43,429 nucleotides of DNA. Origin: a virus. The position numbers and the translations under genes are program-made. Shown piece by piece: positions 1-43,429 of this stretch. Where the stretch lies: the IMG/VR virus record IMGVR_UViG_3300034198_012474, positions 1-43,429 of that record; one strand, 5' to 3'. The notes under the pieces were generated by a model. It was not told the origin of the DNA. It searched no databases and saw only the letters and a list, made by a program, of their open reading frames with translations. Each line of letters opens with the position of its first letter. Within the stretch, counting starts at the first letter, position 1.

Positions 1-1995
1 AAGTGTAATACTACGTGTTGTGCCTGCATCCACACCCTTTGCAGTGAAGTCTAATATATCACCGGGGTAATAATTTTTGGTCCAAGTTGCACCAGATGCT
101 CCAGAAGGTGCATTTGGAGAAACTGTCATTGATGTATTGTTTGTTATTGTTGAAACAAAGAATGCACCAGAAACACCAGTAATTTCGATTTTGTCGCCAA
201 CATTAAGACGAGTGAATGATGTTCCTACACCAGTAACTATATTATTGCCACTGCTTATAGATACAGTTCCGCCTAACGCAACAGAAGCTGTTCCATTTAA
301 TGCACAAATAAATTGAGATTTTTCATTAGTGTTTAGAGCACCAATAGAGAAAGGATAAATTTCATTTGCAGACGAAGTTGCAATAGTAAACGTTCCTCCT
401 GTACTTATGGTAACATCGTTCGTTACCATAAAATCAAAGGTCGTGTCAATTTCGTTATCAGAATTACGAAGGCGACGAACGTTACCAGTAGCAATAGGAT
501 AAACTGCCGTTCCAAAATTACTTTCTTCTAAAACAGCATTATTACTACTTAATACGATATCACACCCAAGATCAGCAGTAGATGTATTATTAAAATATAT
601 GCTTCGAACACTCTGGAAATTTCCAGAAGTCATTCTTATATCATACAAATATAGTTTATAAAAAGCCGTAGAAGTTGAGGTTCTATAATCTAATTCTAGA
701 GATTTAAAACGTGCTGTTCCAATTTTAGTTCCGCTTTGTGCAGTGGTTGACCATCTACGCAAAGAAATTCGATCCATAGCAGTATCATATAGATCAAGTA
801 CAGTTCCAGAGTTTACATTCCATGCTCCAACAAGTTCATTTACATAAACCCATGAACCATAATTGGTTGCAACAATTTGCTGTTCTAAGTCTTTAAAGTC
901 AATACCTTTTTCAGTTGTTACATATGTTGTAACAAGCTTTTCAATATCATATCCTTTAACGTAAGCTTTACCAGCTTCAACGCCAACTGCAAGAAGTTGA
1001 GAGTTACCGCCATTACTTACAGTTAAATAACCATCGTTGTTATTACTGTCTAAATGTTCTCTTAAACGAACATCGAGACCTCTTACAAAGAAATCGCCAT
1101 TAGTATCATTTCTTCCATCTGCAATATAGTCTCTAATAACATTATATTGAGTTTTTGTATAAGATTCTTGAATTATTCCATCTTTGAAACGAATAAATTC
1201 AATAAAACCTTTTGGAAGATCAATGCCATCTGGAATAGCAGTCAATACTGGATTTAATCTAAATCTATGTGCGCCGGGGGCTCCATAATTTGTGGTTCCT
1301 ACTTCCGGTCCTAGAAGGGTATAATCATCATTTTCTGTAACAATACTTTCTTGTATATCCCATCCAACAGTGCAGCTTGGCTTATTTGAATAACGATCAA
1401 GAATAACAGTTTGTGTATTAAATTGCGCAAAGAACCCCTTAACGAAAAGCACACCTTCGTTCACAGTAATACTTGAACCAATGGCGCTTGAATTCGCTGC
1501 TAATGTAATAGGATTAATACCAACGGGAGATTGTAGAGTTTCGTTATCACGGAAGGTCTTTGAATTGAAATCAGAACCAGAGTTAAGATATTTAACAAAG
1601 AACGTTTTCTTGTTAACTTCAGCTTCAGTTCCATCAGCCGCCGAAACTACGTAAGCATTCACTCCAGACAAAACGCCTGTTAGGATTTGTCCAACGTGAT
1701 TTTGAACGCTTATTTGTTGTGTTCCTGCTAGATTAGTATCTTTGATTTTTACAGCTAAAAGAGCATCATCAATGATAAATTGTCCACCAGAGACAATAGA
1801 CCCTTCTTTAAATATATTAGACCCAAATCTAGATATTTGAGCCTGCAAAATAGTTTGCATTTGCGTAAGCTCACGGCCTTGTACTGCCATAAAAGGACGG
1901 AATAAAATTCTTACGAATCCTTTTGCAGGATCGTAGTCATCAAAATATGGAGCACCGTTCATAGGTGTTTCTAAAGTACCTGTATTGGCAACCAT
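1..1995 (-). CDS. DUF4815-type virion structural protein (3' end outside window)
   Basis: At least 665 residues are present and no stop is reached before the window edge. The N-terminus (MVANTGTLETPMNG, then a Y-F-D-D-Y-D-P segment and 'RPFMAVQGRELTQMQTILQAQI') has the layout of the DUF4815 domain found in T4-like phages of cyanobacteria and alphaproteobacteria, where these proteins are virion components of unknown exact role. The rest is rich in Thr, Ser, Gly and Asn and looks like beta structure. The ATG has an AAGG Shine-Dalgarno about 8 bases upstream and a late-type TATAAATA 33 bases upstream. It is the last visible gene of the baseplate operon, which fits a tail or baseplate-surface protein. 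The family call is from memory of the conserved N-terminus; the function is inferred from context. Confidence 0.7.
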   Translation of the reverse strand, partial: MVANTGTLETPMNGAPYFDDYDPAKGFVRILFRPFMAVQGRELTQMQTILQAQISRFGSNIFKEGSIVSGGQFIIDDALLAVKIKDTNLAGTQQISVQNHVGQILTGVLSGVNAYVVSAADGTEAEVNKKTFFVKYLNSGSDFNSKTFRDNETLQSPVGINPITLAANSSAIGSSITVNEGVLFVKGFFAQFNTQTVILDRYSNKPSCTVGWDIQESIVTENDDYTLLGPEVGTTNYGAPGAHRFRLNPVLTAIPDGIDLPKGFIEFIRFKDGIIQESYTKTQYNVIRDYIADGRNDTNGDFFVRGLDVRLREHLDSNNNDGYLTVSNGGNSQLLAVGVEAGKAYVKGYDIEKLVTTYVTTEKGIDFKDLEQQIVATNYGSWVYVNELVGAWNVNSGTVLDLYDTAMDRISLRRWSTTAQSGTKIGTARFKSLELDYRTSTSTAFYKLYLYDIRMTSGNFQSVRSIYFNNTSTADLGCDIVLSSNNAVLEESNFGTAVYPIATGNVRRLRNSDNEIDTTFDFMVTNDVTISTGGTFTIATSSANEIYPFSIGALNTNEKSQFICALNGTASVALGGTVSISSGNNIVTGVGTSFTRLNVGDKIEITGVSGAFFVSTITNNTSMTVSPNAPSGASGATWTKNYYPGDILDFTAKGVDAGTTRSITL

Positions 1996-2027
1996 TAATT
2001 TACCTTATCTTTTGTTTGTTTATATTA

Positions 2028-2035
2028 TATTTATA
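2028..2035 (-). promoter_or_regulatory. Late-type promoter element TATAAATA
   Basis: The minus strand reads TATAAATA, the exact T4 late promoter box recognised by gp55 sigma. It lies in the short gap between the gp8-like gene and the DUF4815 gene, about 33 bases before that gene's ATG. The position suits a late promoter for the DUF4815 gene. Confidence 0.55.
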
Positions 2036-3538
2036 TCAGAATCTAACAACTACTTTAAAATCTTCCTGTTGTGATGATGATCTAGTAATAGGAGTTCTAT
2101 TTTCCATATATAATACTTTACCAGTATATTTTTTTAATTGTGGTAAAATTCTTGAAGCCACATTTGCGGTTGCTCCAGAAGTTCCACCAGTAACAATTTC
2201 GTTAGCAAAATCACCAACAACATTAACTATAGACATTTTATTATTTGCAAATGACACTAATCTTCCTGTAGCGCCAGAAGTCAATCCAGTAATAAGCTCA
2301 TCTGATTGAAATGTGCCTGAAGATGCGTTAGTTATAAATTTTGTTGTTGCATCATAATTTGTTGCAAATGCAATACTACCATTTGAGACTTTCGGGTTTG
2401 AAATAAGCCCAATGCAACGATAATCATTTGAAATAGTTACAGTATTAGATTCTGAACCTGTTAATTTAAGGTTCATCATAACATTACATGCGCCCAATTC
2501 TTCCACTGCATTTGATCCATGTCCCCCCATTGGAGAAATAATAGCAGTAGCAGTTGCTCCCGAACCTCCATTCGCACTAAACACAATGTTTCCAAACGAA
2601 AAATTATTTCCGCCATTTAATACATTCACTTTGGTGATAGAACCGCCTGAAGCTTCAGTATAACCGCTCCATGCTTGACCATCGCCCTGGACTTCAACAT
2701 GCGGAGTAATTTGGAATGTGCTTAAAATATTAGGAACTGTACTAAATGGGGCTGACAATATAGCACGTTTAGTGGAACCCGAATATGAAAGAATACGTCT
2801 TAATTGTCCAGTTCCTAAACCGCCTGTGATATACACATCGCTCCCGGTATAAAACCCATTTAATCCTGATGCACCAGAATCTAAAGTAATAGTAGACGTA
2901 TTGGCGGCGGCTACAGTTCCTGTATGTGAGCGATAATTGATGCCTCCACTATTGACTTCTACTCTATCAATAGCACAATTCGCTGCTGCATTTTGAACAT
3001 CCCATTGTGTCGTTCCATTATTTACTAATAAATGTCTTACCGGGAAAAATCCGCGGGTTAAGTATTTCAAAGCATCTGGAGCAGATACCGCATACATGAA
3101 TTTCCATCTATATCCATCACTCGTCGCAAAAATTTCTAAATCATCTAAGAACGGTTCGGCTGTAGAAGGAGCACCATTATTATTATCAATACACTTATAT
3201 ACTTGTAGATTTGAATTTACGATATAGAATTGAGAATTCCAAACTTCAGCTTTATCCGTCCATTTAGTATATACTGTACCAGAAGTCCAATTGTATCTGA
3301 TAGCTCCAAATACAATATCTGATGATATAATACGTTTAGCTGATAACATATTGTTCCAAGAATCAACTTCAATATTTAATTTTCCATCGTATACTTGTGT
3401 TGGCGCAGTATCACTAGGCCAAGGCGTCGATCTTCCAATAAAAATATACAAACTTTCACTATTTGCGGTTTCTACAAATTTATCGCGAAAGTTTGTAGCA
3501 TTTTCTACTCTAAAACTTCTGGTGGTTAAAAAACTCAT
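2036..3538 (-). CDS. 8: Baseplate wedge protein, gp8-like
   Basis: The 500-residue product begins with a region resembling T4 gp8: a helical start, 'YIFIGRSTPWPSD' (T4 has an equivalent FITFGRSEPW segment), a 'VFGAIRYNW' segment, 'LQVYKCIDNN', and 'GYRWKFMYAVS' before residue 150. T4 gp8 is a dimeric wedge protein that binds gp10, gp7 and gp6. This protein is longer than T4 gp8 (334 residues). The extra C-terminal half is Gly/Ser/Thr/Asn-rich, beta-type and repetitive ('GATATAII', 'GATGRLVSF', 'GATANVAS'). It sits next to the gp6 and gp25 genes, as expected for wedge genes. GAAGAGAG serves as the ribosome binding site. The N-terminal assignment is good; the C-terminal extension is unexplained. 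Confidence 0.75.
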   Translation of the reverse strand: MSFLTTRSFRVENATNFRDKFVETANSESLYIFIGRSTPWPSDTAPTQVYDGKLNIEVDSWNNMLSAKRIISSDIVFGAIRYNWTSGTVYTKWTDKAEVWNSQFYIVNSNLQVYKCIDNNNGAPSTAEPFLDDLEIFATSDGYRWKFMYAVSAPDALKYLTRGFFPVRHLLVNNGTTQWDVQNAAANCAIDRVEVNSGGINYRSHTGTVAAANTSTITLDSGASGLNGFYTGSDVYITGGLGTGQLRRILSYSGSTKRAILSAPFSTVPNILSTFQITPHVEVQGDGQAWSGYTEASGGSITKVNVLNGGNNFSFGNIVFSANGGSGATATAIISPMGGHGSNAVEELGACNVMMNLKLTGSESNTVTISNDYRCIGLISNPKVSNGSIAFATNYDATTKFITNASSGTFQSDELITGLTSGATGRLVSFANNKMSIVNVVGDFANEIVTGGTSGATANVASRILPQLKKYTGKVLYMENRTPITRSSSQQEDFKVVVRF

Positions 3539-3554
3539 TTGTCTCTCTTCTTAA

Positions 3555-5066
3555 TTAAAGTATAACGATATCATCATCTATAGTTAAGATATCATCATTA
3601 ATGGTTATAGCTTTTTTACCATCTGGAATATCAATTCCACCTTGATCGTATTCAGTTTCATCAGAAAAATAATAAAACGGTTGGTGAACAAAATCTCCAT
3701 TTGGATAATTTTCGGCAATTGTTAAAAATCTATTTGTTCTTGGCAAAGCCAATTCAGCATCTATCAATAATACATCGCCATCTTGTGTGTCTACTACTAA
3801 ACTATCATTAAGTAATAATGGCACATAATTATCATTCGTTAATACATTCCCTCCAGGGACAGTATTGTGAATTTCAATAATTGATGTTCCGCTTCCTAAT
3901 AACGTAAGTAAATTATTAGCATTTGAATATTCAAAAAGTCTACTTGTTCCTATATAAGCTCCGGGAACATGCAGCATATCCTCAATAGTAAAGTTTTTAT
4001 AATAATCAATAGTATTATTACTACTTAAGGTTAAATATCCTCCAAATTGTTTAAAATACAAATACGTGTTTATATTTGTAGCTGGTGTAGAAATATTTAT
4101 ATCTAGGGTAAAGATAGTATCTATAGTTATTGGAGAATATTGAATTGGATATGACAATTCAATATTTATTGGAAAATATTCTCCAGAGAAGTCATATCCT
4201 ACAGAAATAGTAATCTGATCATTAGTAATCGGACCATCTAAATCCGCATGAATAGCAGTTCTACCAAAAAATTTAGTTCCAGAGGGATGTACTAGTTTTT
4301 TGGCTATTGTTTCGTATTCGGATGCAAATTTAGAAGATATTACAACGTAGGAATATTCCTGATAATAGATGCCATCTTGAAGATATTTATCTGCTGACAA
4401 AAACCCATCTGTAGTAGTATATTTACCTGGATGCTTAGTAATCCCATTTGTTGTAACCATACCAATATCATTATTAGAGGCTTCATCAAATATAAGTTCT
4501 CCATTTTGGAAATCTCCAAAATCATTAATTACATAAAGAAATTTTTTACTATCATCGTATCGACTAAATGTTGCTCTAGAGCGAGATGTTCTACCTTTTA
4601 TTAAAATTGCATTTTTTATTTCTGCTGTAGTCACATAAGGTTCAATACCCATAGACTTCTCAACAATCCATTTTCCAGCGGATACTCTTAATATATCCTT
4701 CCCTGGATAATAAAAATCAACATCCTCATTATAGAGAATTCTGAATAAAAGCTTATATGCTTTTTCTGAACCCTTAGCCTTATAAAAATCTGCAATATTT
4801 TTAATTAAAAAACGATCATCAACTGATATATCTTTAGGAATGGCTCGCATAAATTCATTTTTAAGAAAATCGAGCATCTGTTCATTAGTAATATCTGAAG
4901 TTCTATAATCTTTTATCTTATTAAGTTGTCCATAAGGATTATTCTCTTGGCCCATCCACTCATAATAATATTTAATAAATTGGACAAGCAAAGGCCCTTC
5001 TTCATTCATATATGAAGAAAATTGATTCTCAATAAATAAAGAAATATTACTATGTAAATCAGACAT
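3555..5066 (-). CDS. Baseplate wedge structural protein in the gp7 position
   Basis: The 503-residue product opens with 'ISLFIENQFSSYMNEEGPLL' and has a helical domain to about residue 130 containing 'FLIKNIADFYKAKGSEKAYK' and 'LLFRILYNEDVDFYYPGKD'. This block is familiar from structural proteins of exo-T-even phages located between gp6 and gp8. T4 has the much larger gp7 here (1032 residues). The rest is beta-rich and hydrophilic. Its start overlaps the end of gp6, indicating translational coupling. Function is inferred from gene order and the conserved helical block; it could be a reduced gp7 or an independent wedge protein. Confidence 0.6.
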   Translation of the reverse strand: MSDLHSNISLFIENQFSSYMNEEGPLLVQFIKYYYEWMGQENNPYGQLNKIKDYRTSDITNEQMLDFLKNEFMRAIPKDISVDDRFLIKNIADFYKAKGSEKAYKLLFRILYNEDVDFYYPGKDILRVSAGKWIVEKSMGIEPYVTTAEIKNAILIKGRTSRSRATFSRYDDSKKFLYVINDFGDFQNGELIFDEASNNDIGMVTTNGITKHPGKYTTTDGFLSADKYLQDGIYYQEYSYVVISSKFASEYETIAKKLVHPSGTKFFGRTAIHADLDGPITNDQITISVGYDFSGEYFPINIELSYPIQYSPITIDTIFTLDINISTPATNINTYLYFKQFGGYLTLSSNNTIDYYKNFTIEDMLHVPGAYIGTSRLFEYSNANNLLTLLGSGTSIIEIHNTVPGGNVLTNDNYVPLLLNDSLVVDTQDGDVLLIDAELALPRTNRFLTIAENYPNGDFVHQPFYYFSDETEYDQGGIDIPDGKKAITINDDILTIDDDIVIL

Positions 5067-6945
5067 TTATAGTTGCAAGGTAAATAGAGTTAGTATACAA
5101 AGGACTTTCATTTCCTATAACTTGTATATAGTCTGTTTTGACTATTGTGGAAACTTTAGAGTTAAATAATGAAACCTCTGGATATGATAAAAGAATAATT
5201 TCATTATTCTTTGGGATGTATGTTCCGGTGGCAGGTTTTACCATAATTCTAAGTTCTATATCCAATCCAGAAAGTTCATTTATAGAAATTGAGTTGACAA
5301 TTATTTTTCCAGTGGTATAATCGACGGTACCGGCGTTTAAAGAAACATACTTCTTTTCTAAAGTTTGAGTAAGATAATAAATTCTTAATACTCCATAACC
5401 GTTATCATCAATAAAACATTCTTCATCACGTCCAGCAAATTTAAATCCAGATGATGACAATACTCCTTGGAACCCTGAGTATGGATAAAGAAGTTGTTTA
5501 TCAAAATTTATTTCATAAGACATAATAGTATTATATACTGGAAATATTCGTTTTTCAATAGTATACGTAGCTTCTGTGTTCACAATTGAATTATCAGCCT
5601 CTTCAATATGTCTAATAAATTTAGAAGGCATAAATCCTAAATCAAACGTTCCTAAATATTTAACTTCATAATCTTGAACACGACTGGCAATTTCAGAGAA
5701 TATATCATCTGAAGAAAGAATAGTGTTATCTGAATTATAATAACAAACTAATTTAGGATTAATGAAAGTAAATGTAGGATTTACAAATAGTGGATCAATA
5801 GACAAAGAATTGTATTGATTTATTGTTTCTGTCATATCATTTTGCTGCTCTTGTGATAGCAAAAATCCGCTTTTAGGTTTTACACAAATCATAGTTTTAC
5901 CAAAAATAGGCGGATTGTTTGTTTCTCCACCCCATACAGATACACCTTGAACATAATTATAATTTGAAAGAATAAAATACTTATAATCTTCATCTGTAAT
6001 AATTCGATTTTGACGTTCAAAATATTTAGGAGCATTATATTTTATAGATTCTATTTGTTCTTTCTCTTGACCACCTTCGGCAGATGAAATTATAGAATCA
6101 ATTCTTGGAGCATATGTTACAGTAGTATTGTTTTTATTATACCCATTAAAATTAATAGATGTAAAAGTATTAATTCCGTTTGGAGCACTTCCAGACGAAA
6201 ATAATGCAGTTACTTCAATTACGCTCCCGTTTTCTGGAGTTTTGCCCATTACATTATCACCAAAGGAAATTTCATATTCTCCATTAGTAGTTTCTTCTAC
6301 AAAAAACACTCTTGAATTACCATTAATATCTAATATAGTATCTTTATATACATATTCATCTTTAGCGGTAGCAGTCGTAGAAGGTCTTACAAAAATTTTT
6401 AGTTGAGAAACATCCAAGTTTTCATTAGGTATAATGAATTTTCTATTGCCATTAACAACATTAAAGGTATATTTTATAATAGTACCTTCAAATACACGTA
6501 TAGTTTTGATGTATCCCTGATTCGTATTAATAACTGAATAATCTTCAAGAGTTTGAAAGGTATATCTAACTCCATCTAATGCTGTCAAAAATTTAGAAAA
6601 TGCTGGAATTACTATTTCTTGAGGGTTGTCTCCGGGAATAAAACGTATATTTAAATCAATATACGCAGACTTGTATGAAGATGGGAAATATCCGAGTTCC
6701 TTTGCTCGGGATACTACAGTTTCTCTAAGAGTAGCTGAATCCAGAAACATTTCGTTTGCGATCATATTCTGATAATACGAATTGTAATAAGTATTATAGG
6801 CAAGAATATCCAATACTCTTGAAAGTACCGCACCTTCAAAGTTATAATCAGTAAATTCAGTTTTATTTCTTACGAAATTCTTAAAATTGTTCTTAATAGT
6901 TTCGTAATTTAAGTCTGTGACAATTAGTGTATTATTTGCAGGCAT
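5059..6945 (-). CDS. 6: Baseplate wedge protein gp6 (baseplate J family)
   Basis: The roughly 628-residue protein matches gp6/baseplate J: an N-terminal 'NTLIVTDLNYETIKNNFKNF' region, 'GAVLSRVLDILAYNTYYN', 'MIANEMFLDSATLRETVVSR' and 'AKELGYFPSSYKSA'. A J-type core follows, with 'GGQEKEQIESIKYNAPKYFE' near residues 290-310. T4 gp6 (660 residues) forms the dimeric wedge ring that joins neighbouring wedges in the baseplate. An in-frame TTG lies two codons upstream of the chosen ATG; the ATG is preferred because gp6 proteins begin M-x-NNTLIVTDLN. The 3' end overlaps the next wedge gene by 8 bases. Confidence 0.88.
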   Translation of the reverse strand: MPANNTLIVTDLNYETIKNNFKNFVRNKTEFTDYNFEGAVLSRVLDILAYNTYYNSYYQNMIANEMFLDSATLRETVVSRAKELGYFPSSYKSAYIDLNIRFIPGDNPQEIVIPAFSKFLTALDGVRYTFQTLEDYSVINTNQGYIKTIRVFEGTIIKYTFNVVNGNRKFIIPNENLDVSQLKIFVRPSTTATAKDEYVYKDTILDINGNSRVFFVEETTNGEYEISFGDNVMGKTPENGSVIEVTALFSSGSAPNGINTFTSINFNGYNKNNTTVTYAPRIDSIISSAEGGQEKEQIESIKYNAPKYFERQNRIITDEDYKYFILSNYNYVQGVSVWGGETNNPPIFGKTMICVKPKSGFLLSQEQQNDMTETINQYNSLSIDPLFVNPTFTFINPKLVCYYNSDNTILSSDDIFSEIASRVQDYEVKYLGTFDLGFMPSKFIRHIEEADNSIVNTEATYTIEKRIFPVYNTIMSYEINFDKQLLYPYSGFQGVLSSSGFKFAGRDEECFIDDNGYGVLRIYYLTQTLEKKYVSLNAGTVDYTTGKIIVNSISINELSGLDIELRIMVKPATGTYIPKNNEIILLSYPEVSLFNSKVSTIVKTDYIQVIGNESPLYTNSIYLATINV

Positions 6946-6974
6946 TTCCAATATTCTTAATAGTTGTATTGTAT

Positions 6975-6982
6975 TATTTATC
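6975..6982 (-). promoter_or_regulatory. Possible late promoter (GATAAATA variant)
   Basis: The minus strand reads GATAAATA, one base from the T4 late box, about 30 bases upstream of the gp6 start and overlapping the end of the gp25 gene. In AT-rich DNA such near matches occur by chance, so this is weak and rests mainly on its spacing. Confidence 0.25.
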
Positions 6983-7376
6983 TAATTCGTTCAAGGAATA
7001 TTTCAACTGTAACAGCTTCTACAGCATTTCTAGGCGTATATGTAATTGAAATTCCTAATTGATTTTGATCAGGATATTCATTTAAGGTAATATCATTCAA
7101 TGTTGCTCTTGGTTCATACAAATCAATAATGTTTGAAATTCGTTCTCTAATAATTTTAGAAAGTGAAGGACTATATAAATTGAATAGGGTTCTTGGTATA
7201 TCTGTATAAACATCTGGTCTTCCAAGAACTTCGAATTGATTGGTCATACATAAATTTTTGACAGCTTGTTTTATAGCATCGGCATTTAATTTAGGTTTCA
7301 CTTCTCCTGTGAGAGGATGCGCCTGAAACTTTAAGTCTATATCTTGATATACAACTTGATTTTTATTATTAGCCAT
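6978..7376 (-). CDS. 25: Baseplate wedge protein gp25
   Basis: The 132-residue protein matches gp25 in length and pattern: 'YQDIDLKFQAHPLTGEV' at the start, 'LNADAIKQAVKNLCMTNQFE' , 'RTLFNLYSPSLSKIIRERI', and a C-terminal beta region ending 'VTVEIFLERIR'. T4 gp25 (132 residues) is the conserved wedge protein that contacts the first sheath ring and gp6/gp53. The fold is lysozyme-like by family history but is structural. AAGGA lies 9 bases before the ATG. It sits between gp6 and the spike/hub genes. Confidence 0.93.
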   Translation of the reverse strand: MANNKNQVVYQDIDLKFQAHPLTGEVKPKLNADAIKQAVKNLCMTNQFEVLGRPDVYTDIPRTLFNLYSPSLSKIIRERISNIIDLYEPRATLNDITLNEYPDQNQLGISITYTPRNAVEAVTVEIFLERIR

Positions 7377-7390
7377 TTAATTTATTCCTT

Positions 7391-7975
7391 TTAATATCCG
7401 CGCATTGCAGCAATGCCAGAAACGACTTCTCCATCGATTAAATCAATAGATCGCATTGTCGGAAGTTCAACGTTAGTTGCTCCCCAAGCAACTTGCTTAG
7501 GATCAAAATTAATATGAAAAAAACTGCTAGACCCATATACTACATCTATAGAAGAAGCTTGTTTCGCTATCTTTTGTATTTCTTTTGCAATACCATATAC
7601 ATTGTCTTCATATCCTTTAATTCCTATATCAAAGGACTGTCCCGTTAAATGGTTCATTTCGGCTATAGTTCCAATAGTATTAGGAATATTATTTAAAAAT
7701 CCTGATTTTAATACAAGTAAATTTCCTGATTGTGATAATATGTTTTCTAATACACCATTAGAGCCGATTTGTAATGATCTAAATATTTGCCATAAAGGTA
7801 AATTAGACCCAAAAAGGCCATTTGGTTGTTGAGGATTTAGTATAGCTGTATACTTTGGTACCCACTCTGCTAAAATAGGATGATACGCTCCGGTTGATAC
7901 ATGATCCACCAGAAAATTATTTGAAAGAGGAAATCCTTTATCTATTATTGTTTTTGCGTTAATTTGAGGTATCAT
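7391..7975 (-). CDS. M15 peptidase-like baseplate-associated protein
   Basis: The 194-residue protein contains 'NHLTGQSFDIGI' near residues 108-119 and 'SSSFFHINF' near 149-157. This resembles the metal-binding layout of peptidase M15 (VanY/D-Ala-D-Ala carboxypeptidase), whose consensus is S-x-H-x-x-G-x-A-x-D followed by H-x-D/E. The three candidate zinc ligands are H109, D116 and H154. The consensus Ser before the first His and the acidic residue after the last His are replaced (N108 and N156), so activity is uncertain. It lies between gp25 and the spike operon and overlaps the end of the gene upstream. It may cut peptidoglycan during tail penetration or be a structural derivative of such an enzyme. 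Confidence 0.55.
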   Translation of the reverse strand: MIPQINAKTIIDKGFPLSNNFLVDHVSTGAYHPILAEWVPKYTAILNPQQPNGLFGSNLPLWQIFRSLQIGSNGVLENILSQSGNLLVLKSGFLNNIPNTIGTIAEMNHLTGQSFDIGIKGYEDNVYGIAKEIQKIAKQASSIDVVYGSSSFFHINFDPKQVAWGATNVELPTMRSIDLIDGEVVSGIAAMRGY

Positions 7976-8615
7976 TATTCTGTCCTAAATATTGCTTATA
8001 TGTCTTATGGCCTATAGGAATTCTATTCATAAAAAAATCTGCAAGCTCTCTCCATTTTCTATCAACGGATTTTCCGTTTCTTTGTTTCTTTAAAACAATA
8101 TCATCTTTCTTTCCGCCTTGGGATTTAGCAATTTCTTCTGGTTTATTTTTAGCATTGTCTAATACTGTTTTTACTTTTTCGGCAGAACCAAAAACATGAG
8201 CCATGAACACTTCGCCAAATAAAGGATCACGTCCTAATGTACTTCGAAGCTGATTTACATTCTGCATTACTTTATTTGCAATACTATTTGCATCCTGTCC
8301 ATCAGAATATGATGTAATATCCTTTTCCCAATCCATCATAAACAACAAAAAATGGGATGGCACTTTTGTTTTTCTTGAAACGTTAGCAACATCTTCAAAT
8401 ACTTTATCCTTAATTTCTCCAGATAGTTGTTTTTCTACAGTATTTGCCATTCCTCTTGCAAAATTAATTGTTTGTAATAATCCCGGTCCTGAAAAAATAG
8501 GATGCTGTGCATTTTTTACATTTGATTTAAATGAACGGTCTGCATCTTCTTCATGAGCTTCTGCATTCTCTGGATTTTTAGGATAAAATCTTGAGTTTGG
8601 AAGATTTGCATCCAT
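7959..8615 (-). CDS. Putative lytic transglycosylase-like or hub accessory protein
   Basis: The 218-residue protein has a central helical stretch, residues about 80-160, with 'KVPSHFLLFMMDWEKD' followed by 'LFGEVFMAHVFGSAEKVKTV'. The second part resembles the '(L/Y)xAHFLGxxxAxxFL' block of phage transglycosylase-like proteins, and the first part occupies the position of their catalytic-Glu helix (candidate E94). A Lys/Gly-rich linker and a basic C-terminal helix follow. The start codon overlaps the stop of the gp5 gene (TAATG), so it is translationally coupled to the spike. The enzymatic call is a weak similarity judged by eye; a structural hub role is equally possible. Confidence 0.35.
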   Translation of the reverse strand: MDANLPNSRFYPKNPENAEAHEEDADRSFKSNVKNAQHPIFSGPGLLQTINFARGMANTVEKQLSGEIKDKVFEDVANVSRKTKVPSHFLLFMMDWEKDITSYSDGQDANSIANKVMQNVNQLRSTLGRDPLFGEVFMAHVFGSAEKVKTVLDNAKNKPEEIAKSQGGKKDDIVLKKQRNGKSVDRKWRELADFFMNRIPIGHKTYKQYLGQNNDTSN

Positions 8616-11338
8616 TAGGCTTCTCCCTCTTGTGAATAATGTTTGATACTATCACCAGTTGTTTTAACAGCATCGGGATGTGGTTTTACTACGGTAGGTT
8701 TTTCTACGTTTCGACGTGGGCCAGGATTTCCAATATCGGCACTCTCTGCTTCTTTAGCTACATCAGCAGAAACTGCGGCATCGGCCGATCCAGCACTGTC
8801 TGGAGCGATGGGAACCGCCGTAGATTCAGATGGTGCAGGAGAAAACAATTCATTGGTGTAAAAAATATCGGAATGGGTTGTTCCACTTAATGAAATTTTG
8901 GTTGCGCCTATTTTTGTATTCATACCACCCTTGATATTTAAATCATTTCCTTGTAATTTAGTATTGTTTCCTTTTATTGAAAAGTCTCCACTGGCTTCTT
9001 GTTTAATATCATCTGCTTTAATAGAGATAGCGTCACCAGCTTCAGCCTTTATAGTATTTTCAGATTTAATAGATATTCCTTTACCGGATTCTATTTTATA
9101 ATCTTCTTTGGTCTTAACAGACATTTTGTCTGTTGATTCAATATTAATGCCTTTGGCTTTAATATTCATTTCGCCTTCTGCCATCATATTAAAATCACCA
9201 GTAGAATAAATGTCTATGGATTCCGCTTCAATAATAATTTTTTTAGCTTTTAATATTAGATTTTCGCCAACACGAACTTTATAATTTCCCGCAATAGCTT
9301 CTGCTCTATCGTTATGAGAAATTATCATAACCGAACCATCGGCATGTAATACCATATCCGAGGTTGATCTTACGTTATAATCTCCAACAGTTGTTTGTGT
9401 CATATCACCCATGACACCAGTAAAGCTATCATTTTCATGCACATTATACGCATTTCCAGAAACTCTAGTTACCATTGAACCACCAGGGTTCATTTCAATT
9501 TTAGTTCCAGTTTTATGTTGAAAATTTAATCTTTCTGAATCTGGAGTATTATCAAATTCAACAAGATGTCCCGTGGCCCCTGCCCATACTGTATTCATTG
9601 GGTATTGTGGTGCTCTAGCAGATGGTGGCACGCCCCATGTCCACATATCTCCTGCTGCGGGCCAAGAACCAGAGCGACTAGTTTCATCCACACCAGCAGA
9701 AACCATTCTAATATTACCGTTATGCCCCTTAGCCGCTTCGTGAGTAGAAGGTTTTCCTTGATAATCTGCCCCTGGAAAAGAATTAGACGGATCGTAGCCG
9801 CCCGGCATTTGGTTTCCGTTACCAGTTACCCCATTTCTATAAGTTGGAGTAAAATTTATAGGTTGGGCTAAAAATGGTTGAGAATTCATTTGAGAATTGT
9901 TATAATCTCTTCCAACGGGAATATCAAATCTTCCTTCAGGCGCATTTGTAAAAGCGCTTCCTGTGTCATGCACTACCACAGGAACATTTGATAAGGTCTT
10001 AATATTTCCGCTAGCATCTCTATATGTTAAATTTGGAATAGTATATGCGTTTCCATAAAACGCTGGATTTCCAGCAACAGTAACATAACTTGATCTACCA
10101 TTAGCATAATCATCTACAGTGCGCACGATGGCTTGTCCATCTGGCCCCGCGACAGAAGACTTATATCCTCCTTCCATACCTTTAATATTACTACTTGGAT
10201 TTTGAGGAGAATATGCAGTAGCTCTTCCAGAAACATTGTCTCTAGCTGTATTTGTTTCGGTAGAAGATGCTGTTCCAGAGCTAGTTTCTGTTCCAGTTCC
10301 GGTTCCCCCACCAGTATTAGCACTCGCGGTTCCTGAACTCGTTTCGGGCTGAACCTGAACATCGGAAAGGCCCGGTTTGCCTTGATACCATCCGGCAGAT
10401 TTTAACCATCCGACAAATTGTGCGCTCGCCGCTCCATTCCAGCATCTTCCGGTGCCAGTGTCTATATGAATAAACGAATCATATAATCCAAATCCAACAA
10501 ATCCGCATTTTACAGCAGTTTGAACAAAAGTTCTTACGTCCCCAATAGACCTAAGTGAAATATCAAATGCTCTACCATACATATGCATAGAATTTCCAGC
10601 ACCACCAATTCTAGAATTGTATTCTGGACTTCTATATGCTGAAGTTATAGATAATTTCTTTCCGAGTTTATTAGATAAATCTTCTAGTGCTTGTGCAGTT
10701 GCATAATGAATAACTAAGGAGTTCTTTCCATCTTTACAAGCTAATCCTTGGTTTCCGCTTGCAGGAATTGGTTTATATATTTTTAGAGGCCAATTATCTT
10801 TATTTTGATTGGTCAAATATGCAGGATTATTTCGCATGACCGCTTCGCTCATGGGAGGACTATTAGGCAGTTTTCCAATAGGAGCATTTACACCAGAGCC
10901 AGCGGAAGAACCTTGTCCATGATAAGGACCATCAACTTCCGCCCCAGAATATAAGCTAGCATTATTTACATATCCGGCACCAGAATTACCAATATTATCA
11001 GGACTATTTGGTTTGTGAATACCAGGGATTGTTCCTAAGATATAAGGATGTTGTGCAAATTTACCGTCCGCAAAAAATCCAATAACCCATGAACCTTGTT
11101 GAAGGCCATTAGGACTCCATCCCACTCCACCAACGGAAGCGGAATTAGAAGGTTGAATTGAAACTGCCCATGGTAAATCTTTAGTTGGAATTTCACTTTT
11201 ATTATCAGTGTGATAACCGAACCATCTCACTTTAGCTCTTCCTAAAGTATATGGATCACTGATATCTTCAACAACACCGAAAACAGGAAATATAACTTGT
11301 CCTTTTCCAAGAAAATCAATTAATTCTTTATCAATCAT
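8615..11338 (-). CDS. 5: gp5-like central spike with M15 peptidase and double-psi-barrel domains
   Basis: The 907-residue protein is a gp5 homologue with different enzymes. Residues about 15-105 form the OB-fold ('VFGVVEDISDPYTLGRAKVR', 'LPWAVSIQP', 'GSWVIGFFADG'). Residues 200-300 are a peptidase M15 domain: 'SAYRSPEYN', then S250-M-H252-M-Y-G-R-A-F-D259, then H291-I-D293, the full zinc-ligand set. After a Gly/Ser/Thr-rich linker, residues 370-490 resemble an RlpA/3D double-psi beta-barrel ('VVVHDTGSAF' with D458, 'RFDIPVG' with D472), the fold of some lytic transglycosylases. Residues 600-820 form a repetitive beta-helix like the gp5 C-terminal needle ('IEAESIDIYSTG', 'IKAKGINIES'). An Ala/Ser/Asp-rich tail follows. 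In T4 the trimeric spike carries a lysozyme domain instead. Adjacent to the gp27-like hub gene, as in T4-type baseplates. Confidence 0.85.
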   Translation of the reverse strand: MIDKELIDFLGKGQVIFPVFGVVEDISDPYTLGRAKVRWFGYHTDNKSEIPTKDLPWAVSIQPSNSASVGGVGWSPNGLQQGSWVIGFFADGKFAQHPYILGTIPGIHKPNSPDNIGNSGAGYVNNASLYSGAEVDGPYHGQGSSAGSGVNAPIGKLPNSPPMSEAVMRNNPAYLTNQNKDNWPLKIYKPIPASGNQGLACKDGKNSLVIHYATAQALEDLSNKLGKKLSITSAYRSPEYNSRIGGAGNSMHMYGRAFDISLRSIGDVRTFVQTAVKCGFVGFGLYDSFIHIDTGTGRCWNGAASAQFVGWLKSAGWYQGKPGLSDVQVQPETSSGTASANTGGGTGTGTETSSGTASSTETNTARDNVSGRATAYSPQNPSSNIKGMEGGYKSSVAGPDGQAIVRTVDDYANGRSSYVTVAGNPAFYGNAYTIPNLTYRDASGNIKTLSNVPVVVHDTGSAFTNAPEGRFDIPVGRDYNNSQMNSQPFLAQPINFTPTYRNGVTGNGNQMPGGYDPSNSFPGADYQGKPSTHEAAKGHNGNIRMVSAGVDETSRSGSWPAAGDMWTWGVPPSARAPQYPMNTVWAGATGHLVEFDNTPDSERLNFQHKTGTKIEMNPGGSMVTRVSGNAYNVHENDSFTGVMGDMTQTTVGDYNVRSTSDMVLHADGSVMIISHNDRAEAIAGNYKVRVGENLILKAKKIIIEAESIDIYSTGDFNMMAEGEMNIKAKGINIESTDKMSVKTKEDYKIESGKGISIKSENTIKAEAGDAISIKADDIKQEASGDFSIKGNNTKLQGNDLNIKGGMNTKIGATKISLSGTTHSDIFYTNELFSPAPSESTAVPIAPDSAGSADAAVSADVAKEAESADIGNPGPRRNVEKPTVVKPHPDAVKTTGDSIKHYSQEGEA

Positions 11339-11340
11339 AT

Positions 11341-12702
11341 TTAAATAGTACCTTCTGTATTTTTAGGCCCCGTATCTTTATTAAATTTTTTAGACGCTTC
11401 TTCTGGAGAACTATAAAATGTATTTTTCATACATTGCATTATTGTAGTGTATCCAATACCATTTGGATTAAACATGTGACGTATTCCCACAACTAAGTAA
11501 TTGCCTGCCACATATTGATTTACTTCTTGTTTGGTCTCATCAAAAGCGCTGTATTCAGGATACAAAATAGAAATAACATCACCAACTCTACGAGTAGGAT
11601 CGCCAGGAATAGAAACTTCAGTAACAACATATTCTAGCATAGCTAAAGACGCTGCAAGATAATGTAAATACTCATGTTTTTCATCTTTAATTTCTAACTC
11701 TCCAAAATCACTTAGTATATATCTCTGGTGAGAACCACCTTTTAATTTACCTAAATCGCCATTCATATATGCAAATTTTGTTTTCAAACCATTATCAGTG
11801 TCTAGACGATGAAATTTATTATAATCTTCAAGATAATTATAATGTTTACTTTCAAATCTTTGATATATAGGGTTCACACAATGTAAAGTTACGTCAAAAA
11901 CTCCTCGTTGTAGATTGTCTTCCAAATTGAATATTTGAGGTATACTATATGAATTTATTAGCATCCATTCTAAAGGTTTTCCACTTTTAGGTTTTATTCT
12001 TTCTTTTAATAAATCAATATTTAAATTTTTGGGCATTATAAGATAAGTGTCCATCGGTTTTTTGTTAATAACATTTTCCAATGGCGAGAACCAGAACCCA
12101 TCTGCATTAGAATAGAATACATAATTAGATACTTCAGAATCGACAGATTTAGCCTCTCTACACAAAAAATTCATAGCTTGTGAAGGTTTCATGTTAGGAA
12201 TTACAATAGTTTTTTGTGTTGTAGTATTTGCTACCCGTAAAGGTGTTTTTATTTTTAAAAATTTATTGAATAATTCTGTTGCCATTTGCGATACTGGCAT
12301 ATTAGAATATGAAGTAATAACATTTTGTGTTAAGTCATTAAAATATTCAGGATCAGCGGCCCGAATGATATAGTTTACTCTTCTAGGACTAGTTGAAGGA
12401 GTAATCTTTTGAATTGACATAATTCTAAAGGTTCTTTCAATGGGTTCATCTCGGAACCCTTCAAGATCAACTGTAAAATTAACGTATATAAATTCTTCGC
12501 CAGTCATTCCTAGACGAGTGAAAACCGAACTTGCGTCGTTAACAAGAAAATCTGCTGTCATAAAAGGCTGATTTAAATGTTCGTATACGTTTACTTCTTC
12601 AATAATATTGGCAATATTAATCGGTTCCACTTTACTAGAAAATGGAGATATTAATGTAATTGCTTTAATAGTAATACTGCCAGGAGAGATTATACTATCC
12701 AT
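11341..12702 (-). CDS. 27: Baseplate hub protein, gp27-like
   Basis: The 453-residue protein has the features of gp27-type hubs in exo-T-even phages: an N-terminal tube-like domain ('IANIIEEVNVYEHLNQPFMT', 'ADFLVNDASSVFTRLGMTGE'), a middle domain with 'MPVSQMATELFNKFL', and a C-terminal barrel with 'RVGDVISILYPEYS' and 'GNYLVVGIRHMF'. In T4, gp27 trimers form the hub that carries gp5 and adapts threefold to sixfold symmetry. It lies directly upstream of the gp5 spike gene, separated by two bases, which supports the assignment. The ATG overlaps the end of gp53. Confidence 0.72.
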   Translation of the reverse strand: MDSIISPGSITIKAITLISPFSSKVEPINIANIIEEVNVYEHLNQPFMTADFLVNDASSVFTRLGMTGEEFIYVNFTVDLEGFRDEPIERTFRIMSIQKITPSTSPRRVNYIIRAADPEYFNDLTQNVITSYSNMPVSQMATELFNKFLKIKTPLRVANTTTQKTIVIPNMKPSQAMNFLCREAKSVDSEVSNYVFYSNADGFWFSPLENVINKKPMDTYLIMPKNLNIDLLKERIKPKSGKPLEWMLINSYSIPQIFNLEDNLQRGVFDVTLHCVNPIYQRFESKHYNYLEDYNKFHRLDTDNGLKTKFAYMNGDLGKLKGGSHQRYILSDFGELEIKDEKHEYLHYLAASLAMLEYVVTEVSIPGDPTRRVGDVISILYPEYSAFDETKQEVNQYVAGNYLVVGIRHMFNPNGIGYTTIMQCMKNTFYSSPEEASKKFNKDTGPKNTEGTI

Positions 12703-13264
12703 TGTTAAAAATTATAGCTTTCTCTTGTAAGATTTGAGGTATAAAAATACTATCCAAAATTTGAATTTTTCTTTTACTTTCATTTAGATTTAATTCATAA
12801 TCATAGTTGTATACAATTCTTCGTTCTGAAAAATCCAAAGTATTGAACATGTCTTCGTCCACAATTAATGATTTTTCTTCTATGATAGTTCCATCATATA
12901 AACGTTCTTTTTGTTGAATTATATATTCGTAATGGTGGATTTGTTGAGTAGATGCTTCCATGCTGCCATATTTATACTCTAAAAATGAGTTAAACTGATC
13001 GTATGATAGCGGCCATTGGTAGTATGGATTATGTATTTGATTGAACATCATTATTATCCAATGATAGTCCATAGTATCGTACATTTTAAATGATACGATT
13101 TCAGGCGTCTCGCCGTCTTCAATAAAGTATGGATAGTAGACTAAACTCTGCTTTAGAACAGTTTCCAATGGAGCAAATCTATTGAAAATATTTGTAACTA
13201 AATTAGTATCTTTAGATTTATCCATAGAATAATTTATTTGTGGGAAATTGTTAAAATAAATCAT
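12695..13264 (-). CDS. 53: Baseplate wedge protein gp53
   Basis: The 189-residue protein matches gp53: 'MIYFNNFPQINYSM' at the N-terminus, 'YYPYFIEDGETPEIVSFKMY', 'DTMDYHWIIMMFNQIHNPYY', 'QWPLSYDQFNSFLEYKYGS'. T4 gp53 (196 residues) joins wedges at the periphery of the inner baseplate; its N-terminal part has a LysM-like fold. A second ATG lies three codons upstream, but AGGA is 9 bases before the chosen ATG and directly abuts the upstream one. The chosen ATG also overlaps the stop of the preceding gene (ATGA), so it is preferred. Confidence 0.9.
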   Translation of the reverse strand: MIYFNNFPQINYSMDKSKDTNLVTNIFNRFAPLETVLKQSLVYYPYFIEDGETPEIVSFKMYDTMDYHWIIMMFNQIHNPYYQWPLSYDQFNSFLEYKYGSMEASTQQIHHYEYIIQQKERLYDGTIIEEKSLIVDEDMFNTLDFSERRIVYNYDYELNLNESKRKIQILDSIFIPQILQEKAIIFNNG

Positions 13265-14259
13265 GAAAACCATTCCTGTGTGATAACTTCATTTTCGCAA
13301 ATTTCAAACCCCATGGTTATAAATGAAGGAATTTTAGAGCTATTGGCATCAAAATAGATCGGAACCCCACCAGCATGGTATTGCATAGATAAATTTTTAA
13401 TAATACACATTTTAAATTTAAACAATCCGCTTGCATCAGAAAATTCAGGTTTATACATAAATGGATAGTCGAATAAATAATTTCCGAATACCGCATTAAA
13501 ACTAGGATGCATTCCTTTAGCTAATGTAGTTTCTATTTCTTTAAGAGTTATAGCTTCCTGTAAGGACTTTGGAAAGAATGTATAATCAAATCTAAAGCTT
13601 CTTAGATCAGGCCCTTCATATAAAGTTGCAATAAAAGGATTTCTAGCAACGCCTCCTAAACCAAAGGCAGTTTGTCCTAGTCTACTACTAGTTATAGCAT
13701 CTCCTACGCCAGCTAATGCTAAATCAGCAGCGTCAGAACCAAGCATTGATGCTATGCTGTCAGCAGCATCCCATACACTGGCATTTTTATTTTGTTTGAA
13801 TTGATCTAAAGCAGAATTTAAATTTCCGTTGAAAGAATTTGTATTTAAAACTGCATTACCAAATGCGCCCAATTCTGTTGTAGCCCAATTAGCATTGTAG
13901 TTGTTATTTAAACTAGGTGGCATAGGAAGCTGAATAACATTTCCTGTTAACTTCCCTTTTAAAACAGCATCTTGAGTTGATCTAGTATAACGATATTCAT
14001 GTAATATAAACCACTGTCCAGATTTAGCTTCATAATCACTAGGATAGCTCATAGTCTTTCCAGTCGGAGCGGGCGGTGGTGGTGAAGATTGCCTAATAGT
14101 TATAGGTGTGGCTGTAGTTGACGTTCCATTTCCGGGCGAGTTTTGTACAGTTGAATCCCCTCCCGTTCCTCCCGGAGGAACATCGTTGTAGATTCTTATT
14201 GGTGTTGCATTTCCACTATATTGCAGCACTCTTTTTTGGGTATCTGTTTGGGAAGCCAT
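13261..14259 (-). CDS. Baseplate tail-tube junction protein, gp48/gp54-like
   Basis: The 332-residue protein has a disordered Pro/Gly/Thr/Ser-rich N-terminus (to about residue 70). It then has a segment starting 'VIQLPMPPSL', a helical middle, and a C-terminal tube-like domain with 'ARNPFIATLYEGPDLRSFRF', 'DYTFFPKSLQEA', 'KGMHPSF' and 'FITMGFEICENEVIT'. This is the pattern of the gp48/gp54 family that closes the baseplate hub and starts tail tube polymerisation. T4 has two such proteins and only one is found here. The start has AGGA 6 bases upstream. The gene opens the minus-strand operon and is divergent from gp4. Confidence 0.72.
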   Translation of the reverse strand: MASQTDTQKRVLQYSGNATPIRIYNDVPPGGTGGDSTVQNSPGNGTSTTATPITIRQSSPPPPAPTGKTMSYPSDYEAKSGQWFILHEYRYTRSTQDAVLKGKLTGNVIQLPMPPSLNNNYNANWATTELGAFGNAVLNTNSFNGNLNSALDQFKQNKNASVWDAADSIASMLGSDAADLALAGVGDAITSSRLGQTAFGLGGVARNPFIATLYEGPDLRSFRFDYTFFPKSLQEAITLKEIETTLAKGMHPSFNAVFGNYLFDYPFMYKPEFSDASGLFKFKMCIIKNLSMQYHAGGVPIYFDANSSKIPSFITMGFEICENEVITQEWFS

Positions 14260-14269
14260 ATCATTCCTA

Positions 14270-14277
14270 TATAAATA
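14270..14277 (+). promoter_or_regulatory. Late promoter TATAAATA for the plus-strand morphogenesis operon
   Basis: A perfect T4-type late box TATAAATA lies in the divergent gap between gp48/54 and gp4, in the right orientation for gp4. Transcription would start near 14283-14290. This places the gp4 start downstream of about 14290 and rules out the in-frame ATG at 14118 for transcripts from this promoter. Confidence 0.65.
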
Positions 14278-14312
14278 AATTTGTACAACTATTTATCAAG
14301 GAATTACACAAA

Positions 14313-14792
14313 ATTTCTAATGACATAACACCATCTTCGAAGCCCATACGACGAAAAAAAACTAGATTTAATCAAGGTATATTTACACCTAAAAATCCAG
14401 AAAAGTATGCAGGTGATCCAACAAAGATTATCCATCGATCTGGATTGGAAAAGAGATTCTTTAAACTTTTTGATGAAAGAAAAGGAATAGTTAAATGGGC
14501 TTCAGAAGAAATGTATATCCCATATGTTTCACCAGTAGATGGAAAACAACATAGATATTTTATTGATATTATTGCAAAAACTGAAAAAGGAAAACTGATT
14601 TTTATTGAAATAAAGCCAAAGACACAGTGTGCGCCGCCCAAACAGAAAAAACGAAATACACAGAGATATATTCAGGAACTCGTGACTTGGCAAGTTAATG
14701 AAGCAAAATGGAAAGCAGCACAAGAATTTGCTCATAAAAAAGGTGGGGAATTTTTAGTGTTAACAGAAGAACATTTGAAGAATTGGAATTAA
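14313..14792 (+). CDS. 4: Head completion protein gp4, probable ATT start
   Basis: The conserved part resembles gp4: 'QGIFTPKNPEKYAGDPTKII', 'HRSGLEKRFFKLFD', 'WASEEMYIPYVSPVDGKQHR', 'YFIDIIAK', 'FIEIKPK' and 'RYIQELVTWQVNEAKW'. The D-x-E-I-K arrangement recalls endonuclease folds. gp4 acts with gp2 in completing and sealing packaged heads. No ATG, GTG or TTG exists in frame between the divergent late promoter and the conserved domain. The only in-frame ATG (14118) lies deep inside the divergent gene and upstream of the promoter. ATT at 14313 follows AAGGA (14298-14302) and gives a protein of 159 residues, near the usual length. The start is inferred; the family call is strong. Confidence 0.8.
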   Translation: MSNDITPSSKPIRRKKTRFNQGIFTPKNPEKYAGDPTKIIHRSGLEKRFFKLFDERKGIVKWASEEMYIPYVSPVDGKQHRYFIDIIAKTEKGKLIFIEIKPKTQCAPPKQKKRNTQRYIQELVTWQVNEAKWKAAQEFAHKKGGEFLVLTEEHLKNWN

Positions 14793-14797
14793 TAATA

Positions 14798-15397
14798 ATG
14801 GCAGCATATACGTTTCAAGAAATTGTATCAGGAGCAACAAAAAGTGGAGTTTTCCAAACTAAGACCAGACAGTCTTTAGATTGGTTTGCCGCATACGCAC
14901 GAAACTTTAAAATAGGTGGGGGTGATTTAATGCGTGGAGAGAAAGAAAATCTCCAAAATTCATTACCTCCAGTAGGCTCTTTATGTATGTTTTTTTATGA
15001 CGCAAAGACAAAAGATAAGCTTCCATATTGGGATAGATTTCCATGTATTTTTGTTATTGAAAGATACAAAGACGGTTCATGGCTAGGTATCAATTTACAT
15101 TATCTTAACTATGTAGCTAGAGCAAAACTTATGGATGCGTTATATAATAATAGCACTGCTAAAAATCTTACAAGTCAAAAAAAATTGGCTATCAATTATT
15201 CAATTCTTAAAAATTCGACTAAATACACTTGGTTCAAACCGTGTGTAAAAAGATATTTGCCGGGGCACATTAAATCCAGATTTTTAAAAATACCTCCTGA
15301 AAATTGGAACTTGGCAGTAATGTTACCTTTACAAAACTTCGAAAAGGCATCATCTGTCAAAGTTTGGTCCGATTCTCAAAAACATTATATTGGATAA
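14798..15397 (+). CDS. 2: Probable DNA end protector protein, gp2-like
   Basis: The 199-residue protein carries a block known from proteins annotated gp2 in exo-T-even phages: 'LCMFFYDAKTKDKLPYWDRF', 'PCIFVIERYKDGSWLGINLH', 'YLNYVARAKLMDALY', 'WFKPCVKRYLPGHIKSRFLK' and 'VWSDSQK'. In T4, gp2 binds the ends of packaged DNA, protects them from RecBCD and is needed with gp4 for head completion. T4 has genes 2, 50/4 and 53 together, and the same neighbours occur here. An in-frame TTG at 14783 lies inside gp4; the ATG at 14798 six bases after gp4 is chosen. Assignment by remembered similarity and gene order. Confidence 0.6.
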   Translation: MAAYTFQEIVSGATKSGVFQTKTRQSLDWFAAYARNFKIGGGDLMRGEKENLQNSLPPVGSLCMFFYDAKTKDKLPYWDRFPCIFVIERYKDGSWLGINLHYLNYVARAKLMDALYNNSTAKNLTSQKKLAINYSILKNSTKYTWFKPCVKRYLPGHIKSRFLKIPPENWNLAVMLPLQNFEKASSVKVWSDSQKHYIG

Positions 15398-15400
15398 TAT

Positions 15401-15967
15401 ATGCCATTCTCTATTGACGAATTTTCTTCTAACTTAAATCTTGGCGGTGTTGCTAAACCTTCTAATTTCCAAGTAATGGTTACAAAACCTACTGGAAGTG
15501 ATGTTGGATTATCAAATTTTATTACTTATAGAAGCGATTCTATTACATTTCCTACTCGACAAATTGTAAGTGAAAATATTTTTACTTATGGAATTCCATA
15601 TCCTGTAGCTTTACGATCTTTGCCAGGGGGGGATTTATTTATGTCAATTATACTATCTGAAGATTATACAGAAAAAGAATTTATAGAAACTTGGATTGAT
15701 AGTATTACTGGCAAATATAGAACACAATATCAAAATGGCACAATGTCTTCAACTATGTATGACATACAATTTCCATCATCATATTATGGACAATTGGAAA
15801 TTGTAAACTTTGATACAAATGGGAACGCTACTTATGGAACTAAAGTTTTAAATGCATTTCCTTATCAAATGCAAATTACTGATTTGGATTGGAGTTCAGA
15901 ACAGATTTCTAGAATGAATGTTTTATTTCATTTTGAAACTTATTTTAATGTTAAACAAGGATACTAA
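15401..15967 (+). CDS. 19: Tail tube protein gp19
   Basis: The 188-residue protein has the gp19 pattern: 'KPSNFQVMVTKP', a strand region with 'ITYRSDSITFPTRQI', 'FTYGIPYPVALRSLPGGDLF', an aromatic segment 'EFIETWIDSITG', 'VLNAFPYQMQITDLDWSSEQ' and 'RMNVLFHFETYF'. T4 gp19 (163 residues) stacks as hexamers to make the inner tube. A second role as a tube-initiator paralogue such as gp54 cannot be excluded. It lies between gp2 and gp26 in the late operon and starts four bases after gp2 ends. Confidence 0.78.
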   Translation: MPFSIDEFSSNLNLGGVAKPSNFQVMVTKPTGSDVGLSNFITYRSDSITFPTRQIVSENIFTYGIPYPVALRSLPGGDLFMSIILSEDYTEKEFIETWIDSITGKYRTQYQNGTMSSTMYDIQFPSSYYGQLEIVNFDTNGNATYGTKVLNAFPYQMQITDLDWSSEQISRMNVLFHFETYFNVKQGY

Positions 15968-15969
15968 TT

Positions 15970-16707
15970 ATGAATAAATTACCGAAAATCGTTACTCCAG
16001 AATATAGTCTTGTTCTTCCAATTCTAAAAAAAGAAATTAAATATAGACCCTTTCTTGTTAAAGAAGAAAAAGTTTTATTGACAGCTTTAGAATCTTTTAA
16101 TCAAAAATCTGAAACCGAAGATTTATCTAATGCAATTATGCAAGTTGTAAATAATTGTATTGTCAGTCAAAACATTGACATAGAGAAATTAGCTAATTTG
16201 GATATCGAATATTTATTTTTAAATATTCGAAAGGTATCTGTTGGAGAAACTGTAAATGTTATAGTTACACATTCTTGTGGAAATGGAATTGGACATGAAA
16301 ACAAGATAGTTGTCAATTTAAACGATACTAAGGTAGTAATTCCAGAAGGGCATTCTCCAATTATTATGTTGGATGACACTATAGGTGTTAAGATGAAATA
16401 TCCTTCATTAAAGGAATCTATGAAAGTTGTCGGTAAGAAAAATAAATCTAAAGTAGATATGATGTATGAAACTATTGCAACCAATATTGATATTGTTGTA
16501 AATGGTGACGATATGATTGATATTTCTGATGTTTCTGTAGAAGAGTTAAAACAGTGGCTCGAAACATTTCCAACAAATGTCATGGAAAAAATTTATACAT
16601 TCTTTGAAACTTTACCACATTTACAGACCAAGATTAATTATACATGTTCGGGGTGCGGCCAAGCAGCGGAGGTGGAAGTTAACGGTACCTCTGATTTTTT
16701 TATCTAA
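15970..16707 (+). CDS. 26: Baseplate hub assembly protein gp26-like, with -1 slippery site at its 3' end
   Basis: The 245-residue protein resembles gp26-type proteins of T4-like phages: 'LPKIVTPEYSLVLPILKKEI', 'YRPFLVKEEKVLLTALES', and a C-terminal helix region before 'HLQTKINYTCSGCGQAAEV'. The paired Cys (CSGC) and an earlier 'HSCGNGIGH' could bind zinc. T4 gp26 (208 residues) takes part in hub assembly. Its penultimate codons read GAT TTT TTT ATC TAA. The heptamer T-TTT-TTT at 16695-16701 is a classic -1 slippery site, and the -1 frame is open from there into the next gene. A minor frameshifted product, as in lambda G/GT tail chaperones, is therefore likely. AAGGA is a good ribosome binding site. 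Confidence 0.75.
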   Translation: MNKLPKIVTPEYSLVLPILKKEIKYRPFLVKEEKVLLTALESFNQKSETEDLSNAIMQVVNNCIVSQNIDIEKLANLDIEYLFLNIRKVSVGETVNVIVTHSCGNGIGHENKIVVNLNDTKVVIPEGHSPIIMLDDTIGVKMKYPSLKESMKVVGKKNKSKVDMMYETIATNIDIVVNGDDMIDISDVSVEELKQWLETFPTNVMEKIYTFFETLPHLQTKINYTCSGCGQAAEVEVNGTSDFFI

Positions 16708-16727
16708 TTCTTAGTCATGATTCGTTG

Positions 16728-16922
16728 ATGAGTTTTTATAAAACAAACTTCAATATGAAAGAGGATTGGGGTTATTCTTATTCAGAGATTAATGACATGA
16801 TGCCGTACGAACGGGAGTTGGAATTACTTTTTATAATGCAAAGAATAGAAGAACAAAATAAGACTAATGCAATAGATGGTCCGCCATCATTGCCAACTAA
16901 AGCAGAATTTAATAATGAATGA
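16728..16922 (+). CDS. Small tail assembly chaperone extension (T-like), likely made as a -1 fusion to gp26
   Basis: The 64-residue reading frame encodes 'WGYSYSEINDMMPYERELEL' and 'FIMQRIEEQ', the W-(x)n-P-x-E-R-E pattern of short proteins that follow gp26 in T4-like phages and the T part of tail chaperone pairs. It is in the -1 frame relative to gp26, and that frame is open continuously from 16695, just at the T7 slippery run. No convincing Shine-Dalgarno precedes the ATG. The most likely product is a gp26 fusion of about 318 residues; independent translation from the ATG remains possible. Its last codons overlap the next gene's start. Confidence 0.65.
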   Translation: MSFYKTNFNMKEDWGYSYSEINDMMPYERELELLFIMQRIEEQNKTNAIDGPPSLPTKAEFNNE

Positions 16923-17322
16923 TATTACTAAAGACGAAATTGTTCAAATTGTAAATGAAGAGCTTGATAAAAGAGCTTCGTTAGACAGCACAGGTGGACA
17001 AGAAGACACCATACCAGAAGAAGGACAGGAACCCTCTTCTGGCGCATCAGCACGCTTAAAAATGGGATATGATCCTCTTGATCCTGATATGAATGCCGAT
17101 AGATTTAAGAATAGAAGAAGAATGGCATGGGTTTCTTTATTTGCAAATTTGGCTATTGTTGCAGTTATTCTTTTTAAATTAGATGCAACATTAGTTTCTA
17201 ATTATGAAGGTGTATTGGGATGGTATTTTGCTACGTCATCATCTATTATTCTAGCATATATTGGAGTTTCCACTTGGAGTTATAACACATTTGTGAAGAA
17301 TAGAGGAAAATATGGTGAATAA
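16915..17322 (+). CDS. Small two-helix membrane protein
   Basis: The 135-residue protein has an acidic hydrophilic N-terminal half (to about residue 60), a basic stretch 'RFKNRRRM', and two hydrophobic segments at about 70-88 and 102-122. A short basic tail follows. Two membrane spans with this charge pattern recall holins, but its place between the tail chaperone and the tape-measure candidate could equally mean a virion or inner-membrane assembly role. The ATG overlaps the end of the preceding frame; an upstream in-frame GTG would give 13 extra residues and is less likely. Not assigned to a family. Confidence 0.6.
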   Translation: MNDITKDEIVQIVNEELDKRASLDSTGGQEDTIPEEGQEPSSGASARLKMGYDPLDPDMNADRFKNRRRMAWVSLFANLAIVAVILFKLDATLVSNYEGVLGWYFATSSSIILAYIGVSTWSYNTFVKNRGKYGE

Positions 17323-19072
17323 ACTTCCTACTTTAAATATAAAAAATGAAGATGGTAAGAGAAAAGAAACTTCGCCAGAAGAAGTGATGAAGATCGCTTC
17401 AGATTTGATGGATAAACTTCAACATAGTCAAGTAGATATTCAGAGATTTGTTATTGAAAGTATAAAAATATTAACAAATAAAGAAGTAATGACTGAAGCT
17501 ATTGATAGATTTCAAAAAGGCGACGGCCGTATTTGGGAAAGTCAAAGAAAGCAATTTCAAAAGTTTGCTGATGATATTATCAAAAAACTAGATATTTTTA
17601 AAAAAACAGGCAATTTACCAAATCAAAGCGAGCGTGAAAAGAAAAGTGATGCGTCATTCTATCGTAAACATATTATAGAAAATCCAGAAATAGATTCTTT
17701 AATTCAAAAAGGATTAAATGAAAATGAACAGCCAAATGTTCAGTCTACAGCATCTTCAGCAAAAAAGAAGTCTACTAGTGCAGAAACTCAAAAACTAATC
17801 TTAAGTCGTATTGATAAGAATACTGAAAATACTGTTAAACTTTTAGATAAAACCTCTAAACTTCCATCTCGCTCTCCTGAGGAAGTGAAAGATACCCATG
17901 TTCTTGTTCAGACGATTAAAGAAATTTTGGGAATTATGGAAACTGATGAAAAAAAGAAGAGAGCCGAACAGAGAAAGCAATTAGGCAAAGCTGCTATTCA
18001 GGGAGTGAATCCATTAAATCTTGATCTTTCCAGTCCAGGCCAATTTATTTCTAACCTTGCAGGTTCCGTTCTCACTAAGTTCATAGGAACTTTGGGAGAA
18101 TTTGTTATGCGAGGAATTATGATGTTATTTTCAAGTAAAGTTGTTCTTGGTCTGCTAGTCGGAGGACTAATAGTAATTTTTAGAAAGGAAATTAAGAAAG
18201 TTGCAGAAGCTATTTGGGAATGGTTTAAAGGTGTATTTGATTATTTAAAAAAATTCTTTGTTGTTGATCTTCCTGAAATGCTAGGATTAAAATCTGCACA
18301 ACCAGATATATCTAAAGAACTTCATAAATTCGTAGATATTAATACTCCATCTAAAACAAGTTCTACTTCTTCTGAACCTGCACCAGAAAAGAGAGAATCT
18401 GTTCCTTTTGGATATACCCCCGGCGGCAACTCAAATACTGAGTCATATTCTACTTCAGAACCTGCCGCAACAATAGAACCTCCAAAAGAAGTTCAACCAG
18501 CACCAGAAGAAAAACCAAAAAATACCGTAGAGAATGTTTTGACTCGGTTGGATACTGCTATTGCAGAAGACGAAAATAAACTAATTGTATTATTTGATAA
18601 GCACCAAAAAGCTCGGGGAAAGCAGAAGACTAAAATAAAAAAAGAAATGGATGATATTAAAAAGCAGTTAGATGAATATTATACTTATAGAGAACAAGCT
18701 ATTGCTGAAATTAATAAACAAAAAGAAGGCGAAAAATCTGTAGTTTCTCCATCTCCAACAGAACCACAAGGCCCGGTTTATCCTGAAGAAAGTGATGACT
18801 TGAAGGTTCAGGAAGCGGGCGAAGTAACTATAAAAGATGCTCCCGTTCCCCGCCCTCGCCCGGTTGATTTAGGAAAACAAAAATCTGAATTTTTGGATAA
18901 AGGTAGAAAGAAAAAAGCAGAACATGAGGCTGCGTATAAAAATGCAGTCCTTCAAGGGAACAAACAGAAACCAACAAATCAATCGATTGTAAACCAGAAT
19001 GTTAATAATGTTAGAAATACATCTATATCAACTCCATCTCCAATGGATTCAAGCGTTTGGAAAAATAAATGA
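17312..19072 (+). CDS. Tape-measure (gp29-like) candidate
   Basis: The 586-residue protein is mostly helical and charged, with a single hydrophobic segment at about 264-290 flanked by 'FIGTLGEFVMRG' and an amphipathic 'IKKVAEAIWEWFKG' helix. Pro/Glu/Ser-rich linkers and a coiled-coil-like region 'LFDKHQKARGKQKTKIKKEM' near 500 follow. A long helical protein with one membrane-like segment directly after a frameshifting chaperone pair is the usual setting of a tail tape measure. T4 gp29 is 590 residues, a close length match. No specific gp29 motif was recognised, so this is inference from length, composition and position. ATG overlaps the preceding gene; AGAGGA serves as ribosome binding site. 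Confidence 0.4.
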   Translation: MVNKLPTLNIKNEDGKRKETSPEEVMKIASDLMDKLQHSQVDIQRFVIESIKILTNKEVMTEAIDRFQKGDGRIWESQRKQFQKFADDIIKKLDIFKKTGNLPNQSEREKKSDASFYRKHIIENPEIDSLIQKGLNENEQPNVQSTASSAKKKSTSAETQKLILSRIDKNTENTVKLLDKTSKLPSRSPEEVKDTHVLVQTIKEILGIMETDEKKKRAEQRKQLGKAAIQGVNPLNLDLSSPGQFISNLAGSVLTKFIGTLGEFVMRGIMMLFSSKVVLGLLVGGLIVIFRKEIKKVAEAIWEWFKGVFDYLKKFFVVDLPEMLGLKSAQPDISKELHKFVDINTPSKTSSTSSEPAPEKRESVPFGYTPGGNSNTESYSTSEPAATIEPPKEVQPAPEEKPKNTVENVLTRLDTAIAEDENKLIVLFDKHQKARGKQKTKIKKEMDDIKKQLDEYYTYREQAIAEINKQKEGEKSVVSPSPTEPQGPVYPEESDDLKVQEAGEVTIKDAPVPRPRPVDLGKQKSEFLDKGRKKKAEHEAAYKNAVLQGNKQKPTNQSIVNQNVNNVRNTSISTPSPMDSSVWKNK

Positions 19073-21705
19073 CTACAGTAATTTATCGTAATAATCCAAA
19101 TCTTCGTGCTCCAGACACGGCGATTGGATTAACAGCAGAACAAATACAAATTTGGATTAAGTGTTCAGAAGATTTTGAATATTTTCTAGAAAATTATGTG
19201 AAAATTCTTAATCCTGATCAAGGTTATATCAAATTAAAGTTATTTGATTTCCAAAAAGAAATTCTTAAAACTGTAGATGCAAATAAGTTTACTGTTGTTA
19301 GAGCAGCAAGACAGGTAGGTAAGAGCACTTGTCTTGCTGCTTACATTGTATGGAAAATTATATTCAATACAGTTCCGTATCGTGTTGGTATTTTTGCTGA
19401 TAAAGCAGCGACAGCACAAGAAATTTTAAGCCGCGTAAAAGATGCGTATGAAGGTCTTCCATTATGGCTTCAGATTGGGGCTGTCAAATGGAATGAACTT
19501 TCAATCGAACTAGAAAATAAGTCTCGTGTTGTTGCGAATGCAACCACAAAGAAAGCTGCTAGAGGTTTCTCTTACAATCTTATTGTAATGGACGAATTTG
19601 CTCACGTTGAACCTAATGTTGCTGATGCATTCTATGAATCAGTTCAGCCCACCGTTTCCCGTGGTGCTGATTCAAAAATGGTTATCATTTCAACTCCAAA
19701 AGGCATGAATTTATATCACAGTATTTGGTCAAAATCAATTGAAGGTATTAATGAATTTAAACATGTGGATGTTCCGTGGAATGCTATTCCGGGTAGAGAT
19801 GAAGAGTTTAAACAGAAAACTATTGGTACTGTAGGTATTGACGCATGGCGCCAAGAATATGAATGCGAATTTTTAGGTTCTTCTGGAACCCTATTGGATA
19901 CACCAACTCTTAAGAAGCTTACATTTACGAGACAATTTGATACTCTATCAGATGTAAAAATCTATGAATATCCACAAAAGAATCATAGTTATTACATGTG
20001 TTGTGATACGTCTCGTGGACGTACTCTCGATTATTCGGCTTTCACAGTTATTGATATTACTTCACTGCCATATAAAGTAGTTGCCACATTTAGAGATAAT
20101 AATATTTCTACAATGCTTTATCCTACTAAAATTCACGAGATAGCTAAAAGTTATAATGAAGCTATGGTTCTAGTTGAAACCAATGATACAACAGAAGTAT
20201 CCAATATTCTTTACTATGATCTTGAATACGAAAACATGGTATTTGTTGAAAATGGCCGATTCTCTACAATGGGAGATGGTAGAAATTCAATCCCTGGATT
20301 GATGATGAACAAATCTGTTCGTCCTACAGGATGTAATGCATTAAAATCTCTATTGGAAAGAGACCAACTTATTATTAATGACGAAGAAATTTATAAAGAA
20401 TTGAATTCTTTTGAATTGAAAGGAAATAAGTATCAAGCCGCCGATGGTAAACATGATGATTTGGTTATGTGTTTACACCGCACTAATATGGTTACAACTG
20501 AAGATGGAGAAAAGACCATCAAATGGATAGTTGATAACAAATATACTGGTAAAGTTCTTTCAGTAAATTCTTCTGGTAAATTTACTTGGGAAAGAGTAAT
20601 AGGACATTCTGCCAAAAATAATATAGGTTTAAATAAGAAACAATGGGTTCAAATAAAATCATACACTGGTAAAAATAGAAAACAAGTTATTTGTTCTTCA
20701 GATCATCAATGCGCTTATATAGACAATATATTATTTCCTGAAATAAAATGGACCGAAGCTAAGAATTTAACTGGAAAATATATTATTCGCGAACCTGTAA
20801 TAAATTCAAAATTAAATAATTGTAATCGTTTATTTAATGAGGATCAAATTTATACTATTTTAGGTATTGTTGCTGGCGATGGAAGTATTTCAAAAACTGG
20901 TCAATTTTCAACGGCACATGGGCCATACCAGATTGAATATATGAATTATATTCAATCTATATTGGGCGGCAATGTACTAGAGAAACTAAATAAACGAAAT
21001 AAATTAGATTCTTTTCTTTCACTACAAACAAATGCTCAAACGAAATATCTAAGAGAGTTATTTTATGTAAATGGTAAGAAAACTATTAAAAACGTTCTCC
21101 AATACATGAATGAAATTAGTTTAGCATTTTGGTATATGGATGATGGATATTTACATGGAAAATCTGGTGCTGGATTATGCACCGAATCATTTTCATTAGA
21201 AGATGTTGAATTAATTCAAAAATGGTTATTGGAAAAATTTGAAATTGAAACAACAAGCCAAACCTCTCAAGGAGCAAGAATTTATATTAAATCAAATTCA
21301 AAGGAAAAATTCTTTGCTCTAATCTCTCCATATGTATGTGATAGTATGGCATATAAAATTCAAAGTAAATGTTCCGAATTTAAAATTAGTTTGTCAAATA
21401 AATATAAAGATTATTCATCAACAAAAGTAATAGAAGTTAAAAATATTAACGAAACAAATTTTGAAAGTAAATTATATGATATTACTGTTGAAAATAATCA
21501 TAATTTTATGGCAAACAAGACATTGGTTCATAATTGTCTAGTCATGTTTGCGTGGTCAACTCGCCAAACATATTTTACAGAATTAACAGATTTAAATATT
21601 CGTGAAAAATTATATGCTGATATAGCAAAACAGATTGAAGAAGATATGTTGCCTATAGGGTTTTATTCCAATGGTTCTACTGATGACGATTCTTTTAATT
21701 GGTAA
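19069..21705 (+). CDS. 17: Terminase large subunit gp17, interrupted by an intein
   Basis: The 878-residue precursor contains the packaging ATPase/nuclease. Walker A-type 'AARQVGKST' is at 79-87, and Walker B with catalytic Glu 'LIVMDEFAHV' at 171-180. Nuclease acidic residues are D313 ('CCDTSRGRTLDY'), E370 ('VLVETND') and D463/D464 ('KHDDLVM'). An in-frame intein occupies residues 468-822, so mature gp17 would be 523 residues, somewhat shorter than T4 gp17 (610). Removing the intein joins 'KHDDLVM' to 'CLVMFAWS', as in normal gp17 C-termini. gp17 drives DNA into the prohead and cuts the concatemer. The start overlaps the preceding stop (ATGA). The partner gp16 lies 5 kb downstream instead of directly upstream. 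Confidence 0.95.
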   Translation: MTTVIYRNNPNLRAPDTAIGLTAEQIQIWIKCSEDFEYFLENYVKILNPDQGYIKLKLFDFQKEILKTVDANKFTVVRAARQVGKSTCLAAYIVWKIIFNTVPYRVGIFADKAATAQEILSRVKDAYEGLPLWLQIGAVKWNELSIELENKSRVVANATTKKAARGFSYNLIVMDEFAHVEPNVADAFYESVQPTVSRGADSKMVIISTPKGMNLYHSIWSKSIEGINEFKHVDVPWNAIPGRDEEFKQKTIGTVGIDAWRQEYECEFLGSSGTLLDTPTLKKLTFTRQFDTLSDVKIYEYPQKNHSYYMCCDTSRGRTLDYSAFTVIDITSLPYKVVATFRDNNISTMLYPTKIHEIAKSYNEAMVLVETNDTTEVSNILYYDLEYENMVFVENGRFSTMGDGRNSIPGLMMNKSVRPTGCNALKSLLERDQLIINDEEIYKELNSFELKGNKYQAADGKHDDLVMCLHRTNMVTTEDGEKTIKWIVDNKYTGKVLSVNSSGKFTWERVIGHSAKNNIGLNKKQWVQIKSYTGKNRKQVICSSDHQCAYIDNILFPEIKWTEAKNLTGKYIIREPVINSKLNNCNRLFNEDQIYTILGIVAGDGSISKTGQFSTAHGPYQIEYMNYIQSILGGNVLEKLNKRNKLDSFLSLQTNAQTKYLRELFYVNGKKTIKNVLQYMNEISLAFWYMDDGYLHGKSGAGLCTESFSLEDVELIQKWLLEKFEIETTSQTSQGARIYIKSNSKEKFFALISPYVCDSMAYKIQSKCSEFKISLSNKYKDYSSTKVIEVKNINETNFESKLYDITVENNHNFMANKTLVHNCLVMFAWSTRQTYFTELTDLNIREKLYADIAKQIEEDMLPIGFYSNGSTDDDSFNW
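20470..21534 (+). mobile_element. LAGLIDADG intein in the terminase gene
   Basis: The 355-residue insertion starts with Cys ('CLHRTNMVTTEDGE', block A) and has 'ICSSDHQ' in the place of block B. Two dodecapeptide endonuclease motifs follow, 'YTILGIVAGDGS' (precursor residues 595-606) and 'SLAFWYMDDGY' (684-694). It ends 'ENNHNFMANKTLVHN' (blocks F/G), followed by Cys+1. All splicing residues (Cys1, the block B His, the final His-Asn, Cys+1) are present, so self-splicing is expected. Insertion is four codons after the conserved nuclease Asp pair, a slowly evolving site typical for inteins. The DNA is AT-rich like the flanking gene. The homing endonuclease looks intact. Confidence 0.93.
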
Positions 21706-21720
21706 TAAGGAGTTACTACA

Positions 21721-22884
21721 ATTTTAGGTTCAAATTTTTATCACTCATTACAAAGAAAATATGTCACTATGTTTGGCTCATATTTTAATGATATTGTTGT
21801 CAGAAGAACAAATATTGAAAAAAAATTGGTAACTAATGTAACTGTCCCAATTCGTTTTAGTCCTAAGAGAAAATGGGTAATAGCATTAGAAAATGGAGAA
21901 TTGAATAAAGGCGTCGCCATTCAATTGCCAGCGATGGCATTTGACTTCACGGGATATTCATATGACACGACTAGAAAAATTAATCCTTATAATAAGATAT
22001 TAGAACAGTCTAAATTAAATGGATATATGTATAGTGGATTTCAATCTGTTCCATATAAGATTAATGCGGAGCTTTATATTACTGCAAAAAATAATGATGA
22101 CGCTGCGCAAATTGTAGAGCAAATCATTCCATATTTTCAACCAGATTTTACATGTTCTTTAAAACTTTTAGACGAATTGGAACATACCTTTGATATCCGA
22201 ACTAGATTAATAGGTGTTCAAAGAGATGAAATTTATGACGGCACGTTTGAAAAAAAACAACTTGTTATGTATACATTAAATTTTGAAATTGACGGTTACT
22301 TTTTTGGACCTATTTCTAAAAGTGGAGTTATTAAAAGAGTTATTGTTGATTTTCATCTTGATCCTGTGTCCGATGGTGTCATTGATACTACTGTTCCTGC
22401 CACTCAAAGATATGCCGTTCAGCCCGGATTAACACCCGATGGCAAACCTACTGGAAATATTACTCAATCTATTCCATATGAGGATATTAATTATGACGAT
22501 CCGTATGGATATGTTGAAAGTTTTTCCGAAAATATTTTTGGGATGACTAATACTTCATATTTTGATTCATCAGATAATTATCAGACTGGAATTGAAATTG
22601 TTAATGGAAATTTAACAGTGCAAGGTAATTATGCTACTACATTCTTTATTACTCAAGACCAAAATATTTCTAATATAAATATTATAGATTGGAATAGTGA
22701 AGAATTAACATTTTATATTAAACAAAATGAAGAAGGTGGATGGTCAATTTCTGGATTGCCAGAAGGAACCATGTGGCCTATAGGATCGCCGGATTTTACT
22801 AATGCGCCGAATGGCATGAATAAATTAACAATAACCTCGCCTGATAAGGGCGCAACTGTTTACGCAAACTTAATGGTGTATTAA
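21721..22884 (+). CDS. 15: Tail completion/sheath stabiliser protein gp15, probable ATT start
   Basis: The protein matches T4 gp15: 'RKYVTMFGSYFNDIVVRR', 'VPIRFSPKRKW', 'QIVEQIIPYFQPDF', 'FEIDGYFFGP' and 'VIVDFHLDP'. gp15 caps the tail after sheath assembly and connects it to the head. The first in-frame ATG (21769) would remove the conserved 'GSNFYHSLQRKYVT' start, which aligns with the beginning of T4 gp15. That segment is encoded, and a strong AAGGAG (21707-21712) stands 8 bases before ATT at 21721. No ATG, GTG or TTG lies between. Starting at ATT gives 387 residues. Residues after about 230 are an extra Gly/Asn-rich beta region absent from T4 gp15 (272 residues). Confidence 0.85.
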   Translation: MLGSNFYHSLQRKYVTMFGSYFNDIVVRRTNIEKKLVTNVTVPIRFSPKRKWVIALENGELNKGVAIQLPAMAFDFTGYSYDTTRKINPYNKILEQSKLNGYMYSGFQSVPYKINAELYITAKNNDDAAQIVEQIIPYFQPDFTCSLKLLDELEHTFDIRTRLIGVQRDEIYDGTFEKKQLVMYTLNFEIDGYFFGPISKSGVIKRVIVDFHLDPVSDGVIDTTVPATQRYAVQPGLTPDGKPTGNITQSIPYEDINYDDPYGYVESFSENIFGMTNTSYFDSSDNYQTGIEIVNGNLTVQGNYATTFFITQDQNISNINIIDWNSEELTFYIKQNEEGGWSISGLPEGTMWPIGSPDFTNAPNGMNKLTITSPDKGATVYANLMVY

Positions 22885-22887
22885 AAT

Positions 22888-24828
22888 ATGGTCGGAACAC
22901 GAACAAAATTAGCTACAGATGCTTTTTCTGGCTTCAAAGGAGAGACTGGAGATTCTGCATATCAAATATGGTTAAATGCCGGAAATACTGGATCAGAGCA
23001 AGATTTTCTTGATAGTCTTCAGGGTGGACCGCCCGGTCCAGAAGGAAAATCAGCTTATGATATTTGGATTGAAGCGGGAAACATTGGTAATACAACGGTC
23101 TTCCTTCAGTCTCTTATTGGCACCCCCGGCAACAATGGAACTAATGGCACAAACGGAACCAATGGTCTTAATGGACAGTCAGCATATCAATTATGGCTAG
23201 CACTTGGTAATACTGGAACCGAATCTGTATTCATTACCTCTTTAAAGGGGAGCAATGGCACGAATGGAACTAATGGCCTTAACGGTAAATCTGCATATCA
23301 AGTTTGGTTAGATGCTGGTAATAGTGGAAACACAACAGCTTTCTTTAATTCATTAAAAGGTGCTTCCGGTACTAATGGTATTAATGGTTCTCCCGGTGCG
23401 CCAGGAACGAACGGCACCAATGGGACTGATGGCGAAGATGGAGCCGATGGAGCTTCAGCATACGAAATTTGGTTGTCGCTTGATAATACCGGAACTGAAG
23501 CTGATTTCATTGCATCTCTTAAAGGAACTAATGGAACTAATGGAACCAATGGTACAAACGGAACCAATGGTAAATCTGCATATCAAGTTTGGTTAGATGC
23601 TGGAAACGTTGGTAACACAACAGTGTATTTTAATTCATTAAAAGGTGCCAATGGAACCAATGGTAAGTCTGCTTATCAAACATGGATAGACCTTGATAAT
23701 GTAGGAAGTGAAGCAACCTTTATTTCCTCTTTGAGGGGGCCAAATGGACTTTCAGCATATGAAGTATGGATAGCAGCAGGAAATACAGGAAATACTACAG
23801 CATTCTTTAATTCATTAAAAGGTGCCAATGGAACCAATGGTAAGTCTGCTTATCAGATTTGGTTAGATGCTGGAAATACTGGTACTACTAATGATTTCTT
23901 AAATTCTCTTAAAGGAACAAACGGAACGAATGGTACCAATGGTACCAACGGGCAATCAGCATATCAATTATGGTTAGCTCTTGGTAATACTGGAAATACT
24001 ACAGTATTTCTTAATTCTCTTAAAGGAACGAATGGTACCAATGGAACAGACGGTGCTGATGGAGCTTCAGCATACGAAATTTGGATTAGTAATGGAAATA
24101 CAGGAACTGAAGAAGATTTCATATCATCGTTAAAGGGAAATGCCGGAGAAGGATTTGTTTGGAAAAACAATTGGACTTCAGCAAATACTTATAATCAATA
24201 TGATGTCGTTTCTGCTAATGGTAATGTTTACATTGCTTCCTCTGGCGATTCAAACATTAATGTTTATCCTCCTACAAATCCTTCTAAATGGAATTTGTTT
24301 CTTCCTAAAGGACAAAATGGAATTGATGGAATTGATGGTTCAGATGGTATTGACGGAATCGATGGAACTAATGGACAAGATGGTGATTCTGCTTATCAGA
24401 TATGGCTAGATGCAGGAAATACAGGAAATACTACGGTATTTCTTAATTCATTAAAATCTAGAACACAAATAACAACTTCGCTTGGTTTGACTATTGACGG
24501 CGGCGAAGGAGCAATTCTTCCCGGATTTAAAGGAATGGTAGAAATGCCATTTAGTGGTCAATTGCGTAAAATTTCTATATATGGAAATCAAAGTGGAAAC
24601 ACTACACTTAAAATTGTTAAGTCACCAGCAAATAACTATTCTTCAAATACTATAATTACTTCAAATGGAGCGGGAATTACGCTTCTAAATACTACAAATT
24701 CTATAATTACAAATACTGTAGGATGGGCAAACACTTATATGGAAGGAGACTTCCTAAAATTTGAAATTACTCAAAACCAAGTAATTAAAACACTTTCTAT
24801 AAATATTAAATTTTTAAGGGATATCTAA
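22888..24828 (+). CDS. Collagen-like repeat tail fibre protein
   Basis: The 646-residue protein is built from twelve copies of a module of about 24 residues with consensus SAYxIWLxxGNxGxxxxFLxSLKG. The modules are separated by collagen-like Gly-X-Y runs, mostly GTN or GAD triplets. Near residues 425-460 lies a 'WKNNWTSANTYNQYDVVS' segment resembling a carbohydrate-binding module of the CBM5/12 type. The last 110 residues form a non-repetitive beta domain, probably the receptor-binding or trimerisation tip. Such fibres are trimeric and recognise host surface glycans. It is followed by a second adhesin gene with a one-base overlap. Confidence 0.8.
   Translation: MVGTRTKLATDAFSGFKGETGDSAYQIWLNAGNTGSEQDFLDSLQGGPPGPEGKSAYDIWIEAGNIGNTTVFLQSLIGTPGNNGTNGTNGTNGLNGQSAYQLWLALGNTGTESVFITSLKGSNGTNGTNGLNGKSAYQVWLDAGNSGNTTAFFNSLKGASGTNGINGSPGAPGTNGTNGTDGEDGADGASAYEIWLSLDNTGTEADFIASLKGTNGTNGTNGTNGTNGKSAYQVWLDAGNVGNTTVYFNSLKGANGTNGKSAYQTWIDLDNVGSEATFISSLRGPNGLSAYEVWIAAGNTGNTTAFFNSLKGANGTNGKSAYQIWLDAGNTGTTNDFLNSLKGTNGTNGTNGTNGQSAYQLWLALGNTGNTTVFLNSLKGTNGTNGTDGADGASAYEIWISNGNTGTEEDFISSLKGNAGEGFVWKNNWTSANTYNQYDVVSANGNVYIASSGDSNINVYPPTNPSKWNLFLPKGQNGIDGIDGSDGIDGIDGTNGQDGDSAYQIWLDAGNTGNTTVFLNSLKSRTQITTSLGLTIDGGEGAILPGFKGMVEMPFSGQLRKISIYGNQSGNTTLKIVKSPANNYSSNTIITSNGAGITLLNTTNSIITNTVGWANTYMEGDFLKFEITQNQVIKTLSINIKFLRDI
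22945..24459 (+). repeat. Tandem SAYxIWL module and GTN-triplet repeats within the fibre gene
   Basis: Twelve related units of about 72 bases alternate with variable runs of GGN-ACN-AAY-type triplets. Unit spacing is irregular because the collagen-like runs differ in length. Two alternating subtypes are visible, one with 'GNTGNTT' and one with 'NTGTE'. Synonymous codon drift between units indicates old duplications, while near-identical units around 23640-23860 suggest recent exchange. Confidence 0.8.
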
Positions 24829-26687
24829 TGGCGGCTATTATAACTGCACAAGCTGGTAATTGGTCTTCTGCCTCAACATGGACAGGTGGAATAATTCCCG
24901 GTAATGGCGATACTGTTATATTAAATCATAATGTAATATTAACTAGTAATACAATAATTGGAACAAGTCCTAACACTACAGGGTTTGGTTCATCACAAAC
25001 TGTAGATGCATTAAAAGCAAATACAGATGTAGAATTTTTCATTGCAAATAACGTTACTCTAATATCTAGAGGAGACATTTGTCTTTATGATTCCGTATTA
25101 GATATGGGTAATGGTGCTCGCATTGAATTTGACACTTCTTTAGCGGCAAATACTACAGGGACAGTTTATGTTCTCGAAACATTTGCTGCCACCCCTTCCA
25201 AAAACTGTCATATTAGATGTAGAGGTACTGTAAACAATAATTGTTTCATCGGTGCATCTTCTAACACACATATTGCAAGAATTACTTCAGGTGAAAAAAT
25301 ACAAGGTTCTCAACAATGGAGTTCTGGTGTAATTGTTGCTGATTACACTACATTTTATAGATTAGGAAATAGTTCAACTCCATTAATGACAGATAAAATT
25401 AATATGGAGCCGGGAGGAATTACGGTATATCCTATATATAATCATTGTTTATTTGATACGTGTGGTAAATTTCAACATACCAATTCTATTTCTGGATATT
25501 CTAGTGCAGTTTTTCAATACTCCACTTTTAGAAATTCACAAGGAGACTTTTCATATCAAAACTTTGTTGGCGCCGCCCTTGATGATCCAGATTATGTTCC
25601 ATTAGTAAGAAAACTTATACATAATGTATTTGATAAATCATTTTCTCTTACTGATGAAAGCAATTCTGTAGAAATTCATGATAATATTATTATCGGTGCT
25701 CCTAGTATTTGGTCTGGAAATATTGAAATTGTTAATAGCTTCGTTTTTGCAAGTGCTATTAATAAAGCTATTGGTTCAACAATAGAAAACTCATTCTTTC
25801 TAAATGATAATCAATACTATGCTATGTTAGATTTAAATTATTCAGATGCGTCTTCTTCAGTAACTAATGTTAAAAATTCAATATTTGAGCGAGTAAATAA
25901 TGAACAGTGGGGGAGATGTATTAATATAAATTCTGTTCCTACAGGTACCAATACAAAAAATAATAACCCTATGTATTTTGAAGGTAATATTGTTCTACCA
26001 AATAATAATGGCCATTCATCGGGGCCGTTATTTTCTATTGGTAATTTTGGGACAGGTTTGACAAATGGGTTTGAAATCTTTGCCACAAATAATACTATAA
26101 AATGTGGAACTGGAAATGGTGGATTTGCATTTGAAAATAACGGAAACGGATTTGTTGATGCCGTTATGAGTATAAAAGACAATATTTGTTGGGATTCTGG
26201 AGCACATTCGGGGTCTTATGCTGTAAGAGGATATTTAGTGTTTGAGGATATGATAAAAACATCTTCAATTGATTATAACGTATTTTTATCATTATCAGAT
26301 GGATCATCTACTTATAATGGAATTTCAGAAACGGTAAATGGTATTAATGAAATGGTATTTAGTGACGAGATACCATTTCCACAAGTTCATGGATCAACAG
26401 GCAATCCAGGGTTTGTTGATGCCACACGAACAATATTAACATGGGACACTCTTAATGGTGGGCCGGGAACATATCAAAATGCTATTGCTGAAATGTCTAA
26501 AAAGAATTTAACTACATTCAATCCTAATTATTCACTATCTAATCTAATGAATTATATTAGAGAAGGGTTCCGCCCAACTAACGAAACTATGAAATTAATG
26601 AGTTCAGTTGGATCGTATCCAGGCGCCGTTCCATTTTTGGTTGAAGTTAATCATTCTCCAAATTTATTCACTTTCTTTTTCTTCTAA
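24828..26687 (+). CDS. Beta-helical tail spike/fibre protein with G8-like N-terminus
   Basis: The 619-residue protein begins 'AQAGNWSSASTWTGGIIPGN' and 'GDTVILNHNVILTSN', the pattern of G8 domains found at the start of beta-helix surface proteins. The remainder has regularly spaced Asn- and Ile/Val-rich strands such as 'NSFVFAS', 'ENSFFLNDN', 'KNSIFERVNNE' and 'FEGNIVLPNNN', as in right-handed beta-helices of pectate-lyase type. It is probably a receptor-binding or polysaccharide-binding virion protein. No catalytic triad could be assigned, so enzymatic activity is open. AAGGGA precedes the ATG, which overlaps the end of the collagen-like fibre gene. Confidence 0.65.
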   Translation: MAAIITAQAGNWSSASTWTGGIIPGNGDTVILNHNVILTSNTIIGTSPNTTGFGSSQTVDALKANTDVEFFIANNVTLISRGDICLYDSVLDMGNGARIEFDTSLAANTTGTVYVLETFAATPSKNCHIRCRGTVNNNCFIGASSNTHIARITSGEKIQGSQQWSSGVIVADYTTFYRLGNSSTPLMTDKINMEPGGITVYPIYNHCLFDTCGKFQHTNSISGYSSAVFQYSTFRNSQGDFSYQNFVGAALDDPDYVPLVRKLIHNVFDKSFSLTDESNSVEIHDNIIIGAPSIWSGNIEIVNSFVFASAINKAIGSTIENSFFLNDNQYYAMLDLNYSDASSSVTNVKNSIFERVNNEQWGRCININSVPTGTNTKNNNPMYFEGNIVLPNNNGHSSGPLFSIGNFGTGLTNGFEIFATNNTIKCGTGNGGFAFENNGNGFVDAVMSIKDNICWDSGAHSGSYAVRGYLVFEDMIKTSSIDYNVFLSLSDGSSTYNGISETVNGINEMVFSDEIPFPQVHGSTGNPGFVDATRTILTWDTLNGGPGTYQNAIAEMSKKNLTTFNPNYSLSNLMNYIREGFRPTNETMKLMSSVGSYPGAVPFLVEVNHSPNLFTFFFF

Positions 26688-26696
26688 GGAAATATT

Positions 26697-27173
26697 ATGG
26701 AAAATGATGATAATAAATTTTTAAAAGTATTTGATAAAGTTCTAGATTTAGAACCGGAAAGTTATGAAAATACTCCCACAGTTTCGAGCGTAGAAACTTC
26801 TGTTAATACGATACCTGCGACCACCACGCCTATTCTTGAAACTGAGGTTGATACTCGTTTTGAAGAAGATTGGGAAATTGCTAGAAATCATTTACAGGAT
26901 ATTGTTAAGACTGCTGATGAGGCTGGAGAATACATATTAAATTTTGCAAAAAGTAGTGAAAAGGGGCAAGATTTTATGGCTGTTGCTGCTCTTATTAAAG
27001 CCAAACAACAAGCGGTAGAAGGTTTATTGAATATTCATAAAACTAAAAAAGAAATGATGGCGCCGCTAACTAAAAAAGATGAAGTTAAAGCTGACACTGT
27101 AAACAACACTCAAAATAACATTGTATTTAATGGGACGCCCATGGAATTAAGAAAATTGTTACAAGGAAAATAA
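26697..27173 (+). CDS. 16: Terminase small subunit gp16
   Basis: The 158-residue protein matches the gp16 layout: an acidic disordered N-terminus, a central helical part 'DTRFEEDWEIARNHLQDIVK' and 'EKGQDFMAVAALIKAKQQAV', 'LLNIHKTKKEM', and a C-terminal 'NNIVFNGTPMELRKLLQGK' resembling the T4 'ATVFMGSPTELM' segment. T4 gp16 (164 residues) forms rings that recognise DNA and stimulate the gp17 ATPase. In T4 it lies just before gene 17; here it follows two fibre genes at the end of the plus-strand operon. AAGGA is 6 bases before the ATG. A terminator follows directly. Confidence 0.78.
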   Translation: MENDDNKFLKVFDKVLDLEPESYENTPTVSSVETSVNTIPATTTPILETEVDTRFEEDWEIARNHLQDIVKTADEAGEYILNFAKSSEKGQDFMAVAALIKAKQQAVEGLLNIHKTKKEMMAPLTKKDEVKADTVNNTQNNIVFNGTPMELRKLLQGK

Positions 27174-27194
27174 AAGGGGCTAAATGCCCCCTTT
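27173..27194. terminator. Terminator between converging gp16 and early-region operons
   Basis: AAAGGGGC and GCCCCCTTT flank a five-base loop, forming a GC-rich hairpin with A/T edges on both sides. It lies exactly between the converging gp16 gene and the minus-strand gene cluster and can work in both directions. Confidence 0.6.
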
Positions 27195-27195
27195 A

Positions 27196-27447
27196 CTATT
27201 CTTCAAATTGATCTGGCTGAAACGTATCCAACCAATTTAGAATATCATTTTCAATTTTTAATGGAATATGAACTGGCTTTGTATGGTCCTTAATATCCCA
27301 ATATTCAATAATTTCGATTTCTCCACCTTCGGCGGGCTCTCCCGGTGACATAAAGTTTGGCAGTTTCGGAGGAAAATATTTACTAATTGTAAATTCTACC
27401 AAAACTTCACTTCCATCTTCCATTTCATACACACGATAAAAAGACAT
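27196..27447 (-). CDS. Hypothetical protein, small acidic
   Basis: The 83-residue protein starts 'MSFYRVYEMEDGSEVLVEFT' and contains 'GEPAEGGEIEIIEYWDIKDH' in the middle, an acidic pattern shared by small phage proteins of unknown role. No transmembrane segment or Cys cluster is present. AAGGA lies 7 bases before this ATG, while an in-frame upstream ATG five codons earlier lies before the ribosome binding site. It is the last gene of the early-region cluster, ending beside the convergent terminator. Confidence 0.7.
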   Translation of the reverse strand: MSFYRVYEMEDGSEVLVEFTISKYFPPKLPNFMSPGEPAEGGEIEIIEYWDIKDHTKPVHIPLKIENDILNWLDTFQPDQFEE

Positions 27448-27506
27448 GTTATTTCCTTTCAAATCAAATTCATACTACATTAATTTAAGTGTACATTAGA
27501 TGTATT

Positions 27507-27719
27507 TCATGTCACAAAATAACGAAAATCGTTAGGGTTGTGCATTTCTTCAAGGTGAAGACGAATCATATCATGAATATCATCGTCATAACTAAGTGCC
27601 ATCACCCCGTCTTCATTGAGATATGAAATACCATTAATTTCAATTGAGATATCAGAATCAGAAATATGATACTCGACGTAATATGTGCGTTCCCGAAATT
27701 CATATTCTGCATACAACAT
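27507..27719 (-). CDS. Hypothetical protein, small acidic
   Basis: The 70-residue product begins 'MLYAEYEFRERTYYVEYHIS' and is rich in Asp/Glu, Tyr and His, with a likely beta-hairpin N-terminal half and a helical C-terminal half. GGAG lies 8 bases before the ATG; an upstream in-frame TTG would be closer to the ribosome binding site but is less likely. Follows the preceding gene in the same direction by about 20 bases. No family recognised. Confidence 0.65.
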   Translation of the reverse strand: MLYAEYEFRERTYYVEYHISDSDISIEINGISYLNEDGVMALSYDDDIHDMIRLHLEEMHNPNDFRYFVT

Positions 27720-27740
27720 AATCAATTCTCCATCACAATT

Positions 27741-27956
27741 TCAATTATTTTCAAGATAAGAAAGAAGCTGAAGAAATCGAATTGCCGTCAATGAATTGTA
27801 ATAGCGATTATTGGTATAAACATTAGCCATTTCAAAATTTCCATCGGCCATTTCAATTTCATACAACATTTGTGCCGCCGCAGCATCCTTCTGATATTCA
27901 ACAATATCCCTCTTCAGGTTTTCAATGTCTTTCATTTCATAAAAATTACGGTTCAT
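27741..27956 (-). CDS. Hypothetical protein, helical
   Basis: The 71-residue protein is mainly helical ('MNRNFYEMKDIENLKRDIVE', 'AAAAQMLYEIEMADGNFEMA'), with no membrane segment. GGGAGG lies 5 bases before the chosen ATG; an in-frame ATG eight codons upstream precedes that ribosome binding site and is rejected. A sigma70-like promoter overlaps the end of the preceding gene. No family recognised. Confidence 0.65.
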   Translation of the reverse strand: MNRNFYEMKDIENLKRDIVEYQKDAAAAQMLYEIEMADGNFEMANVYTNNRYYNSLTAIRFLQLLSYLENN

Positions 27957-27986
27957 GGGAACCTCCCGTGTTGTGAACATATAAGC

Positions 27987-28014
27987 ATATTACTTTAATT
28001 TAAAACTAAGTCAA
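27987..28014 (-). promoter_or_regulatory. Early sigma70-like promoter
   Basis: Minus strand TTGACT, 16-base spacer, TAATAT. The -35 box overlaps the last codons of the DUF4031-like gene. It would serve the small genes between 27196 and 27956. Confidence 0.6.
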
Positions 28015-28245
28015 TGCCTCTTTGATAATTTTTACAATTTCTTTTGAAGAAACCACACGACATTGTGCTTTAATTTCATCAATTCTCTTCTTTGGAATAT
28101 CGTAATGTGGCTTGCTACCAGCATGGAACCAGCAACGCTTTATATCCAACGCAGACGCCATCTGGTGTAATCCCTCAATGGAGTAGGGAAGACAAATCAG
28201 ATGGCGTCTATCATCGCAGATATATTCTAATTCAATCGTCATCAT
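28006..28245 (-). CDS. DUF4031-like protein
   Basis: The 79-residue protein contains 'RHLICLPYSIEGLHQMASAL', 'DIKRCWFHAGSKPHYDIPKK' and 'RIDEIKAQCRVVSSKEIV'. This is the arrangement of DUF4031 proteins (a helix with 'ELHxMAxxIG', then 'xxWxxxxxHYDIxxxKRxxAxxxGA'). The family is widespread in bacteria and phages and its function is unknown. The two adjacent ATGs (28245, 28242) overlap the end of the preceding gene and are preferred over an in-frame start 60 bases further upstream that would lie inside that gene. Confidence 0.6.
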   Translation of the reverse strand: MMTIELEYICDDRRHLICLPYSIEGLHQMASALDIKRCWFHAGSKPHYDIPKKRIDEIKAQCRVVSSKEIVKIIKEALT

Positions 28246-28477
28246 CTTTATAGTCGGGAACTTCAATGCGATACTGTTCGTAAGTATGCATTGCTTCCGA
28301 CATACCATAAGTTTCGCCGTTTAGACCTTCCGTAAAGGCACATGCCGCAATGAATGACATTGGTCCCTTGAATTCACAAAGAACATTTCCTTTGGAATCC
28401 TTAACCACCCATTGAGGACGATTAGGATGCATCGGCATATTTCCATCAATGAAAACCATATCAGTTAGATTTTTCAC
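28232..28477 (-). CDS. Hypothetical protein with FLAG-like C-terminus
   Basis: The 81-residue protein starts at GTG, giving 'MKNLTDMVFIDGNMPMHPNR', followed by 'GNVLCEFKGPMSFIAACAFT'. GGAGGA lies 6 bases before that GTG, and the GTGA overlaps the stop of the gene upstream. An in-frame upstream start would lie inside the neighbouring gene. The protein ends 'VPDYKDDDD', which is all but the last residue of the FLAG epitope. No family recognised. Confidence 0.6.
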   Translation of the reverse strand: MKNLTDMVFIDGNMPMHPNRPQWVVKDSKGNVLCEFKGPMSFIAACAFTEGLNGETYGMSEAMHTYEQYRIEVPDYKDDDD

Positions 28478-28728
28478 TTCACGTCCTCCAATACAGTCTT
28501 GAGAGTGGTTTCCCAAAGATTCTTTGCATGCGTTTCGGCCAAATCCTTGGTATCAAAGTCTTGGAAGCGAATATTGTTTTCGCCGAAAGCCCAATACAGC
28601 CGCCATTTACCGTTGGAAATCATATACAAATCAAACGTTGCAAAGTCATTTGTAAACACATACACCGGATTGTGATTGCTTCCTGCCTCTTCAGTAAACA
28701 TCAACGGCTTAATTGTGTACGTGGTCAT
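28474..28728 (-). CDS. Hypothetical protein
   Basis: The 84-residue protein has 'MTTYTIKPLMFTEEAGSNHN', 'VYVFTNDFATFDLYMISNGK', 'WRLYWAFGENN' and a helical end. It looks like a small alpha/beta cytoplasmic protein. AAAGGA precedes the ATG by about 9 bases. It is coupled to the next gene by a stop/start overlap. No family recognised. Confidence 0.65.
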   Translation of the reverse strand: MTTYTIKPLMFTEEAGSNHNPVYVFTNDFATFDLYMISNGKWRLYWAFGENNIRFQDFDTKDLAETHAKNLWETTLKTVLEDVK

Positions 28729-28743
28729 TTAGATATTCCTTTC

Positions 28744-28893
28744 TTAAAAGATATCCCAAAGATTGACAGGATTGCCATAAACTTTTCTGTGATAGCGCCA
28801 ATACAATAGCGCATATTTATTGAAAAGAAAAGAAGTTTTTGCTTTCCTCTTTTTTCTTTCATATTTTCGCAAGCGATGGACAGTTGAAGACAT
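28744..28893 (-). CDS. Very small basic protein
   Basis: A 49-codon frame encodes a strongly basic, aromatic-rich peptide: 'MSSTVHRLRKYERKKRKAKT' followed by a segment with 'YALLYWRYHRK' and ending 'NPVNLWDIF'. GGAAA lies about 8 bases before the ATG. The frame fits precisely between two same-strand genes, with 12 bases on one side and 15 on the other. Its charge would suit nucleic-acid or ribosome binding, but that is only composition-based inference. Confidence 0.5.
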   Translation of the reverse strand: MSSTVHRLRKYERKKRKAKTSFLFNKYALLYWRYHRKVYGNPVNLWDIF

Positions 28894-28905
28894 GTCTAAT
28901 TTCCA

Positions 28906-29091
28906 TCAAAGAATCTGACACATACAAGCTGCAATCAAAGCGATCACAAGGCCAGCTACGAAAGCAACAATATGATGAACCAGAGTTCCCTTTCGCTCAT
29001 TTACCGTAACTCCCCCTGTAAGGGCAGCGCCCATAAGGATAATGGCAAAAAACCAAAACGGGAAGCTCATAATGGTGAGGAAAGTAGACAT
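28906..29091 (-). CDS. Small membrane protein with two spans
   Basis: The 61-residue protein has two hydrophobic segments, about 5-25 ('LTIMSFPFWFFAIILMGAAL') and 40-58 ('IVAFVAGLVIALIAACMCQI'), joined by a short charged loop. A strong AGGAG lies 7 bases before the ATG. It is probably an inner-membrane protein of the early region; holin-like size is noted but the position is not lysis-typical. Confidence 0.65.
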   Translation of the reverse strand: MSTFLTIMSFPFWFFAIILMGAALTGGVTVNERKGTLVHHIVAFVAGLVIALIAACMCQIL

Positions 29092-29104
29092 TTATTTTCT
29101 CCTA

Positions 29105-29554
29105 TCACTTGAGATGTTGAAGATGCGGAACCGTAGCATAAAAGTAATTATAATTACTTTTATTTCCGATTTCTGTATTCTTTTTCTTACAATATTCCTT
29201 GGCCGCTTCTTCATCTTCTACCCAGCCAACGGTTTCGTCGCAGTCCGGGCAGGAAGTTAACCCGTAAATGATAACCGTGGCAAGCTTAAGTTTGGAAACA
29301 TCAGTTTCATTCGTGTTCTGAAGAATCTTTTCATTTTTGATATACTTATTCTTAAGGTCATAAAAAGCCTTAGAGAATTCATCGCCGAAAATGTCAGACA
29401 ATTGACGGACATTCGGATCAGCATTTTCGAGCTTATCGAAAGCATCCCAAATATCTCCTTCCCAATAAACCATCTGCATAGCAGTAGTGAATTGGGAAAA
29501 GTTATTGTTATGAACCTGTTGAGCGACGTTTTGAAGTTCTTTAAGTGTGTTCAT
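29105..29554 (-). CDS. Hypothetical protein with CxxC motif
   Basis: The 149-residue protein has a helical N-terminal part and a C-terminal part containing 'GLTSCPDCDETVGWVEDEEA' with C102 and C105, then C122, which could bind zinc or act in redox. AGGAG lies 7 bases before the chosen ATG. A longer in-frame extension upstream overlaps another well-supported small gene and lacks a ribosome binding site. No family recognised. Confidence 0.65.
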   Translation of the reverse strand: MNTLKELQNVAQQVHNNNFSQFTTAMQMVYWEGDIWDAFDKLENADPNVRQLSDIFGDEFSKAFYDLKNKYIKNEKILQNTNETDVSKLKLATVIIYGLTSCPDCDETVGWVEDEEAAKEYCKKKNTEIGNKSNYNYFYATVPHLQHLK

Positions 29555-29567
29555 GACATATCTCCTA

Positions 29568-29729
29568 TCAAGAAATCTTTTTGAGAATAATTTCGATTTC
29601 ACCCACGGTATCAGCATCAGATACAAAATTTTTGTAGGTGCGACCATTCTTGGAAACAACGCTATGAAGCGTCCACTTGTCTGATTTGGTATCAAATTCA
29701 ATTTCATACTTGATATTTTCTTTAGCCAT
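29568..29729 (-). CDS. Small hypothetical protein
   Basis: A 53-codon frame encodes 'MAKENIKYEIEFDTKSDKWT', then 'LHSVVSKNGRTYKNFVSDAD' and 'TVGEIEIILKKIS', an alpha/beta-like small protein. GGAG lies 8 bases before the ATG, a good promoter stands immediately upstream, and the next gene follows 13 bases later. Confidence 0.6.
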   Translation of the reverse strand: MAKENIKYEIEFDTKSDKWTLHSVVSKNGRTYKNFVSDADTVGEIEIILKKIS

Positions 29730-29756
29730 TTGGTTTCTCCTCAAATCAGATAATTG

Positions 29757-29785
29757 ATATTCTCATATCTTAGGGAACATGTCAA
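29757..29785 (-). promoter_or_regulatory. Early sigma70-like promoter
   Basis: Minus strand TTGACA, 17-base spacer, GAATAT. It lies directly downstream of a terminator hairpin and about 28 bases before the next gene, so the two elements insulate adjacent transcription units. Confidence 0.6.
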
Positions 29786-29801
29786 TACTTTAAAATAAAA
29801 A

Positions 29802-29821
29802 AGAGGGGATTTCTCCCCTCT
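29802..29821 (-). terminator. Intrinsic terminator after the 168-residue membrane protein gene
   Basis: AGAGGGGA and TCCCCTCT form an 8-bp stem with a four-base loop, followed on the minus strand by a TTTTTTATTTT tract. It begins a few bases after the stop codon of the upstream gene. Confidence 0.8.
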
Positions 29822-29825
29822 AATT

Positions 29826-30332
29826 TCAGCGATTAGCGTTCATCACCAGTACCGCAGATACACGGAACAGACAGTAGGTAAGAACAGGCGTCATCAGACC
29901 GATAATTGCAGCAGCGTACACCATATAACCTTCAGAGTGAGAAGAGAAGACGTAAGCATTGATGATGGCCGAGGAACCAAGGGTGCCGTAAATCGCAGGC
30001 TTGGCATACTTGTCAACTTCCTTCCGAATGGTTTCAGAGAGGTTAAGAAGCTGCGTCATTTCAAGACCGATGAAGCCAAGATCGATCACGATGGCGCATG
30101 CCAGGGCTTCCCAAAAGTGCCCCTGCGTGAAGCTCTGAATACCCGTGGCAAGGTGAGTAACCGAAAGGAAGAGAAGCATGGTTCCCATGGATGCCGTGAA
30201 CATTCCAAGCCTCCCCTGCCACTTCAGACGATTCTTAGCAACCGCAGACTTGACAGGGGAGGCAGGACGAGGACGAGAAGCCTTCTTGGGCTTCGAAACC
30301 GACTTGGTCTTGAGAGCAACAACTTCAGCCAT
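29826..30332 (-). CDS. Multi-span membrane protein with basic N-terminus
   Basis: The 168-residue protein has a Lys/Pro/Ala-rich N-terminal 35 residues ('KTKSVSKPKKASRPRPASPV') and then hydrophobic segments at about 44-66, 74-93, 112-129 and 134-160. It has its own promoter and its own terminator and is more GC-rich than the structural genes. Function unknown; a membrane-remodelling or superinfection role would be guesswork. Confidence 0.65.
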   Translation of the reverse strand: MAEVVALKTKSVSKPKKASRPRPASPVKSAVAKNRLKWQGRLGMFTASMGTMLLFLSVTHLATGIQSFTQGHFWEALACAIVIDLGFIGLEMTQLLNLSETIRKEVDKYAKPAIYGTLGSSAIINAYVFSSHSEGYMVYAAAIIGLMTPVLTYCLFRVSAVLVMNANR

Positions 30333-30361
30333 GGTGTTTCTCCGTGTTCGATTTGATAAAT

Positions 30362-30391
30362 TTAATATAAACTTATTTGAATTAATGTCAA
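30362..30391 (-). promoter_or_regulatory. Early sigma70-like promoter
   Basis: Minus strand TTGACA, then TATTAA after 18 bases (or ATATTA after 17). It stands 30 to 60 bases before the 168-residue membrane protein gene. Confidence 0.6.
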
Positions 30392-30409
30392 CTAGTTATT
30401 TTAAATTTA

Positions 30410-30603
30410 TCAATATTGCTCAATCTCGATTTCGTAGCCCGGCTCCATGGTAGCAATAAGCTTTTCTTGCATCATCTCGGCCTCATTAAAAAAAGCTTAT
30501 GCTTTGAAAAAGGGCCACCCCAAGCACCGTTATCAAGAAGATATCGGGGAAGGTTGTAGCTATCTTCATCGTGAGGAGGGAAAAGAACGATTTTAAATTT
30601 CAT
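30410..30603 (-). CDS. Small WGGP-motif protein, paralogue of the next but one gene, interrupted by a -1 frameshift
   Basis: The zero frame gives 43 residues ('MKFKIVLFPPHDEDSYNLPR', 'YLLDNGAWGGPFSKHKLF', then 'LMRPR') and stops at 30472. Shifting to the -1 frame at the T7 run near 30487-30493 continues as 'NEAEMMQEKLIATMEPGYEI' and 'EIEQY'. The resulting 64-residue product matches the paralogue at 30879 along its length (NGxWGGP, an acidic Ala-Glu helix, then M-E-x-GY-x-(I/V)). The codons at the shift read CTT TTT TTA, the classic slippery heptamer T-TTT-TTA. Programmed frameshifting, a recent deletion in a T8 run, or a sequencing error are all possible. AAGGAG precedes the ATG. Confidence 0.6.
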
Positions 30604-30638
30604 GGCCCTATCTCCTTCTGTGTTCCGACTGTGTTTAG

Positions 30639-30667
30639 ACTATACTTTTAATTTAAAAATCGGTCAA
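30639..30667 (-). promoter_or_regulatory. Early sigma70-like promoter
   Basis: Minus strand TTGACC, 17-base spacer, TATAGT. It is followed by a 24-base leader that is identical to the leader of the paralogous gene unit near 31105. Confidence 0.65.
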
Positions 30668-30696
30668 CACCTAAATTGCATTTTTTTAAATTATTT

Positions 30697-30867
30697 TTAC
30701 ATTGGACACCCATAAACAAAATAATAAAGACTCATGTTTTGGCCCATCAAAAGGGGTTTCCAAAACCCACATTCAGCCACCACTTGAACAAAAACAGTAA
30801 TACCAGTACCCATTACGGCAATACCGATAAGGATGTAAAAAAACAAATTCCAGTCAAAGTTTCGCAT
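30697..30867 (-). CDS. Small membrane protein, single span
   Basis: A 56-codon frame encodes 'MRNFDWNLFFYILIGIAVMG' and 'TGITVFVQVVAECGFWKPLL', a hydrophobic segment at about 8-30 followed by a short polar tail. The ribosome binding site is unusually strong (AGGAGGT, four bases before ATG). It follows the paralogous WGGP gene by 11 bases. Function unknown. Confidence 0.6.
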   Translation of the reverse strand: MRNFDWNLFFYILIGIAVMGTGITVFVQVVAECGFWKPLLMGQNMSLYYFVYGCPM

Positions 30868-30878
30868 TTTTACCTCCT

Positions 30879-31100
30879 TTAGTCACAACATGCCTCAACA
30901 ACATCAACAGAATAACCCTTCTCGATCATTCCAATTTCAGCACAATCCTGCCGCTTGCTGATAGCAACAATGGTCGCCTCTTCTGCCGTATCGAAACGAA
31001 GAGGCGACGTGAACGCCAAAGGTCCGCCCCAAAGACCATTGATCAGAAGGGTACGAGTGATAAAATTAGGATGGGAAAGCTCAATCTCATACTTTTTCAT
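30879..31100 (-). CDS. Small WGGP-motif protein
   Basis: The 73-residue protein reads 'MKKYEIELSHPNFITRTLLI', 'NGLWGGPLAFTSPLRF', 'DTAEEATIVAISKRQDCAEI' and 'GMIEKGYSVDVVEAC'. Its alignment with the frame at 30410-30603 shows the two arose by duplication, including promoter and leader. AAGGAG lies 7 bases before the chosen ATG; the in-frame upstream extension includes the promoter and is rejected. No known family recognised. Confidence 0.7.
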   Translation of the reverse strand: MKKYEIELSHPNFITRTLLINGLWGGPLAFTSPLRFDTAEEATIVAISKRQDCAEIGMIEKGYSVDVVEACCD

Positions 31101-31104
31101 ATCA

Positions 31105-31128
31105 TATCTCCTTCTGTGTTCCGACTGT
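31105..31128 (-). repeat. Duplicated leader copy (second copy at 30609-30632)
   Basis: Twenty-four bases including the ribosome binding site are identical in the leaders of the two WGGP-motif genes. On the minus strand the copy begins ACAGTCGGAACACAG and ends AAGGAGATA. Confidence 0.85.
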
Positions 31129-31134
31129 TTAAAG

Positions 31135-31163
31135 AGATTATTCTTTTCTTTAAAAGAAGTCAA
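31135..31163 (-). promoter_or_regulatory. Early sigma70-like promoter
   Basis: Minus strand TTGACT, 17-base spacer, TAATCT. It is followed by the duplicated 24-base leader at 31105-31128 and the WGGP-motif gene. Confidence 0.65.
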
Positions 31164-31166
31164 CAC

Positions 31167-31346
31167 TTATTCGTTGCAAAACCAGAATTTATTTTCTTGG
31201 GAATAATCCACCTTGTAATAAAAAATTCTCACAAGGTCTTCCATTACAAAAGCGTGACGATAAGGCACCTTCCGAAGGTTCTTCAACCCTGAATTAGCCG
31301 AAATAATACGCCCACGGAACCGCCGCCACTTGCGCTTAGTCATCAT
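31167..31346 (-). CDS. Small basic protein
   Basis: A 59-codon frame encodes 'MMTKRKWRRFRGRIISANSG' followed by 'LKNLRKVPYRHAFVMEDLVR' and an aromatic tail 'IFYYKVDYSQENKFWFC'. It is strongly basic at the N-terminus. AAGGA lies about 9 bases before the first ATG. The stop lies just before the promoter of the next transcription unit. Family not recognised. Confidence 0.55.
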   Translation of the reverse strand: MMTKRKWRRFRGRIISANSGLKNLRKVPYRHAFVMEDLVRIFYYKVDYSQENKFWFCNE

Positions 31347-31395
31347 TGGTTCAATTCCTTTTCTTTACAATCATGATATTCATGAATAATCATTT

Positions 31396-31713
31396 TCAAA
31401 CTTTAATATTTTTACCCATCACATAATTAAAGAAATCGTCAGAAGGCTTTATATTATGCGATTCAATATAATGACGATATCCTTCAGGCCAAATAAATTT
31501 AGAATTGGAATACTCTACACTTCCATTAGCACATTTACAAATTCTACATGTGCTAATACCTTTAAATTGTTGGCGGGAAGCTGATTTTTCCTTACGATTA
31601 AGTTTTTGTAAAAATTCTTCCTTTCCTTCCCATGCAGTCTCAATTGCAACAGGTTTAGGATATTCAGGAGAAGATTTAGAATACCAATAACCTTCCACCT
31701 TTGGATTGCTCAT
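31396..31713 (-). CDS. Conserved hypothetical protein with Cys/His cluster
   Basis: The 105-residue protein has 'EGYWYSKSSPEYPKPV', 'STCRICKCANGSVEYS' with C56, C59 and C61, and 'WPEGYRHYIESHNIKPSDDF'. This 'CRxC..NGSxEY...WPxGYxHYxxxHxxxPS' pattern recurs in phage and bacterial hypothetical proteins; the Cys and His residues suggest a small zinc site. AGGAG lies 7 bases before the chosen ATG, and the promoter -10 box overlaps the upstream in-frame extension, which is therefore not coding. Confidence 0.7.
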   Translation of the reverse strand: MSNPKVEGYWYSKSSPEYPKPVAIETAWEGKEEFLQKLNRKEKSASRQQFKGISTCRICKCANGSVEYSNSKFIWPEGYRHYIESHNIKPSDDFFNYVMGKNIKV

Positions 31714-31741
31714 TGTCGGTCTCCTATAAAATGTTATTTCT

Positions 31742-31770
31742 TTTATATAGGAGAATGGTTCAAAAGTCAA
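31742..31770 (-). promoter_or_regulatory. Early sigma70-like promoter
   Basis: Minus strand TTGACT, 17-base spacer, TATAAA. It lies between the terminator of the preceding unit and the CRxC protein gene. Confidence 0.7.
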
Positions 31771-31788
31771 CGTCTAAAATAAAAAAAA

Positions 31789-31810
31789 GAGACGAGATTT
31801 CTCCCGTCTC
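31789..31810 (-). terminator. Intrinsic terminator
   Basis: GAGACG and CGTCTC form the stem around an inner weakly paired region, followed on the minus strand by TTTTTTTTATTTTAG. It overlaps the stop codon of the 48-residue gene and precedes a promoter by about 20 bases. Confidence 0.8.
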
Positions 31811-31955
31811 AAATTCCACCACAAATGGAAAACTTCCAATGGGGCTTTACAGTAATCTTATAAATGGGAACATCTTCTGGGAAGATTTTAATGAACTTAT
31901 CTTCCCGGATATATTGATATTGTCCATCCACCTTAAATACAAGATATTGAATCAT
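31809..31955 (-). CDS. Very small hypothetical protein
   Basis: A 48-codon frame encodes 'MIQYLVFKVDGQYQYIREDK', then 'FIKIFPEDVPIYKITVKPHW' and ends 'KFSICGGI'. It begins two bases after the stop of the upstream gene and ends in the terminator hairpin, with GAGG as ribosome binding site. Beta-rich; no family recognised. Confidence 0.55.
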   Translation of the reverse strand: MIQYLVFKVDGQYQYIREDKFIKIFPEDVPIYKITVKPHWKFSICGGI

Positions 31956-31957
31956 GT

Positions 31958-32263
31958 TTAATCCCTCTTCAGATGTTCAGCAGGATTGGTTGAACCATCC
32001 CACACACAAAGCCCATGATTACAAGTCATAAGGATATATGAACCATCCTTAAACTTATAATAAGCAAATACTCCGGCACCATTAGGAATACCAAGATCAG
32101 CATTAAGCTGTTCAGTTGGAATATATTTGTGAGTACCACTATTCACAATATTAAAACATGAAGCCATGGAATCCAATTGATAGTGCTCCATTCCCATGGA
32201 ATCCTTTGGAAACCGGTTCTTACAAACCTCCATAATCATAAGGGCGGCGGACTTTGCTTGCAT
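31958..32263 (-). CDS. Hypothetical protein
   Basis: The 101-residue protein begins 'MQAKSAALMIMEVCKNRFPK' and contains 'LGIPNGAGVFAYYKFKDGSY' and 'ILMTCNHGLCVWDGSTNP'. Helical first half, beta-type second half. GGAG lies 7 bases before the chosen ATG, which overlaps the end of the preceding gene by a few bases. Function unknown. Confidence 0.65.
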   Translation of the reverse strand: MQAKSAALMIMEVCKNRFPKDSMGMEHYQLDSMASCFNIVNSGTHKYIPTEQLNADLGIPNGAGVFAYYKFKDGSYILMTCNHGLCVWDGSTNPAEHLKRD

Positions 32264-32264
32264 A

Positions 32265-32594
32265 TCACTTCTCCCACTTACCAATCAGCTTGAACCCGAT
32301 ACGATCAACCATCCATACTTCGCCAGAATCGCAGTGATGAATGACATCACCAACGCTCATCGACGTATGGGAAAGCCCCTTCTCACGAATGACCGGGCGG
32401 GCTTCACCATTGGGGCTCCACACTTCACCCTGCATCTGAATGAAAATATCATCAAGACCTTGATCATCACTTACTTCTACGGAACAGAGGAAAATATGGG
32501 TCTTCCACAGAGCATCCGCAGTCGGGAAAACATCATATGCGATATCTCGCATGAATTCAGGACGGGTATACCAAATCTTATACGAGCGGGCCAT
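32265..32594 (-). CDS. Conserved protein with SMSVGDV motif (YodL-like domain candidate)
   Basis: The 109-residue protein has 'IWYTRPEFMRDIAYDVFPTA', 'ALWKTHIFLCSVE', 'IFIQMQGEVWSPNGEARPVI' and 'GLSHTSMSVGDVIHHCDSGE', then 'VDRIGFKLI'. The 'WSPNGEAR...HTSMSVGDV' block is shared by small proteins on plasmids and phages and resembles YodL-type domains; function is unknown. AGGAG lies 8 bases before the ATG. It has its own promoter overlapping the end of the preceding gene. Confidence 0.7.
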   Translation of the reverse strand: MARSYKIWYTRPEFMRDIAYDVFPTADALWKTHIFLCSVEVSDDQGLDDIFIQMQGEVWSPNGEARPVIREKGLSHTSMSVGDVIHHCDSGEVWMVDRIGFKLIGKWEK

Positions 32595-32621
32595 GATGAT
32601 ATCTCCTGTGTTGTTAGGTTT

Positions 32622-32650
32622 CTTTTAAATGAAAAAGTAGAACCCGTCAA
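32622..32650 (-). promoter_or_regulatory. Early sigma70-like promoter
   Basis: Minus strand TTGACG, 17-base spacer, TAAAAG. The -35 box overlaps the stop of the upstream gene. Confidence 0.5.
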
Positions 32651-32853
32651 GCCTCGATAGGATGGATTTCCATCATTTCCCATTTATTCTCGATGAGTTC
32701 CCGCCGACTATACTTGGACGATTTGATATCACCATTTCCTTCATCGTCACCAAGCCAGATGAGAAGATTGGGGGTCTCGTCTTCCACAAGGAAACGAACC
32801 GTGCGCAATCCCTTAATTGGACTATCCTGCATCCAAACTTCAATGTGGCTCAT
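32647..32853 (-). CDS. Hypothetical protein
   Basis: The 68-residue protein reads 'MSHIEVWMQDSPIKGLRTVR', 'FLVEDETPNLLIWLGDDEGN' and ends 'EMMEIHPIEA'. It is acidic and beta-rich at the N-terminus. AAGGAA lies about 9 bases before the ATG. No family recognised. Confidence 0.6.
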   Translation of the reverse strand: MSHIEVWMQDSPIKGLRTVRFLVEDETPNLLIWLGDDEGNGDIKSSKYSRRELIENKWEMMEIHPIEA

Positions 32854-32910
32854 GATTTGGGTTCCTTCTTTTCAAAGTACTTAAAAGGAGGCTTTTGTTT
32901 TCTTTTCTTA

Positions 32911-33120
32911 TCACCCAAGAGTAAAAAACCCCTTACAGGCGTAGAGGGCGAGGTATCCGCCTTGGATATTGGATTGAGGGAAAATTGCAGTCCACCGACC
33001 ATCACGAGTGCGAGCGACCACATGCCGATGAGTATCAAAGCCGAACTTCTTCAGAGCCTTGTTCAGGTTCTCCTCAGTGGCGTATGACTTGCATTCATCG
33101 AGGTTCATCTGGATGTTCAT
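32911..33120 (-). CDS. Hypothetical protein
   Basis: The 69-residue protein starts 'MNIQMNLDECKSYATEENLN' and contains 'RTRDGRWTAIFPQSN' and 'GYLALYACKGFFTLG'. It is a small mixed alpha/beta protein with higher GC than the late genes. GAGAGG lies 5 bases before the ATG and a promoter lies upstream. Confidence 0.65.
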   Translation of the reverse strand: MNIQMNLDECKSYATEENLNKALKKFGFDTHRHVVARTRDGRWTAIFPQSNIQGGYLALYACKGFFTLG

Positions 33121-33154
33121 GTTGGCCTCTCCTTCATTTCGGTTTATAAGATTG

Positions 33155-33183
33155 ACATTACTTTATTTTAAAAATGGGATCAA
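33155..33183 (-). promoter_or_regulatory. Early sigma70-like promoter
   Basis: Minus strand TTGATC, 17-base spacer, TAATGT. It lies just after the terminator of the winged-helix gene and before the 69-residue gene. Confidence 0.45.
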
Positions 33184-33196
33184 TCTTTATTTAATA

Positions 33197-33234
33197 GAAA
33201 AAGAGAGATTAATACAAATTAATCTCTCTTTTTC
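33197..33234 (-). terminator. Intrinsic terminator with 17-bp stem
   Basis: GAAAAAGAGAGATTAAT and its exact complement flank a four-base loop. The stem's own U-run ends the hairpin on the minus strand. It begins three bases after the stop of the winged-helix gene. Confidence 0.75.
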
Positions 33235-33236
33235 AG

Positions 33237-33509
33237 TCACGCCGCAAGCGCCTCAGAGACCGGAGAACCCTTGGCATAGACATTCTCGATCTTGCCCCAA
33301 TTGCGGGACAGAGCCAGAAGCCCGCGAGCCTTGCCGGTCATGACATAAGAAACCTCGGGGCGGCCCCGCTTGCCGGTGGACGGCACAGTCACGGCCTTGA
33401 GATAACCAGCCTCAACAAGCTGAAGCTTCAGGAAGCGGGACAGGGTGTCCAGATTCACCAGAGCCTTGGCAACAGAGGACTTGGTAGAGAAGGTAGCAGT
33501 GCGAGCCAT
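33237..33509 (-). CDS. Winged-helix-like DNA-binding protein candidate
   Basis: The 90-residue protein has 'SSVAKALVNLDTLSRFLKLQ', 'LVEAGYLKAV', 'TGKRGRPEVSYVMTGKARGL'. This is a helix-turn-helix followed by a basic R-G-R-P wing and a 'YxxTxKA' strand, the arrangement of winged-helix proteins. It could regulate early or host genes. It is one of the most GC-rich genes in the window, unlike the AT-rich late genes. Own promoter and terminator. The ribosome binding site is GGAG, 9 bases before ATG. Confidence 0.6.
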   Translation of the reverse strand: MARTATFSTKSSVAKALVNLDTLSRFLKLQLVEAGYLKAVTVPSTGKRGRPEVSYVMTGKARGLLALSRNWGKIENVYAKGSPVSEALAA

Positions 33510-33561
33510 GATATAATCTCCTTTGTTTGTTTAGGAAGCGTCGTTCGCTTCCGATGTTTAA

Positions 33562-33590
33562 GTTATAGCGATTTCTTATTTTAATGTCAA
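33562..33590 (-). promoter_or_regulatory. Early sigma70-like promoter
   Basis: Minus strand TTGACA, 17-base spacer, TATAAC. One of the best matches to consensus; serves the winged-helix gene. Confidence 0.7.
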
Positions 33591-33617
33591 ACTCTTTTTT
33601 CAATTTTTCGTATTTTT

Positions 33618-33872
33618 TTATTTTTCAAATTTCTTCTTCAATTCGAGATACTTAGCATATTCTGGATCATTCTCCATCTGAAATTCTTTCCAGTATCCAA
33701 TCCATACATCGGGCAATGTTCCTTCCATTCCAGCCTTATAAATTTTGATGCTATTTTCAATTTCCCGTGCACCACCATCCCCGCCATCTCCAGAATAGCC
33801 AGCGTTTAAACGTTTAATTTGTGCCTTCTTCAAAAGAAAGGTAAAGAAACTATGATTTGTATCAAGATTCAT
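33618..33872 (-). CDS. Hypothetical protein
   Basis: The 84-residue protein has 'MNLDTNHSFFTFLLKKAQIK', a Gly/Asp-rich linker 'GYSGDGGDGGARE' and a helical C-terminal part 'DPEYAKYLELKKKFEK'. GGAG lies 8 bases before ATG. No family recognised. Confidence 0.65.
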   Translation of the reverse strand: MNLDTNHSFFTFLLKKAQIKRLNAGYSGDGGDGGAREIENSIKIYKAGMEGTLPDVWIGYWKEFQMENDPEYAKYLELKKKFEK

Positions 33873-33905
33873 TTTAATTCTCCATATTTCGAATTATATA
33901 CATTT

Positions 33906-33933
33906 ACCATATACATATTTAAATATAAGTCAA
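33906..33933 (-). promoter_or_regulatory. Early sigma70-like promoter
   Basis: Minus strand TTGACT, 16-base spacer, TATGGT, located between a terminator and the 84-residue gene. Confidence 0.5.
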
Positions 33934-33947
33934 TGTTTTCCCATAAA

Positions 33948-33974
33948 AAAAGAGAGGCTATTCGCCTCTCTTTT
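33948..33974 (-). terminator. Intrinsic terminator overlapping the end of a gene
   Basis: AAAAGAGAGGC and GCCTCTCTTTT enclose a five-base loop, with a U-run on the minus strand. The hairpin includes the last codons and the stop of the 93-residue gene. Confidence 0.8.
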
Positions 33975-34239
33975 CCTTCAGTGTAAATTTATGATTGTGC
34001 TCTTTAATCACAATTTCTCTCAATTCGTTCAATCGACGATTCTCTTCAGATGTTCGATTCTTTAAATTGAGAAAATATAAAAGAACTTCTTTTAAGTTGC
34101 CTTCATATTTTGTTTTGATGAATCTATTTTTATCGGCCAATGTATGGATGATAAAATCAAATTCGGAACAATCATTATATTTTAATGTCTTTTCTTTCGC
34201 CCGTATATTAACAGGGGGAAGAAATTTAATAATTCTCAT
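33958..34239 (-). CDS. Hypothetical protein, charged helical
   Basis: The 93-residue protein starts 'MRIIKFLPPVNIRAKEKTLK' and continues with helices such as 'LLYFLNLKNRTSEENRRLNE'. It is rich in Lys, Glu and Asn. The ATG overlaps the stop of the preceding gene (ATGA) so the two are coupled. Its last codons form part of the terminator stem. No family recognised. Confidence 0.65.
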   Translation of the reverse strand: MRIIKFLPPVNIRAKEKTLKYNDCSEFDFIIHTLADKNRFIKTKYEGNLKEVLLYFLNLKNRTSEENRRLNELREIVIKEHNHKFTLKEKRGE

Positions 34240-34445
34240 GCAGCCTTCTTTTTGTTAAGGCGCACCTCGCTCGAATAAATAGTATCCGTAAACTTAGCAA
34301 CCTTGTACTCGTGATCTGGATGCGTGCGAAGCAGGTTCAAAATGTGCTTTTCGGCGTCAGCAGTGGTAGAAAAGATTCCAAGAGCCCGAAATTCGTACGT
34401 CTTGGAAACGGGGTTTACAACAGGCTTAGAAGTTACAACAAACAT
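34236..34445 (-). CDS. Hypothetical protein
   Basis: The 69-residue protein reads 'MFVVTSKPVVNPVSKTYEFR', 'ALGIFSTTADAEKHILNLLR', 'THPDHEYKVAKFTDTIYSSE', with a basic tail 'RLNKKKAA'. It has a beta-alpha-beta pattern like a small cytoplasmic domain. AAAGGA lies about 9 bases before ATG. Confidence 0.65.
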   Translation of the reverse strand: MFVVTSKPVVNPVSKTYEFRALGIFSTTADAEKHILNLLRTHPDHEYKVAKFTDTIYSSEVRLNKKKAA

Positions 34446-34492
34446 AATATATTCCTTTCGATTTGCTTATATAAAGTATGAAATTTTACCTT

Positions 34493-34885
34493 TTACTTAC
34501 TCCGAGGACCGGCCTTGATCCAAGCCCCGGAAGCCACCATAGCGTCAGCTTCCGAAGGCATAACTCGCTTCTTTTCACGAGTATTGATATTCATAACCCA
34601 AGTCTTGCCAATAAACTGCGCTCCACGGCCTCCCTTGGCGGGGGCGGGAGAAGTGGGCTTGCGAGCTTCGCTGTTCTCCGAAACATTGGAATACCCCGAA
34701 GTAAGCTTCTTCTGTCGGGCAAATTCATTGTCCATAAGCACCGTCGCCCGCGAGCGAACATCTTCTCGATCCCGCCCGTAAATTCCTCCCATGGACATTC
34801 CATCCTTCAGATAAACTTCCGCCCGCCACTGCATGTTTTCGGGAGCGTCTTCAGAAAAATACGTATAAACGTTATACAGAGACAT
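34493..34885 (-). CDS. Hypothetical protein, GC-rich
   Basis: The 130-residue protein has 'MSLYNVYTYFSEDAPENMQW', 'GRDREDVRSRATVLMDNEFA', a Ser/Pro/Lys-rich linker and 'FIGKTWVMNINTREKKRVMP' then 'SEADAMVASGAWIKAGPRSK'. The C-terminal 35 residues, basic and ending 'GW/AWIKAGPR', may bind nucleic acid. GGAG lies 9 bases before ATG. Much more GC-rich than the late genes. Confidence 0.65.
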   Translation of the reverse strand: MSLYNVYTYFSEDAPENMQWRAEVYLKDGMSMGGIYGRDREDVRSRATVLMDNEFARQKKLTSGYSNVSENSEARKPTSPAPAKGGRGAQFIGKTWVMNINTREKKRVMPSEADAMVASGAWIKAGPRSK

Positions 34886-34914
34886 ATTCAGTTCTCCTTT
34901 AATTCAGTATGTTA

Positions 34915-34943
34915 GTTTTAAGAGATTCTGGTTCGAATGTCAA
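34915..34943 (-). promoter_or_regulatory. Early sigma70-like promoter
   Basis: Minus strand TTGACA, 17-base spacer, TAAAAC, upstream of the 130-residue gene. Confidence 0.6.
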
Positions 34944-34958
34944 CTATTTTTTCGATTT

Positions 34959-34980
34959 ATGAAAACTTAATTGTTTTCAT
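34959..34980 (-). terminator. Weak hairpin after the 46-residue gene
   Basis: ATGAAAAC and GTTTTCAT form an 8-bp stem around the stop codon of the small gene. No clean U-run follows, so termination is doubtful. Confidence 0.3.
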
Positions 34981-35107
34981 CATGTCCATTGAGTTCAATC
35001 CATTCCCTGCATTCCTTTCGGGTTCCATAAAAATAAGGCTTTCCGGTACGAACCAAGACAACCTTATATTCGGAGCCGCCAGCGGCCTTGATAGCATAAA
35101 GGTTCAT
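34967..35107 (-). CDS. Very small hypothetical protein
   Basis: A 46-codon frame encodes 'MNLYAIKAAGGSEYKVVLVR', 'TGKPYFYGTRKECREWIELN' and 'GHDENN'. AGGAG lies 8 bases before the ATG, and it follows the 65-residue gene by 12 bases. Looks like a small beta-beta-alpha domain. No family recognised. Confidence 0.55.
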   Translation of the reverse strand: MNLYAIKAAGGSEYKVVLVRTGKPYFYGTRKECREWIELNGHDENN

Positions 35108-35119
35108 TTTGGTATCTCC

Positions 35120-35317
35120 TCACTTTTTCGGTTCGATGGAGAGCAGGCGACCATCAGACAAAAAAACATCTGCGCATCCAGGGTAATCCTCGTCCTTTTC
35201 GATCATAATCAAATTCGGATGGGATTCGAAGTAGGCGAAAGCCGCTTCAAAAGATTCGTATTCAGAGTGAAGCGACTTGGTAGCGTTCATGCCAATTTCA
35301 TAAGCAACAGTGGGCAT
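35120..35317 (-). CDS. Hypothetical protein
   Basis: The 65-residue protein starts 'MPTVAYEIGMNATKSLHSEY' and contains 'SFEAAFAYFESHPNLIMIEK' and 'DVFLSDGRLLSIEPKK', an alpha/beta pattern. GGAG lies 8 bases before ATG and a promoter stands upstream. Confidence 0.65.
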   Translation of the reverse strand: MPTVAYEIGMNATKSLHSEYESFEAAFAYFESHPNLIMIEKDEDYPGCADVFLSDGRLLSIEPKK

Positions 35318-35347
35318 TTCAATCTCCGTTCGTTCATTTGATAATTA

Positions 35348-35376
35348 AATTTACTTTGATCTAATCAAAACGTCAA
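35348..35376 (-). promoter_or_regulatory. Early sigma70-like promoter
   Basis: Minus strand TTGACG, 17-base spacer, TAAATT, between a strong terminator and the 65-residue gene. Confidence 0.55.
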
Positions 35377-35419
35377 TACCTTTTTCAAAATAAAAATAAA
35401 AACTTTTAGATATAAAAAT

Positions 35420-35451
35420 GGCCCCTTCCTCGGGGGAGAGAAGAAGGGGCC
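35420..35451 (-). terminator. Strong intrinsic terminator downstream of the LemA-TPM operon
   Basis: GGCCCCTTC and GAAGGGGCC form a 9-bp GC-rich stem around a 14-base loop, followed on the minus strand by ATTTTTATA. It lies about 90 bases after the TPM gene stop. The intervening stretch carries a weak promoter-like TTGACT at 35517-35522. Confidence 0.75.
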
Positions 35452-35543
35452 AAATATGGATAAGTGATATTCATCAACCGATCCACGAATCATTGTCTAT
35501 ACCAACCTTAACGGTAAGTCAATGATTATTTTTGGATTGCCAA

Positions 35544-36425
35544 CTAAAAATCACTACTTGATCCGCCACCACCAGAATCACCACCGCCGAAATCGTTTGA
35601 AGAGCTTGAACTATTTGAAGATGACGATACTGCATCAGCAACACTATCTAAAATCATTCCAACGACAACACCAGTAGTGAAATCCGAATCTGTTTTAAAA
35701 GATGAAGGAGTTCCCCGAGAAGAAGTTTCTCGATCCGTATAGTTTGTTTGATTGTCAAAAACATTATAATTTGATTTACTTCTGATTCTATTAAAATCAT
35801 TTCTCATTTTTTTCTCTAATGAATTTTGTCTGATAATAAAGACTACTCCACCGAGAAAGATTATTCCAATAAAGAATATACTCCAAAATATATTTGTTAA
35901 GGTAATTCCTGTCTCTGGTTCTATCACAAGTTCATTGTGTAAAATATCATATACAGAATTTACAGTATCGTTTATAGCTAATTCCCAATTATCCTTTTTA
36001 TTTGCCACCACAGGAACAAATTTATCTTTAATAATTTCAACGGTATGAGTATCTGTTATAATTGGTTCCAACCCATAACCAACTTCAAGTCTAACCTTTC
36101 TATCAGAAATCGAAATAACTAAAAGAATACCATTGTTTTTATCCTTTTTACCTATTCCCCATTTGGTAAAAACAGAATTTGTAAAAGCTTCTATCGTTTC
36201 GCCATTTAAGGACGGGACAATAAGAACCGCCATTTCTGGTGAACCGGGAAGAGTTGATATTTTTTGAATATTATGAACAATTACTTTTTGTTTAGCTTTA
36301 TCCTTAATAACCCCAGCAATGTCTGTTAAAAATCCATTGTGTTGAGGAATGTCAGCAGCATTTACAACCGACATTCCAAAAATGAAATTAATACATATAA
36401 CAAATATACTCAACATTCGAATCAT
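35544..36425 (-). CDS. TPM-domain membrane protein (YgcG/DUF477 family)
   Basis: The 293-residue protein has a signal peptide (about 1-23, cleavage near VNA-A). A TPM domain at about 28-165 carries the family segments 'HNGFLTDIAGVI' and 'GILLVISISDRKVRLEVGYG'. A transmembrane helix lies at 178-198, then a linker, then a C-terminal Ser/Gly tail ('FGGGDSGGGGSSSDF') as in bacterial YgcG proteins. TPM proteins are cell-envelope proteins of uncertain function, usually next to lemA; some have phosphatase activity. Here too the gene overlaps lemA by four bases (ATGA). It looks complete, with AT-rich codon use like the late phage genes. Its role in infection is unknown; envelope modification is a reasonable guess. 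Confidence 0.85.
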   Translation of the reverse strand: MIRMLSIFVICINFIFGMSVVNAADIPQHNGFLTDIAGVIKDKAKQKVIVHNIQKISTLPGSPEMAVLIVPSLNGETIEAFTNSVFTKWGIGKKDKNNGILLVISISDRKVRLEVGYGLEPIITDTHTVEIIKDKFVPVVANKKDNWELAINDTVNSVYDILHNELVIEPETGITLTNIFWSIFFIGIIFLGGVVFIIRQNSLEKKMRNDFNRIRSKSNYNVFDNQTNYTDRETSSRGTPSSFKTDSDFTTGVVVGMILDSVADAVSSSSNSSSSSNDFGGGDSGGGGSSSDF

Positions 36426-37009
36426 TTAAATTCAACCTTCGCTTTGCCAGTTACACCTTCTGCGGCAACGAAGAATTTGAAGGGTTCAAAACCGAAAGCC
36501 TTGGCGAGAAGATTTTTTGGAAAAGAAACCAGCATTTTATTATAATTGCCAGTAATAACCTGTGCCTTCTGACGCTCGACAGAAATGCGATTTACAGAAC
36601 CTTCCAACTGCTTAGAGAGATTCATAAACTGTGCGTCTGCTTTAAGATTAGGATAAGCTTCTGCTGTGCTGCGAAGCTTCATAACAGCGGCGCCAAGCTG
36701 TGCTTGGGCATCAATGATACGTTTCTGAAGCTCGGGATCATTTGCGATCTTAAGTGGATCGATCTTGGCGAGCGAGGTCAATTCGCCTCGTGCCTGCGTC
36801 ACCTCCACAAGGACACCCTTCTCATGGTCGGAATATTTCTGTGCAACAGACACGAGATTTGGAATCAAATCATCCTGTCTTTGCATCGCTACCTGAATCT
36901 GTCCATATTGCTGTTCAACACCAATATATGCTTTTGCTATATCATTATAAAACATTGCACATAGAGCTAAAATAATACCAATACCACCAAATACAAACCA
37001 CTTCTTCAC
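36422..37009 (-). CDS. lemA: LemA family protein
   Basis: The 195-residue protein has an N-terminal transmembrane helix (about 4-22) and then the LemA helical domain: 'YIGVEQQYGQIQVAMQRQDD', 'LIPNLVSVAQKYSDHEKGVL', 'VTQARGEL', and 'FPKNLLAKAFGFEPFKFFVA' at the end. Bacterial LemA proteins are of the same length and are inner-membrane proteins of unknown biochemical role. GTG is the start, with AAGGAG 7 bases upstream. It overlaps the TPM gene, a pairing conserved in bacteria, so the pair was probably taken up together from a host. No clear promoter was seen directly upstream. Confidence 0.9.
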   Translation of the reverse strand: MKKWFVFGGIGIILALCAMFYNDIAKAYIGVEQQYGQIQVAMQRQDDLIPNLVSVAQKYSDHEKGVLVEVTQARGELTSLAKIDPLKIANDPELQKRIIDAQAQLGAAVMKLRSTAEAYPNLKADAQFMNLSKQLEGSVNRISVERQKAQVITGNYNKMLVSFPKNLLAKAFGFEPFKFFVAAEGVTGKAKVEFK

Positions 37010-37052
37010 TTATTTCTCCTTAATTTAAAAATATTTTTATCTTCCAGTAAAA

Positions 37053-37074
37053 AGGAGAGGATTTTTCCTCTCCT
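37053..37074 (-). terminator. Intrinsic terminator upstream of lemA
   Basis: AGGAGAGGA and TCCTCTCCT form a 9-bp stem with a four-base loop, followed on the minus strand by TTTTTACTGG. It ends the transcription unit of the 66-residue gene before lemA begins. Confidence 0.8.
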
Positions 37075-37090
37075 AATTTATTTTAATCGA

Positions 37091-37291
37091 TCATGCCGAT
37101 TTCAAAGAACGAGTCAGCAAACGGTCAAAATGACGAACCGAATGGTCCATGTTAGACCCTGCATTAAACCGGCGAGCAAGCGCCCGCCCCATGGCTGAAA
37201 ACACATGTCGGGAAGGGCGAGTGTCCCGCCCAACGATCACACGATGAGAAAGCCGGGCACTGTTAGCAACAGAACTATAAAGCTTGGTCAT
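37091..37291 (-). CDS. Small basic hypothetical protein
   Basis: The 66-residue protein is Arg/Ser/His-rich: 'MTKLYSSVANSARLSHRVIV', 'GRDTRPSRHVFSAMGRALAR', 'RFNAGSNMDHSVRHFDRLLT'. Its strong positive charge would suit nucleic-acid binding, but no motif was recognised. AAAGGA lies about 9 bases before ATG. GC-rich compared with its flanks. Confidence 0.6.
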   Translation of the reverse strand: MTKLYSSVANSARLSHRVIVGRDTRPSRHVFSAMGRALARRFNAGSNMDHSVRHFDRLLTRSLKSA

Positions 37292-37319
37292 TTAACAATT
37301 CCTTTCAGTTTGATATGGG

Positions 37320-37348
37320 TATTTTAATCTAAATTTGACGATTGTCAA
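37320..37348 (-). promoter_or_regulatory. Early sigma70-like promoter
   Basis: Minus strand TTGACA, 17-base spacer, AAAATA (weak -10), upstream of the 66-residue gene. Confidence 0.45.
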
Positions 37349-37375
37349 TTATTTTTTTATTTTTAAATAAAAGTA

Positions 37376-37486
37376 TCAGTCATCATCCCTGCCATCACGC
37401 TGCCAATCAGGTATTACCGTCATGGGATTGCGAATGGCGAACACCAGAGCCAAAAAACAAAGCTTAAAATATTCCCAATTGGTCAT
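37376..37486 (-). CDS. Tiny hypothetical protein
   Basis: A 36-codon frame encodes 'MTNWEYFKLCFLALVFAIRN', then 'PMTVIPDWQRDGRDDD'. The first half is hydrophobic and could be a short membrane anchor; the tail is acidic. GGAG lies 8 bases before the ATG and a strong promoter stands upstream, which together support a real gene despite the length. Confidence 0.5.
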   Translation of the reverse strand: MTNWEYFKLCFLALVFAIRNPMTVIPDWQRDGRDDD

Positions 37487-37511
37487 TTGATTTCTCCGTG
37501 GTTGCATTTTT

Positions 37512-37540
37512 TTTATAAAACATTAATAATCATACGTCAA
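37512..37540 (-). promoter_or_regulatory. Early sigma70-like promoter
   Basis: Minus strand TTGACG, 17-base spacer, TATAAA, upstream of the 36-residue gene. Confidence 0.65.
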
Positions 37541-37549
37541 TATGTTTTT

Positions 37550-37753
37550 TTATGAATTGCAAAAAGATTTAAAATGCTTGTGTCCTTTTTCAAGAAATTC
37601 GCCAATAGTACCATAAATTTTATGATCTACTGTTATAACCCAATCTCTACGATTAAAAAAACCAAGAAATGCAACTAAGGCAGTGTCGGTATGATTAAAC
37701 CCCATTTCTTTTTGCTGAAGTTGATTGTATACAATGATTCGAAATTCGGACAT
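37550..37753 (-). CDS. Hypothetical protein
   Basis: The 67-residue protein begins 'MSEFRIIVYNQLQQKEMGFN' and contains 'RRDWVITVDHKIYGTIGEFL'. Two adjacent ATGs exist; the second is chosen because GAGGA is 6 bases from it and only 3 from the first. Alpha/beta composition, no family recognised. Confidence 0.6.
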   Translation of the reverse strand: MSEFRIIVYNQLQQKEMGFNHTDTALVAFLGFFNRRDWVITVDHKIYGTIGEFLEKGHKHFKSFCNS

Positions 37754-37771
37754 CATCGATCCTCAACTGAT

Positions 37772-37807
37772 TATGCTGCCGCTAGCTATTTTGCCAGCGA
37801 CAGCATA
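37772..37807 (-). other. Imperfect inverted repeat, structured RNA or terminator candidate
   Basis: Two 15-base arms are separated by six bases, in the gap after the ArdC gene. On the minus strand the two non-identical positions become G-U pairs, so a full 15-bp stem forms there; the plus-strand RNA would have two mismatches. This favours a function in minus-strand transcripts. No U-run follows, so it could be a 3'-end stabiliser rather than a terminator. Confidence 0.5.
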
Positions 37808-37818
37808 TCAAATTAGAT

Positions 37819-38730
37819 TCACGCTGCCAAGGAATTATCAGAGACAGCCGTCTGAAATTCCTTTAGATAGTTAGTAGCCTGTTGACCAAGCTTCGCAGCC
37901 TTAAAAATGGCCCGCTTGTCATTCTTGAGAACCTTGATCCAATGCCCGATGTAATTCGCATGATCCTGTCGAAATTCATTCGAAACGCCAAGTTCAGCAC
38001 AGAGGAATGCCGAGCCGAGTTCCGCCACAAGCTCTTCAAAGGCATATTCTTCACCACCCTGACGGGCCATGAGGGGGAGCCGATCAAGACGCTTCTTTGC
38101 CCCCGTCCAGTGAACAAGCTCATGAAGCATCGTAGCATAATATGCTTCCGTGGCGGTAGAAGTCTTCGTCTTCTTAAAGAGCTTCTTCGCAGGCATATTG
38201 ATGAAATCCAAAAGCGGAGAATAATAAGCCCGATCATCAATTGATCGAATATCAGCCAAAGTTTGCTTCACGAAGGCATCGACATGAGCCAAAGTCTTAG
38301 CTTCATTGAGAAGCGGAGCCGCAGGCTTCTCCCACCCTTCCACCTGATCGGCATTAAAGAGGAAAAACGGCTTGACAAGAAAATAGCTATCCACTTCGTG
38401 GTTGCCACTGGCATCCGTCACCACCTTATCAATGGTGCTGAAGTACATACCGAGAGTGGATTTCTCTCCCTTTTTCACGTTAGCGCCAAGTTCCTGCCAC
38501 TGCTTAAAAGTTGCCCAATAGGGAGTGGAGTAATTCTTGACATAGGCCGCCGCCCAAAGAGCCACGACATTCAGCCCACGATAGAACTTGCCAGTAGACG
38601 CATTGACCGGAGATTCGAAGTTCTGATGCCAGGGCATTTCAAAATTGGCAGCACCCTTTTCCAGAGCTTCAACGATAGCATCAGTGATGGTTTTGTAAAG
38701 ATCAAACTTAGTACCAGCCGCCTTAGCCAT
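37819..38730 (-). CDS. ArdC-like antirestriction/zincin protein
   Basis: The 303-residue protein has an N-terminal ArdC domain: 'DLYKTITDAIVEALEKGAAN', 'MPWHQNF', 'NASTGKFYRGLNVVALWAAA', 'PYWATFKQWQELGANVKKGE' (residues 10-90). A C-terminal zincin-like metallopeptidase domain follows, with H203-E-L-V-H207 and E237 in 'FEELVAELGSAFL'. ArdC of plasmids (about 297 residues) binds single-stranded DNA and protects incoming DNA from restriction. Here it could protect phage DNA early in infection. GC content is higher than in late genes, suggesting separate ancestry. It has its own promoter and a strong AAGGAG ribosome binding site. Confidence 0.85.
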   Translation of the reverse strand: MAKAAGTKFDLYKTITDAIVEALEKGAANFEMPWHQNFESPVNASTGKFYRGLNVVALWAAAYVKNYSTPYWATFKQWQELGANVKKGEKSTLGMYFSTIDKVVTDASGNHEVDSYFLVKPFFLFNADQVEGWEKPAAPLLNEAKTLAHVDAFVKQTLADIRSIDDRAYYSPLLDFINMPAKKLFKKTKTSTATEAYYATMLHELVHWTGAKKRLDRLPLMARQGGEEYAFEELVAELGSAFLCAELGVSNEFRQDHANYIGHWIKVLKNDKRAIFKAAKLGQQATNYLKEFQTAVSDNSLAA

Positions 38731-38765
38731 TTTGAAATCTCCTTCGTTTCGATCAACGTGTTATG

Positions 38766-38794
38766 GTTATAAAATTTTATAAGGGGGCTGTCAA
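38766..38794 (-). promoter_or_regulatory. Early promoter with -35 box inside a terminator loop
   Basis: Minus strand TTGACA, 17-base spacer, TATAAC, the closest match to consensus in this window. The TTGACA lies exactly in the loop of the hairpin at 38781-38801. Confidence 0.75.
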
Positions 38795-38801
38795 CCCCCT
38801 T
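38781..38801 (-). terminator. GC-rich hairpin overlapping a promoter
   Basis: AAGGGGG and CCCCCTT form a 7-bp stem with a seven-base loop, about 13 bases after the stop of the 131-residue gene. Only a mixed A/T tract follows, so termination strength is uncertain. Confidence 0.55.
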
Positions 38802-38813
38802 AAAATACTTTTT

Positions 38814-39209
38814 TCACGCTGCCCTCAAAAAATCATTGGCAGAATTGATCGCATCGTAAATCGGATTGAAAACATCCATCCGGTTCACAAAATAAGGATT
38901 TGCCAGTTCCAGTGCATTAACTGCCTTTTCGATAATCTTACAGGCAGTTAATAGCCGAGGCGGTGGAGGAGATATTCTTCCTTCGCGGATTCCATAGTAT
39001 TGCTCTGTAATTTCTCGGATTACAACATCCGAATCATCATCACATTCTGCAAATTCATACCGTTCTGGTACCATTTCAGCAGCAATATCAACAGCATCAG
39101 CCTCATTCGTTGCTCGCACATAGTATGGACCGATCACGAAAACCCGACCCAAATCTTCATTGTTCATGTCATAACATGAAAAACTAACACTCCAAATCTT
39201 AGACTTCAT
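38814..39209 (-). CDS. Hypothetical protein
   Basis: The 131-residue protein has 'MKSKIWSVSFSCYDMNNEDL', 'VFVIGPYYVRATNEADAVDI', 'YEFAECDDDSDVVIREITEQ', and a helical C-terminal part 'KIIEKAVNALELANPYFVNR'. Acidic in the middle. AGGAG lies 9 bases before ATG and a promoter lies upstream. No family recognised. Confidence 0.65.
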   Translation of the reverse strand: MKSKIWSVSFSCYDMNNEDLGRVFVIGPYYVRATNEADAVDIAAEMVPERYEFAECDDDSDVVIREITEQYYGIREGRISPPPPRLLTACKIIEKAVNALELANPYFVNRMDVFNPIYDAINSANDFLRAA

Positions 39210-39241
39210 TTTAAATCTCCTATTAGAACAGATTAAGGGAC

Positions 39242-39270
39242 CATCTAATACGAAAAAAATTTATTGTCAA
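39242..39270 (-). promoter_or_regulatory. Early sigma70-like promoter
   Basis: Minus strand TTGACA, 17-base spacer, TAGATG, upstream of the 131-residue gene. It is the first promoter of this series downstream of the gp32 terminator. Confidence 0.55.
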
Positions 39271-39371
39271 GCCACGATCACATTTTTTTATAGCTGTCTA
39301 CATTTTTTTGCGGCTCCAATAAAGTTATCAACAGCTATATAAACTTCATTCTAACAAAAAGGTTTCAAAGA

Positions 39372-39395
39372 AAAAGGAGGCCGAAGCCTCCTTTT
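39372..39395 (-). terminator. Intrinsic terminator after gp32
   Basis: AAAAGGAGGC and GCCTCCTTTT enclose a CGAA loop (TTCG on the minus strand, a very stable tetraloop), followed by TTTTTC. It stands about 12 bases after the gp32 stop. Confidence 0.85.
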
Positions 39396-39406
39396 AATTT
39401 TATCAA

Positions 39407-40312
39407 TCAGTCATTATCACTAGGCAAGCTTGCTAAGAAACTATCAACATCAAATTCAGAGTCTTCCTCTTCAATAGATGCTTCAACTTGTTTATCTAAT
39501 GATACAGATTCTCTTTCAACAATAGCAGCACGCTGTTTAGATGCACTATTTGTGGTGTTAAGTTCTAGAACCTCTTCAAGACGTGCTTTTAGTTCATCGT
39601 AACTCTTAAACTTGTCAGGATCATTAAATTCAGATAATGAATGAATATCATTATAAATTCTTTCAATTTCCTCAACATCTTTCACAATCTGTGAAGGAGC
39701 GGCAAACTGAGATGTTTCATAATTTGGATATTCTTGATTGGTTCCAGTTGGAACGCTCTTAAGCTTAAAGTTTCTTCCTGTTAGAAGATCGAAAGGATTT
39801 TCTGGTTTTTGTCCTAGGTCTTCATCAGGAAATAGAAATGGTTTAAATTTATCAAAAATTTGCTTACCGAATCTGAATAAGAAGACTTTGCCATTATTTT
39901 CAGGATTGCCAGTATCTTTAATAACATAAATGTTAGCAACAAAGTTTTCACGAGCTTTTTGTGCACGAGCCTGTGCAATATCTTCAGGATTATTAGTTGC
40001 CCATAATTGAGAATTATATTCAATTACAGGGTCTTTCTTACCAATAGTTTTTAGAGATTTTTCCCAATAAGTTTTATTGGTTGGTCCTTTAAAGGAATGA
40101 TCGAAGTATCTTGCATATGACTGCAATTCGCCATCTTTTGGCGGTAAGAAGCGAATTAGAGCTTCGCCTTCATTTTTTGAATTGAGAGTTAGCTTCCACC
40201 AACGATTATCTGTTGTTCCAGAAACTTTTTTCTCTTGGTCGGACATTTGAGAAAGAAGGGCATTTAGTTGTTCTGATTGTGTTTTTTTGTATTTTTCTAA
40301 AAAGTTTGACAT
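39407..40312 (-). CDS. 32: Single-stranded DNA-binding protein gp32
   Basis: The 301-residue protein matches gp32: basic N-terminal 'MSNFLEKYKKTQSEQLNALL', the core 'RWWKLTLNSKNEGEALIRFL', 'FVANIYVIKDTGNPENNGKV' and 'FLFRFGKQIFDKFKPFLF', and an acidic C-terminal tail 'EEEDSEFDVDSFLA'. T4 gp32 (301 residues) coats single-stranded DNA and recruits gp59 and the replisome through this tail. The T4 zinc ligands (His and three Cys) are absent; no Cys occurs in the protein. The Shine-Dalgarno sits inside the end of gene 59 with an AU-rich stretch before the ATG, as in the T4 autoregulated leader. Confidence 0.93.
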   Translation of the reverse strand: MSNFLEKYKKTQSEQLNALLSQMSDQEKKVSGTTDNRWWKLTLNSKNEGEALIRFLPPKDGELQSYARYFDHSFKGPTNKTYWEKSLKTIGKKDPVIEYNSQLWATNNPEDIAQARAQKARENFVANIYVIKDTGNPENNGKVFLFRFGKQIFDKFKPFLFPDEDLGQKPENPFDLLTGRNFKLKSVPTGTNQEYPNYETSQFAAPSQIVKDVEEIERIYNDIHSLSEFNDPDKFKSYDELKARLEEVLELNTTNSASKQRAAIVERESVSLDKQVEASIEEEDSEFDVDSFLASLPSDND

Positions 40313-40317
40313 ATATT

Positions 40318-40902
40318 TTAATTTTCCTTTGAATTACTTTTTTTTGAATCTCCTTTCACATAATTCATCATTAAAATATTATACTTTCCAAGAACTTGGA
40401 GAAATTCTGGAAATAGAATTGGATCGAATGTTTGTTCTTTCCACTTCTTCATAATCGAAGGATTTGATAACGTTATAAAACTCAAGGTTTCAAATGAAAT
40501 CTCATTCTTCAAGAATTTACTATACACTAACGGATGTCCATTGTCAATAGAAAATTCTGTATTATTTATATTTTTTAGTTCTTCTTTTACTAGATAATGA
40601 ATATTATCTACTTTATTTTTCCATTCCTTCCATATAAAAAAACCTTCTTTATTATTGAAGTTTCTCATGTAGGTTGGAATTTTATTTGTTTTCCTATAAC
40701 CATCGATTGTATTAGCTAAGAAAAATTGGGTTGTATTTTCTTCTGACATAAGACGTTTGGATAACCCAATATACCAAGAGTCTTGCGACTTCAATGATCC
40801 ACTTCGTGTTTTGCCATTATATTGAACAAAATTGTATGAAGTAGATGTAAAATGAAGCTTTATTGCCAGACTGATTTCTTTCGTTCGTTCTGGCGTAATC
40901 AT
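40318..40902 (-). CDS. 59: Helicase loader gp59
   Basis: The 194-residue protein matches gp59 in size and pattern: 'EISLAIKLHFTSTSYNFVQY', 'WYIGLSKRLMSEENTTQFFL', 'ANTIDG', 'GFFIWKEWKNKVDNIHYLVK', and 'SKFLKNEISFETLSFITLSN'. T4 gp59 (217 residues) loads the gp41 helicase onto gp32-covered forks. It stands between gp33 and gp32 exactly as in T4. The ATG lies one base after the gp33 stop, so translation is coupled. Confidence 0.85.
   Translation of the reverse strand: MITPERTKEISLAIKLHFTSTSYNFVQYNGKTRSGSLKSQDSWYIGLSKRLMSEENTTQFFLANTIDGYRKTNKIPTYMRNFNNKEGFFIWKEWKNKVDNIHYLVKEELKNINNTEFSIDNGHPLVYSKFLKNEISFETLSFITLSNPSIMKKWKEQTFDPILFPEFLQVLGKYNILMMNYVKGDSKKSNSKEN
40563..40570 (-). promoter_or_regulatory. 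Possible late promoter inside gene 59
   Basis: The minus strand reads TATAAATA within gene 59, about 250 bases upstream of gp32. T4 also has gene 32 promoters inside gene 59. In such AT-rich coding DNA the match may be chance. Confidence 0.25.
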
Positions 40903-40903
40903 A

Positions 40904-41140
40904 TTATTCTATAGGTAGTTGCGGTTGTTTTTCTATTAGATTTAATGCCATAGATTCTACTTCCAAGGATGCTTTTAACCCTTGATTAATTAATTTTGGA
41001 ATAATTTCTAATTCTAAACCACGAGTATTAGCCTCATGGATAATAGCCTCCATGTATTCCATTCCTTTTTCTACTACTAATTTTTCAACAGCCAATGAAA
41101 ATTCTTCTTTTGTTGTTTTTACTACTTTAGTTATCGACAT
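40904..41140 (-). CDS. 33: Late transcription coactivator gp33
   Basis: The 78-residue protein has 'TTKEEFSLAVEKLVVEKGME', 'YMEAIIHEANTRGLELEIIP' and 'LINQGLKASLEVESMALNLI', the pattern of gp33, which binds RNA polymerase and links gp55-dependent late transcription to the gp45 sliding clamp. T4 gp33 is 112 residues; exo-T-even versions are shorter, as here. It stands directly upstream of gp59 and gp32, the T4 order. AAGGA lies 8 bases before ATG. Confidence 0.85.
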   Translation of the reverse strand: MSITKVVKTTKEEFSLAVEKLVVEKGMEYMEAIIHEANTRGLELEIIPKLINQGLKASLEVESMALNLIEKQPQLPIE

Positions 41141-41148
41141 TAAATTCC

Positions 41149-41496
41149 TTATTCTTTTGAACTGCCTACAGTCTTTCTAATAATATCTTCAGAAAGACAT
41201 TCTGGATAATAGATTTCAATAGCCAATACATCATCAGCTTCAGTTTCAAACCAATGATATTCTCCCGGTTTTACTGTTGTGAAATCACGAGACCACAATT
41301 CTGTTCTGTCTGTTAACTTATAATCATTTTTTTCTACATTAATGATTAGTTTACCTTCTTCTACATAAAACGCATTGTGTTTTGTCTTATGCATATGAAT
41401 GGAACATTTTGAATACGGTTTAATATATAGCCGATGAATTTCAATAAATGGTGTCTGAAGTAGAATTTCAGTGGTTCCCCAAATTTTGCCTTGCAT
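41149..41496 (-). CDS. Cupin-fold protein
   Basis: The 115-residue protein has cupin motif 1 ('CSIHMHKTKHNAFYVEEGKL') and a motif 2-like 'FTTVKPGEYHWFETEADD', with candidate metal ligands His36, His38, His42 and His79. This resembles single-domain cupins such as mannose-6-phosphate isomerase type II domains. The reaction is unknown; a role in sugar or nucleotide metabolism or sensing is possible. The ATG (GGAG 7 bases upstream) overlaps the end of the preceding gene; an in-frame TTG directly before it is not needed. Confidence 0.7.
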   Translation of the reverse strand: MQGKIWGTTEILLQTPFIEIHRLYIKPYSKCSIHMHKTKHNAFYVEEGKLIINVEKNDYKLTDRTELWSRDFTTVKPGEYHWFETEADDVLAIEIYYPECLSEDIIRKTVGSSKE

Positions 41497-41902
41497 CAAT
41501 TTTCTCCATAAATTTTTGCATTAGATTTTCGTCAGCGTAAATTTTACCATCTCTCAAATCATAAATTAGATATTCTCTACCAATCTTATTTGGCAGAATG
41601 CGAAAATCGCAATTATCAGCACCTCTAAAGATATAATGTATACCAAATATTCCACCGCTTATGTGGTATGGTTCTGATTCGAATGAATAAAACCAAAATT
41701 GATCGGTAAGACGGAATAAGCATTTCGGCCATTGAGCTTTTGAATAAAATAGATTGTTATTCATTAATTCTTTTAATTCAATAATTCTATGTTCGTACTT
41801 ATAGAACCATGGTGGATAAACATCCTGATTTACTGAATTAAGAATAACTTCGTCCATCATACCTGTGGTGATGGCATGTTCAGGAATACCAAGAGATGAC
41901 AT
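41468..41902 (-). CDS. Hypothetical protein
   Basis: The 144-residue protein contains 'NQDVYPPWFYKYEHRIIELK', 'LFRLTDQFWFYSFESEPYHI' and 'GGIFGIHYIFRGADNCDFRI', with a helical end. Rich in aromatic residues, no membrane segment. It overlaps the cupin gene at one end and a 52-residue gene at the other, so the three form a coupled set. No family recognised. Confidence 0.65.
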   Translation of the reverse strand: MSSLGIPEHAITTGMMDEVILNSVNQDVYPPWFYKYEHRIIELKELMNNNLFYSKAQWPKCLFRLTDQFWFYSFESEPYHISGGIFGIHYIFRGADNCDFRILPNKIGREYLIYDLRDGKIYADENLMQKFMEKIDARQNLGNH

Positions 41903-42038
41903 ATAGATTTTCTTTATTTTTAGTTTGGCTCATACTAAACGCCCATTCGTATTCATTATATTTCAAATATTTAATTAACTTATCAAATTTACCCATTTGA
42001 TCTGCATCCGATACCATAAAAGTTCTTTTATTAAACAT
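41880..42038 (-). CDS. Very small hypothetical protein
   Basis: A 52-codon frame encodes 'MFNKRTFMVSDADQMGKFDK', 'LIKYLKYNEYEWAFSMSQTK' and 'NKENLYVISWYS'. GAGGT lies 7 bases before the ATG, and a consensus-like promoter stands about 30-60 bases upstream. It overlaps the next gene by 23 bases. The sequence suggests a small alpha/beta domain. Confidence 0.55.
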   Translation of the reverse strand: MFNKRTFMVSDADQMGKFDKLIKYLKYNEYEWAFSMSQTKNKENLYVISWYS

Positions 42039-42068
42039 ATTTACCTCACTAACTAACAATAAAGTACT

Positions 42069-42097
42069 ATTTTACATGGAATTCTAAATTAAGTCAA
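42069..42097 (-). promoter_or_regulatory. Early sigma70-like promoter
   Basis: Minus strand TTGACT, 17-base spacer, TAAAAT. The -35 overlaps the end of the upstream membrane-protein gene. It may feed the cupin unit and the downstream gp33-59-32 block. Confidence 0.65.
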
Positions 42098-42651
42098 TTT
42101 CCATTTTTTGGAATAGGAGAAAAAGATGGTGGATTGTATTTAAATGGAGACGGGCGGTTTTCTTGACTCTTTTCTCCTAATACACCTTGTGTATTAGAAA
42201 TAGATTCTTTTGCTAGATCACCATCTTCAAATTCTCCACTAAACAAATCTTTAGCAATAATATTTCCAGCTTGTCCTGATTTTTTATCTCGTTGAGATTT
42301 TTCATCTGCTTTCTGAAGACTTTCAGCAATATCCTTATTCCAAGGCATCTCAACATATAAAGGAATATTTGTATTTTTATTCTGAATGAGAACTCTGATA
42401 TATTGATTTTCTTTAAAATCAAACCAAAGAACTTCAGTCTCTTTTATATTAGAATAATAAAATTTTGATACTTTATTTAAAGGAACTGGATTTCCTAATA
42501 AAAGAAATGTATTCCCAAGTAATGATATAGATACCAAAATTAATGAAAATATAAGTATAAGATTTTTAAATTTATACTTATAGAAAATAGATACCCCAAC
42601 AATAGAACTTAATCCAATTATAAGTAAAGTGTAAGTTAAATATTCAAACAT
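42094..42651 (-). CDS. Membrane protein with two N-terminal spans
   Basis: The 185-residue protein has hydrophobic segments at about 5-23 ('LTYTLLIIGLSSIVGVSIFY') and 29-52 ('NLILIFSLILVSISLLGNTF'), then a soluble region of about 130 residues ending in a Pro/Asn-rich tail ('PSPFKYNPPSFSPIPKNGN'). It directly follows the stop of the DUF2135-like gene (TGAATG), so both are probably made together. No family recognised. Confidence 0.6.
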   Translation of the reverse strand: MFEYLTYTLLIIGLSSIVGVSIFYKYKFKNLILIFSLILVSISLLGNTFLLLGNPVPLNKVSKFYYSNIKETEVLWFDFKENQYIRVLIQNKNTNIPLYVEMPWNKDIAESLQKADEKSQRDKKSGQAGNIIAKDLFSGEFEDGDLAKESISNTQGVLGEKSQENRPSPFKYNPPSFSPIPKNGN

Positions 42652-43260
42652 TCATTTTTCTTTTTTAAATAGCGGTTTATATATTGTTGTCGTTTTATGA
42701 GTAATCACATTTCCATTTTCATCTAATGAAAATCGAATAGCTGTAATTTCCTGTCCCACATGTTGAAGATATACAGTCTTCTTTAGTAATTGTGTTTTTG
42801 CTCCATGCGCAGTATTTCCACGAATATATGTAACATTAACATCAACGGGAGCTTCTTTGTATCCTCCGGGCACTCTATCGGCATACCAAACTACGTTTAC
42901 AGTATAATCGCCCGCCGGGGCATTGCGAGCAAATACTATCTCATAATGATTTTCGGTAGGATTATCACTGCCAATATCATCCTTTACCAAATCAAAAACT
43001 TTACCATGAGTATTAGAATATCCTACAGGTTTATCCCCCGGTCCTTGTACCCACAAATCAATATCTGTATTTTTTCCTCGTTCCCATGTTATTTCAATTC
43101 TAATACTCGCTTTACTGGTTTCAGTTTCTTCTGATTTTTCAGTTTTAGGCATAAGCATTGAAATAACAAGAGCAAATATAATGAATCTGATCATTAAAAG
43201 AGAAATAAAGGTTTCTTTATCATCAGTATCATATGTAGAGGAAAATTTACTTTTCTTCAA
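42652..43260 (-). CDS. Membrane-anchored protein with DUF2135/YfaP-like domain
   Basis: The 202-residue protein has one transmembrane helix (about 20-38) and an extracytoplasmic domain at about 50-150 with 'IRIEITWERGKNTDIDLWVQ', 'YSNTHGKVFDLVKDDIGSDN' and 'HYEIVFARNAPAGDYTVNVV'. The '(T/D)W......DIDLxVxxP......GxY.V.V' arrangement resembles the DUF2135/YfaP family of surface or secreted proteins. TTG is the start, overlapping the stop of the upstream gene; no strong Shine-Dalgarno is visible, so translation is probably coupled. Next to two other membrane proteins. Confidence 0.55.
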   Translation of the reverse strand: MKKSKFSSTYDTDDKETFISLLMIRFIIFALVISMLMPKTEKSEETETSKASIRIEITWERGKNTDIDLWVQGPGDKPVGYSNTHGKVFDLVKDDIGSDNPTENHYEIVFARNAPAGDYTVNVVWYADRVPGGYKEAPVDVNVTYIRGNTAHGAKTQLLKKTVYLQHVGQEITAIRFSLDENGNVITHKTTTIYKPLFKKEK

Positions 43261-43429
43261 TGTAGAACAACTTTCTCATATAAAATCATCTGTTTCTTTT
43301 CGATAAAAAACATGACTACAGTTAGCCATAGTGCTCCAATCAAAGACAAAATTAAAGCTCTAAGTTCAATCATAAATCCACCTAATACCGTTTTTATAAA
43401 CTCGCTTAGTAGTGTTGGATCATTTAATA
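43257..43429 (-). CDS. Membrane protein, partial (5' end outside window)
   Basis: The visible 56 C-terminal codons encode 'LNDPTLLSEFIKTVLGGFMI' and a hydrophobic segment 'LRALILSLIGALWLTVVMFF', then a charged tail 'IEKKQMILYEKVVLH'. The stop codon overlaps the next gene's TTG. It belongs to the same membrane-protein set; the start and family cannot be seen. Confidence 0.5.
   Translation of the reverse strand, partial: LNDPTLLSEFIKTVLGGFMIELRALILSLIGALWLTVVMFFIEKKQMILYEKVVLH

Follow-up and report, generated by a model that had tools for sequence, protein, structure and literature searches.

Near the end of the gp26 gene of the virus recorded in IMG/VR as IMGVR_UViG_3300034198_012474, a run of seven T residues stands one codon ahead of the stop and a second reading frame continues past it, which raises the question of whether ribosomes change frame here and extend gp26 into a longer product. 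A preliminary description of this DNA (the whole 43,429-nt stretch, hereafter the window) had proposed that they do, with gp26 acting as a tail assembly chaperone (TAC) and the shift yielding a minor fused form. The comparisons reported below, which rest on sequence and predicted structure, indicate that gp26 is very probably a T4-type TAC gene with a programmed -1 ribosomal frameshift, for which a fusion product is predicted.

A slip heptamer and an open -1 frame at the end of gp26

In its own frame, gp26 ends GAT TTT TTT ATC TAA (16693-16707), as had been read in the preliminary description, so that the heptamer T_TTT_TTT lies in gp26 phase (Table 1). The -1 frame is open exactly from the slip site, also as claimed: a TGA abuts the heptamer on its 5' side, and the frame then stays open up to a second TGA at 16920-16922. 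The length originally given for this frame, 64 codons, needs correction, as a shifted ribosome would read 75 codons from 16695; counted from its first start codon, TTG 16725, the frame has 65. The predicted fused product is 317 aa long (244 gp26 residues plus 73), and its junction residues would be ...SFFRLGMAHESLESYYK. No Shine-Dalgarno-like sequence precedes TTG 16725 or the next possible start, ATG 16728 (+0.6 kcal/mol against the anti-Shine-Dalgarno (anti-SD) sequence, compared with -3.8 kcal/mol at the gp26 start and -5.8 kcal/mol at the start of the downstream 586-aa ORF), in agreement with the earlier remark that the small frame has no good ribosome binding site. The T run is unlikely to be an assembly error because a second contig (L001) is 100% identical to the window over 3208 nt, T run included.

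Table 1. Positions of gp26, its slip site and neighboring features in the window.
Feature	Position	Strand	Match or remark
gp26 (short form, TAC-N), 245 aa	15970..16707	+	PF12322 / phrog_150
TGA closing the -1 frame, directly 5' of the heptamer	16692..16694	+	
Slip heptamer T_TTT_TTT, in phase with gp26, followed by one codon and the gp26 stop	16695..16701	+	
-1 open region, cyanophage 'gp51' / TAC C-terminal domain	16695..16922	+	phrog_634, phrog_150 C-terminal end, T4 gp51 C-terminus (homology)
gp26 0-frame stop TAA	16705..16707	+	
First possible -1 frame start TTG, without Shine-Dalgarno, 3' of the conserved SHDS residues	16725..16727	+	
135-aa ORF with hydrophobic segments	16915..17322	+	phrog_28953 (E 1e-8); start overlaps the -1 frame end (ATGAATGA)
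586-aa ORF, candidate tape measure protein	17312..19072	+	position and size only

The 51 ORFs in the window that reach 100 aa were scanned for in-phase X_XXY_YYZ heptamers. Among the 105 found, no T_TTT_TTN but the gp26 site has an extension exceeding 20 codons past the 0-frame stop, and that extension (71 codons) is the longest of all 105. A search of Rfam gave no match.

The slip site is conserved among relatives

Relatives were scored at cyanophage, pelagiphage and other named phage loci and at 80 further IMG/VR loci. They were picked by similarity to the window's gp26 and are not phylogenetically independent, and the counts given here ignore shared ancestry. Reduced to less than 80% gp26 identity, the set comprises 65 genes outside Ackermannviridae, including the window's own. 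The preliminary description had named missing conservation of the T run or of the -1 overlap in relatives as counting against its proposal; this outcome was not seen, and all 65 genes carry an in-phase T_TTT_TTN at the gp26 end together with an open -1 frame encoding one homologous domain (gp51). The heptamer is T6C in 58 genes, T7 in six and T6A in one, and it is likewise present in 25/25 genes when the set is restricted to less than 60% gp26 identity. For comparison, T_TTT_TTN is found at only 36/372 other Phe-Phe pairs in those loci (9.7%) and at 11/15,717 other gp26 codon positions. The same pattern is seen at silent sites: the codon ahead of the two Phe residues ends in T in 65/65 genes, TTT encodes the first Phe in all 65 (background 69%), and TTC encodes the second in 58/65, contrary to the background preference for TTT. 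This anatomy of slip site and -1 domain extends across cyanophages, a pelagiphage, and phages of Rhizobium, Ochrobactrum, Stenotrophomonas, Aeromonas and Vibrio.

Most relatives have a Shine-Dalgarno-like element 5' of the slip site

In E. coli dnaX, a 5' Shine-Dalgarno stimulates -1 frameshifting, and such sequences occur in many IS elements as well (PMC5009743). Similarly, most relatives (among loci L004-L098) contain GGAGGG, an internal motif resembling a Shine-Dalgarno, 9-10 nt on the 5' side of the slip site. In 52/65 genes, pairing with the anti-SD at -5 kcal/mol or better is possible for a 7-nt stretch whose 3' end lies 7-11 nt from the heptamer, a level reached by 2.3% of single stretches in the background. 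In 43/44 genes in which such a core precedes a close-by ATG, 9-10 nt separate the end of the core from the heptamer; the core's distance to the ATG is mostly 24-25 nt, which is too long for initiation. The element is also present in 11/18 genes that have no nearby ATG. Codon choice within it is skewed in the same direction, with GAG used at 44/52 Glu codons versus 30% elsewhere (p 1.5e-15) and G-ending codons at 33/49 Leu positions versus 28% (p 2e-8). No mention of an internal Shine-Dalgarno at these genes was found in the literature covered, to which the full text of Vladimirov et al. (2022) does not belong. The element is a testable candidate stimulator of the slip.

The window itself differs from dnaX and from these relatives. 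Its slip site has no Shine-Dalgarno at the relatives' spacing (-1.3 kcal/mol), and it carries GGAGGTGG (GGAGG) about 21 nt upstream. A downstream pseudoknot or hairpin was also considered as a stimulator and rejected: RNA downstream of the window's site folds no better than shuffled sequences, and no consensus pseudoknot or hairpin was found downstream of the slip site in 20 relatives. Two further differences from dnaX are that no downstream stem-loop was found here and that the slip would yield the longer product. Because the window has neither an internal Shine-Dalgarno at that spacing nor a predicted downstream structure, the slip rate in this phage could be low. Stimulators of either sort are frequent at programmed -1 sites without being required. 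A broader reading, which we offer tentatively and consider somewhat more apt to fail than to hold, is that in T4-like phages a conserved internal Shine-Dalgarno of the dnaX type, placed 9-10 nt before T_TTT_TTC, tunes the TAC frameshift, that phages like the window's, with a T7 run, manage without it via their different heptamer, and that T4 genes 26 and 51 stem from a duplication that froze both frameshift products in two genes.

Reinitiation, polymerase slippage and chance

The -1 domain could alternatively be made as a separate gp51 by termination and reinitiation after the gp26 stop, with the T run being merely the Phe-Phe end of gp26. Many records do annotate gp51 as a gene of its own, 47/65 relatives have an ATG at most 9 codons from the slip site, often 2 nt past the gp26 stop, and a Shine-Dalgarno near a gene end can aid restarting (PMC5009743). 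In the relatives, however, the Shine-Dalgarno core stands 9-10 nt from the slip site and 24-25 nt from the ATG, and the heptamer is fixed at synonymous sites. Moreover, 18/65 genes (the window and 17 other relatives) lack an ATG in the first ten codons after the slip site, where the H-x-[SDN]-L part is nonetheless conserved, so that either a frameshift or a non-ATG start is needed to include the conserved H-x-[SD]-L-x-x-[YF] residues; in the window, the possible starts also have no Shine-Dalgarno before them. We therefore consider reinitiation on its own to be quite unlikely at these genes, although it could occur in addition to slippage in phages that have the ATG. The case is different for five Ackermannviridae (L006, L009, L014, L015 and L016), which have the gp51 domain in the -1 frame and no heptamer: because a TAATG stop-start overlap is present in four of the five, these phages may use reinitiation instead of slippage.

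A change of frame caused by RNA polymerase, rather than the ribosome, slipping on the T7 run appears less likely still. The run is a homopolymer of seven, but the bacterial cases described involve runs of about 9 A or T (PMC5009743), and the T6C found in 58/65 relatives is a shorter run that still allows tandem tRNA re-pairing. That a T run lies by chance beside an unused open frame can practically be dismissed, since, even with an AT-rich genome and ten in-phase T_TTT_TTN in the window's ORFs, the heptamer, frame and domain are conserved in 65/65 genes and the -1 product matches a known tail protein family.

The short and the predicted fused product match T4 gp26 and gp51

The window's gp26 matches PF12322 (Pfam, E 1.1e-55) and phrog_150, 'baseplate hub' (PHROG, E 4.6e-58). 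The -1 product matches phrog_634, 'baseplate hub assembly catalyst' (E 2.2e-13), as well as the C-terminal end of phrog_150 (E 5e-4), indicating that the phrog_150 family includes fused forms. The extension had been called 'T-like'; it is more exactly a gp51 domain, the fused form being encoded in T4 as a gene of its own, 51.

Both T4 proteins fall into the same families. T4 gp26 (208 aa) matches PF12322 along its entire length and aligns over its whole length with the profile of the window's gp26 relatives (E 4e-14), its C-terminus (...EFFELL) falling close to the slip position. T4 gp51 (249 aa) matches PF12322 and phrog_150, with phrog_634 at its C-terminus; the profile of the -1 extensions aligns with its residues 200-245 (hhalign, E 2.8e-6), and profile A3 gave a weak local match to it. 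By homology, T4 gp26 and gp51 are paralogues, the first corresponding to the short form and the second to the long form, so T4 would hard-code the products that slip-site phages probably make by slippage. As in T4, genes 26 and 51 are separate in Salmonella S16 (Tevenvirinae) and Acinetobacter Maestro (Twarogvirinae). In the Straboviridae Aeromonas PX29 (Angelvirus) and Vibrio VH7D (Schizotequatrovirus), a single gene carries T_TTT_TTC, with gp51 encoded in its -1 frame. Straboviridae are therefore split, with separate 26/51 genes at loci L003, L100 and L101 and a single slip-site gene at L012 and L013. We infer that a frameshifted ancestor gave rise to the two-gene state through gene duplication.

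The predicted fold of gp26 is consistent with a TAC. An AlphaFold model built from 57 sequences (pLDDT 91, pTM 0.87) most closely resembles 2ob9_A, the tail assembly chaperone of HK97 (VIA-align, Z 8.1, rmsd 4.5, 88 residues), in a match that covers gp26 residues 1-91 only. The second match is an uncharacterised Bacillus protein, 3fgx (Z 7.6), and the next scores 5.0. As Foldseek alone found nothing significant in the PDB with the gp26 model, and as Z values of 7 to 8 are common, the HK97 match is supporting evidence, rather than proof, for the chaperone role first suggested for gp26. The gp26 sequence has no match among solved structures, and the top named BFVD matches of the model are gp26-family proteins. 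The -1 extension was modelled as helices with moderate confidence (pLDDT 74).

Proposed mechanism and relation to known chaperone genes

In the mechanism that we infer, most ribosomes would terminate at the TAA ending at 16707 to give gp26 (TAC-N, 245 aa), while a minority would shift to the -1 frame at T_TTT_TTT, producing the 317-aa gp26-gp51 fusion (TAC-NC). Roles can be proposed by analogy with lambda gpG/gpGT (PMC5009743): coating of the tape measure protein for the short form and, for the long form, recruitment of the tail tube or some other assembly partner via its helical C-terminal domain. In T4, S16 and Maestro, two separate paralogous genes, 26 and 51, encode these products. The proposed chaperone roles fit T4 because gp26 and gp51 are listed there as hub assembly chaperones, gp51 being needed for assembly yet absent from the particle (PMC3004832).

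The likeness to lambda G/GT that had been noted at the outset holds in its arrangement: a short form, a -1 slip near its end, an extended form and a tape measure gene downstream, which in the window is a candidate. The heptamer is not that of lambda, the gp26 profile and lambda G share no similarity in sequence (hhalign probability 0.2%), and the C-terminal part is a gp51 domain with no established relation to lambda T. The likeness to the HK97 TAC lies in the predicted N-terminal fold of gp26.

The arrangement had also been thought unusual for a T4-type phage, a view that does not stand. A 2016 account describes the G-T frameshift as conserved in long-tailed phages except T4 (PMC5009743), but the TACs of T4-like phages were identified by Vladimirov, Gautam and Davidson (2022, Virology 566:9-15). 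Later articles cite it for some T4-like phages having one short gene and one fused gene (PMC10885494) and for polyT as known -1 signals in their TAC-N genes (PMC12846349). On these citations, the frameshifted TAC arrangement is already known in T4-like phages. By our reading, the window's likeness to those TACs (gp26/gp51) is one of protein family, judged apart from the paper's own list of phages and genes; T4 has two genes, whereas in the window phage a single gene carries a slip site.

None of the relatives' records examined annotates gp26 and gp51 as joined. In many T4-like marine phages, the gene annotated as 'baseplate hub subunit' and its neighbor ('hub assembly catalyst' or unannotated) are very probably one frameshifted TAC. 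These findings also support the view that T4 gene 26 encodes the short chaperone and gene 51 the long one.

Genes downstream of the frameshift and elsewhere in the window

The 135-aa ORF that overlaps the end of the -1 frame has no Shine-Dalgarno, and its translation may be coupled to frameshifted ribosomes. It is the one small ORF between gp26 and the 586-aa candidate tape measure ORF, which begins about 600 nt beyond the gp26 stop and is close in size to T4 gp29 (590 aa). The 586-aa ORF has no confident tape measure family match in Pfam or PHROG, and the same is true of most of the relatives' counterpart ORFs; among the loci examined, it has no detectable relatives except its own copy. Elsewhere in the window, a LAGLIDADG endonuclease domain sits within an intein in the terminase large subunit ORF (19069-21705, 878 aa), and positions 14118-14792 encode a head completion gp4-like protein bearing a TnsA-like endonuclease domain.
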